From: Lepisosteus oculatus
Taxonomy: Eukaryota > Chordata > Actinopteri > Semionotiformes > Lepisosteidae
Reading direction: 5' to 3'
NCBI RefSeq assembly: GCF_040954835.1
Contig: NC_090716.1
Span: 11,841,275 to 11,905,274 of the forward strand
DNA length: 64,000 bases
Both the position numbers and the translations under genes were made by a program. Positions 1-64,000 of the stretch are shown here, piece after piece (the stretch's first letter is position 1; each line of letters begins with the position of its first letter). The notes beneath the pieces were generated by a model. The model saw only the letters and a list, made by a program, of their open reading frames with translations, was not told the origin of the DNA and made no database searches.

Positions 1-586
1 CAGCACAAAGTACGGCACCGGGACTGGCGGTGATTCTAATGGGCTGTAATGTCGTGTAATGGCACAGAATGGCTGCAATTCTTCAAACCTCCCAGCAGGT
101 GGCAGCACCTGAGGTCCGTGTGAGTGATTTCAGCTTGGCTAAGAACTGAATCTATCAATCTTATTGACTGGTTGTATTTTAACATGAACTGAATAACTCA
201 CTTAGAGCAAATAGAACAAAAGTACATTTTCATGTCAAACAGTGCCCAGTAGGCATTTACATTGATATAATAATTAAATGATATATTGTGAGTGCCTCTA
301 ACTCTTCATTTCCACAAATGTTTTGAGGGTAGATCAAATGCATTTATGTCAAACAACACTTCAAAACCATTTTCTTCCACACAGTATGTAATTTAATTCC
401 ATCTATGCATCTATTTTCTAACCGCTTAATCCAGTTCAGAGTTGCAGGGGAGCCAGGGCCTATCCCAGCAAGCAAGAGGCACAAAGTGGGGTATATGTTG
501 GAATGGACACCAAGTCAATCCAGAGCAGACTTCAGAACAGTTTCCCAATACAATCTTTAAAGCTGGGAAGCAACGACTGCAACATT
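1..586. other. Left-edge non-coding stretch
   Basis: I see no exon here on either strand. The stretch is AT-rich and contains one minus-strand copy of the GGAT-tailed SINE at about 400-530. It would be 3' flank of the minus-strand dehydrogenase exon at 587-700 if that exon is live. Confidence 0.5.
400..530 (-). repeat. GGAT-tailed tRNA-like SINE, 3' part
   Basis: The plus strand reads through a decayed tail, then a block with 'ttttctaaccgcttaatcc' and 'gcctatcccagcaagcaag'. The same block recurs at about 16522, 50973 and, inverted, at 1443, 8467, 38547 and 44231. Only the 3' half is present. Family assignment is from memory of common fish repeats. Confidence 0.7.
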
Positions 587-700
587 TTACCAAGGCAAGG
601 GTTTTCCATCATAATTCAGAAGATCACCATTTTCCTTCTCAGATAAGTTAGCAATCACTTTGAACAGTGAAGAAATGCTCTCTTCTTTAGTCAAAGGAGC
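587..700 (-). CDS. Orphan terminal exon, C-factor/sniffer-like short-chain dehydrogenase
   Basis: On the minus strand a pyrimidine-rich acceptor (tgcatgtttttacag) is followed by 37 in-frame codons and TAA. The peptide begins APLTKEESISSL and ends YDGKPLPW. This layout, an LTxEES segment, about 20 residues of amphipathic helix and a closing DGxxLPW, is what I recall at the C-terminus of the C-factor/sniffer branch of short-chain dehydrogenases (NADPH carbonyl reductases). The exon begins in phase 0. The rest of the enzyme (Rossmann TGxxxGxG, YxxxK, HPGWV) should lie to the right, between 701 and the TESMIN start, but I find no trace of it there. It may be a leftover of a lost gene, or the remaining exons lie beyond TESMIN with TESMIN nested in an intron. 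The exon is clear; the family is a judgement from a short peptide. Confidence 0.5.
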   Translation of the reverse strand, partial: APLTKEESISSLFKVIANLSEKENGDLLNYDGKPLPW

Positions 701-1442
701 CTGTAAAAACATGCACAGAAACATACTATTTAGTAACCCAGAGTATCTCAAAATAACCACACCTGTTGATTTTATTCACTAACACAAAAACAAAAGCTCT
801 TTGTGAACTATAATTTCGTTATGATGATATTTACAGTCGGATTAAAAAATATTTTTTGTTTTACTTTATTTCTAAATACTGAAAATTCAATTTCCAGCCT
901 ACATGAGCAAAATATTTCTTTCAGCAACCAGACTCACTCCTGCTATGAAAGAACTCTCAAACTCTGATGTAGGAATTTGATCCAGATTTTAAAAACCCAA
1001 CAATTTATACACAATGTTAAACCAGGGGATAAGACTGAGATCAACAATGATAGAAGGTCCTGAGAAAATTAAGACAACAAACATTCAGGATAGAAAGTAG
1101 AAGACATTTCTTTAAACTATAGTCATAAAGAGTCCAAAATAAACGTCTTAGCTATATTGTTGAATTTAATTCTGGTGGATCCTTTAATAAACTGTTTGAA
1201 ATTTAGGCTACAGGCAAAACAAGATGGGTGGAAGAGCCTCCTCTCATTTGTTAACAATGTTCCACGATGAAGTGTTTTTGAAGGAATCTAATGAAAAGAA
1301 AAACATCTATATTTACACATTAAAGACACTTCACTTACAATTATTTATGAAAAAGTATGGATCATATAACTATAAACCATTTATCCTTTCCGTCTTCATA
1401 AAGGATAAGAGATAACGGGGAAGACATGTTTCAACACTGCTT

Positions 1443-1560
1443 TGGCTTCTAGCAAAACTGGCCCTGGTGTGAACGTTGGATTGGCATCCCATCCAGGGTG
1501 TAGCCTGCCTTATGCCCTTTGCTTACCACAATAAGCTCTGGCAGTTAGAAAATGGATGGA
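1443..1560 (+). repeat. GGAT-tailed SINE, 3' part
   Basis: Shows 'actggccctggtgtgaacg', 'catcccatccagggtgtag' and then 'cagttagaaaatggatgga', the 3' end of the family in plus orientation. The head is missing. Confidence 0.7.
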
Positions 1561-2079
1561 TTTAGGTTCCGACCCGGTTCTAGTTTTTATCTTGTCTGTT
1601 TTTGGATGGACCTCCCAGTTTTGGATTCCCCCTTTGGATTTCTACTGGATTGTTTGCCCCGGACTCACCCCCCTGAACACCAGCGCACCAAGGGTACACC
1701 CCCCCGTTTTGATCCCCGTTTCCTGCATGAGATTTATAAGTTAATTAACGATAACCTGGGGTTTCACGCAGACACAGACACGAACCCTTACATTCACCGT
1801 TACAAAGCCCCATGGACAACCCTGTACTGTTGTCCTGAAAAAGGTGGGCAGATCTTATGATGCATAGTAGCGGCAGTTCTTTACAAACTACGTTAATTGC
1901 CGAGTGTTTCACCACGAAACAAAGACAGGAATTCAGAAACAAAAAAGTTCTAAAAGCCCTCATTTAAAAAAAAAAAGAAACGTCTTAAATGCTGTTAAGG
2001 CACTGCACTTGCTACACCAATGAATAATAAAAATATTAACACAGATGACACTACCCGTTTGTAACTCCATCGACTATTG

Positions 2080-2185
2080 AACATTCCCACACCTGCAGAA
2101 GGCTCCACGGCCGAAACGTTGTGTTTTCTTTCTTCTCTTCTCAGCAGGGAATAATACACCTATTACCTGTTCCTTATTACACGTT
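2080..2185 (+). repeat. Relic with hammerhead-ribozyme-like core, probably Penelope-like element end
   Basis: Bases 2093-2099 (ctgcaga), a short GGC/GCC stem at 2101-2112 and gaaac at 2113-2117 follow the order of a hammerhead core (CUGANGA, stem II, GAAA). The sixth base of the first box is C rather than A, so the ribozyme would be dead. Downstream comes 'cagcagggaataatacacc' and 'cctgttcctt', which resembles the arms of the inverted repeat at 35227-35339. Hammerhead motifs at the ends of Penelope-like retroelements are known; placing this relic in that group is inference. Confidence 0.4.
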
Positions 2186-3000
2186 ATTACGTCCGACACT
2201 CCAAAGGGTTGGTAAGAGACTGAATAAACGCGCTTATGGTCCCTTCTCTTGTTATTATCTTTATTATTTCACAAGCGCACGTGTGAACTGCGACAGGAAG
2301 TTGGAATCGCGAGATCGCCGTTTGGCGTTTAAAGGGTTTGACTGTGAACAGAAATACCGGTAAGACGTCAAAGTAGAAATGTACAGGTTTGATGGTGTTT
2401 GATTGAACTAAAAAAAAAAAATCACAAAAGAGTCCCAACTCACTTTTATTCGATAGATAAGTCATGATAAGTTCTCGATTTTTTTAAAACGAAAAAATAA
2501 ATCATATCTACGGAAAACGTCGAGGAAGAACCAGCTTCTTATTTCATGTTTAGGTTGTTGTATTTCTCAATCGGCAGCGTAGGATTGTGATCGTTATATG
2601 TGCAAAGTGATCCCTTTTTCATGACCGACGTAATGATTGCGAAGTTGAAGTCACTTTTGATTCATTTTATCTACGCTTTAGTGGTGGTGCCACAACATAC
2701 AGTAGAGGTGAGGTGAGCGTAGATCGTACATTGCTTCTAGGTTTCCAGTTGGAGATTTATTAAATGTTAAGTTGCTAATTATTAGTACATGAAGCAGTTT
2801 AACACAATTCGCTGAGGTAATGTGCCGCATTTCCACTACAGTTATATTTACTGTTAATTTTTGTTTTTATTTAAAACCATAGTATACCTGTTGTTGAACT
2901 TATTATATTGTAGATTACAGTGCAACCACCGAGCTGTATCGCTGTACGGTAAATACCTGCAGGACTAAACTAATCTAGGTATCTCTTCAGGCAGCCAAAC

Positions 3001-6000
3001 ATGGAAGAACAGACTAACTTTGTGCAACTTGTGAGTCAGAATAAATTGACTGCCAACCCAGACGTGGACTGTTCTCAAACAAACCAATGTCAGAAAAATC
3101 AGGAAATCGTTTTCAAAGAAGGGACGTACTCCATTGCAAAGCAGGCGTCCTCAGATATCTATGTTGACAGCACATCGTCCAAGCAGTCTGCATCACTGTC
3201 ATCTTGTGGAGCGGGTGCCAGCGTTTGTGCCAGGCTGGGCAGTGGCCGTGAGACGGAGGCAGTGGGTGTCAGTTATGGGTTTCACAGTGCACGTCAACCT
3301 GACTGCCAGCCTGCATCCTCGCTGCTGCGTCTTCCTCCTTACTCTCAGACCACGTCTTCGCAGTGCCATCCCACAGTGGTGTCTCGACTGGGCACCGGCA
3401 CTAACCCCCGCTCCAGGGGAACATGGTCTGCAGATGAGGCCAGTCAGTTTGGAGCGATGTCGGTAAGTATTACTGAAAGGAACCCAACACTGGACCTTGA
3501 GTGTCCCCCAGCTTGCAGCTTTCCTGGGTCCGTTTTTAAATGTATTTAAAACTAGGCCATCAGGAATGGACGTTGGATGAGCAAATGTATTTGAAAGTTT
3601 TGAAAATTCAGTTTAAAATAATCCCAGTAATACAATGCCTCTAATAGATGTTCTTAAAGAGAATTTGCTGAAAATTATTTTACTTGTGGAAATGTAAGAG
3701 CAGTGCCAGAAGCAAAGGGTAAACGATATGTTCAGGTGTGCTTTGCCGAATGTGTCTTGCGTTTTCACTGTTCCACTGTGTTGTTTAAATCAAGGCAGAA
3801 GTGATGGAGGCTGTTGCCAGTATTACATCTGACAGCACAGAGGAGGCTTCTTATGATGTGCAGCTATATGAGAAGTTTTTTCCTCAACAAGAAATGACAG
3901 CAGTACAAAGATCCCTAGGTATTGTGGACAATCAACCGGTAGGTCCTATGTTTTAAACAGACTTTAAAGAAATGAAAACAAACAAATATCTCAATATAAT
4001 GAGTTTATGTGGTGGGATCCTCTTCTAATATATTGCGTTCTGCAGGATAATTTTAAATGGTTTATACAGTAAATGCGGTCAGATAAATTGTAACCATAAT
4101 GAAACAATCCATTCAGCTCTTGAGAACATGTTACAACATTGTTCTTTACACTTACAGAGTAACCTACTGTATGTTGAGTGGATTGGAGAAAATATTGCAA
4201 TACGGGGACTAATAAAAACATTCCCTTAACTTTGTAACATAAAGGGTTGTTGCATTTTCATTATTGTTAATATTGTTGTTTAAAACTGCTATACGCATAC
4301 TGTATTGTAAACATACTGCTTGCTTAACATTACACTGTAATGTAAACAAGTTCTCAGAGAGATTATTTCTGTCATCTGCATTGTGAAGATGCTCACCCAG
4401 CCAGTGCCATCTATTCTCAAACCATTTGACCACCCAAGAGAGCAGGGGCACAGTCTGTGCCAGGTGAGTTTCTGACACCTTTAAAGTCAACATGCTTCTC
4501 TTACAGAAGTTTATGAAGAGCTGCTTTAGCCAGATCTGGCATAATCTGATTTCTCAGCTGTGCTTTTTTACAATGAATATCACTGAAGTGCTCATATATT
4601 CAACTTTAGTCTGTGTTGTTTTAAAAGCCATTAAGAATGTCAAAAAAAAAATATAATTAATAACTGAAAGTGTTGCTAATCGTAAAAATCCTGGAGTGGA
4701 GTTGAGTTGTATACAAAATATGGGATTCATTTAGACCCAATAAGGTTCACATCCTTAATTGTTAAATAAGAAAAAATAAAATAAGCACAATATTTAGATA
4801 TTGCTTAATAATATAGCGTGGCTTTGAATATAAACAGTACTAAGGTAACATACAGGAAGGTCATTTCATTAACTGGTTTTGATCATTAGCAGCAATAGTT
4901 GCACTTCAGTGGTAATGTCTTCCGTGAATGAGTGTCAAAATTGATTGTAGGTGTGGCTTTTATTTTTTGGATCAGAAAGGTCTTTGAAATTGTAGGAGAC
5001 AGTGTAGTGGCTAATGATGTAGAAGTTAATTCTTAAGACCTACAGCTGTGACGTTGCTAGATTTTTAGGCTGGTCACAAAAGATCGCAAGCATTAGATAA
5101 ACAAGGCTTTACAAAGTATATGAATGGAACAGAATAAATATAAAATCTGCACTTTCATGACATTTATTTATTTATTAAGAATAGAGTAACTTATAATACA
5201 GGATGTCATAGCCATTGAATCGCTAAGTTATTTCTTAAAATGGTAGTGCTGTAGTTTTTGTGTAACCCAAAGGGAGGACCGCAGCTGGTGGTTGTAAACA
5301 GCTGTAACCAGGGGCAGATGAACTCCTTCCATGGTGTGGAGCACTCTCACACCATACCCTACCCAGAACCTCAGGCGCACACTCCCTTCCTGACCGACAC
5401 AGCTGGGAAAGGTCATCACCTCTCAACACCCTTTTGTTGTTCCCCAAACTGATACCACTTTCAAAACCCTAATAGGCAAATTATGAATTACGAATGAAAC
5501 ATGATTATATTTATTACCTTCATCTACTTTATCTTTAGCTATATTTTATATGTATTCTGTGTACCTGCATGTGCAGAAATATATGCAGCTTATGTTGACA
5601 CAAATATATAATGTATAAAAGTACAAATTATTTAAATGCATCATACAAATATTTTACGATTGTGTTAGGAGCTCACCTTTAGTTTTCTAATGTACAGCCC
5701 CTAAAGATTCAGGCAACAGCAAGTGCCCACTTCTTCTCTGTGATAGAAAATAAAATCATCCTTTAGCTTTACTTTTGTTCTTTTTTGCTCATCCAGCAGT
5801 TTCAGCACCTTTGGGAAGGGTGGCTACCAATGCTGTACAGACGCCATGCCTGAACATACCACAGGTAGGCCCAAAAGCCAACACGCACATTTATCTGAAG
5901 ACCTGTGTGAAACTGTGTATATAAAACAAATGTATGGATCTGAAGATTTTGTAATGAATTATTGAAGTAATTGACCTCCATAGCAATAGGAGGATCTGGC

Positions 6001-9000
6001 TTCAAATTACAGGAGAGCTCTGTTGGCAGCAGGCTTGTTTCTCTTTATGTTTCAGAAGCATTCCAGTGATGTTCCTCTTGTGAGGATGGGTCCTCCCTTC
6101 ACTCAGCCACTCTTGTTTGGGGCTGGGCATCCTGTCCCCAGACCACCGCAAGAATTCCTGCATCCCAGCTGCATGGTGCCTCCACCTGTAAACAGTGGCT
6201 TTGGATACAATTTTCTGCCAACCTCCTACTTCCCACAGGTACTGCAAATAAGGTCCACGCAACGGCTCTTGCTTGGGTGCAGTGTGAAGTACTGTAAATA
6301 AACAGATGCATCTTGTACAGTATACAGTATGTGGTATTAAATTTTATCTGTCATTTTTAGCAACTTGATTGTGTAATGAATTGGGAAATTTGATTTTCAC
6401 TGTATCCTAATCATTTTCAGATGTATTTTATATGGTCTGTTCCCCTACAGAAAAAGGTTCAAACGTTGCATCAAATGATTCCAAGTATTTTAACTCCAGA
6501 TAAAACTGTGATACAGTATATGGACATAGTTTGAATGTCACCCTCTATAAATAAATTCATATATTTGTATTTCAAAGGAATTATACCTGAATTGAAAACA
6601 CAGCTACTGTAGAATTATATCACTGTCTTCACAGCACATCAGTTATGGTGAATCTTTTAAAAGATCATCTGTATGTAGAGCTTGAGTTGACATTAAAAAA
6701 ATATGCCAACACTGGAATAGTTTCTAGACAGCATTGACTTCTCACTCTTCACATGCAGTATGGCTCCTACTACTGACACGACTGAGTAATGAAGTACAGG
6801 ATTTTGATGAAGACAGTCCTTGAAAACACAATCTATGATGGCAGTACACAAAGCCAGAAAAGGTGCAGTGTGTGAGAGAGATCTTTTGGACAGATCTTTG
6901 AACAGACTTTAATTAGCAGAGCAGAGACCATTCAAACATTATGTTTATGTTTATGAGTTATGCTGTTAGGCTTAACTAACTTTGTATTGTTTGGATTATT
7001 TTACTTTATTGTTATTTTTTTTATACTTGTTGTACATTCTAAAATAAGTTTCAGATCAGGTTGCCAGTGGTTCAGCAAAAGTCTGAGCTAATCCATGGAA
7101 ATTGATTCTATGATTTCATTACCATGCCACACCTGACTGAGGTGCATTTTCAGAAGGGTCTTTCATCTCCCAGCCATCAGATGAATTTTGTACAGAATTG
7201 TGAATTAGTTGGACACATTTCCCAAGCACTTGTTTGGTAGAGACATTATTAATTGTTACTTTTCATCAAAAGGCCTGTCCTTTTTTCTCGAACACTGTTG
7301 GCTTCCTGGCGGACACTTGCACACAAGGCCAGTCTGAAAGATCTCTTATTGGGTAAGAATTAGGCTGAATTATTCCAATATTACCAATAACAACAACAAT
7401 GATAGAATTTTAAATAATATTAATGCTTTTTTTCTGTTTAATCAGGTTTGCAGGGGCTTCCTGGGATTCTAAATCCAAGAAACCCTGTAACTGTACTAAG
7501 TCCCAGTGTCTTAAAATGTAAGCAGCTATTTAAGATTTATAATAAATTATTAAGTCAAAACATATTAAAGAATAATTGCCAGAAAGGACATATTGTACAT
7601 TTTCATCCACATATGGACATTGTAGAATCATAACCCTACCACCGATGGCCAAACGTCTCTTTGGGTCTGAAAAAAAATAAGGTCATATTTAATATACCAA
7701 AATTAATCATAAATAATAAATCTCCAGCTTTCCAGATTGCTGTGCTGGACCGAAAAGGGACTTTGTCTCATTTCAAACCCATAGTAATAAATAGAAGGAA
7801 GTAAAAATGTCAGAGAACCCAGTAGAGTGCAAGTATACTAAGATGAAGACAACATACAGTGCATTACACACCCCCTCTAGTCGCACAAGCGTCCTAGTAA
7901 TTGGAGGATGTTACCCTACTATCTCACTAAGATGCTTTCTTCTACAATGCTTGCAACTTCTAATGAAGGAGAAGAATGATGTTAGTAAATCTAGATATTA
8001 CAGTTAATAATACATATTGGTTCTGTCTTCCACAGCTTCTTTGTATATGATACTTCTAAACCCTTGAATGCTACTGTATATGTATTATCTACAATAGAAA
8101 ACATCCTATTTCCTTGTTTGTTGCAAGAATACATAGATACATTTTATATAAATGACAGAATTACATTAAAGAATATTCATCATCATTAGTAACTAAATGT
8201 TTTGGTGTCGATTTATTACAGGTACTGTGACTGCTTTGCTAATGGAGAAATTTGTAGTAACTGCAACTGCATTAACTGCTACAACAATGTAGAACATGAG
8301 TCAGAAAGATACAAGGCCATTAAGGTATTTTGTGTGCAGCAAGGAAATGCAGTTTTAACAGCAATGTGCATCTAATTAAAGAAAATAAGGACAAACTAGG
8401 AATAAAGAAATGGCATATAACAGGCAGAATATTTCATTTTTATACCTAAATTGCTGATGTTTCAGTCTTGCCCTGTGATGATGTGGTGTCCCATCCAGGG
8501 TGTACCCTGCCTTACACCCATTTCTTGCTCGGTTAGTTCCACCTGCCCTGTAACCCTGAATTGGAAGAAGCAATTAGAAAATGGATGGATGGATGTTTGA
8601 ATCTGAATAGAATTTCTTTGTGCTATGCTGTTCTCCGATTCTTCCATGGCATAAAGTCATAAATATTTAATACAGAGATCTCCAACCCTTGTCCTGGGAG
8701 TTCCAATCCAACAGGTCTCAATTAAATCACAATTTTCCAAAGATATGGAATAATTCCATATCTTTATTCCAATATACAGACAAATTATATTGTGATCAAT
8801 TGTGATTAAACAGCTAATTTGTTAAATTAAGTAATTTAGAGGTCATTTTGGACTAATATCCTCTTCAGTTTTCAGTAACCAGAGATTCCTTATTTGAACA
8901 GACCACTTGGTTCATTCATCAAGCTTACAAGTGTTGCCTATCTTTAAAAACAGGTTGTCTATAAATTGTATTGGGGCTCTGCATGATCTCCTTGCTCATT

Positions 9001-10861
9001 ATTGTTTTCTCAAGACTTGTCTGGACAGAAATCCTGAAGCGTTTAGGCCAAAGATTGGAAATGGAAAACATGGGGAGATCAAAGGCCGACACAACAAAGG
9101 CTGTAACTGCAAGCGCTCTGGGTGCCTTAAGAACTACTGTGAGTGCTATGAGGTGAGAGAGAGATGAAGAATTCAGCTGAGGGTTATTTCTTAATTCGTC
9201 TGAAAATTACACATGCTTACTAGATCAGAAAAAGGCCATCTTATGTTAAGTTCTGCTCCAGAGGTATACAGCCAGGTTCACTGCAAAGCCAGTGGTACAT
9301 TTATAACCTCTTTTTTTGTACATCGTTATTCTGGGTCCTCTTGTGTAGGTTTTTCTTTTGCACGCTGTTTTGTCGAAGTGCTCTGGTTTTCACTTCTGGG
9401 AGAGGGGTGGCAATGGAGTAGTTTTTGTTTTTTTCGGAGGGATTTCTCACTCTTGAGATTTCCTCTACAGAAGATACATATAATGTCACATGTCTTTTGT
9501 AGCCTCGTGACAGAAAAACACAGTGCACCTGAATTCAGGAACTGCACATCTCTGATGGAACAGTTAGCATCTTTCAACACTGTTGACACTGTTAACACTG
9601 TTAATGCAGTAAACCTAACAAACCACGGCCAACTGAAGCTCATCCAGCACCTCTGCTTGGGGATTTACAGTTCCAATCGGCTAAGAATTGCCTGGGCATC
9701 TTCTACTAGAAGATGTAACCTGTCATCTGTGCCAGCATCTTCTTGAATTTTCTTGTATTTTTACAGCATGTACTGAATTGACAAAGTTCCTGAACAGAGG
9801 TTAACCAACATGCATTAATACATCAGCTATTTTCTTGGTACTGTATATGCACACATGCTGTGCCTGTTAACTAGCCTTTCTCTTTATGTGTAAAAAAATA
9901 TCATTGTCTAATTACTTTTTTGAAAATGACTTCACTGTACATGTCTTTGTTGCAAATCCTTTAGGCCAAGATCATGTGCTCAACTACCTGTAAGTGTGTT
10001 GGATGCAAAAACTATAAAGATTGTCCTGAACAAAAGATGATGGGGTCAACAGACTTTGGGGAGAAGATAAATACAAGACCCTACAAAATATCGACAGACA
10101 TAATAAAGAGGTAGTGTCACCATTCAATAGAATCTTTAAAGGAATTTAAGTCTATAATTTAGTTGTATACATTTATATGGTAATACACTTACTAATCAGA
10201 ATATTAAAAAGACATACAACATTAAATGTTGGGTCTCCATGAAAAGGAAACACAGTCTGAACATACTGTGTCATGTACAGCACAAGGTTGATCACCTTCA
10301 TTTGACATTGTGATATGAGGGTAATGGGTTGATTCCAGTAATTTCCAGTGGGGCTGAGATATGGAGAACTCATATAGGGAAGGTGCTGAAAGTCTTTCTT
10401 GTTCTCCTCAAGACAGACACATGGTTAACCGAGGGTTCTAAATAACTGCTTTCCAATTCTCTGCTTTTTCAAAAATAATGTTACTGTACATGTCTTTGTT
10501 GTAAATCATTTAAGATCAAGATACATTCAAGATAATGAATGTACTGTAACAATAAGATTGAATAAATCATCAAAAGAAATGCTGTTTTTGTAAAACCAGG
10601 AATTGCTTTTTTTGGAAAGTGTAAAAATAATACCAAATGTCTTTTTTGGTTACTGCTTATATCTTTGTTAGGTGTCCACTTTCATGTGTCACACTTGATG
10701 TTGTCCAAGCAACTTGCCGATGTCTCCTTGTTCGAGCTGAGGAAGCAGAAAAGGCCGTTTATTCTTTGTATCAAGCTGAGAAAATGATTTTAGAAGAGTT
10801 TGGTCAGTGTTTAACGCAAATCATTCAGTCAATGCTAAAATCTGGTAACTTCAATCCCTAG
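3001..10861 (+). CDS. TESMIN: Tesmin, CXC-domain DNA-binding protein (12 coding exons, 595 aa)
   Basis: Tesmin (MTL5) is a testis-expressed relative of LIN54/TSO1 that binds DNA through two cysteine-rich CXC repeats. Coding exons: 3001-3462, 3795-3938, 4389-4463, 5285-5411, 5797-5864, 6056-6238, 7273-7352, 7446-7517, 8222-8324, 9015-9152, 9965-10110, 10672-10861. All junctions are GT-AG and phases agree, giving 595 aa. CXC repeat 1 (about residues 393-431) starts [12 protein letters not shown] and runs into [11 protein letters not shown]; the family linker [10 protein letters not shown] follows; CXC repeat 2 (about 465-510) contains [17 protein letters not shown] and CKCVGCKNY. The C-terminal segment carries [10 protein letters not shown], as in human tesmin. 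The N-terminal 350 residues are low in recognisable domains. The start has a good context (AAACATGG) and sits just after an acceptor ending at 2990. Human tesmin is about 508 aa; the extra length is N-terminal. The weakest exons are 5285-5411 and 7273-7352, supported mainly by phase. Confidence 0.93.
8467..8595 (+). repeat. GGAT-tailed SINE, 3' part, in a TESMIN intron
   Basis: Contains 'cccatccagggtgtaccctg', 'gaccctgaattgga'-like sequence and the tail 'agaaaatggatggatggatg'. The tail is one of the best preserved in the window. Confidence 0.75.
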
Positions 10862-13860
10862 GGCTACCATAAAATATCCTTACAACCAAGAACTTTGTTC
10901 TTTGTTGTTTGCTCTTAGTTCATCTGATGCAGGAGTATGTATTTTAGATTTATATTATACAACTATTGATGTATTTTATTTTATTGAAAGAACATTCCTT
11001 GTTCTTTATTTTAAATATTTTGTTCACAATTGAATTTTTTGCACAAATCTTTTTACCACTTTTAGCACGTCTTTATTAAAAACAAATCAGCACACTTTAT
11101 CTTACATTACCTTAGGCATATTTTATAATTTACTTTATAGTTCAGTGACCATCTTAGCATAAGATAATGTTGTGATTGTTAAAAACACTGTGGTGTTTTG
11201 TAATATGTAATATGTGTGAAACTGCTGTCTAATAAAACATGTGGCGATGGAAAAGTATGACTGTACTGTCAGCTAACTCACATCCAGAGGAAAACTGTAC
11301 ACAGAACCTTTCTCATCATTAGGTATGACAAATAGTTGTAAATATTTGTAAATGTTGTGCTAATTGTTATTGCTTTGGCAATTCTGTAATTCATTGCTCA
11401 TGTCAAAAAAAGCCCTTTGAATATGAATTTGATCAATGGTTGGTGCAGTAGGAAACTGCATTCTCATTCGAATGCAACTGCAAAGCACTGATAATGCTCA
11501 TGCATATCTGTTATAAACCAATAAGGTGCTTGATATTCACATAAAAGGTAAGGAAATTGCTTTGTTTTTCTCCCACGTGAGCACATTAGGTTATGTTTAA
11601 GGATTCTGAAAGACTTGAGGTTAAGATTAACTCTACCATGTCCGTTTCAAACGGGGCTATTCATTTCACGAGCCTCTTATACTGTAGGTGGCCCGCTTCT
11701 CAAGATCAAGGTAAGAATTCAACTTGTCCAAATAGTTCCAGCTACAGTAGGGTGGAAGGAAACCGGAACTTTCTGAAGCCCCAGGACCAGAGTTGTGCAC
11801 CTCTGATACAAAGCGCGCAACTGCTTTTAAACAAAAAGGTAGAACTGTTAGGTAATCTATTTTCTAGCTCTATTTATTCCAGACGAACCGTTTTTTTAAC
11901 TATAAATAAAAGTGATTTGTTATGACCACGCCAGGCTCTGTTTTAAAAGGTTCCTGCATCCCACCGCCTCGACAGCGTCGGCTTGATGGTCAGTTTCAGT
12001 GCGAATACGACGCTGCGCCTTTTAAAGTTTTCGTGCTTAAATCGAGATAACTACTTGGGTCATTTTGAAAACTTGAAAACCAAACATCTTTAGCCCCCCT
12101 TTACGTATAGCGAAAAACCAGTTACGGGTACGGATACTGAGAGAATCCTTATGTCTGTACGATTGATCTCCTTCCATTCCGCTTGTATGCCGAGTTGTAT
12201 GCAGTCTTGTACAGTATGTGGGGTCTACTGTAACTAGTGCCGTCTCTTTGGCCTCAATTCCTAGTGAATAAATTAAGTCTTGACTGTCCTTTCTTATGTT
12301 ATGTTGTTATAACCTTAAAAAGACACGAATGCACATATACCCTGTAAAGTGCCAAGTTTTGTTTTCCACTTGTCAAGTCTGAAATAAGTTTAGTTTAGTT
12401 TATCTGTACGTTAAATGGCAATTTTATCTTGTACAACTATTTAATCGTTCATTGAACCTCGATTCTACAATTGTAAGTATAATTTAATGAAAATTAACCA
12501 TAACACAGACTAGAAGAGAAGAAAAGGGCTTGAATTTTTTGATAGGGCGTAGTCATAGAAATATTCTGTCCGGCTTTATAGCTACACGACTACAGTGGAG
12601 TGGATGGAAAATGCTGAAATATTTCTTCTTCTATTGCTTTTATGTTGTGTATAACCGTGGACTTCCATAATTATTTTCAAACTTGTTAGTTCGGAGGTGA
12701 ATCAGACTATTGAAGCATTAATGTCAAAAGTCAGTAGCGAAATAATATTTGTCCAGTTCATTATACAACTCATTTGGGATGCGTGTTAGTAATGTAGCAT
12801 TATCTGCTTGTAATTAGATTCACCTTCATTTCAGTAGTAATGTATAAAGGACCAGGAGAAAGCAGATAACGCGAATATGAGTAGTCTTTTCTTTGCATAC
12901 TGAAGCAGTTATTACTATAATTGCTGCTTACTGCACCAACACACATTCTAAATTAATATAATTACTGAGCCTCCTAAAGCTTTTAGTTCCATCCCGGTAG
13001 AAAATCACATGTAAAGAAAGTAGCATTGTGTTTCACTGTCTTCAACAATAAACTGTGTGTTAGGCAATTATTTTATTGACAATCTAAAGGATTAATGGAA
13101 GTATAGTAATCCAGATGTAAAATATTATCATAATTGAGTGATACTGTGACCATGTCGATTATGAGACTCTCAACGGACCTAGAGATAACTGCCTTCTACA
13201 CCGAATTAAGATTATTAATATTAAAATTAAATGTAAAAAAATTTTCAGGTTCAGCGATGATCCTTTTTTTACTTCTGCTGTGTGGCAAACATTTCGTTCA
13301 CACACTAGGCAGTTTTCGTTCAGCGCAAGTATCTGAAATCCATATAGTTGAAGCCTAAATCCAACTCGAGGGTTTCCCCCGCGGAAACACTACTGTAAAT
13401 CTTTATTTGTGGCTTTATGCACTTCATCCAGTCCTACTGTATAGAAGATAAGCCTTCGAAGTCATTACTCTAACCACGCATCACTAACTGGAAATTATCT
13501 CATCAGAATAACTAACTGCTTTTGAGATGTGACGGTTTTCATTGCGTAATTCACATTTCAGCCAATGTTGTGGAAAACCTTGATTAAACAATTAAATAAA
13601 CGAAAACGAGGAGCAGAAGACTAAGTCCAAAGCACATCACTGGACTGTTTATCTTAATTACAGATGTTGTGTTGTCCGCGCTTGACGTAAGCTTTTATTG
13701 TCAAGTTGATATAAATGCCTTGTGCTCCACGGTAGATCGACCTGCTAGATGCGTCTCTCAGGGAGGGAGAATCGAACCTGAGATCCCGGCGTTTCATTTT
13801 CGTGGAGGAAAAAAAAAAGCTGTTGAGCACCACAGTCCAGGCGCAGTAGGGACTTGTACA
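10862..13860. other. TESMIN 3' end and SPX2 upstream region
   Basis: The TESMIN 3' UTR probably ends after the AATAAA at 11231-11236. Beyond it I find no exon. A block at about 11690-11830 ('ccaggaccagagttgtgcac') looks like a dispersed repeat. The remainder is AT-rich and should include the SPX2 promoter and non-coding exon 1. Confidence 0.5.
11231..11236 (+). terminator. Candidate TESMIN polyadenylation signal
   Basis: AATAAA, 370 bases after the TESMIN stop codon. It is the first canonical hexamer I noticed downstream. Confidence 0.5.
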
Positions 13861-13890
13861 TCTGCAGGCAGGTCTCGCTGTTCCGCTGCA

Positions 13891-15610
13891 ATGGTAAGAA
13901 AAGTTATTTTTTCCACTGTATAAACCAGAAAAATGTTCATTAAGAACTGGTTATTTGGAACAAACGCGCCAAACTATTCTTTCCGTCTTAGAAACCCAGG
14001 GCAACATTTCTGTGGACTTGTACTTTTGCGATTATCTTTATTGTGATGGAATCTCCTTCAGCTTCAAAGACACCGGTATGCATATGACTTCTTCTTCTTT
14101 TTCTTTCCTGCTTCACGACTGTAACTTAACAATTAAACTGTTTATGATCTCAACAGAATAAGATGAATTCTAGAAACTGGGGCCCACAGTCCATGATGTA
14201 CCTTAAAGGAAAATGTAAGTTTTTTTTATTTTATTGTCAAAACCGGAAAAAAATCACGCATCTGGCTTGCTAAGGATATGTTTGTTTTATCAAAGTATTT
14301 TCAGCTGAGAAGAGTAACATAGAACAATGTAGGCACTGCAAATGTACAATAGTTTTAATATAATATTCTTTTCTTTCTCAATAATGCAAAAGTAAAATAT
14401 GTACTGAATATATGCTCATCGGCGTCTAACATCCAGAAGAATTTCTGTCTCCTCAGATTTATAACCAGCTCTTTTTTTGGGAAAAGTATGGAATTGATCC
14501 AGTCAAGGTTTCTGACTTATTTATCCTTTTTCCGTAGCTTTAAACTGTTGATAATTTCAAGAGACAAAAATCTGCTTGATTCTGGTCCCTACGGACTGAA
14601 GATGGAAACCACAGTTCATGCAGATGCAACACATTGCGTACTGTATGATAGAGGGTTTTCTTAAGGTGTACTCCTCGTACGGTGCAGTCAAATTAGCAGC
14701 TACTGTACTTTATAATAGCACACTCTTCACGCAATAACTGAATGTCTTACAGATGGGAGAAGATACGTTTCCGACTATGATGAAGATCAATTTGAGAAAT
14801 TTGGGTTGAATAACTGGAACGCGCTTCTAAAAGGTATGTTCTGACGCGTTTGTTTCGGCAGAGTTTGGGTAACTGCCGAACTGGCTTTTGTAACTGACGT
14901 ACATTATACTGTAAATTTCACACTGAAAAGTAAAAAGAAGTTGATGTGTTTACGCCTTATTCCATTGTACTTTTTTTTAAACCTTGTCCCAGTTATGATA
15001 ACTAGATGTATTTGGTTTGTGTTAAAACCACGTGTTTCAATTAAAATATATGCCTTTGATTTAGTTTTCAAAAGATTTTTTTCATACTCCTGGAACAGGT
15101 ATCCTTTCTAATTGAGAGGAACTGATAGATTCTGTCTCCAGCTACTAGCATTCATTCCTATGTCCTGCAGTCATTATTAGTGTACTGTATATGAAACAGT
15201 TTATAAAAGCCAACTACAATAAAAATAATTTCAGAATTATCATTCGGAAATTATCATTCAAGTAGCTTATTAAAAGATTTTGCTTAAAAGAAAAAAATAT
15301 TTTCCATGAAATGACAAGGCTTTTGTTTTATATGAACAGATTAGGTATCGTTAACTTGTACAACCAAGATAATAAATGAGTGGTTTGTATTTTTTGCCAT
15401 TTCTTTGTTGCTTGTATGATTTTTTTCTTGTTTGAATTTAAATTGCCTCTTTTATAATGCTTCTGAAAATGCTTGAATGGGTAGAGGCAATGCAGGGAAG
15501 AGTTTTGGTGCTCTTAGTGTTAGTGTGTGCTCAATGACATTTCTGTTCATACAGATGCAATCAGAAATGGCAAAACCTTGCAGCCACAAAACAAAAAATT
15601 CAGCGTATGA
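13891..15610 (+). CDS. SPX2: Spexin-2 neuropeptide precursor (five coding exons, 93 aa)
   Basis: Spexins are amidated peptides of the galanin/kisspeptin group acting through galanin receptors 2 and 3. Coding exons: 13891-13893 (only ATG, followed by gtaag), 13992-14075, 14157-14214, 14753-14833, 15555-15610. All junctions are GT-AG and phases agree. Residues 1-29 begin MKPRATF and have a hydrophobic core (TCTFAIIFIVM), a signal peptide. The mature peptide, residues 36-49, is NWGPQSMMYLKGKY, followed by G-R-R at 50-52, the standard amidation and dibasic cleavage signal. The tail reads YVSDYDEDQFEKFGLNNW and stops 17 residues after the last junction. Known SPX2 peptides, as I recall them, read NWGPQSMLYLKGRY; spexin-1 reads NWTPQAMLYLKGAQ. 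The G at position 3 marks type 2. The N-side cleavage site here is a single Arg (NSR), not dibasic. SPX2 is absent from mammals. Candidate poly(A) signals are ATTAAA at 16170 and AATAAA at 16402. Confidence 0.92.
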
Positions 15611-16521
15611 AACTAGAAAAAATGTATTGTTTGCACAAATGCCATGCCTTTATAAAAGCACTGTTTGTAAAAGATGACAAAGTAGCTTTCTTCAGCAGTA
15701 CAAATTAAGGTGTCAGAACAAGATGACCTGCTGCTACACCTGCTGAGCCCAATGAAATGACCTGTGCCCTTGGCTTTTACTGCAGGATACCAAAAATTAA
15801 GGCCAGTGGAGTATAAAAACATCAGAAGAATGCTGACAGCTGAAAAAGTAGAGATTCGGTACCTCGAGTAGCATAACAACAATAATGACTGATCTTCTGT
15901 CTTGTTGCTCGAAGTCAAGGACATCACCAGTGGACCTGCTGCTGCTCAGGATCCTCACTCTGTGGATAAGCCTTGTCTGTCAGTCAGTCTTGATCAGTTA
16001 TGTGTTCATGTAAATCCATTTGTGGAATACAAACGGAACATATGTACAGTGTAATTTGCAACACTTTCAATTTGCTTTTTGTGTAATACATCATTTCTTC
16101 TATTGACACTGAATGTTGCACTTAAACTTTGTGTTCTTGTCTGTTTAAGAGAACATTAACTGTAATGCTATTAAATAACATCCAAAACTGTGTCAAAAGC
16201 AAGAATATATAATGATTTATATACCCTGTTATGAAACAACATTTAAGCACATTTGGCTTGTTGGCACATTTAGCTTATTGAATACCTCATTCCTAGGCAT
16301 GATGTCTCTCAGGTCCTGTTCAGATATATTCCTGCTTTATAAGTTATGCTATTGTCCTATGGAGACTGTCCTGGCAAGAAAATACTTGATCAATATAAAC
16401 TAATAAAGAATCCAATGTGATTAAATATATGTGTTTATAGCTTTTCTGCTGTGAACAAATATGATGCGGAATAAAAACAACTGTGCCAAACAAAGAAAGA
16501 GGACCTGGTTGCACAAGATAC

Positions 16522-16786
16522 TATCCATCCATTTTCTAACTCTTCTGTCTATTCAGTTGTGTGAGGAGCCAGAGCTGATCTCAGCAAGCAACAGGCACAA
16601 GGCAGGGAACACCCTAGAAGGACACCTGTCCATTGCAGGGCAGAAACACACTCGCACCAGGGCCAATTTTCCCAGAAGCTACAGAACTAGCATGTTTTTA
16701 AACTGTGGGAGGAAACTGGAGCACCCAGAGGAAACCCACATGGACATACAAACCACACAGATTGCACCCCAAGTCTGGAAGTAAAC
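16522..16786 (-). repeat. GGAT-tailed SINE, near full 3' and middle parts
   Basis: The plus strand runs from 'tatccatccattttctaac' through 'gagccagagctgatctcagc', 'gacacctgtccattgcaggg', 'aactgtgggaggaaactgga' and 'gaggaaacccacatggacat'. This is the order of the full family, reversed, lacking the tRNA-like head. Confidence 0.75.
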
Positions 16787-17816
16787 CTTGTAACAGTATC
16801 TTATGTGGTCACAATGTATCTTTCACTTTGAGTATAATGGCCATTTACCTCCCACCTTTCTGTGCAAGAGCAGTATTTTGATTTCATTTATGTCTAAACC
16901 TTCCTTAATTGTGGAGTTAGAGTGGAAATTAGAAAGCAAGAGTTAAGCCTCCACTATGCTCATCTACGCACTGTAAAAATATGGCTAATCATCTCTTCAT
17001 TCCCAGCATTCATCATTTTGCATTCCCCCCTCTGCCTTATCAACACCCTGCAGCAGTGGCTCCTCGGATCATTACGCTAAATCAGGCTGGGGGGGAGTTG
17101 AAGACGTCATCCTTAATTATGGTCTGGTTGTTGATTCCTGTGCGGAGGCAGCTAAAGCTCTATCTGCACTTTAACACCATCTGATCTCCAACCTCTTCGG
17201 CACACTTTCTTTAGAAATTTGGATTAAATTAAATGTATTTATTCAAGCAGATAAAACTTTGACTACATTGTCTTACATTCAGTGGTGACCTGAAAAAGAA
17301 GCTTAATGAAATTAGGGTGCATTCAAAATGAAGGTGCACAGTACTCTTAATGTAGGAATTTGGAGATCAGTTGGAAAATATTGTGCTAAACACATGTACT
17401 GTATGACACACCTAGATTCCACCTGTATGCAGAATAACATAAGCAAAAGAGGCCAATTCTTTCAATGGGGCAAAGGCATGCAGTAATGTAAATTTTCATG
17501 GGCTTCAAAATGTCCAATTAAACACAGAATACATTCAAAGCGCTTTCAGAGCAGGGCTATGTGCTATTAGCCAGCTGCAGTGTCCTAGCGTAGAGGAAGC
17601 TACTGCACATTACAACCATCATGACTTGACTTCCCCATTACAATCATTAACCACTGATAAAGAGCAAGAATGGCTGTTAAGACAAACATTAAAGTTCAAC
17701 ACCAGAAAAACACTGTAGAAACACTTTGATTCACTGTATTGTATACAGTAAGATTCAGCTCTATCAGAATACTAGCCACAAGCAAAGGTTTTGTTCAAGG
17801 CCATAAAACAAGTGAT

Positions 17817-17831
17817 CCCCCCCCCCCCCCC
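17817..17831 (+). repeat. Poly-C run
   Basis: Fifteen consecutive C. Length in the real genome is uncertain because such runs are prone to sequencing error. Confidence 0.8.
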
Positions 17832-18534
17832 AGATGATACAAAGCAAGTACAACAAGTACAAAATGATTAAAACCAGAACAATTCTTGTCTTTCCATTTT
17901 GCAAATATATATTGCAAATGAGATTCTTCTTCAATGTAATACATTCAGGAATTACACCATTGCAATGAAACCAATTTTAATGTGAACATATCTTTCTAAT
18001 AGTCTATATAACTTAAATCAATGACAGCTGTAAAAGTGTTTAGAAGAGGTGTAATTGTAGAGTACAAAAGTGCAAGGGATAAAGCAAGGAGATTATGGGT
18101 TTAAAAATTGGAATATCTGAAACAATACTTCTTAACCATTTTAAACCTTGTGTACAACACATCACTTCGAGTTTCTAACAAGATTGCATACTAACACTTG
18201 TGTCTTTAAAGAATTAAGCCAATGCGATCTGAGTGTTTACTGTAGCAGCAGTTGTAGAAGTGAAACTGTTTCTTGGTTAACGATTTATCACTGCCTAGGC
18301 TGAAGGTGTAACTCAGTTGAAGCCAACCAATTGAAAAGCAGCAAGTCCATATTCGCCTTCGTGGGTCTAAATATGCGCCGCTGATATTACATTTGGCAGA
18401 AGAGAAAAACAATTCGAGCAGCTGTTGAAGGTCAATCAAAAACTTTCCGGGCAGCAAATAAGCAACGTTCGCACTCCGGCCCGCAAAGTAAAAACTGTTA
18501 AGGAAGTTTAATCTGAAGCCCGAAGGATCCAGTC

Positions 18535-20010
18535 ATGTTGGGGTTAAATCATACCTTCAGACTCCTCGGAAGGACCCTGCGCCAGCAGATCACCCCTAAA
18601 GCCAGCATTACTTCTAAGCCTCCGAAGGAGGTTATAACTCCGGGGGTAAGTATCCTGCAGCACATTTTCAAATGGAGAGCAGCAACACTTGGCTTATAAA
18701 AGTGAAAATGCGGGTTTCTTAAATAACGTTACTGAATATTTGACTGGACAGGTTGTTAGGAGACCGTACAGGTGCAAAATCACCTACGATTCGTCATATG
18801 AACGAAATTAGTGTAGGAAGGTATTTTACCTAGACAATAACTCCGTTATACTTTAATTACATTTTAAACTATACATAAAGAATGCTATATACAGTAAGTG
18901 TAGCCCTACATAAATTCGCGTAATTTGTCTTTCCATTAGAGAATAAAGCTTCATCCTTTAATTGGTAATTCTAGGTAATACCAAGTGATAAAGTTGTTTT
19001 AACTTTATTGGCCTGTTGTATGGGATCTCTTAATATTTCTCACACTGTTAAGAAGGAAAGTTACTGCACACTTCGTTTCATGCTCTCTTTTGCTGCCTTT
19101 CTGGAAAGTCATTTTATTTCAGAAATGAGCAGGAGACGTTGAACTCGGCCGCTGGACGCCATTGTTCACGAAACTCCGTTCACGTACAGTAGATCATAAG
19201 TAAAAGGCCATCTGACAGTCACCGCAAACAAAGTTCTCTTTCACTTGATTGCGCTTCAGCACACTGGATCCCTCCCTGCGTGCTTCCAAAAACATCCGCA
19301 AGTTTGTAATTGAATGGTTGCCTGTTTTTTGCATTTGCTTTCGGTGCTTCCTGATGCCAAGCAACCTAACTCACGGAGAGTGTGTTCTTGCAGTATTTGT
19401 CTGCTAGACCTCTGCCAATTAATGATGATTCAAACATTACCATAATCATCTTCAAACATAATTATATGGGATATTTCAAATTTTAATATATATATACTTA
19501 TGCTTTCTGTATATTGTCTTAAGCATTAAAAGTTATTGAGTTATTAAGTTTTACACTGGGTAATATGAATATAGGATGATAAAGTATAATAAGTATCATT
19601 CCATCTTTTTTAACCCTTGGTGGCCATTCTAACAATATCTTAATTTAGAGAATCTTCATTTTGATGATACCTTACACATTATATTTAATCTCTTCTGTGT
19701 TAGATTTGCTGTAATAATTTCATGCTCACTTTCATATATTTTGAAAAACTGCTGTGCGTATTCCAGGATATCTGTATTTGATTTGAGGATTTCTAACCAA
19801 TCATCTGATTAAAAACATTGCTACTATTATTCGTTTCGTCCCTATGGTACTATTGCTGTAGTATGCTGTTGGTGGACCCAAAGCATGAAGATTTCACGTA
19901 TTCATCAATTGCAGGAACAAGCTGTTGCGCTGGTTGCTATGTTCATCGCCATCTTGGTGCCCTCCGGTTGGATTCTGTCTCACCTGGACGACTATAAGCG
20001 CCGGAAGTGA
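18535..20010 (+). CDS. COX8B: Cytochrome c oxidase subunit 8, heart/muscle type (two exons, 68 aa)
   Basis: COX8 is a small single-span subunit of complex IV in the inner mitochondrial membrane. Exons: 18535-18645 and 19915-20010, both in phase 0. Residues 1-25 or so (MLGLNHTFRLLGRTLRQQ) are an Arg-rich presequence without acidic residues. The mature part has EQAVALVAMFIAILVPSGW, one membrane segment, and then ILSHLDDYKRRK; the PxGWxLxHLxxY pattern is diagnostic for COX8. The middle TPKASITSKPPK and EQAV match mouse COX8B (VPKAHVSAKPAK, EQAVG) better than COX8A. Length equals the family norm (about 69-70 aa). In mouse, Cox8b also lies beside Psmd13, which supports the B assignment. A possible poly(A) signal, ATTAAA, is at 20132. 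Confidence 0.93.
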
Positions 20011-21429
20011 TCCAAGAGGAGACTGATGTCCATGTGATGACCAGCAGGCTTTACTGAGATTCATGCATTCCCCTGTCCGACGCTGAGGTGCCAAAGCACT
20101 AAAATGCTGAATTCACCGAGCAGCCTTTAAAATTAAAATCTCTTTAAATGATACTTGTGCCTGTCCTTATTCTAGATTATACAGTATTTCCTGAGCTCTT
20201 ATAATTCTGAAGCATTGTGATAAACGATAAAAGCTAATGGACTATGGATATTGACATTATTGTGGCTACGGTGAGTCTGGCCGATAAGTAATCTTTGTTA
20301 AAACCCATTTTGCAATAGAGATGTTACAGTTTAATGATCTAAGAAATTTTCTCATTAGCTTACAGATTTTAGAGAAATATGTAGCAACACATAAAAAAGT
20401 TGTAGGAATAGATTTCTTTTGAATACATTTCTGGTGCTGTAAGGATTATCAATATAACAGTTTCTTCATGTAATGCTTTAAAATGCTAGTCATAAAAAGA
20501 AGATTTAATGGATCGGACTGGTCTAAATGTTCAGTTTGCTTTAAAATTTTGATTTTGAAGGTTTTTTTCCCCAATTTGATAGTTTTTTAAAGCCAGTGGC
20601 CCTTTTGTAAGTCTAATTTATGAGGATAATTCACACTATGGATTCTTATTTTCCCAGAGTAAAATGATTTACATTCATTTATTTACACCAGCCTTTTTGG
20701 AAAGAGTAACAACATCTGTAATTGGCTTGCTTTCATGTTAAGAACACAAAATGGCCTGTGATGAGTTAGAAAGACCCCTGTATTACTGAATGAAGTATAC
20801 AGCTGCATTGCTTGTTGCTGGTTTTATTCAGATTTATTCTTCAATTAAAAGCAGCTAAGATGTCTGCATTCTCACATTTCCATGAAGATGGTGCAGCTGT
20901 ACTATATTGTACATTACAAATGTACACATTATTGCATTTGGTCTAACTTGTCCTCAAGCCTGATTTAAATCCGTGATCTAACAAGATGTTTATTTACCCA
21001 ATGTCCAACCACATAAGGTTCAGTATTCTATCAACAAAATCTGGCATTTTCTTTGGAGTGAAATAACAAAAAGGGGCATTTCCAAAGTGTACCATTTGTT
21101 TAGATTCGTGTGATATCGATAGGACTGAGGATTAAGTAACTCAACACATTTTTGCTCACTGGGGTGTTCACAGCCAGCAATTTCTAACAAAGACAGATCA
21201 TACAGCCGAACACAATTCAATTTGTGAACGACAGGTGCATGTTGTCCCTTGAGTGAACTGTCATTTACACCAGCCTGCCACTAGGGGCCACTAGAGCTCT
21301 CAAAGACTTCCTGATAAGTCACTTGGGTGTAATAGCTGTATTTATATAACACACATTTTCCTGTGGGTTTTCATTGTGAATATAATGGCTGGTGTAGGGT
21401 GACTAGCAAGATGTGTTTGTGATGTTGTT

Positions 21430-21830
21430 CTGAGAACTTGTGAGATGTCTGAGGAAGATTTTCTGTGGTTCTTTAGCAAATTGCAAACACGAGCCTGGAG
21501 CCAAGACAGGGATTTTTCACAAAGGCCACAAACTGGGAGACCATGAGTCATGACACCTCACAACGATTGAAGGAGTGGTCCAGATCTGATGGGCAGGACA
21601 TGATGGGTTAGTGCTACAGAGCAGGACACATAGTGATTGATGGCAATCTGGCTGTACGATGCTACATTAATCAAGTCCTTCACCCCTTCCTTGGAAATCA
21701 TTCTGACATTCCCACATTCTAGCAGGACAGCTGACATCATCACTCTCCTTACACACCAGAGAGATGAGACTGCACACCTACCCACAATACCTGCGTTGAC
21801 AGACACTGTGAGTTTCAGTGTAGAGAACCC
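21430..21830 (+). mobile_element. Internally deleted Tc1/mariner transposase remnant
   Basis: A first stretch reads SQDRDFSQRPQTGRP then VMTPHND, matching the Tc1 helix-turn-helix/GRPR region. About 60 bases later a second stretch reads CYRAGHIVIDGNLAVRCY and INQVLHPFLGNHSDIPTF, matching the part of the DDE domain leading to FQQDNARPH. The first catalytic Asp region between them is missing, so roughly a third of the transposase has been deleted. Several stop codons interrupt both parts (for example TAG just before QDS). No terminal inverted repeats were recognised. Confidence 0.8.
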
Positions 21831-23314
21831 ATCCACCCAGCCAAGGCTGGGGTCTGTTACAAGATGTTAATCAGGTTAAGGAGCTTATGTTGAAAACGTA
21901 TGTACTGTAAGTTGTCAATACGACATCAGTGTTACAAAAAAGAGTACAATTTTCCTGAGAAAAACCTCTGTGGAATTTGTTTCATGTACACTGTTAGTAT
22001 ACACTCAGTATTGTTTGCTTAAGGCAGCTGGTTATTCAGGGACTAAAACTGTGGCACCACGTAAAGGAACAGCAGCTTCTCACAGACAGCTGAGCACCAG
22101 CAGGTCATGCACAAAACTAGTCTCTTCATTTTTCCCAGGGCCCTTGCAGTTTTTTTTTCAGCTTCTTAATATGGATTAGTATTACTTTTATTAGCTCTCC
22201 CCACACTTCATGCCCTGGGAAGACTTGAAAGTCACGCCCATAGAAAAAGCCTACTAACTCTTAATGTGGACATCTGGCCTGGTGGGACTGCAGAATAATG
22301 TCAAAAGACATAAGCCCGCAGAGTTAAGGACACAGTTTCTCTCCAAATGAGCCAGATGTTGATTGTGCACCACTAATAAATGTCACTTTCAAGGTGCATA
22401 CTCTACAAAGCTTTTTTTCTGTGAATGGAAAATAAAAGCTTTGGAGTTGCATTACAAAGGTTTTCATTTTTGCAAAAAATGTGAGCTATTTTTCTATCGA
22501 AGGAAGCATTCTTATAATGCAGTACATGAGCATGACTTACTTTACACAAAAACTAAATTTAATCCACAGGGGTTATATTAAAGCTTAAGGTATAAAACCC
22601 ATGAAGCAATATAGATCTGAAAGCCAAGTGTTTCAAGTATTTAATGATAGCTTTAATCTTTATCATGTGTTTAAAGTTAACTAGGTAAACAAGAATTCAG
22701 GTTGATTAGAAGCCATTAAGGGCTGCAACATCTAGTAAACTCATCTGCTTGTGCTTGATCTCTCTTTCTCTTTTGTGAGCAGGGTGATATGTAGAGTTCT
22801 TTGGTATTAAACAGCACAGGTAATCCAATGAGGGTATATTTACAGCTGTCTGGACATTTCACATTACAAAATGTTCAATGAAATGAATACACAAAAAAAT
22901 AGGTTAAATATGTTCACACAGAAAAGACTAATCTATTACCTAATTACAATTTATATGTTCTTTAATACTAAAGCTTTTTGTTTTACAGAAAATAAATAAA
23001 GGGGTTTACTACTGCTCTCTAGATTTTAATATAATCCCACTGCACTCACAAAACCTGAAGTCCAGTAGGTTTTACAGACATATTTGAAGGTGTCTGCTAA
23101 TTCAATTCTATAAAATATTCAGGCCAAGAATATTTTTCCATATAAGGGTATATGCCCTTCAAAAAAAAGAAATCAGTCATCATACATTCTTGAGGAATGG
23201 AGTAAACGTTCACGTTATTTGAAAAGTTATTTGGCTATTAGATGTTTTATTGATTTATTGATATAAAATTCTCATAGCTTCGAGCTAAAAAATGTAGCAT
23301 CTTCAGGCCAACCA

Positions 23315-23325
23315 TAGTAGTAGTA

Positions 23326-23375
<50 letters not shown>
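23315..23375 (+). repeat. (TAG)n/(TAA)n microsatellite
   Basis: Four TAG units followed by about 16 TAA units. It abuts the 3' end of the minus-strand 5S-SINE and is probably that element's tail. Confidence 0.9.
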
Positions 23376-23625
23376 TGCTCTTATCGCCCTGGGATTTTTA
23401 ATGACCACAGAGAGCCAGGACCTTGGTTTTACGTCTCATCCGAAGGACGGCGCCTGTTTACAGTATAGTGTCCCCGTCACTACACTGGGGCATTAGGACC
23501 CACATGAGCCGCAGGGTGAGCGCCCACTGCTGGCCCCACTAACACCTCTTCCAGCAGCAACCTTAGTTTTTCCCAGGAGGTCTCCCATCCAGGTACTGAC
23601 CAGGCTCACACCTGCTTACTCATTC
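23376..23625 (-). repeat. 5S-rRNA-derived SINE (SINE3 class)
   Basis: Near 23573-23620 the plus strand reads 'cccaggaggtctcccatcc' and 'gtactgaccaggct', the reverse complement of 5S rRNA around its internal promoter. To the left follows a body with 'gagccaggaccttggtttta' and 'gtctcatccgaaggacggcg', also present at 63605-63845. The 5S-like head is therefore at the right and the tail, with the TAA repeat, at the left. Confidence 0.85.
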
Positions 23626-24907
23626 ACAGATCTGTACACCTTTCATACAGTATAACACAGACTACTACGACTTTGGAAAACATGCATACATTTTATTTGA
23701 TTTTGAAAATGTGTTCTAAAACTGACAGACTGTTTTCCAGTGAATAAAAAGCCCGGAGCAGAGAGAGATCGGGCGTGTCCCTCTCTGGGCATGGGCAGGA
23801 CAATGCAGCCCAGCCTGGCAGGAAAAAAAACACTAATGACTTTGCTCAGAAGACCAGCATCTGACTGTAAAGTTTGTGTCTTATGTTTTAAAACCTTTAA
23901 AAAAAGATTAAAATTTCTCCTGCGGCACAGAAGAAAGATCTATTTTAAAAATGTATCTTTCGATCAAAGGTCATTCATTTTTAGTGTGTGAAAAAAGTTT
24001 AAAAATGGAGTGCACAAACTCTTTCATTTTTTTCTCCTGCCATGTCATCACTGTGCTGGTAGCTTTCTTCTGTGGCCCCTACTGCGTGGAACAGGAGCTG
24101 GGATGACAGACTACCATGCAGAGCCTGAATAACCCATGAGAGAACAAGGTGCTCTTCAACACATGAATGGAAGATGACCATGAAAACCCAGCAAATGATG
24201 ATGAACCAATCTGCTCAGCACAACTGCCGCAGAACATCTTCCATGACGATTCAGATGTGCCACTCATTTTTTTTTAAAAGTCAAAAAAATTATGAAGATA
24301 AAATTAATGGCATGGTTGAATGGGCTTATTTTATTGGGTCTAAACACCAGTAATTCTGAGTATTATCAATTCAGTTACTGTATTAGTTTTTGTCTGTGAT
24401 ACTTTGATCATGTACAGTATAAAAAGCAATAATATTACATGATGTGAATTGACAGTTTATGCAGCTTTTGTTTCTTTCCACAAACCCAAATATGAAACAG
24501 GGAAGTGATGATTTACATTGTGCAGTTTGCTGGTTTAGGATATGGCTGTCCTTGGTAAAGTACATGACTACATAAATCTATTGTGGAAATCAATTCTCCT
24601 TGAGAATGCAAAACAAAAAAAAATGAGTATGGTCCAGAAGATGGTTTTGTAAGGAACACATTAAAAATTAAAAATAACAAAGCCATATTATGGCACCCAA
24701 AGTATTATATAAAACAAACCTTGAATAGGTCCTCTTATTTTATCTGGTACTGAGTGCTGCTGTTCTTTATCACTTAAAGTCACTATTCCAAAACATAAAA
24801 ACTGTATGAGAGAATTCCCACATCGTTTTTTTTAAAAAAAACACCCCAAGATGCCATGATGCAGGTTATTGACAACACACAATATCTTCCCAGGATGCTT
24901 AGCTGCC

Positions 24908-27900
24908 TTATGTCAAGATGTCATGGGCCTGGCTCTCCACCAGCATGGCCATGTCCTTCACATCTCCACACCACAGGTCCAGCCGATCTTTCATCCCTTT
25001 AATCTGAAACACCACAACAGCTCATGAGTCCTCAGTCCCTGGACAGTGGGGACAACTTTACCCTTCTGCATTACTAATTATTTTATTATTAATAATGGTA
25101 GCTGTAAAAGATTCATGAAGGTTTGCTGTAACAAGTTGACTACTGCTGTGAATATATTCATCATAATTTATTTTTGCAGGTCAAAGCTTTTGCATACTGA
25201 TCTAGCAGTGCCAATAAAATCAAAGTACTGCTCACAAAACTGATCTTATTCACAATTCTACATTTTTCAATGAAAGCAGGTAATAACTAAAAAGTTTAAA
25301 ACTACACATACCGTAATCTTATCGTGTGAGAAGTGGAAGTGATCTCATTGATAGACTGATCTCAGCAGGAACATTTTTAATACCAAGCCTGTTGTTCTTG
25401 CGCGTTTGAAACATTGATTTAATAAATAATAACAGCTCAATCATTGTTATAGAACTCACTCCTTGATAAAGGTTTTTATCGTCTTTGATTTCTCGCTGCA
25501 ATAAGAACGTTGTTTATGACCATTCCTGGTGGTTATCATTCTTTGCTGCTACCTAATTTGTCTCGTGCTTTAATCCAGAGCTTCTTACATTTGCACCCAT
25601 ATATACTGCTGGGGATTGCTTACTGGAAGAATCTGGGTGAAGTACCTTGCTCAACGGTACCTGTCTGTTTCCTGGACTCCTCATGAGGGAAGCACCTGTT
25701 GTCTCCTGTTCTTCCGCCTTCTGGTGTCTTTTTAAAATCACTCTGTTCAGACCTACAACCTACGTACTCCTTGTGGAGTTGTTTTGCTGCTGAGATTCCC
25801 ATTCAATGCGCATTGCGTATATTAGTTCTGTATTTCAGCACACTGTCCTGCAAACCTGCATATTGCACTGTGCAAATAAGGTAACCTAGGGAGGACCTGA
25901 TCTTTGTTCTATTTATTATAGTATTGCATTTTCTTACTGTAACCTTTGTTAGTTGACGGACAAGAATAACAGGGTGCACACACTAAACTCCACAAACTGC
26001 TGAGAGAAAATTACAAAGAGTTCAAGCTCACACCCTCAGAGCCACTGGAGAAGTGAGGCTTTTGCCCTTTCTAACCTGTTGCAGGTCCAGGACTCTTGGT
26101 TGCACCCAGGTCATGTGAACTCTCCGATCCACCTCATCTATGTTGCCTTTTATCAGCCCTACGGACAGTGCTTTCATCACAAGGAGCTCCACCTGAGGAA
26201 GGAAAAAATACCCAGAGCTGTTAATTTAACAAGTTTAATAACTAAAAACTTGACAAGATGATTTGCATTTTTCTAGGAGCTCAGAATCTATTAATTGCAA
26301 TTACAATTAAAATCCAATCAAACAGATGTTTTTATTATATCCCACACATGTAAAGCTATCAAAAAGAATGGAAGTATTAAAACCACCCAGCTAATTTGGC
26401 AGTTTGACCAATTAAGCTGCTGAATTCTTACTTGGAGCAGAAACAGAGTTCCAAGAAAAAGGAAAACCTATTTTTGAAGAATGACATCTTACATCCTAGA
26501 TTTCCTGAGACAGACAGGTTCTGTAACTTCTTGTCCACAACATGAACTTAATTTAGCAATTATGATTTAACAGAAATCACTGTGCTCTGAAGAACTGGAG
26601 TGGTCCATCTCTGCCTTCTAACTAAATAGTTAAAACTTTATAATGAAAAATAGTCACACAACTCCAGCTGTAACTGGATCACTACAGATCAGCAACGTTG
26701 AGCTGGAGAAAAAGGTGGACGAATGTGTTTAAAGTCCCACTGCCAAAGAGTTCTCCAGCATTTAAGATCTACTTCTTTGAAAAGGACAGCAAAGCTGCTT
26801 CATGTAGAACCAGACTGTGAGGATTAGTCCATATCCAAAACATCTGTAGGATTTTTAATCAGGTCTACCATTGCCTATAAGTACTACTTACAACTATTAA
26901 ACAGAACAAACTGTCAACTTTCTTCTCCTGCAGAGTTCAAGAAAAAGCACACCTTGACAGTGACTGAACAATTCATGTTAGCTCTCCTACTGCATATACC
27001 CTTACAGAGTATAAACTGCAATGACTCTAAAAGACTGCTGAAAAAAAACGTTTTTTTTAGGTGTTTTCTTTTTGTTTCCTGAATTTTCATGACGTTCAAA
27101 AATAGTCCAGGGTGTAAAATAGGCAACCTGCCTCATCAAGAGGAATTTGGGCACTCTTGGCAATTTCGTCAAATGTCAGCTGTCTGTGATTGGCTGGACG
27201 GGTAAAAGTCATCTAGAAGAAAAACAAACAACAATCATCATTACAACCACTGCTATACTTCACCACGTGGACAGACCAACTTTAAAATCTTAACTTAGGT
27301 CTTAAAAACGTCACTCTTCTCATTTGATATATAGAAAAACAGTCTTTGAATGCTTTTTTTAGTATTAGTATTTTGTTTCCACTGCATTTCTTCAGACTGC
27401 TTCTCCACACAACTGATTTCAGGGACCCATGTCATGACAATATCAATTTCTCTTTAGAAATACATGCCAATTGCTTCCAGAAAGCAAAACTAAACGTTTA
27501 GTACTCAAATGTAGGCAAAGCGTTCTAAGCCTTAACGAGGTGATCAGAGAAGAGCCGACACAGCTGTCACACACTCTTTCAAAGGTACACAACCAGCCCC
27601 ATCACAACTTACCTCCATTACACACAGCAGCTGGATCTTCTTCATCAGCCTGGACTCCTGGGCGGCAAGATCAGGCTGTGAACAAGCCACAGTTACATTT
27701 CCAACGTGTCAGGGAAGTAGCTATTGTACAGCCCACACAGTCCCAGTTTCTTAATAGGAGAAAGAACTCTCTCATCTCAGTTTCTTACTCTTGCAGTTAG
27801 AATACAAAATCTTCCTCAATTTCCCCAGTGGCACTGGTTGGGTCCCAGAAAAGCTTTATGACAAATCAGACAAAGGCTTTCAGATGATCAGTCTGGTGGT

Positions 27901-30900
27901 TTCATTCCATTAGCGTCATACCCAAGGGAAACGTTATTCTGGGTGGTTGCAATATATATATTTAAGTTGTTTGCTGAAAGCATGCCTGGGGGTTATAGTA
28001 CAAAGACCCTCACCTGCTGTCCCCACGCTGATTTGAAACCCTGAAACTTCTCAACATTCCCACTGTTGAAAGCGTACAGCGTGTCTATCAACCACTGCTT
28101 GTCTGTGCTCCTCAGGGACTCCAGTACTGGATGCATCAGCTGGACAAGACAACACGGTTACCAGCAATTTCAGAGTTTCTCCAGCAAAATAATTTCAGTG
28201 AAGATATAAATGTTCTTAAAAAGGCCTGATTTTTAAGATTAGACAACTAATTCATTCCAACAACTAATTTAAATAACAGTTTTTGAAGGCTATTTATTAA
28301 CTGGCCTTGCGAGCTGCCTGTCTTTCCCAAGCCTAAGTTATATGACCATTAGCTACAAATTCTATGCGTTTCAGGCAGGTTCTAACTTACAAGCTCTCCA
28401 AAATTGTACACCCCTTCTCCCAAGAGCCCAGCCAGCCCCAGGGTGAAGGCTCTCTCCTGCTGCTCGGCCTCTGGAAGACCAAAGCAAACACGCAGTTATT
28501 TTACTGGAACAGTAAGCAAGATGCTGAGGGATGACATTCTAATTGGAAACAACACAGGAACATGGACAATATGCTATATTAGAAGTTTCATAGTTTGTAC
28601 TCAAGACCACAATGCATTACACAGCAGAATCATGAAGATAAAGACTTGGACACAAATTTACCTCCAATAAGAGTATACAGTATGTTATGACACCCTCTTT
28701 TCCTGTCAACTTCACATTTTCTGAAGGATCCACAATTAAATATTTGAACATTTTAAGATGATCTATAAAACATCCTATTTTAATCGGAGAATATAACCAA
28801 AATTAAGACCTTTTGTGATGACAGTTCTTTTGTTATGTCCCAAATTAACCATTCATCCAATTTCTAATTGCTTTATCCAACTCAGGGTCCTGGAGACTAT
28901 TGTGGAAAGCATGTAATTAATGCTCCAAATTACTGTTAAATGTTCTGGTCTACTGTAGTGTTTATTTTTATAAGTGAAGCTTGTTCAAAATATTACTTCA
29001 CTGCTTTAACAAAAGAGGGTCTAGATTCTACAGCACTCCACCTCTCAAACAAATGTATTATCTTACAGTTCCCTCATTATATTACCTGCAGGTACTTCTG
29101 ATGACACACACAATATTACATAGCATGACTGCACCTATATGACAGACTTGCTACTGCCATAAGCTCAGTTTTACATTTTCTGTCAAGAGATGCTAAAAAA
29201 TGTGCATGGTGCTGTACGTTACCTGGCAAGTCCTTGGCATCTACACAGCCCAGGTAGCGCAGAGCATCTTTGTAGTAGGATGCATGATTCCCTATGATGC
29301 GGTAGTATTTACTGGAGAGATCATAAAACCGCCCATGGACTGATGTCACCCCAGGCAAGTTATTCAGCATTTCTTCAACCTCTTCGATTAACTTCTGCAC
29401 ACAAAGCATATATGGATGGTTACACACACAAACACACTGACAGAGTTCAATAACTTAGAAAATCACTTGTCAGAATGAATGAGTAATCAATTCATTTAAA
29501 GGTATAACCAACAGGACTCATAAATAGTATTTAATTCACTAAACTAAAGAATAATCTCATACAATGTGCCAGTAATTGTACTCCTACAATTATGATTATT
29601 TGCAAAAAATTGACACAGTCAAATAAGAACTGAAATATCATAAATACAGAGAGAAAAACACTGAAATGCTCAGGGAAAGGATATTGTACCTCAGGTTATT
29701 TTTCAGTAATGGGAGTGTTGTGTTTTTTTTAATGCATTCAGAATTACTAACTGTATGTAACCATTTTTACCTTTGTCGCTGGAAGGTCATTTATTTCCAG
29801 CTTCAGACTTCCGATGGCTGTCTTACAGAGAATTACAGCTTCGTCACTGCTTTTGACCTGAAACAAATATAATGGAGCAAACATTACGAGGTTCTGTTTA
29901 TGAGGTCCTGGTGTCTATGAATTTATGTTGAAAATCCTACTATGTAAAAGCCCCTGTCTTAGCCCAATTTTGTTGGTATCCATACATAAACCTAGCCTCA
30001 GAACTCTGGAAGAACAGGCCACTTTAGTACTTAGCCTATCACAGTGTAGCACTTAGAAAACAGCAGTGCTATTGGCCTCTGAATAAGGAGGACATCACAG
30101 AAATGGCACACAGGTCTTTAGTCATGCTTTTATTTGGAATGTAACAGATGCAAATTTGTAAATCACAGCTGGTTCAGAGCTTTGATCTTACCTTCTCCTT
30201 TGTCTTCTCTAGGAAACTAATGGCAACATTGGGATCTTAATTGAAAAAAAAAAAAAAGAGTTTAGTGGCAGAATCCTTTCATTTAATTTGCAGCTACGAC
30301 ACCAGAACATCTTCTAGCTTTCAAGAGCACAACTGGGATTCAAAAAAAAAAAAAGCCCCCCAAAATATGAACAGAAATTATGCTGTCTTTTCAGTAGTTC
30401 AAGGAGAAGAGGTGCTCGTACAGGATGAGTCTTAGATTCCAGATGTCGCTGGCTCAAAGCAGCTAGGGCGTTAGCTAACTCTAAATCAGGATTCCCCACA
30501 TACTGATCCACAACTGTACAAGCGCTACTAGGGGTTCTTCAGCTTTCCATGCAACACTGAGTCCTGGGACTGGCTGGGCTTTATGAGCTCGTATGACAGC
30601 TGGAGATATACTACCTCTTCTGTATGGCAATGTGCAGCTTGCAGATTGTCAAATGATGAATAACTGCAACAGGTAAACAATTTCTCATCCTTACCATGCA
30701 GCGTAGTACATGGGGTTCATAGGTACCAGTTGGAAATAAATAAAATTGGTCAGGTATAAAAAGGAAAATAGGGAAGTATAAACAGAACATTAAAACATTA
30801 AAGTCCTGGAATGTTAGTGGAATCCTAATGATCTTGCTTATGTTCTTACCCGTCATTTGTCTTGCCACATGGAGAATAATTTCTACAAGGGATAATGGAT

Positions 30901-33477
30901 TGATTCTGAAAGGAAAATAAACAACATTAACAGTCCCAATAGAAAACAAATCCATTGTATTTCTGTACAGTGTACCATCTGATATTTGTTCCTTTCTAAA
31001 GGTTTTGCTTTTTGAGATGCTTGCTTTCTACACACTTTATATCAAAGGGGATAAAACTCTGTATTGAAGAGTGCAGAGACAGCCTGACATTTGGTAACTG
31101 CTTCGGAATAGATGAAGCAAGACTTACCTGTGTTCAAAGTCACTGATGAAATTCTCGTACAGCTGTAAGGGAAAGAAGACAGGGGTGGATTAGAACCACA
31201 CTAAGGACTGTCACAGTCAACAGCACAGAGGCAGAAAATCCAACTTGTGGCTTTGTGAATGAAAGAAAAACTGAGTTATACATCACCTTTCATTAAACTG
31301 TTTCAATCCTGTTATTCTTAATAAGAAATGAAAAGTTAAATCACTGAAATACGGAGAGCTATCAATGTCCTTTAAGAACCGACTTGTTTTTAGAAATAAA
31401 GATTGCTGGTCCTTGACGTAGCATCTCACCTTGAGTAAGCCATCTCCAGCAGCAAAGCAAGGGTTCTGCACAAACACGGTCAGTTTGAGTGTCAGCTGGT
31501 GCCACAGCCTAGACATTTCCAAAGAAACAGAACTGATTAGAACCTCACGTACAGTAATCACCTGCAACACAAACACACCTCTATTAAGGAACAGTGATCA
31601 ATTAAATCCACATGTCCAGCTTGAAGACATGGGAAGGAAAGCAGATTTCTAAAGCAGCTGAAATAAACCTTTGAAGTCTAAAGTTTGCCATCTCCAGCTT
31701 CACCGGATCAGGGTGAAAGTGCAAGTATTGTTTGACTGCCTGCTCCCCTAAAAGCACAGAGGTAACCTGGTTTTCTTATCATCTGTGCTCAGTTTATCAG
31801 AACTAATTGTTCAACCAATTGTCTTTACAGTGCCCAGTATCAGTGAAAGTTGTTTCAGTTTCCAGATTTGATGCTGTGCCCTGCTTTGGCAACTAAGTTT
31901 GAAGCCGTACCCAAACCTGGCCCTGTCTTAACCCCTTACTGGATACACTATGATCAAACCTTTCCATTTCATTTGTTGTAGCCCGCCTCTACAAGACAGT
32001 TCTCTGTCTTATGCCATCCTGGAAACCTTTCTAGCAGCTCTTATTTTTTATTTTTAGAAAACGTTAGCATTAAGCAGAACAACAAAGGAAAGAATAAAAT
32101 AAATAAGATTAATAAAATGTCAATAAGGGTAGCACAACAAAGCCATCCGCCGCACCACAACACAATATTCTAAGCAGTGGAACTGCAAACAAAGAGCACA
32201 TTTTGGATATACAGAAAGAATACTGTTTGCTTTTTTATGCCTTCTCTGCATCATCTTGGAAAGGACAGACAACTGCTATACTATCTCTTCCAAACAGCTT
32301 TTTCTAGGTCAAAATCTCCCATGCGATATGCCGAGTGTGTTTTTGCCTGCACAAATCTCATTGCCGTTGCGCCTCTAAATGTTAAACTTCACCTTCAAGC
32401 TGTCACCAGAACACATCACCTTTGTCTATGTAGTATTAGTCTCTCCCTGCAGTTTTGGTGTCATGTCACTTACTATAATTTTTTGTATCTACAGATATAG
32501 TTTGCAGGCTACGCCTGAATCTATATTGTTAATTTATTAATACAGATCTCACTTTGGTGGTATCAAGTATCCTTTTTGCTTGTTTAAAGATTTCTTGCAC
32601 GTTATCCAACGTACATTTAAAAGAGCTACAGTAGGTCTCTATCTTTTAACCCACCATTGTTTTGCAGCAGAAGACTCACAGTCGACAAAACAAAACAGTT
32701 GTTTTGTTCACCATTTTCTAATCAGATGTTGCTGTGAAATATCCTGTCTAGGGGGTCTTTAAAAACCGTCCCACATTTCCTTAAATACAAGTTGGAAAAT
32801 ACCACCAGACACCAATTATTTATGAGACGAGCAGAATGAAAATGAATGGACCTTAACAATTTGTCATCTATTTATTAACGGATTCTGAGATCATAGGGGA
32901 TATCTTCAGTGTTTAGAGTCCCTTTATTGTTGTAGTAATTAAGAGTGTGGCTCTGCTGCAATATCCTTTATTCTCTTTGCTAATGTTTTTAAAACGTGCG
33001 AGCACTATTTCAACAGTTTACTTACTAACAAAACTGTGTAGTTTAATTAACAATTTTAATAAAACACTGTACCTACATTTTAAACAGTCGCTAAGTGAAA
33101 AGTGTAGCTATAGAAGATTCATTATCATCGTACTAAAGTCTCAAGGTACAGTCCAAGGAAAACCCTTGTGTATCGCTACACTTTCACCGCGATTCAGATT
33201 CATTACTGTGGACTAATAAGAGGTAACACATTATTCAGAATGGATTTTTATTCCATTTTCACACTGCACTCTCAAGCGAAGGGCCTGTCCTGATGAGCTC
33301 TTTCGACCGGTTTCTGCTACATGACTCAGCGCATGTCTAACGAAAGACTGGATCAATGCATTTGAATTTTTCTTACTTCTTGTTGTGCAGCTCTTCCAGC
33401 GTGTGCCACTCTGTGGCCAGTTCAGGAGTGGAGCTCCTGCTCTGCTGCTGTTTGAGGTACCCGATGACATCCTTCAT
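24908..33477 (-). CDS. PSMD13: 26S proteasome non-ATPase regulatory subunit 13 (13 exons, 378 aa)
   Basis: PSMD13 (Rpn9) is a PCI-domain subunit of the proteasome lid, which helps place the deubiquitinase Rpn11. Exons, 5' to 3' on the minus strand: 33477-33377, 31508-31430, 31162-31128, 30905-30850, 30235-30192, 29857-29771, 29394-29223, 28470-28391, 28139-28014, 27675-27613, 27212-27132, 26192-26076, 25003-24908. They sum to 1,137 nt with agreeing phases; human is 376 aa. It starts [12 protein letters not shown] (human MKDVPGFLQQSQ). Landmarks: [81 protein letters not shown], the PCI winged helix [33 protein letters not shown] and the end ESQAHDILT. Intron 11 appears to use a GC donor (see findings). 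It is divergent from SIRT3. Confidence 0.97.
25595..25665 (-). repeat. tRNA-like SINE fragment (second family)
   Basis: The plus strand shows 'tgggtgaagtaccttgctca', a segment that recurs in looser form at 40757 and inverted at 47165. It lies in a PSMD13 intron. Confidence 0.5.
28850..28903 (-). repeat. GGAT-tailed SINE, 3' scrap
   Basis: 'attcatccaatttctaattg' followed by 'ctttatccaactcagggtcc', about 50 bases of the family's 3' end inside a PSMD13 intron. Confidence 0.6.
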
Positions 33478-34178
33478 TGCTACAGTCGAATCGTAACAAT
33501 GTTACAAACTGTGAAAACGTCCAACAAGAAGAGTCCTGACCCCTCCAAACATACACACTGCTTCTGCAAAGCAAGCCGGGAAGTGACCTGACCGCCATTG
33601 TTACCGTAGTCCTTCTAATGGACGGGCACCTGTCCACCTCACTGACTTCAGTCGGTTTATTTAGTGAAGTTAGCAACAAACTACCTAAAACAAACACTGA
33701 AACACAAATTCGAAATTGTAATCCTGACTTTCTCATGGATATTTTCTCTATTGTCTGATTTATGGTACGGTATGACGATTCTTTCTTCGTTTCTATCTAT
33801 ATGGCCGTTGTAAATAATATTCCTGTTCTACAAAGGGAGAAAATAACATAAATATATGCATAAAACATATTTTTGGTAATAAAAAAACACGTATCTCTTT
33901 TACGTACCTAGTAAAGAATCAATATCAAAAGACTCAAATGTAATGCATAATTCTTAGGTCTATCTAATTCTGAGGTCTATCAGTTTTACGGTAAAGGTTA
34001 TGATTTCGTCAAGAGGTCATGCAAGCAGTTTTTATTTGCGAAAAGACTTGTATTAGGACGTTTTAATTGACACACTATTTAAAAGAGTATCCGGTTAGCA
34101 CTTAAACAACGAATCTATCAATGTAAAAGCTCTTAATTTATGCCATTAATTTCTGAGGGTCTGCTAATTTGACTAGAA
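33478..34178. promoter_or_regulatory. Probable bidirectional PSMD13/SIRT3 promoter
   Basis: This 700-base gap separates the PSMD13 start codon (minus) from the first MTS-like ATG on the plus strand. In mammals SIRT3 and PSMD13 are head-to-head and share a promoter; the arrangement here is the same. I did not identify a TATA box or clear factor sites. The segment next to PSMD13 includes 'cgggaagtgacctgaccgcc', which contains an ETS-type GGAAG core, common in housekeeping promoters. Confidence 0.5.
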
Positions 34179-34390
34179 ATGACGTCCACACTGAAGGAGC
34201 TATTTAGATTCTTAGTCCGTAACAAAATAGCCCATAGTTTAAGAATATTTGGAATAACTTCGTCTGAAGGTAAAAGTTATTTTATTTCTTAACACTGTTG
34301 CATTGTCGGGCGTAAACGTCTTGTGTCGTTGTGTTTGTAATGGTTTTAATTTTCCTGTCGTATTGTTTCGTTGGAAAACACAGTTTGCAG
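34179..34390 (+). other. SIRT3: Two competing candidate first exons of SIRT3
   Basis: Candidate A, 34179-34269, encodes MTSTLKELFRFLVRN and 15 further residues, a typical amphipathic Arg-rich mitochondrial presequence, and ends GAAG|gtaaaa in phase 1. Candidate B, 34340-34390, encodes MVLIFLSYCFVGKHSLQ and ends with a strong donor CAG|gtacgt in phase 0. Only B joins in frame to the strong acceptor at 35482. A would need another, weaker acceptor (for example at 35618). A third open stretch, 34815-34953, with donor TCG|gtgagt also ends in phase 1. With B the protein would be 355 aa. The choice is unresolved. Confidence 0.4.
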
Positions 34391-35226
34391 GTACGTACAG
34401 TAGCTGAACACATATCAAATGTCCCGAATGTCAATCTAAACTATATTCATGCCACGTCCAAAACAAATAAAATTAAATGCGCAATTTCTCAACGGTACGG
34501 CTGCCTTCCACACATACGTCAAATAACAGATCACCCCAAAAGTAATGACACAATAAGGAAATAACAAAAATAACTGCTTTGGTTTTAGCTAGAACAAGAC
34601 GCGCTCTCTGCCCGCTCGATTCGTGCTACAGTATGTATTCATAAAGTCCGCATATACAGGGACATCTAATACAAATTTATTTGGCCGAACTTTGGGTTAT
34701 CAAATTAAACTAATTGGATTTCTTGCTTAATGAATGCCTTCAGTGCCTGTCTGCCTCTATGGATGAGTGTGTCTCAGTAGGAAATTCAACCAAATACTTA
34801 AACGTTTAAAGGCTATGCCGCCTCCTCGCTTTCTGTTTCAGTGCCTCATGGTCCAAAGTCTAAGAGACTGGCTGATGTCACACCAACTAAGACAGGCAGT
34901 TTCTGGCACCGAGACTGTGTCGGCTCTCAGCTCCAGGCAGCATGGTGTAGTCGGTGAGTACGGCGGTATTGGTCTCCACTGCTGCTGTCAACTCTGCCAA
35001 CCTAACTGTCCCGTAGAAGCAGTATGAATACCACCAGCAGCTCAACTCTAATACCAAAACATTTTATAATACGAAAGCAAAAAGTACTGTATGTAGAATG
35101 GGACTAGCTAAGGCTAAATGCATTTTTGCAGTACACCTGGGAAAGTGGTGTGTGTGATTATAAGTATTGAGAATTGAGAAATATTTGCATTGCAGGTTAT
35201 TATAAAATACAGGCTAGGGATGTTTT

Positions 35227-35339
35227 GCAAAGGAACAGGTGAAGGTTTATTCCATGCTGAAACAAAAAAGACACACCGTGTTCCAGGTGCTTGTTGTGTC
35301 TCTTTTCAGCATGGAGTAAACTTCTACCTGTTCCTTTGC
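35227..35339. repeat. Imperfect inverted repeat with about 45-base arms
   Basis: Left arm 35227-35275 and right arm 35295-35339 are reverse complements except for about six positions and a small length difference; 19 bases separate them. Both arms carry 'gcaaaggaacaggt' at the outside and 'ccatgctgaaa' inside. It lies just upstream of the first certain SIRT3 exon. Confidence 0.85.
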
Positions 35340-35482
35340 AGCCTGCGCATGCTGACGCAGCGGCCTACTGGGAATGTTTTACTGCTGAAATCCAATCTAA
35401 GGCGACTCAAGAAATAAGAACCAAACCAAAAGGCTCAATTGTGTGTATCTGTCTTGATCCGTTTCTCGTGATTTGTCTTTAG

Positions 35483-38400
35483 ATATTGGACTTTGTCCAC
35501 CTACGGTACAAAACATTTCTTTCTTTACGTTACGCGAGTACCCGGAGTCCTCTGCCTCGGTCCGAGCCCCCTGTCTTGGTTCTCAGGAGATGTTATTCCA
35601 CCCACTGCCTCACAAGAGGCCTGTCTGGAGGAAGGGGAGGCAGCCAGGAGCAGCAGACACTGCAGGACGTTGCGAGGTTCATCCGAGACCAGGAGTACAA
35701 GAGGATCGTGGTCATGGCTGGGGCTGGCATAAGCACGCCGAGCGGAATCCCAGATTTCAGGTAGTCTAACTGGAATCTGCACACTGTAGCCAACCCGCAT
35801 CTGACTGGGTATCTATTGGTCTGATGCCACAGGAGTGGCTTGGTCAAGGTTAAAGAAGGGTCAGACTGTTGCAATATTGTACATGTATAATTATGTAGTG
35901 ACTGTTGAGGTTCTTGACCCACAGACACCAAGAAACGCAAACTGAATAAAAAAGATGCTTTCTTTTATTTTTGTATCATGAAAAGATCCATTAAGCTGCA
36001 GTTTTTTTAACAATGAATAAATGTCTAATTGGATTGTGATTTATGTCACTGTTAATGTTGAGATGAAGTGTAGAATTGAGCACTTCTTGAGCAGTAGGCA
36101 GCTTTGGTATTTATACTGCTCTGTGTGCATATCTTGTGTTATTCAGTGTGTTATTACTTTCGTCACAGATCACCTGGAAGTGGCCTGTATGATAACCTTC
36201 AGCAGTATGATCTGCCTTACGCTGAAGCCATATTTGAGATCAACTATTTTCGCCACAACCCAAAGCCATTCTTTGCCCTGGCCAAAGAGCTCTATCCAGG
36301 CAATTATCTTCCCAATCTGACTCACTTCTTCATCAGGCTCCTGCATGACAAGGGGCTCCTTCACAGAATGTACACCCAGAACATAGATGGATTAGAGAGA
36401 AGTGAGTATTTGCTGATCTCTTGGTTTTCAGCCTGATGAGGGCTGATCACTACAAATGGAGTGTTTCAGACAGCTGTGACAAAGAGGGCAGAGGCTAGTG
36501 TCAACCAGTAGTGTTTAAAGAAAGAGAAATAATATGGAAATGCTACAATGCAACACTTTTGTGGGCATCTTATAATCTGTCCTGTAAAACAAGAATGCCC
36601 ATTTCAGTTTTTCCATCGTCGGTCTGTTGACAGATTGTGATGGGGTCTTGCTCTTGTTCTTTTTCTCCAGTGGCAGGTATTCCTTCCAGCAAACTAGTGG
36701 AAGCACACGGGACCTTTGCAACTGCCACCTGCACTGTGTGCCGGACGTCGTACCCGGGGGAGGCTCTCAGAGTGGGTGATGTGCCGCGGTGCAGTCCCTC
36801 TGGCATGTGGCTGGCCTGGCAGTGGCAGATTAGATTGAAGGGCTAGTCTTGTCCAGGTCGAAAAGGACTGAAGAGAGGCTCTGTCACAGAGTCGGGGTAA
36901 CAGTACGCTCAAGGCTGAAAGCATGGGTGACTTTCTCTTAAACCCTGTTTATTGGCAAGATGCATATGACAAAAGTTGAGTCGTGATCCTTCCAGCACAG
37001 GCATCTTGCTGGTATAGAAATGTTGGGGGAAGATAGAGGTGAGGTGATGATGCACAGTACCGTGTTTACTGCTTGTGGCTTTACAAGTGATTTCACATGG
37101 TTCCGCGAATCTATGAACAGTTCAGCCATTTAGCTTTTGTTCACACTATACTGTAAATAAAATCTCTCCCAAAAGAAATGTTGTTGCTAGCAGTAGTAAC
37201 CTACACGCCACAAACCTGTCATTGTGGTGTGTGCTTTGCTTCGAAAATCAATCATTTTGACATCCTCTTTAGTTTTGTTATTTGTCTTTCTGCTTTTTTT
37301 CTTGTCTTCTCTCTGTCAGGCGGAAATATTGGAGAGTAAAATCCCCAAATGCCCCAGCTGTAAGGGAGTTCTGAAGCCTGACATTGTGTTCTTCGGGGAG
37401 GAGCTCCCACAGCAGTTCTTTCTGTACCTTACTGACTTCCCTATGGCCGATCTGCTCATCGTCATGGGAACCTCACTGGAGGTGAGGGGCAGACACAGTC
37501 GAGGCTCGGGCCTAGATTAGGTACGGGAACTATTTCATATCTAGGTGAGCAAAAGCAATTTAACCATGTAATTTATAAACCGCATCTATTCAAACGCCGT
37601 TTATGTATTGGAGGAATATGTTTTTCAGGGGATAATGTAAAATCCACTCCTTTGTATAAAAAGTAAACTACCTGTTAAGATTGGAAGAGTATTTTCTAAG
37701 GTAAAAATCTTTTAATATTTCTAAATAAAATTAATGTTTATAATTACATCTCTTATATTGGGCTTCAAGTATTTCTGCCATGCACTCTGCTGATAGACTA
37801 ACTGGGCAATGTTCTGGTTCAATATCAGAAGTGTATCCGTGTTGAGAAAATTAAGATGAATATTTAGAAACCGTCTGAAAAGGCAGAGACTGACATCTTT
37901 TCTGTTTTATAGTAAAAGTCAATGGATTCAATCTGCATGAAATTAACAAGACACCCTTGTCAGAAAGAGATAACACAACTGAGAGGAAGTTTAGAATAAT
38001 TACAGGCTGAATGACTAGAGTTTGACCTTTTCTGAATGCTGTTCTCACACTTCCAGTAGTGTGTGGAGAGACCAGATACACTGTATGGGTTGCTGAGAAC
38101 TGGCTGGTAAAACAGTTTCTGTTCCATCAAACAGCAACACTTGTACAGAATTATTGATGTGATACTGAGCTATCTCTCCATGTTGGAGACTTGACCAGTC
38201 AGATAAAAACTTAAAATCCCATCCTTTATTTAAGCCATTATAAGGGTTTCCTCTTTCATCTTAAATTAGTGCCAGCATTCAATTTAATTTAGTCATTAAT
38301 GTGACTTGCCAAGGATACTAAAATGAATACTGTATACTGTTAAGAAAAATGAAGGACGGGGGGAAATATTAGCATATTTAATTTAATAGCATATTAATAG

Positions 38401-41314
38401 CAGACATTTAATTTCTATTAATATATAAATAAATATTATTTGTTATTAATATTAATATTTTTATATTCATATTAAATTTTGCTAAAAATATGAAGGAAAT
38501 TGGTATAATAAGCTTTGTAATGATCAGAAATGCTGGAATATTTGTGGGTGGTTAGCATAGCTGCCTCGCAGTGCTGGGGCCCTGGGTTCAGTTTCAGACC
38601 TGAGGTGCTCTCTGTATGGAGTTTGTATGTTTTCACTCTGTTATTGTGGGATTCCTCTGGGTGCCCAGATTTAGTTCTACAGTCCAACGATATGCTGGTA
38701 GGTTAATTGGCTTCTGTAAAAATTGGCGCTGGTGTGAGTGCGCGCGTGCCTGTGTTTGTGTCTGTTGTGCCCTGCGATGGAACATTTTCCTGTCTAGGGC
38801 GTATCCTGCTGTGCTCCTGTTGCTTCCCGGAATAGGCTCGGGCTGCCTGAATTGGATAAAGCAATTAGAAAATGGATGGAACATTGGCGTTCGTGTTACT
38901 GGACAATTTGTTTGAAAAAAATCCAGTTTTTCCTGTTCCCAGCGACTGTATACTGACGTCAGCCTTCCTTCGGTGCCCCTTAGTGTGAATTCTTCCTTGC
39001 CTGTGCAGGTGGAGCCCTTTGCCAGTTTGGCGGGTGCGGTGCGGAGCTCTGTGCCTCGAGTTCTCATCAACAGAGACTTGGTGGGGCCCTTCGCCTACCC
39101 TTCCCCCAGGCCGAACGATGTGGTGGAGCAGGGAGACGTGATTACAGGGGTGCAGAAGTTCGTGGACACCCTGGGCTGGGGAGAAGAACTGAATGAGCTC
39201 ATTGCCGTGGAAACCGCAAAGGTATGGCTTTAGTGTAATGAGCTCCTGAATGTGAGGGCCACATTTCACAGTTTAAAGGGAAAATGAAACACTGTATTAT
39301 CATTGGTAAAATCAATTGTGAAGTGTTGCATTTACAGATCAACTTGGTTAAAACATTTACGATTCTTGTCTTTGTTTTGATATCCTCTCCTTTTTAGTCA
39401 TCCTGTTGTAGAATTGGATGTGATCTTAAGATCATTGTCCTACTGGAATAGCAATTTGCTGCCAAAGTTCAGCTTCTTAACAGAGGGCTTAGTTCTTAGC
39501 AAAATTGTTTGCTGAACTGTAGACTCCATTATTCCTTCAGTTCATCTCAGTCAGTCATTAGAGGAAGAAAGTGGTATAGCAGGTTAACCTCACAAGGAGA
39601 GAATGATATTCCTGGTGTATGTTTCTCTTATTTGTGGCACATTTCTAATACAAGGGATCTCTGATGACTTAGTAAGATTTTTACCCAGAACTACTACGTT
39701 AGTCTGAGACTGGGCCATGTCAATTTCCAAATTTGACTAGCATGTCCGTTTTGTACTTTACATTTTTTCACATTAATTTAAGCAGTCATGCCTGTATTCA
39801 CAGTGCATTTCACCTGTTCTGTTTTCTCATATTTTTTGTTTTGAATAGCAGTGACGGCAAACAACCAAACTAAAGGCTAGGGACTAATTTCAAGGCAGCT
39901 GGGTGTATATATGTTTAAGTATGAGTTCCAAGCCTTTGAATATACTTCATTTAATATGTAGTGCATTTAATTTCACAATTTATCTTTACATCCAAGAACA
40001 GTACATACTGTACATTTAAATATGATATATTGTATCTTATGACAACTCATTAAATACGTTGTGGTAACCTGTCCTTTTCTGTAGTGCATTGCCACCTCTT
40101 ATGACTCTGTGGCTGAATATATAGGTCCTTAAATAGTTTATAATTTTTTTAGTAATTAATTCCTGTGGGTGAAGCCTTGGGTGAGTTTAGTTTAGCAGCA
40201 GGATTAGGAGGAGACATGGAAAGTGTTCAGTATCATACTGGGCTCAGAAAAGGTCTTCATGAATAAATTCTGTTGAAATGCAATGAATATATTGCAAGGA
40301 TTAATTTATACATAACTGGGTATTACATTAACAGAATTATGCATGAGTGAAGATGTTTTGGAAATACAGAACACACTAGAAATCTCTTGATGACTAAAGA
40401 AGTCCATGTTAATCTAGTGGCAGTGCATGTTGTATGTCAGCCTCTACAGGAGAAACAATTATTTGTTATTTCTGTTGTGTTCAGTGGAGTTTAAACATCT
40501 TCAGCAGTATGGGTTATGAGGCTTATGAGAAATGAATGATGCAAAGATGCAAGATCCACCAGTAGAAAACCATGGCCTTTCAGACTACCAAACTACAGTT
40601 TTAGTAGTTTCCTTTGATTAGAGATACCTGGGATGATGTGTGCTTATCGTGATCTTACTGTATGGTTTAGGACAGCTCACATTGCTGAAGTATAGCAACT
40701 AGACAAGCTGGAGACTTATTCATACAGCAAAGCAACCACTGGAGAAATCTGAGCACAGTATTTTTCTCAAGGGTACAACAGCAACATCCCAGCCAGGTTT
40801 TGAACTCGTGACCCTCAGGTTTGGCGTCCTGAGCCCTTCAGCGCTGCCTTGACTGGGGGGGTGAGAAAGCTCTCTTTGACCAGCTGCAAGGGTCAAGGGT
40901 GTTGTACTGTATCTTAGACATCTCAGAAATCCTGGGGGGCAATTTTGATTGAAATATCAGCCTATTGTATCTTGCTGTCTGAGGAATGCCGTTCACAGAT
41001 GACTTATGACATCCAAAAGTTGGAGTGGTGATATCGGGACCATAGAGTTTAAGTGTTCAACACAGGAGAAATTTTATTGATTGAGGATGGGAGCTCCCAA
41101 TCTACCTTTTAACTCCAGAATTAATTTGGGAAAGCAGAGACATGATTTTAATGGGGTCTGTAAGCTCCAGAGATCACTGTTCTGTTTTCTTGTTGCTTAA
41201 CCTCAGCACAAAGCTCATAGCTGACAATAATTACCAGGAGGGGGTTCAGTGGCACCAGCTGAGCCTGCTGTGTGTGTTTTACAGCTGCAGATGGGTAAGA
41301 AGAAGGAGAAATGA
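35483..41314 (+). CDS. SIRT3: NAD-dependent deacetylase sirtuin-3, mitochondrial (core exons; first exon uncertain)
   Basis: SIRT3 removes acetyl groups from lysines of mitochondrial matrix enzymes, using NAD. Core exons: 35483-35760, 36169-36401, 36671-36771, 37320-37481, 39009-39221, 41285-41314; all GT-AG with matching phases. The first exon carries presequence-like residues, including RRCYSTHC, which fits a matrix protease site. Then come [18 protein letters not shown] (NAD-binding GAG and Arg), the [20 protein letters not shown] helix, YTQNIDGLE and the catalytic His in VEAHGTF. The four zinc cysteines are ATCTVC and [27 protein letters not shown] and [11 protein letters not shown] complete the fold. 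The protein ends LQMGKKKEK. No ATG occurs in frame in exon 35483-35760 before VVMAG, so an upstream first exon is needed (see 34179-34390). Neighbours PSMD13 and RIC8A match human 11p15.5. Confidence 0.95.
38547..38881 (+). repeat. GGAT-tailed SINE, near full length
   Basis: The head has 'ggttagcatagctgcctcgc' and 'ccctgggttcagtttcag' (like tRNA A and B boxes). The middle has 'tggagtttgtatgttttcac', and the 3' end 'ggataaagcaattagaaaat' leads into ggatgga. It lies in the SIRT3 intron before exon 39009. Confidence 0.8.
40700..40855 (-). repeat. tRNA-like SINE, second family
   Basis: The plus strand reads 'ctcaagggtacaacagcaac', then 'ttttgaactcgtgaccctca', whose reverse complement resembles a tRNA B box. 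It lies in the last SIRT3 intron. Confidence 0.6.
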
Positions 41315-44038
41315 AGAAGCTCAAGTTCTTCCCCATGAATGCGCCAGCTGTGGAAGAAAGGAGTTGAAACCGGACTCGGCGTGTTTGTACTTGACATTAT
41401 TTTTACCCCCTCAATCTGTATGATCATTGAGAAATCATTTCTATAAATGGAGAGAACAAAGTGATTCCTTTGGTGCTGGAGCAAGTCCTTCGGGCTGAAA
41501 CCATTAGTATCAGGTACTTCGGCACAGGGGGAATTTTGCACATAATTATACTGTATTTGCACAATCATAATCTGGTATAGCTACAGTAAATATAGTTGCG
41601 GACATTTTCATTTGTATTACAGACCTATTCTGAAGTTACAAATGGGGACATGTTGATTTCATAGAGCTCCTGTATGTTTTATTTTATATATCAAAATAAT
41701 AGTTTTAATGTCCAATATGTAGTTCTAATCAGATTTGATCCTGGACAAACCTCATTTTAGATGTGTAACGTCTCACAAGATGGTGTTATCACCTTGTTTC
41801 AAGTACTACAATGTTTTTAACATACAATATAGTATGTTAATAGTCGTCATTGGTTTATTATAATGTCCTTCCTATTTCTTTTGTTATAGGTAGCATGATT
41901 AGATTAAATGGAAAGGCCTGTGGCTGAATTGTTTTCATTTTGATGCTGGTTGAAAAACCTTAGAAACTAGAAAAAAATAGGAACTGAGCAAAACTGAGCT
42001 AATAATTTGTCTTTCAGTGAGCTTTGCCAAAAAAATGAAGTACTAATGCCTTTTACTTAATACTTTTGTATTTTCATTTTTGACCTCATGAAACTACCCC
42101 AAAAGAATTGGGAAGTATGGCCAAGCTATAACACAGTCATACGTCTAGAATATCCTTCTTCATTAATAATAATTCCAGAATGTTGCCATATGTTATAATG
42201 ACTTCCAAAACTACACAGTTTTGTTGAACTAACCCCATTCTGTATATTTTGAGCTGTCCCAGCACCTGGATGAAGACAGTAGCAACTGCTGATTTTTATA
42301 GAACTGTTTTCAGGAGCCATTTTGTTTTCTTAAGGCCCATGAAACCTGCTCCCACTGTTTTGGTATGCACCCAAAAACATTCAAAAGGAAAATTAACAGA
42401 AAATCTATTTTCTATACAAACTGGTACTCAGTTTTATTCTGATACAAGCCATACAGTACATATTATATAACATGTATAAATGTAAGCATAAGTACAGTAG
42501 AGTGTTTAAATGAACCCACTGCTCACTTGTTCTGGGCTCTGAAGTACTTATTGGTGATCTGTACAGATTGGATTTATAACCCCTGCATGGGAAGCAACTC
42601 ATACTAGTGATTAGCTGACTGATATCCTGGATGTTGCCATGGTACCAGGACAGTGAATTCATGTTGAATGAGTGTCGCAGAATTGCTGGCAGACCTGTCA
42701 AGATGTCTTTATTCAAGTTTACTGTGGTTAATTTACTGTAGAACGTCTGCACTTTTACTATGGTTTTACAATAGTCTTGATTTGGATTTAATATACTTTC
42801 ACTGTGCCATACTCGACCTTGCTGAATGGATTATTATGACCAGAAAGGACAACTCTAAGAAGAGGGTTTCAAAAACATTTATTTCAATATTTCACATTGG
42901 ACTTTGTTTCAAATTAATAAATTAATGAAGATGTCTATTTTTGCTCTAAATGAAGCCACCAATTCCCATAGTAATTTGGGTACATCAGGAGAAGAGTCAT
43001 GGCTCGTCACAATGTAGACAGGATTCGGCACCTCCGGTTGTACCAACTGCGTGCAGGTATCTTGGAGATGACAATATTGCAGCTTCAGCGTGCCTGCAAG
43101 ACCCACTGAAGAGAGAGAGTGTCACAGATTGTGCCAAGTCCTTATAGTGAACAGAAAAGGGCAAGAAAACATCAAGACCATTTAAGCATCGGAACTGCAA
43201 AAGATTACAAAACTTTGGTGAAAAGGTTTTAGTGCTACAGGTGAACAGAGCCTGCTGAGGAAGGTTCCTTTGTTTCAGAGATGGGGAAAAAAGCATACTT
43301 TGTTGTTGTTTTTTTTGCTCTTTACTTTAAACATCTTAAACATAAATGTTAGACACAGTACAACATAATAGAGTGAAGCCAGAGCACAAGGTAGAATTGT
43401 GAAAAGAGATTCTAAAACTACAGTTTTGTTTCTTTTTTCTTCAAAATTGGCGAGAGGGAGTGATCGCTACAAAATAGTTAACGGACATGCAGAAAAAACA
43501 TTTTTGATTTTACATTACTCTTTCAGCCATATCAGGAACAGCCTAATCTTAAGGAAAGAATTAAGCACCTAAAACACAACTTACTAGGCACAACTGAGAA
43601 AGGTTTGAGAAACATTTGCTAGTTCATGGTCTTAACAAAGCTGTATTTTGCAACAAGTCAATGACTAGCCAAAGATTCAAAAGTTTGACATAACCAAAAC
43701 AGGAGTTTTTAGAGTTATAAAGCGTAGAGGAAAGAGCACAGTTCTTGTTACAGAAATGCAAAGTACCACTCGAGCATTTCAGCACTTCTCAGAATTTTTT
43801 TCTGGAAACTCCATGCCATTCCTTACACTTTTAAGGAAACATTCGATGTGAGCTGTATTTAATGAACACCTTGTGTTTATCCTCTTGCCGGAATGGGTTC
43901 TGCAATGTACAGCAGACATGACACCAGAAAACAAAGGTAAAATCAATGAACTGGAATCAGGAAGTCTTTTTCCCTTCAGGCTCGTGTTACACAGCACCAG
44001 TATCGTATGGAGCAAACTCTGATCAAGTGTGGTTCCAG
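41315..44038. other. 3' ends of SIRT3 and RIC8A, tail to tail
   Basis: The two genes converge across 2.7 kb. I see no further coding exon. AATAAA at 42916-42921 (plus) and its reverse complement at 42878-42883 (minus) are possible poly(A) signals for SIRT3 and RIC8A. If both are used, the transcripts overlap by tens of bases. Confidence 0.45.
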
Positions 44039-47000
44039 TTAGTTGTCATCGCTGTCCGAGTCAGACGACAGCCTCTGCTCAGCCACTCTGTGCATGTCTT
44101 CTTCTAACGTCACCAGCTTGCCATCCGGTCCCACTCTCATAGGCTGTATCACCTGCTCCCTGAAAGGAGAGATAGCAGCTTTTAACCCAAAGCAAATCAA
44201 CATGAAATCTGTAGGTTTTAAATTTAATTGACAAGCCCACGATGGCACAGAGGTTAGCGCTGGGGCCCTGGGTTCTGTTCCTGGGGTGCTATGTGTGTGT
44301 GGAGTTTGTATGTTCACAGGTGTTCACATGAGTTTCCTCCAAGTTCTGCGGTTTCCTCCCGCAGTCCAAAGACATACCGGCAGGTTAACTGGCTTTTGGG
44401 AAAACTGGCCTTAATGTGAGTGTGCATCTGCCTGCCTTGTGATGGACCGGGACGATAACCTTGCACCCACTGCTGGCCCGGAGAGACTCTGGCTCCCTTG
44501 TGACCCCATATTGGATAAAGCAGTTAGAAAATGGATGGATGACTACACCAATTGTTTATGTTGCCCATATAAAGGAGGATTTACCTATTTAAAAAAAAAC
44601 GGTTTCTAACCTGCTCGGTATGTTCATCTACAGTATCGGCTTCAGGGGGCTTTTTTTCTCAGCTGAACGCAGGTTGCTATTGAACTGCATAGTGGCCATT
44701 AATGATATATCAGCCCCGAGCAGCGGGTGAGCTGTACCCTGCAGAGTGCTTAAAGGACAGCAGCAGTGCCTCCCACCCTGCCTTCTTAACATGCTGTCAG
44801 TCATGCTGGAGTGACAGCTGCCCCTCACTCCAGTTGTCCCTCACGCTGTGAGCCTTTTGCATAAGAGGATCACTTGAAAACATCGGTGCCAAATGTCGGG
44901 TTGACACAACCCTGTCTGCCTAGGACAGTGCAGCTGGCAGGATTTACAGCTGTGAGAACTATCGGGATTTCGGCATGAATGGCCCCTAAAATGGGACCTG
45001 ATCTTCATCTAAGTCAAAATAATAAATCATATTTGACAACGTTAGGAAACATCTCGGTGAATGGAAAATCAATATGTGCTCTGCTGCCTGGATTTGAGTC
45101 TAAACTGGGATATTCGGCGTCGTTTTCCCATGAGCTGCTACCCCATATATAGGAAGTTAGCGTGTTAGTTGCATAAGCCGTCAGTGCAGAAAGCTTAGGG
45201 AGCAGTCGGAGTGACATTATCCAGACCTGATGATAAGCAGATGCACTGAATGAATAAAAATAGAGTTGGTATATTGATTGTCTAGAGCTTCTTAATGGGT
45301 ACAGTGTAACAACATCACTGCCTGCAGAGAGGGTCCTATACATCTACAGTCTTATTGCATGCAGGCACTTGTTTATTAGCAAAGGCATGGTGTGCGTATG
45401 ACATTTAAATCTAAGAGGAGACGACATATCAGTGTGTATGACAGCCTGGGATGTGACAGACTCCACATTACATGAGCTGTCAGGCTAATCAAAGACTTGT
45501 ACTCCAGAGGTGACACATTATAATTTATTTGCATTATGAATGACATACTTCCATGGTATCCTAGAGGATGCTGAAAGTTTTGAAATATGCAGAAATCCAC
45601 AGGGAGGGGTATTTATTGGTAACTATGTCTGACTGGCAATGTTACCCAGTGCATATCAGATTAAGAGGCAAACACCTGAGATCAGGATAATACCCTGCAG
45701 CCCATCCTGTCTCACACAGAGCTTCATTAGCAACTTCAAACACTGTTTGTTTTCCATCAGAAGTCAACAACGTGCTCCTGGATGTTTATTTTCACGTGAC
45801 AATGTGAAAGTGAAAGAGAGCATGTTGAAGAGCAGGGTGTTCAGACAAAGGCCAGGGTTAGTATGAACAAAAACAATAGTGAGCATGTTTGAGCTTGGAG
45901 AGAAATTAGACCGCAAAAACTGTCAGCAGCACCAGTGGCATGTTGTACGCTTCGTGTTAGACAGCATGGCAGTGTAATCTTCTGTTGTTTCCACCCATTG
46001 CAGTGTTGCAACAATGAGTGAACATCAATTGCTGATTACAGGTATGGAACTTAAAAGCTGTACAGTTCATGTATAACTTACTGTAGGTACCTGCAATGCA
46101 TATTTTCTCTTGCTTTCTGTATTTTCCTTCAGCAAAAAAGATGACAATTTATGTCAGATGCAATGTGCTGTAGTTGATATTCATACGGTGCCTTACGTTT
46201 TCTCAACGTGGATTTGAAAATACGCCAACATTGGAGACCTTGACAAATGTGGTATGAAACCCCCTGACATTTCTAAAATTATGCTCATCTGTTTTCAGTT
46301 TCTCTATGTAAATCCTCTCAATGTAATTGAGAGTCATCACACACAAGGGCACGAGGAAGGCACCATGGGCCACAGAATTCAAAAAGATTGAAAGATTCTT
46401 CTGCTTGACAGCTGTGAAATTGAAAAGCATAAATTCTATACTGTCCACAACATTTGCTAATTTTGAAAATGATTCAAAAGACATCTGTTCTACTGTCTGT
46501 CAGTAGTGCAATTTCCTACCTCGAGAGTTTGTCGAACATATTGACTAACTTCATTGCTTCATATTCTTTTTGTTCATCTGTCATTCCCTCCATGGGGTTG
46601 GGTAGTTTCTCCTCTACACGGCCTGTCACTGGATTAATGCTGAAAAGGAACAACAAAAAATAATAATTTACCTAAAGGCGATTTATAGACTTTGAAGTTA
46701 ATACATAATGCGCCATGAAATATTCTAGTGATGTGCTTACTAAGTTCTGAGTTAAAGGCGAAGAAGACAAAGTGTGCTGGAAAAAGCTAGCACAACGCTT
46801 GCTCGATCTGATTAAAAGAATGCCATTTGCTATTACAACACATCATCCTGAATTCAGTCAATGGTGAGGGTCCAATCTCACAGAAATGAACTGCTTCTTT
46901 CTCGAAAGCAGCTTTTTTCAGCACTGGACTAAGGTTCCGTTTTAAACCTGACTGTACATCATCAATCACACAATCAGATACGGAATTTATACTGAAAGCA

Positions 47001-50000
47001 GCTTTCTCGGTCACCATCACAAGGCACATGTTTGATGTGAAACCACAAATGATGATCATATATTAATGGTGAAAATTGTTAAACAGTAATACTTCACTGC
47101 ATTAGATGCAATACAGACCATACAAAGTATGTATTTTTTGTGGTCTGTATTTCAAGCTATCATCTGCCAGGTTGTGGGGGTCGAGTCCCTCATGCAGACA
47201 CTGCTGTCTTGAGCGAGGTGCTGTACCCCAGTTGCTCCAAGTCTGTGGGGAGCATCATTGCGGTGGTCATCCCTGTGATGGACTAGTGGTCCATCCAGGC
47301 TCGGGGGGCAGAATATGTGCTCTCTATTCCTCTTAACGCAGTAGAAACCAGGATATGTTCACGCCAGAACAGCTGTCGTGGCTCTGGTCTGGCTTTTCGC
47401 TCGACCTTTTCCCCACTCGTAATGGGTAAAAGGTGCCGCTTACTTGGGTTTTGCTTCCTTGTACTCCTCCGTGTCCGTGTCTTCGTCCTCCGAGTACCTG
47501 CCTTGGCTCCTTCCGCCCCCCATCAGGCCCCGGGCGGCCAGCAGGCCGGCGGCGTTGCCATAGCCGGTGTACTTGACGAACCTGGAGACTGAGCGCAGGA
47601 CACAGGGAGGCCCTGAGGAGCAGCCGGGCCAGTTCTCCACAAACAGCCAACCACAGTTTGACCATGCAAGAGCGGATACTCACTGGGACCACACTGTTTT
47701 AAAGTCAATATCAAGTGTCCCAGCGCAAACAAGCACTTACTGAGTGTGCTCTCCAAGCCTGTGGTCGTTAAACCCAACCAGACAGTGTTTCCGAACAAAT
47801 CGGACCTGTGACTGTTCACAAACACACACTTGAAGCAGAACAGTAGGATGGCTTATAATGCACATACATCAAAATGAGCCTAGATCAAATATCTTTCTCA
47901 ATGATTAAAAATGCATATGGATGTTAACCGAGAGCTGTATTCACTCAGTTCACTGATAAGAGTACAATTTAAGAAGGGATTATACAAAAAGACAAAAGGG
48001 TTCCCATTTAAAAAAACGATGAAAAAGGTTAAACTACTGTACGTAACAAGGTAAATACTAATGATCTAAACCAAACCAAGAAAGTGTTCAGGAAACATTA
48101 AATATATATTTTTAAATGCACACCTGGCATCAAGGCTGACTCCAGCCCGGTCATAAGGTCATTCTTGCAGAGCACTGTACAATAACTGAATTTCTTTACG
48201 TTTCCAAATAAATAACAGTCTGTGCTCCAGCTGTGGAGCTCCACTCACCACTCTCCTTGCAGAGCACGAAGAGTAACTCCGCAGCGCAGTGCTTGACGTC
48301 AGTGTCTATGTGTGTCATCAGACGCACCAGCTTGTTCCGCAGGGCGCTGCCCACCTCTGGGCGGTTCTTCACATCGCGCAGTGGAGGGAGAACCTACCAG
48401 GACGCACAGCCAAAAAACAGAAGGCCAAACACGATGGCTTTGAGCTGAAGGAGGCAGTGTGAGAGACCTACAGCTATGAAAGTTAACCACACTGAACAGG
48501 GAGTCATTTGTGGCTGCTGCCCCCAGAAACACTGCAAGGTAACAGTGCCTCCACTGGTTAACAAAGTACAAGGCGGCGTAGCAGGAAAGCAGGCCTCACC
48601 TTCATCCTCAGGAATTTCCTGGTCTCTCTGTGAACGCGAGCACTCTCTGTCAGGAGATTCAGGGAGGGGGTGAGGGTCTCTTTTAGCTTGTGCCCCTGGC
48701 ATTTAACAAAAAGAAAAGCATTCGATTTAGAAAAAGTAACAGAGAAAAGGAGAAACAGTTATGCACAGTTGTGTACCTGGCAGTGGTCTGAGCCAGTGTT
48801 GTCCATAAGAAGATAGGTGACACCACTACAGACAGAGTTGCTGCTGAGTACAGAATTCTTGAAGCCAAATGTTTCACAAGTTTGTTAGTTTAAAAACTCT
48901 ATACCATGTCATCTTTAAGATATATATATATAGTATATTAAAAATGTTTACAAGTTTTAAAGCAGATTTTAAAATGAGAATCTCCAGTCAGTTTGAGTAA
49001 GGCCCCATGACAAGGGCTTCATATTCTAATTCAAATGGACCATATATACCGAGATGCATTAAAAACGAAAATCTGTGTTCCGTAAAAAAAAGTATTAGAA
49101 CCAGAAACGTGTACAATAGACAATTATTCACTAACCCAGCTAATACTGAAATTGCTTTTAATGAGAATTCCAGCTCCTGTTTGTTTTCCTGAATACCCAG
49201 GGCCCATCTGCAATGCGTCTCTGTTGTAATACCTGCCTTAAAAACACTCGCAAGCAATCAAGCAAATAATCAGCGCAGCTCCTTGCAGACGCTCTCGTGC
49301 GAAAAACACGATACTCTCCAAGGCAAAAAAATCTCACTGGTGCCTTTTCCTAAATTCAGAGGGATTCAGTAAGCTGGAAGGCAACCTAGGTTTTCAAGCA
49401 CAGCCTCCTTAGGTTTGAACACCATCATATGTCATATTTACCTCCTTCAGCTTTCCTCATAAGCTTAAAAGACTGAAAAAACTACAGAGACAAACTGTGA
49501 ATTTAAATTTAAATTGTATTTAGACCCTTTTATGAAACTCCAAGTTTGAGAAGCAACATTTATATTTCATTTTAAAAAAAAGATAAGCATGATGAGGCCA
49601 TTCGGCTTACTGTATGTTGTTCGAGTTTCACTGAGAGATGCAAGGAGACGGTAAGATAATAACAGAATCCCACGTAAGAATACGCATTGCAGAGAACAGC
49701 AAAAACCATGAACAGCTAATTATACATCCATCCATTTTCTAATCTCTTCTTGCAATTCAGGGTTCTGGGTCCCTGTAGGGGAATAATCTCTAACCCCAGA
49801 ACGGAGGACTCACCCGATCCAGCCTCTTCTCCATGAAGTCCAGCAGCATGTTGACGGCGTCCATATTAACCCCCATGTACTCAATGGAGCCCTGCTGGAC
49901 CTTGGGCATAAGCAGCACGTCCAGGCACATCAGGGGCAGGTTCCCCAGCAGATTCACTGTGTGACTGAGACACAGACCCTGCACTCAGATGCTGGAAGTG

Positions 50001-53000
50001 AAATCCTAGACCGTGAAATTCGGTCTTCATAAACAAGCATCGTGTTCGATCATAGCTGAGCCAAGGTGGGTTTCTGTACATCTGAACTGGATTTCTTTAA
50101 GCCTAGATGTGCTTCAGATTGTTGTCTAATCAGAAATGTAGTCTAGAGTCGTTTTCTAGCCCTTAAGAGGCAGGACTCTCTTGTCTGTCTCTTTTGATGT
50201 GGGATAAATTAGAGCAAATTAAAGCAAAATTCACTGGACATCTGGAAAAAAGTCAATGGCATTCTTCGCACCAAGTCAAAATTTTGCAAACTTTCACTAA
50301 TGTGGAATATTGTTCTATTAATTACTAATTCACAGCCTTTTACTTCTCTGCCAAAATCCTCAAAAATGTTTTATGCTGTAAGTGATATTTTTGATGATAG
50401 GGCACTGTGCCTATTTTGCCTTTTCGTCTTTCTGTTTTAATTTTGTTGTGACCCCCCTCCTTATCTTCGTTTTGATCTATGCTTGTGGTACTATATGGTA
50501 ACATTATCTAATGATTTAATAAGAACTTTACCATCTGCCTCTTCTTTAGTTACACGGCCTGGATGAGCAATTGGACTGGAAGTCAGGAAAAGAGAGATGT
50601 ACAGTGTAGGGGCACAATTCTACAATTTCATTAGACTTAACTCTCACTCTCTGACAAACACACACTATTATATGACCCACAACGTCTCATGTAGAATTAC
50701 ATGATGAAATTATCCTTAGTATGGCATCATATGCAGCAATAAAAACATTCATTGATTTTAATTCCCCGAATAAAGTCACTTGGCACAGGGTATCCTCACG
50801 AGGTAAATGTGCTTCTTTAATAAAGCTCCCGCTGTGTGTTGAGAATTAAATGATGCCACAAAATAAGCTGAATTCCCAAAGAAACTGACAAGAAACTCTG
50901 CTGAGCTACAATATGTAAGGGTCACAACGTTCTTCAGGAGAAAGGGTGCTGCTTTGCCACATAACCCTGCTCACTCATCCATTTTCGAACTGCTTCACGG
51001 GTCAGTCCAGGGTCGCAGGGCAGCCGGAGCCTATCCCAGCAAGCAACGGGCGCAAGGCAGGGTGCACCCTGGGTGGGACACCAGACACTAGACTGTCATG
51101 ATACCCCAATACAATCTTTCCTTATCTAAGAGACAAGGAAATGTAAATTTTCTGCTAATTACTTTTATAACCGTCACAAAAATTCAATTCCCTACACTAA
51201 CATCTTATTCTAATATGCAACTTGGTCAGCTATTAAATTACATAAAATGAAAACACAGAAATGTACTAAGACTAGTTATGGGCGTAGTTTAAGTACTCCA
51301 GTGCAGAAAAATGCACTAGATTTTTTAGGACAAAAAGATGTTTCCTGCACAGAACCAGTCAAATTCTTTTCAAACTGTATTTCAAATTGTATTTGTAAAT
51401 GGAGAAGATGATTATTTACCATTTGTTTCCCTTTTTTCTTTTTCTACATAGGCCTTCCATGCAGCAGATTTACAGATTTTTTAAATCAGTGAATTAAAAA
51501 TCAAACCAACAAAGAAATAATTTACTTAAGTGAAGAATGATTTGCAAGCACAAGATAGTTATTAGTCGAATGTGCCGTACCTGCCTTTCTGTGAAAGTCA
51601 CTCATTTCAGAACAGCAGGTCTTTAAGCCAACAGATGGCTGCTAGGGTTTAGTCTCTTTAGCAGACAAGCGCCTTACTAGCCTCTGGTAAAGAAGCTGGG
51701 GCTGTGCTGTTAGCTGCAACTCCCCTGGTGCTGCTGCTGATGGTGTTTATGGAAAAGTGCTTCCAGGCAGCCTAGCCATTTCAAAGCAAACAGAAACTCT
51801 CTCTTAACTGTCAGGACCGCCCATCGTCCTGTCTGTCATTTCATTCATTCATGTTTTTTTTTCCCCAAACTGGTTAAACTTCCCAGAATGCAAGAAATTA
51901 AAACAGCCAGTAGAACAGGTAAATTAGAACATTCTCAAAGGGAATGCCATGGTTATTTTAGAATGCTGTTAGTTCTGTTCATGGCTGTTCTGTTTAATCT
52001 TTGCTGATTGAAACACATTTAAAACAGTTTAAAACAGCCTTCTGTTAACTGAATCATCCAATGCAAGTATTCATCATATAGCCTATTTTGAATTGAAAAA
52101 AGCAGCAACAGGTTTGCTTGTAGCTTTGTGAAAGGGAGTCTGTTACCTGTGGAATTCCTCTGTCCTGTCCTCACCATCTGCTTTGCTCATCAAGCAGTGC
52201 CTCAGGATAGCTCCCAGACGTCTGTACAGCGCCGCTTCTTCCTGCAGATCGAGAGATCACGCCCAGGGTGTGAAAGTGAACAAAAGTGTCACGAGACAGC
52301 TTTAGAAATTTGTCTTAAGGATTATGTGCGGTCTTTTACGTGTTCGCTTAACTTTCTACATGATTTCCCCGATAATTCTTTCCTACTTCCTGATCAGATC
52401 TTTCTTTCTTCAAATCAAGGGCGTCTGTCTTCCAACCGATGAGATGGAGAAAGTGTTTCTGAGGAAGTGAAAGCGCTCGGGCGATCGTCTCGGTACTTGT
52501 GCGAAATGGGCAATACGCAACCCCCTCTGTCCGGCCTCACCTCATCCACATCGCGGCGGTTGGCGTCAAAGGTGATGTTGAAGAAGATCTTCAGGATCTC
52601 CATGGCGCGCTCCGTCTCCTGGCGCGGGAGGGGGACACCGGGATCGCTCCCATCGGCCCGCGCCACCTCAAAGGTGTCCAACCAGCGCAGGCCCAGGGTG
52701 CTCTCCAGCGCGTCGGCCAGCAAGCTGACGCCTCTCAGCTCGTGGGCCAGCTGCCCGCGCACGTCCACCCGCAGCGCCGTGAGCAGGAAGGTGAGCCGCA
52801 GGTCGAAGAAGCGCACCTCGTGGGTCCACTGCCGGTCGTGGCAGAGCTTGAGGCGCTCGGTCAGGCCCACGATAAGGCGCAGCTCCGCGCCCACTTCCTG
52901 CGCGGTGGGGCTGTTGAACACGATGTTGCACAAACATTTCAGGGCCTCCACAATCACGTCCAGGTCCGGGATCTCGGGGGTCACGCCCTCGCTGTGCTCT

Positions 53001-53729
53001 ATACCTGCGTGCCGGCTCAGCGTCTGGACGGCCTTCCGCGTGGTGAAGGGCCCCAGGCAGTTCTTGTCGCGCGACAGAATCCGAATGGTCTCCAGGCACG
53101 CCAGCTGGCAGGAGGGCTGCAGGTCCCGTTCCAGGAACCCCAACACCAGCTCCCCCAGCCTCTGGAGGACCCCCCCAAAAAATCCCAACAAAATCCACGT
53201 TAAACCAATAAGCGCGATGAGCTGCACAAAGAGGTCACAGGAACGGGATCTGGACCAGCTATGTAATCCTCAAAGCATTTTCGGAAAAGTAATAAGATTA
53301 GTTGTAAAGGGAGAAAAAACACTGAACACTAACAAAAGACATCATTATGATTCATCATTCTGCAGTAAAAAAAAACAAAAACATCTTATTCAGCAAGGTT
53401 TAGCCAACAGATGCTTGGCCAGAGTAAAATATACTGTCAAATAAGCACAATTCTAAAACACATTGGTCCACATTCTTGCAAAAGACATGGAATTCCTGGG
53501 AGAGGCACTGAGATGTCTATTATTGACACGGTAGTGTGGAGATACTAGCACTGTCCAGTGCAGATGGCAACAGCGAGGGGCTCCAGCGTGGCCCGGCGAG
53601 GAAAGGTCACGGCTTATAGCTCAGGGTGGAGGGGCAGGACCTGAGCCTTGTCTTTTGTCGACTGCGACTGGGATTCCGCGGGGGACACAAAGGACTTGAC
53701 TGTCACTGGGTTTGGCTGTGATGAAAATA

Positions 53730-53768
<39 letters not shown>

Positions 53769-56700
53769 GGTTTCATTCAAGAGGGGGCTATTCAGTCTTC
53801 CATGTCACTACCCTGTTAGTTTCTTAGTGATCCTAAGATTTTGTCCAGCCAGCTCAAACTGGATTTACCAATTCTAATTGTTTTTCAGGGCCTGAAATAA
53901 TGCTGATTAAAGGATCTATTGAATGTTAACTCACTAATATGTATATTTGTATCAGTCCCAAATGTATTGAGACAGTAATGCCTAAACTCTCATTTTCACT
54001 ACGAACTCTATTATTTATGGACTTTCTAAGTATTTTGTTTTAGAAAATCAGTTCAGTTCTTTCAGTTCTACCATCCTCGTCGAATTCAATTGATAGTGAT
54101 GAACCTCTTTATTTTGAAGGAACTAAACTATGGGGACAAATCTCTCTTGACGGTCAGAGACGTTTGCTGTTGGACAATCCCATCAACATAATGCAATTCA
54201 ACCGGTGTTTTGGAGAAAGTGAAAGACATGAAAAACCTGACCATATTACGGAACCACAGCACATCACCTGCATGGCAAACATTCTGCATAGCAATAACAA
54301 CAATTTGGAAACTACTGAAGAAGAAAGAAACCACAGGTATAATTATTCAGACAAGAGTGGGCTGACCAGCTGATGACCCAGAAATAAACAGAGCTGCTAA
54401 GGAACCCCCTAAAACAACCATCAGTGAAATCACAAACAAGCTCCAGGGTGCAGGGATGAAAATATGAAGATCGTCAGTCTGCAGAACACAGAGACAGCTA
54501 AATGATAAATATTACACCACAAGACGTAAACAACGTAAGCAGCAAAAGTATAAAAATCAAAGCAAAATCTGCCTGCAAGTTCAAAGATGAGCCAGGAGGG
54601 ACCACATTTTGTTCCTGTGCACCATCTGTTCATACTGGAAAACCAGCACCAACATCAGTGACTTACTGTTTCAAGCAAAGATGAGCACTACTCACTGCCT
54701 TCTGCTTCCTTTGTATTTTTGGGGTGCACAAGTAGGTGTTTCTCTCAGTTTTCTATTTATTTTCTGACTTGTAAAAAACACATTTTTACTTATTACAATT
54801 AAATCATAGCAATAAATACTCTTTATCTCTTTAAATAATTATTTTATGGCAGTTTAGGTCAAAGAAACACACTGGATTCTGACAGAACAATGGCTACAGC
54901 AATGAACAGTTCGCAGTGGAGGGAAGAAGTTACACCATCAGGAGCTTTCACATTTGAGTGCAGATGCATTGAGTTGCTAGCCTCAGGGAGAGCTGTGATT
55001 ATAATCAGTTCTTCTGCTCTTCATGATTAAAAAGGAATTAAAAATCACTGTGTGGCTGGAACAAAAAACACACCAGTGACAATCTTGGTGACAAGATTAT
55101 AGTATAGCTGGTGACCAGCTACAGTAATCTTAAACTTTTTACTAAAACCCTAAAACCCGAAATGTTAAAGTTTCAATGAATAGTACATATTTATATAAAC
55201 ATAAATGACAATTAATTAAAAATCTAAAGATGCTAACTTCAAAATGCCTCTCAGTTATAAAGTTTGGCATCCAGGGAAGACTTTAAAATGAAGGTTATAC
55301 AAACATTATTACAGATCCAGATCAAGCATTCATTAAATGTATAATTTCTTAAACACTCTATTTGTATAACATTAGAATCCTACCGCTGCCACTGAGTGCA
55401 GTATATCTTTAAGGGCCTAAGATAGACAGCCAAAACCTGTGCCCTTCTAGGTCAAACCACCTTAACAGATCCATTATACTGTACATAGTAAACCCTCTTA
55501 CATCTTCAGTGTAAAAGCTTATCAGCAACAGGGAAAGCAATCTGGATATCAGTGGCACAGTGCCAGAGGCCCAGAGAGCACCACTTAGCATACCAGTATT
55601 ATGACTACTGGGGCAGAGGCACTGACAAGTAAAACTAAACCTGCGTTGTCTGCTACTGTACATTTTCCATTGGAGTGAAGTACTGAAGGCTTGACTGCTT
55701 TCCAGTTTTGAACCAGACTTCCACAAGAAAAGCTATGGAAAAGTTGAAAGTTTCTCTTACATGCACCCTTTTCAGCGATGGGGAACCAAGAGTCAAAACA
55801 GTAGAACATTTGGGAGCTACCGACCTTGCAAATATGTTTCAGACAAAGATTTAATGCTAACAACTAATGCTTGTTGCCAAATGGCTCTTTTCATTAACAT
55901 GACCACAGATGGAGGCTCTGTGGTCTGATGGTAACTTTGTGAGCAAGACGTACTGTTGAGACTGCAGTAATGCAGAGGCAAGGAGACCCAGACTTCAAAC
56001 TCTGCTTCATACCCCTTCATACCCAGAAAGATGAGCTTCTCGGATCAAAAAAAACTAAATTATTATCATATTTTGACAACTTCTAATGTAATGATGATCA
56101 TGTTTGCTTTGTACTGTTTACGCCACTGGAAAAAGAAGTTTCTTTTTCTTCTTCTGTTCCTATTTCAAAACAAATTATTCAGTTAATGCTATTAAAATGC
56201 GGCTTTTTATCTAGGTCACATCAAAGTCCCTTACTAAATGTTGCAACTAATAGGTAACCATTTAAGAAACATTTGCAAGAACTTTCAAACAGTGCAGGGA
56301 CATCACATAGAGCATTAGGGGTTTTAACACAGCAGGCGTCCAAAAAACAAAATAATTTAAGCGGAATGATCCCCTATCTTCACAGAAGAATTGGCTGTAG
56401 AATGCATTGGGTACATTTATGACCAACAAATCCTGACTCATTAAGAGTATCAGCTAATTGGAAATGCTTAATGACTTTCACTCTGCTACCAATGATACAG
56501 TCAGGTGGGAAGAACATTCATTAGCTGCAGTGTGGCCTCATCGTAAGCTATCTGCCCGAGTGTCCTAATAAGTCAGGCAACGAACCACACCACTTTCCCA
56601 TCCTCCAGCCTGCTGTAACAGCTGACCCCTGCTGGCCACATAGGGAATAAGAATGAGGACAAAAACTACAAACCCACATTTGAAATATTTTGGCCTTGGT

Positions 56701-59700
56701 AGAAGGGTGTGGCAAAGCACAAGTTGCTAATGCAAGTTTTGGTTAAAGACCAGAAGTATTCAGCTAAATGAATTCCTTACAATGCTGCTAATATTGCAGA
56801 TTAACTTAGATCAATATACAGTAGTAATAACATGGAAAAATGGTGTATAATTGCAGGACTGGAACACCTCAAGTGTTGAGTGTGATGCTTTTTAAAATGC
56901 TCTATACACTACATTGCCTCTTTGTGCATCAGCTAAACAACCTTACAGTTTCACATCACACAATCTCAAGTTGCTCCAAGAGTTACATCACACAGTGGAC
57001 AAGAGAACAGATCCTGCAGATCAATTCGATTAGAAGAAAACAAACCCTCCAGCTGAAGAGACGCTTGTCTGGAGACCTCTGTTGACAAGGTGCAGTACAA
57101 ACCACAGGGTATCTACAGTATATCATGTACAGTATAAACACCAAGGATCCAGTCTGAGAGAAATATTTATTATACTAAAGACCAGATCAAATCAAAACTT
57201 CAAACCAGTCACAAACTACAAAAGAGTACTTCCTGGCAGATTTTTGTTTGTCAGTCTTATGCTTTTACTTAAAGTTACTTAGAGTTAGAAATCTGCAATT
57301 TAGTAAAAGTGTCCAGTTTACCCTATTTCATAGCCTGGTTTGTAAGACTGACACTGTTAAACAAAACCAGTTAAACCAACATTTATAAAACAAATGTTGA
57401 AATAAAACCAGTACGAATGTCGAAAGACATAAATAGCATCCAAAACAATTATTTAAATGGAATAATCCCCTGGAATCATGGGACGTCAGAGGAGCTGTTG
57501 TTAATGCGTTCCTTAGCATGTGTCAATGTAGTTCCACCAGTTGTACAAACCTGTGGTGCTTTGTAAAAAGGAAATGTTACAGGCAAATTTCTCGCATATT
57601 AAAAAAAACTTTCAGTGCCAGATGGGGAAAATATTTACAGACATTCAATTAGCTTGTTCGATCCGTGTTTGAGTACACATAACAGAGCAAACCTGCTTGA
57701 AAACTTTGAAAGCTAAGGTACAGAGACAGTAAACTGACTATTTCGAAATCTTGAAGTGGAGTGTGGAAACCCAGGCCTTATTTTATTATTACCCAATACA
57801 AACTAAACTTGCCACCTCACAATGATAGGTGACCATGTATGTTTTTCTTCCCGTTCGGAAGTTGGTGCTTTCGCTTGTTTCTTTACTCGTATGACCACAA
57901 CCATATCATTCACTATGCCTTTAAATGTGAAGAGTGGCCTGATGCAGCTTATTTGTCCATATCCATTATAAGTTCATATTGATCCATATTCGATAACTAC
58001 TTTATACAATTCTCCAACAATATTAAATAAAATAAGCCCTGGGTTCTATAAAAGTTTATCTAAAACTGCTATTTATTCTACAGTTATACCTCTTCCAGGT
58101 TCTCTTCCTAACAAACAAGCATGCAAGAAAAGGAAGAAAAATTGAAGGTTAGTAAATATGTCTTCTGATATACAGAACAACAATTTGATAGATATTTTCT
58201 AAATGAACTCCTTTAATCATCAGGGGCTTTGCTCTAAATTGAAGACAAAAGCTTTCTGGAAGTCTTGTGTTTTGATTTTTATTATTTAATTCATCTGGTA
58301 AACAATTAAAATGATTGGTTTTGTTGTTGTTCAGCAGCATTTCTCTATACAGTACCAATGTGGTTAGTTGACAAAAAGACAAAGAAGCAGAGGTCAGAGA
58401 CACTGCCTTCATACTTTTCAAGAGTCTGAAAAGTGATGACAGAGCATGCTAATCTATTACTTCTCTGAGCCTGTTAAATAATTGCACTGAATAACAAGAG
58501 ATAGTAACCATACCTGTCTTTCTTCGCACTCATCTGCTTCAAATGTGAAACACTGGCTTTTCTAAAACAGAGACACAAAAAATATATATAATCAATTCTT
58601 GGCAACTCATTTTATATCCAGGTAATGTCATCATTTATGAGAGACACCAAGAAGAAAAAAATAACCACTTTTGTTGGCACATACATAAAGGTGCCATGAA
58701 TAAAGATAGATATTGATTAACAACTTTGTGTACAAACACCACTAATGGGAGAAATATGTCCTGCTGGGAAAAAAAACAGCTTGTTTGTTTTTTGCCTTCA
58801 TGCATTATTAGGAGCAATCACTCATAACTGACAAAAAGGTTTTTTTGTTAATTATGCAGAATGTTTTACAAATTAATGCTTTGTCTCAGGAAAGAAAAAT
58901 AATCATTATTTTTGCAACTCTTACTTTGTTATAATGATTAGTTAGGGATCATGACTACATTTGGGATCATGTTTAAATGGGGGTATCACTTTCTACATAT
59001 GGCCTGTTACAATCCACAACTTTCTATCTTTGCATTGTTCTTCTTCAAATTGTCTAAAACCAAAAACTTTTTTTTCAGTTTTGTATCGTGGAGACTCGCT
59101 TAAAAATGTTATTCTTTCTTTTGGTCTGGGGGTATCTCAGTTTTACCTCCTGGAAGGCCTTATTCTAACCTTTCAAGGAAGATAACCTACATGACACCCA
59201 TCGTGTAGAACAGGAAAGTTGAGTGGAAGCCGGAAGTATTCTGGGGATGAGTTTTTGTCTTCCGTTCATGTAAACTTAACAACTTTTCACATAATGTCAA
59301 CAAAAGTAAATGCTTGCTCTTTTACTGTATGTAGTCCCACACTATGTACAGCTAATTAGGGTATATCAACATGCAACAGGAAATGACATTTCTAACCCAA
59401 TTAGGATATGGCTTTAGGATACTGCTGGTGTTAGTCTGAAAGAACAGCTTGTTCTGTCTGTTGCTGTTTGAGATGTGCTAGGGGCAAAAAGCTACAGTAC
59501 AGCAGCATCACATTCTGCTGAGCGTTCCTTCCAGAAGAAGAGCAACAGAGATACTGTTCAGGGGTATGTAGTCAACGTGACTTCTGTGAGGCACCAGGTG
59601 ACTTACTGGTCTATAACAGGACAGTTCAGATGAGCTGAGCTGCACATGGCTCAATGATCTAATCCAATTTTCACAACACGCACCGCAGAACAGACCAGAG

Positions 59701-61473
59701 ACTTCCTGGGCAGGATGAAAGGAGTTCCTTGACATTCACGTCAAAGAAAGGCAGCGTATTGAGGAATTACCTCAATGTTCTGTTGCAGAAGTATCTTTAA
59801 GTGTGATTTAAATGAAAAGTACATGAAAAGAAAGAACCATTAGTGATATCAGGGGTTTAAAGGAATATCACATATGCTAATATAGATATAAGCATGCACT
59901 ATTTTTGCATGTACAAAAATACAGATTACAAGGTGGGGAAAAAAACAAAATCAGATTTTATCATATTGATAGTTGACCTGTTTTCACGCTGTGTTTGATC
60001 ATTTTCAAAGTTGAATGGTCGAACCTTTTTCAGTAGATACATTCATAAACAAATGCCGACATTGGGCATTTTAAATGCTTTGACAAGAGATGGAAAAAGA
60101 CAAGGACAAAGCCCAACCCCAATCTTAACTATGGATTTCAAGCTCCTTGCTGATTAAAAGTATCTGATGGTATTGATGTACTCTAAGGCTGTTAATATTC
60201 TTTAAAACGTTTATCAGATTTAGGCACTAAAAGTATAAGAGGCTCTTACACCCTCATTATAACAGTGATAACTAGTTGCATTAAATGATCTGTAAGTCAT
60301 ACCATGTAAAATGTAGAGAAACAAAAAATACACACAAAGTATCTTCATTTCCACACCAGATTTCACAACTTCAGAGACCGTTATATACAGTACTTGCATC
60401 AAAGCAATTGTATGGAGTACCTACTCTGATAAGTAAAAACAGTTCACAAAAAACATTAAGTAAAAATAATAGTAAAAAGTTGCCTGCTGATGTATTATTC
60501 AGCTTGCTAGAAGGAACTTGGAGTGAAGCTTGGGTTCCAGAGCTACATATTAAAATAATAATGACTTCAATTAAGATATTTACTACTACACTTGAAATAA
60601 CAGCTGCACAGAATAAATCAATAGTTTGCTACACTATCAGAATGGCAACTATGGTGAAGGTGCTTTACACACCTACTATTAACACAGAGCTGTATCTTGC
60701 ACTCTCAGCCCAAGACCATTGCCCCAGTCTTCCTGTATCTCAAAACCAACAAAGATCTAGATAATTTTAAGTATTACATATACGTTTTGTTCTTCAAGGC
60801 TGTGATGGTGATTATTGATATAAAAAATAATGTTACATTTCTGCCTGCATTGCACTATCCAAAAGCATTGGTATCAATGACAAAATAGCCTGGGCAAACT
60901 GTATTCCAGCGAGTGGATGTACCATTATGTAAAATTATCATCGTTAAATAATGCTGAGAAATAAATGTAAAAGTTACTACCAAGAATATACGCCTGCGTT
61001 TTAGGGCGACACTGTTGTTATGGCTAATTATTTTCATTTAAAATTTAAAAATGCAAACTGTACCATTGTGAATGGCAGTTTGATTCAATAAAATTAAATG
61101 CATTCAAGCTGACAACCAGGGCTCCCTAATCCAGATCACATCGAAGCTATTAAATATGTTACACTTAGGATGTTCACATCATGTCAGGATGGTAATGACA
61201 GAAAACATGCATTTCTGTAAAAATAGAAGGTAGTCGGCTAAACACACTAACAAATCACAGATACTGTATACCCTGCATTTCGAAGCCCACACATGGAAAC
61301 ACGGTTAACGGATACGAATCGTATATATAAATATACAAGATGTTAACCAAATACGTATAAAAATGAAAAATACTAAATTATACCTCCTTATTGTAAGCCT
61401 GCAGTGCCTTCAATGCGGCATCTTGGTCTCCTGTTTGCATCGTTTCTATGATGGCATTGAATTCCATTTTCAT
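44039..61473 (-). CDS. RIC8A: RIC8A, chaperone and guanine nucleotide exchange factor for G-alpha (10 exons, 540 aa)
   Basis: RIC8A folds nascent G-alpha i/q/13 subunits and catalyses their nucleotide exchange in the cytoplasm. Exons on the minus strand: 61473-61384, 58561-58514, 53161-52541, 52241-52147, 49964-49814, 48686-48600, 48393-48249, 47588-47444, 46639-46520, 44159-44039; 1,623 nt with agreeing phases. Human RIC8A is 531 aa. Landmarks of the armadillo-like fold: [88 protein letters not shown] and [28 protein letters not shown] and [19 protein letters not shown] follow. The acidic [16 protein letters not shown] (CK2 sites in mammals), [11 protein letters not shown] and the C-terminal SSDSDSDDN favour RIC8A over RIC8B. 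The region after TLG is about ten residues longer than in human. Met1 (61473) and Met3 (61467) are both possible starts. Confidence 0.96.
44231..44542 (+). repeat. GGAT-tailed SINE, full length
   Basis: The head reads 'gatggcacagaggttagcgc' and 'ccctgggttctgttcctggg' (tRNA-like A and B boxes). 'tttcctcccgcagtccaaag' lies in the middle, and the tail 'agttagaaaatggatggatg' ends it. It is the best complete copy here, in the last RIC8A intron. Confidence 0.85.
47160..47300 (+). repeat. tRNA-like SINE, second family
   Basis: The head 'aggttgtgggggtcgagtcc' resembles a B box. It is followed by 'gagcgaggtgctgtacccca' and 'gttgctccaagt', the plus orientation of the family seen at 40700 and 25595. 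Confidence 0.6.
49723..49785 (-). repeat. GGAT-tailed SINE, 3' scrap
   Basis: Begins 'catccatccattttctaatc' and continues into 'gcaattcagggttctgggtc'. It is immediately downstream of RIC8A exon 49964-49814 on the minus strand. Confidence 0.65.
50973..51095 (-). repeat. GGAT-tailed SINE, 3' part
   Basis: Reads 'actcatccattttcgaactg', 'gagcctatcccagcaagcaa' and 'cagggtgcaccctgggtggg'. It is a well-preserved 3' half in a RIC8A intron. Confidence 0.75.
53614..53715 (-). other. Possible terminal exon of unknown gene inside RIC8A intron 2
   Basis: On the minus strand 'ttttcatcacag' is followed by 34 in-frame codons including TAA. The peptide begins [20 protein letters not shown] and ends LPLHPEL. 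Phase is 0, the same as the end of RIC8A exon 58561-58514, so it could be an alternative last exon giving a short RIC8A. It could equally be chance. I do not recognise the peptide. The local GC content is higher than in the surrounding intron. Confidence 0.2.
53726..53766 (+). repeat. (AAT)n microsatellite
   Basis: About 13 AAT/TAA units, just upstream (minus sense) of the possible exon at 53614-53715. Confidence 0.9.
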
Positions 61474-63024
61474 TGCTGTATTACAGACGCAGTTATTGTT
61501 GTTCAAGTCAAACTGACAACCACATACACGCCTTGCTTTGGGTAATATTCTGATGTGTCTCACTGCGTTACCTTACTCTACCAGCTCTTATCCCTGAAAC
61601 TCGAAAGTCCTGGAACAAGATTAACGCAGGATTGTAAGCGTGCGTAAGGATTTCTGGGAAATGTAGTTTTACGTTTTTGTTTCTACACGATCAGGTGCAA
61701 GTCTCTAGGTGTAATACTGCTACAATATGCTGGGGATGTATTGATACAACGCGAGGTGTTAAGATAGACATATTCACATTGTTTTAAAAAAAGGGTACAT
61801 TTAGGGTTTGCAAAACCGCACTCTTTTTTGCTCTTTTTCTTGTGTATCTCTTCTCTTTCTCCCTGGTGTTATTCTTACAATTAACTGGTGAACATACCGT
61901 CCACAAATCGTCTTATATAAAAGAAAAGTGCTTGGAAAAGTGAGCCTGCGATTCACAAGCCTTATTAACAAACATTTGATGAGCTTTTACATTTGAATTC
62001 AACAACACGACTCATTTAATTATCCCCCTTGGAATAAGGAATAACACTTCTATTGCAACAAAACAAAGAGTGAAACTAATCACGATACTAAGCTAAAACT
62101 ATACTAAAGACAAAGTTGCCAGTCACTTAACCTTCTTACGACTTGTACAAAAATATTTCAATATCAATTCTCAGGTGGGAAAAATTCCTAAAGATTTTCT
62201 ATGTGTATGATAGTTAAGTGTTGAATCAAAGGACTTGTAGAGACTTTTTAAAATACTTTTTTTATTTAAAAAAAACTGATTTTCCAATCAGTACGTGGTA
62301 CTAAACATATGATACTTAACAGGTCATATTTTACTCCTCTCCTTAACAAAATTAACAATTGGACTAACCCAGAGGTCTGTATATTTTCTCAGTTGTTATG
62401 TGTCCTTCTTTCCTTCTTTTTGGTCAATACAGTGTAGAAAATGGAAAGTATATGCGGAAAGTGTGATCCTTTACTGGTAGCATTAAACTTGTGGGTTTAT
62501 ACAATGTGTAGGATTCTGCTTATTTAAATTTAATTTATGTTCTCTGGTTCATGTTTCAATGTTGAATCTGATGAAGTCAATTGGATTGCCTTTAAGGATT
62601 TTGCATTCCCCTTGTAGTATTCCCTGCTCAAGACTAAAAATATTTTGCCTATCAGTATATGACACTCACAGATGTATGGGAATTTATCTGGACACCATTC
62701 TCTGGAATGATTCAAGAGCAGTAATGATGTTCTTATAACGTGCTGATAAAAAAAAAAATGTTCACAATATTCTACAAAAACAAAAACTAAAGTGTTTTAC
62801 TGTTTTGCCCAAACATCACTTTATTTACATTCTAGACATTTAATCATAATTTCTAACTCACTCTCTGCCTTCCCCACATATAAATGATGTACACACCTAC
62901 AGTAAGTATGTATCATAAATGATCTGTATTTAATTCACAGGTCCAAAACTGAGCACAGCGCTCCAGCAGTCCAAGACAACGATGCTAACCAGGGTGTCAC
63001 CATGCAGTTAGTTAAGCCTGTCTT

Positions 63025-63175
63025 GCTTGACTTGTTAGAACAGTTTGAACAAATAACAGCAGCTATGGATGTGACATATGACATGATATATTTAGATTTT
63101 CAGAAAGGTTTTTAATAATGGTCCTCATAAAAGATTGAGTCTCAGATTCTAGCCTTGAAATGAAAATTGGTCATA
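63025..63175 (+). mobile_element. LINE reverse-transcriptase scrap (CR1/Rex1-like)
   Basis: One frame reads LDLLEQFEQITAAMDVTYD then MIYLDFQKGF. A one-base shift later the next frame reads PHKRLSLRF. This matches the LDFQKAFDxVPHxRL core of CR1/L2/Rex1-type reverse transcriptases. Only about 50 codons survive, with stop codons after QKGF. Confidence 0.75.
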
Positions 63176-63604
63176 AGGATAAAAAAGAGATATAAATAAG
63201 GGATGTATACTCAAGGGATGATACTAAGGGATGACATAATTAATCTGGCACTACAGGGTTAATAGTTACATCTTTCCTTTCCTTAAAACCAATTAGTAGG
63301 ATGTCATTAGGCCCTGGCTGGCCTATCTGTTAATTTTAGGGGCTTCTAATCCCTGCGACTCCACCACCTCTTCTATGCTAATTGTATTCAATACAGATCT
63401 TGGCCTTTGCTCAGCCTGAGGAATGTTGTTGATTTCTATCCTGATGACCACCCCTCTAAAATAAGAAATATATCACTCCTTTCTGTTTCATTTCCTAAAA
63501 GCTTCTGATATTTAAATCTGTATCTGTTCTTATGCTGTTGTAACACTGAAAAAAAACTTTTATTATATTTGGTTATTATATCTTTTTAAAATAACTCCCT
63601 ACTC

Positions 63605-63845
63605 TTATCGAGAAATGCCCAGGGATCTTTAATGAGCGCTGAGAGTCAGGACCTTGGTTTAATGTCTCATCCGAAGGACAGCACCCACTACAGTATTAGG
63701 ACCCACACAGACCACAGGGTGGGCACCCCCCACTGGTCCCACTAACACCACTTCCAGCAGCAGCCATAGCTTCCCAGGAGGTCTCCCATCCCAGTACTGA
63801 CCAGGATTAACCCTGCTGAGCTTTAGTGGGCTGCCAGCTGTGAGC
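63605..63845 (-). repeat. 5S-rRNA-derived SINE, second copy
   Basis: The right end carries 'cccaggaggtctcccatccc' and 'gtactgaccaggat', antisense 5S rRNA. The left body repeats 'gagtcaggaccttggtttaa' and 'gtctcatccgaaggacagc' seen at 23376-23625. Confidence 0.85.
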
Positions 63846-64000
63846 TGTGAGCTGCAGGATGATGTGTCTTCTGGCGTTTGTTCTAACTATTAATAGTTAC
63901 AAATATATCAAAATTATTGTAAATTAGGCAGTTCTGCTTAATTTCAAAATGAATTTAAATTATAATTGATTTTATAATTTTACTCTGTTTTGTTGTCACA

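Follow-up and report, generated by a model that had tools for sequence, protein, structure and literature searches.

SPX2 in other vertebrates

Spexin-2 (SPX2) is a small brain hormone of fish, frogs, lizards, and birds. The comparison made here draws on published work on the spexins (PMC6593056, PMC9376245, PMC10003256, PMC7044129, PMC6430828, PMC12560929). Three of them state that SPX2 is absent from mammals (PMC6593056, PMC9376245, PMC10003256), in agreement with the claim made in the first-pass annotation of this DNA. Zebrafish SPX2 is located in the preoptic area, and both SPX1 and SPX2 are described as active on GALR2a/2b and GALR3 and inactive on GALR1 (PMC6593056). The two peptides vary at positions 1, 3, 6, 7, 13, and 14 (PMC6593056), and the residues given as typical of Spx2 are Gly3, Ser6, Arg13, and Tyr or His14 (PMC7044129). 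Among the matches listed for the literature on spotted gar, bowfin, sturgeon, coelacanth, and elephant shark, spexin was absent.

The window, that is, the whole 64-kb stretch of DNA analyzed here, corresponds to C21:11841275-11905274 in an 813-contig genome of 1.20 Gb. This region very probably carries an apparently functional SPX2 gene that encodes a 93-amino acid prepropeptide. The gene is an ortholog of SPX2, which is already published, and it involves no new mechanism.

The predicted mature peptide, NWGPQSMMYLKGKY, can be compared with those of several species. The last 14 residues of half-smooth tongue sole SPX2, HWGPQSMMYLKGKY, are identical at 13 of 14 positions, including Met8 and Lys13, and the peptide begins with N here and with H in tongue sole (PMC9376245). 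The tongue sole peptide has a C-terminal amide, which is expected here too, and in its synthesized form carries three extra N-terminal residues (PMC9376245). For zebrafish, medaka, and coelacanth the SPX2 peptide is printed as NWGPQSMLYLKGRY, with 12 of 14 residues identical to the one found here, and the zebrafish precursor has 95 amino acids compared to 93 (PMC12560929). Chicken SPX2 is identical at 11 of 14 residues; as here, it has an Arg before the peptide, GRR after it, and GAL on the same chromosome, whereas its precursor has 75 amino acids from four exons instead of 93 from five (PMC10003256). The value of 78.57% that PMC10003256 gives for the zebrafish SPX2 peptide relative to that of chicken disagrees with the sequence in PMC12560929.

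Exon structure and splice sites

The first-pass annotation had proposed a chain of five small exons in which the start codon closes exon 1, no coding exon exceeds 84 bases, and the product is a 93-amino acid precursor with a GRR signal. The coordinates of this chain proved exact, with the frame joined and GT-AG at every border. Coding lengths of 3, 84, 58, 81, and 56 bases add up to 282 bases, or 93 codons and one terminal stop. The introns measure 98, 81, 538, and 721 bases, have GT...AG ends in all four cases, and are in phases 0, 0, 1, and 1, as computed from the exon lengths.

All exons are on the + strand. The coding part of exon 1 is the ATG alone (13891..13893), directly before the donor GTAAGA in phase 0. 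Exon 2 (13992..14075, 84 bases) encodes the predicted signal-peptide region, KPRATFLWTCTFAIIFIVMESPSASKTP, and ends in phase 0. Exon 3 (14157..14214, 58 bases) encodes NKMNSR, NWGPQSMMYLKGK, and the first base of a Tyr codon, ending in phase 1. The remaining Tyr bases are found in exon 4 (14753..14833, 81 bases), followed by GRR, a predicted amidation and cleavage signal, and by YVSDYDEDQFEKFGLNNWNALLK; this exon also ends in phase 1. The 56 coding bases of exon 5 (15555..15610) encode the C-terminal DAIRNGKTLQPQNKKFSV and the stop and are followed by the 3' UTR, in which a candidate AATAAA can be read at 16402-16407. At the other end, a TATAAA (13710..13715, +) approximately 180 bases 5' of the ATG is a weak candidate core promoter, accompanied by an equally weak CRE-like TGACGTAA (13683-13690), both read from the sequence. 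If transcription starts near this TATA box, a ten-codon upstream reading frame (13749-13781, +) would lie in the 5' UTR of exon 1.

Splice sites were scored with a simple vertebrate matrix applied to all GT (165) and AG (153) dinucleotides between 13700 and 16500. Over these 2.8 kb the four donors take ranks 1 to 4 of 165 (exons 4, 1, 3, and 2, respectively). The acceptors of exons 2 and 5 rank 6 and 8 of 153, and those of exon 3 (14157) and exon 4 (14753), two of the four, are average at ranks 34 and 27. The donor ranks support the exon model, though not as an independent or unbiased probability, because the model was presumably built by picking good-looking donors. The match to the Pfam Spexin family is free of this dependence on the donors.

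The two average acceptors would fit a decaying SPX2 pseudogene that has lost transcription or splicing. The frame, however, is open across five exons, all four donors are strong, and the GRR and the mature peptide are intact, so such decay is very unlikely and an SPX2 gene that is presumably still transcribed is preferred.

Assignment to the spexin family

The joined protein matches Pfam Spexin (PF15171) over residues 31-57 with 34.8 bits, above the cut-off of 27, and an E value of 2e-8. Spexin is the one Pfam family that it matches, which bears out the membership proposed for it. The C-terminal 40 residues lie outside the match; for them the evidence is the splice model and the GRR[YF]VS similarity described below. 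The precursor also contains a 14-residue peptide flanked by a basic residue and GRR, an arrangement expected of the Spexin family.

When the 1.2-Gb genome was searched with Spexin in six frames, exon by exon, 4 of 4 candidates were scored and three matches returned: two exons on contig C7, at 35.3 and 27.3 bits, and the SPX2 mature-peptide exon on C21, which alone reaches 22.4 bits (E 0.13) and falls under the cut-off. One SPX1 locus and one SPX2 locus were found in this way. The first-pass statement that the gene escapes an ORF scan is therefore fair. The practical lesson is that the spliced product passes the Spexin cut-off (34.8 bits) while the lone peptide exon fails it (22.4 compared to 27).

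Short exons are easily joined by choice, and the model might be short open segments strung together by chance. A degenerate DNA probe for the beginning of this peptide, allowed up to 3 mismatches, has a single match in the window, with 0 mismatches, in the SPX2 exon. On shuffled windows the same probe gives a mean of 0.46 matches, with at least one match in 35 of 100 shuffles, so the single match proves nothing alone. The E value of the Pfam match, the intron phases shared with SPX1, and the linkage to GAL nevertheless make a chance origin vanishingly improbable; it is contradicted by the Spexin match and the GAL linkage taken together. For the SPX2 gene itself, no meaningful PDB entry came up when the precursor sequence was searched (best E 0.76). 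Within the 64-kb window, neither Rfam, at gathering thresholds, nor a tRNA scan gave a match.

Comparison with SPX1

A distinct SPX1 gene encoding NWTPQAMLYLKGAQ-GRR is present on contig C7 at 50.42 Mb. It reads MK, a signal exon, RRNWTPQAMLYLKGA(Q), GRRFVSEDRKEGDVYDALHL, and a tail, with exon 1 chosen from two pattern candidates and with two possible acceptors for exon 3, nine bases apart and in phase 0 either way. The 115-residue reading matches Spexin with 99.8 bits over residues 29-109. Its tail covers most of the Pfam domain, whereas the SPX2 match is confined to residues 31-57.

The two genes share intron phases 0, 0, 1, and 1, given the chosen candidate for SPX1 exon 1. In each, intron 3 interrupts the codon for the final residue of the mature peptide, and GRR is then followed by [YF]VS. 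In a BLASTP alignment of the two precursors, 15 of 22 residues around the peptide are identical (E 7e-11), and SPX2 exon 4 aligns with SPX1 through GRR[YF]VS[DE]. Within the peptide, 9 of 14 residues are identical and 5 differ.

The shared phases and the nine common peptide residues could also indicate that the gene on C21 is SPX1 itself, or a copy of SPX1 duplicated within the lineage, as with cichlid Spx1b. Against this, SPX1 is a separate gene on C7, and the C21 peptide carries the SPX2-type residues G3, S6, and Y14. GAL adjoins the locus, whereas Spx1b lies between golt1bb and ldhbb (PMC7044129). An SPX1 identity is highly improbable. SPX2 is instead supported by G3/S6/Y14, the distinct SPX1 elsewhere, galanin 27 kb upstream, and a precursor whose 93 amino acids are near the length of zebrafish SPX2, and the spexin-2 identity assigned at first pass stands.

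Position 13 of the SPX2 peptide is Lys. Gly3, Ser6, and Tyr14 agree with the Spx2 pattern as given in PMC7044129, and Lys13 differs from its Arg13; the tongue sole peptide also has Lys here (PMC9376245). Met8 is outside the list of variable positions in PMC6593056, yet is common to tongue sole SPX2. In the SPX1 peptide, position 13 is Ala, the residue described in tetrapods and in elephant shark, whereas piscine species have Thr (PMC7044129). Taken with the single SPX1 and single SPX2 loci, this Ala would argue against a typical teleost.

Genomic context

Zebrafish spx2 is placed between gal and ldhd (PMC7044129). A GAL exon, GWTLNSAGYLLGP, was found at C21:11828108, on the same strand, with the SPX2 ATG following 27,057 bases later, and the second half of the Galanin model matches at C21:11832474. 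Galanin 27 kb upstream is as expected from the published SPX2-gal linkage (PMC7044129), and it is a feature by which SPX2 is told from SPX1. A second galanin-type exon, ARDRRGWTLNSAGYLLGP (C7:1943673-1943711), lies in G+C-rich surroundings on the contig that carries SPX1; the latter half of the Galanin model has no listed match near it. In published accounts, spx1 is near kiss2. This was not reproduced: the kisspeptin family, searched across the genome, has one match (C5:38716018-38716074, 37.9 bits), which is on neither the SPX1 nor the SPX2/GAL contig.

Upstream of SPX2 in the window, two exons match the Tesmin/TSO1 CXC domain (8193-8372 and 9009-9161, both +), a domain that alone does not separate TESMIN from LIN54. 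An open segment of 183 residues (2983-3531, +) has coding-like codon use, has no Pfam match, and is perhaps an exon of a Tesmin-type gene. A COX8 exon (19912-20007, +, 59 bits) lies between SPX2 and PSMD13. Downstream are a PSMD13 exon (28005-28145, -), SIRT3 exons including 37332-37490 (+), and RIC8A (52469-53176, -). In human, TESMIN is beside GAL, with GAL-TESMIN on 11q13 and PSMD13-SIRT3-RIC8A on 11p15.5. TESMIN and PPP6R3 were absent among the matches listed for the literature on the spexin/galanin/kisspeptin neighborhood.

The SPX2 gene leaves knowledge of the spexin family unchanged. It can help in annotation and in following SPX2 prior to the loss reported for mammals, and one large-contig genome gains a clean SPX2 alongside SPX1, GAL, and two GALR2-type loci.

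Predicted processing and receptors

Spliced SPX2 mRNA would be translated into the 93-amino acid prepropeptide. An N-terminal signal peptide is suggested by a hydrophobic stretch spanning residues 8-19 and by allowed cleavage positions following residues 24, 26, or 28; it would be removed after about residue 24-28. NWGPQSMMYLKGKY sits between Arg35 and Gly50-Arg51-Arg52, and with these residues at its borders it is expected to mature into an amidated tetradecapeptide. Cleavage by a prohormone convertase behind Arg35 and behind the Arg51-Arg52 pair, with Gly50 used for C-terminal amidation, would yield NWGPQSMMYLKGKY-NH2. As summarized in PMC6593056, one study found SPX secreted mainly as the full-length protein, and goldfish assays showed amidation to be dispensable; the amidated form is therefore an expectation only. 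The tail YVSDYDEDQFEKFGLNNWNALLKDAIRN, encoded by exons 4/5 and followed by Gly-Lys, might be released as a second amidated peptide with its own function. This is quite unlikely, its basis being one Gly-Lys site only.

By analogy with SPX2 peptides that have been tested, the peptide may be an agonist of GALR2-type receptors. The genome was searched with a human GALR2 sequence of 311 amino acids, with GALR2b and GALR3 taken together. Among 127 scored matches, 123 are at most 49% identical. The remaining four form two GALR2-type loci of two pieces each, one at C19:0.93 Mb (69 and 61% identity) and one at C9:43.08 Mb (76 and 71%), the latter with one TAG in the open frame around its first piece.
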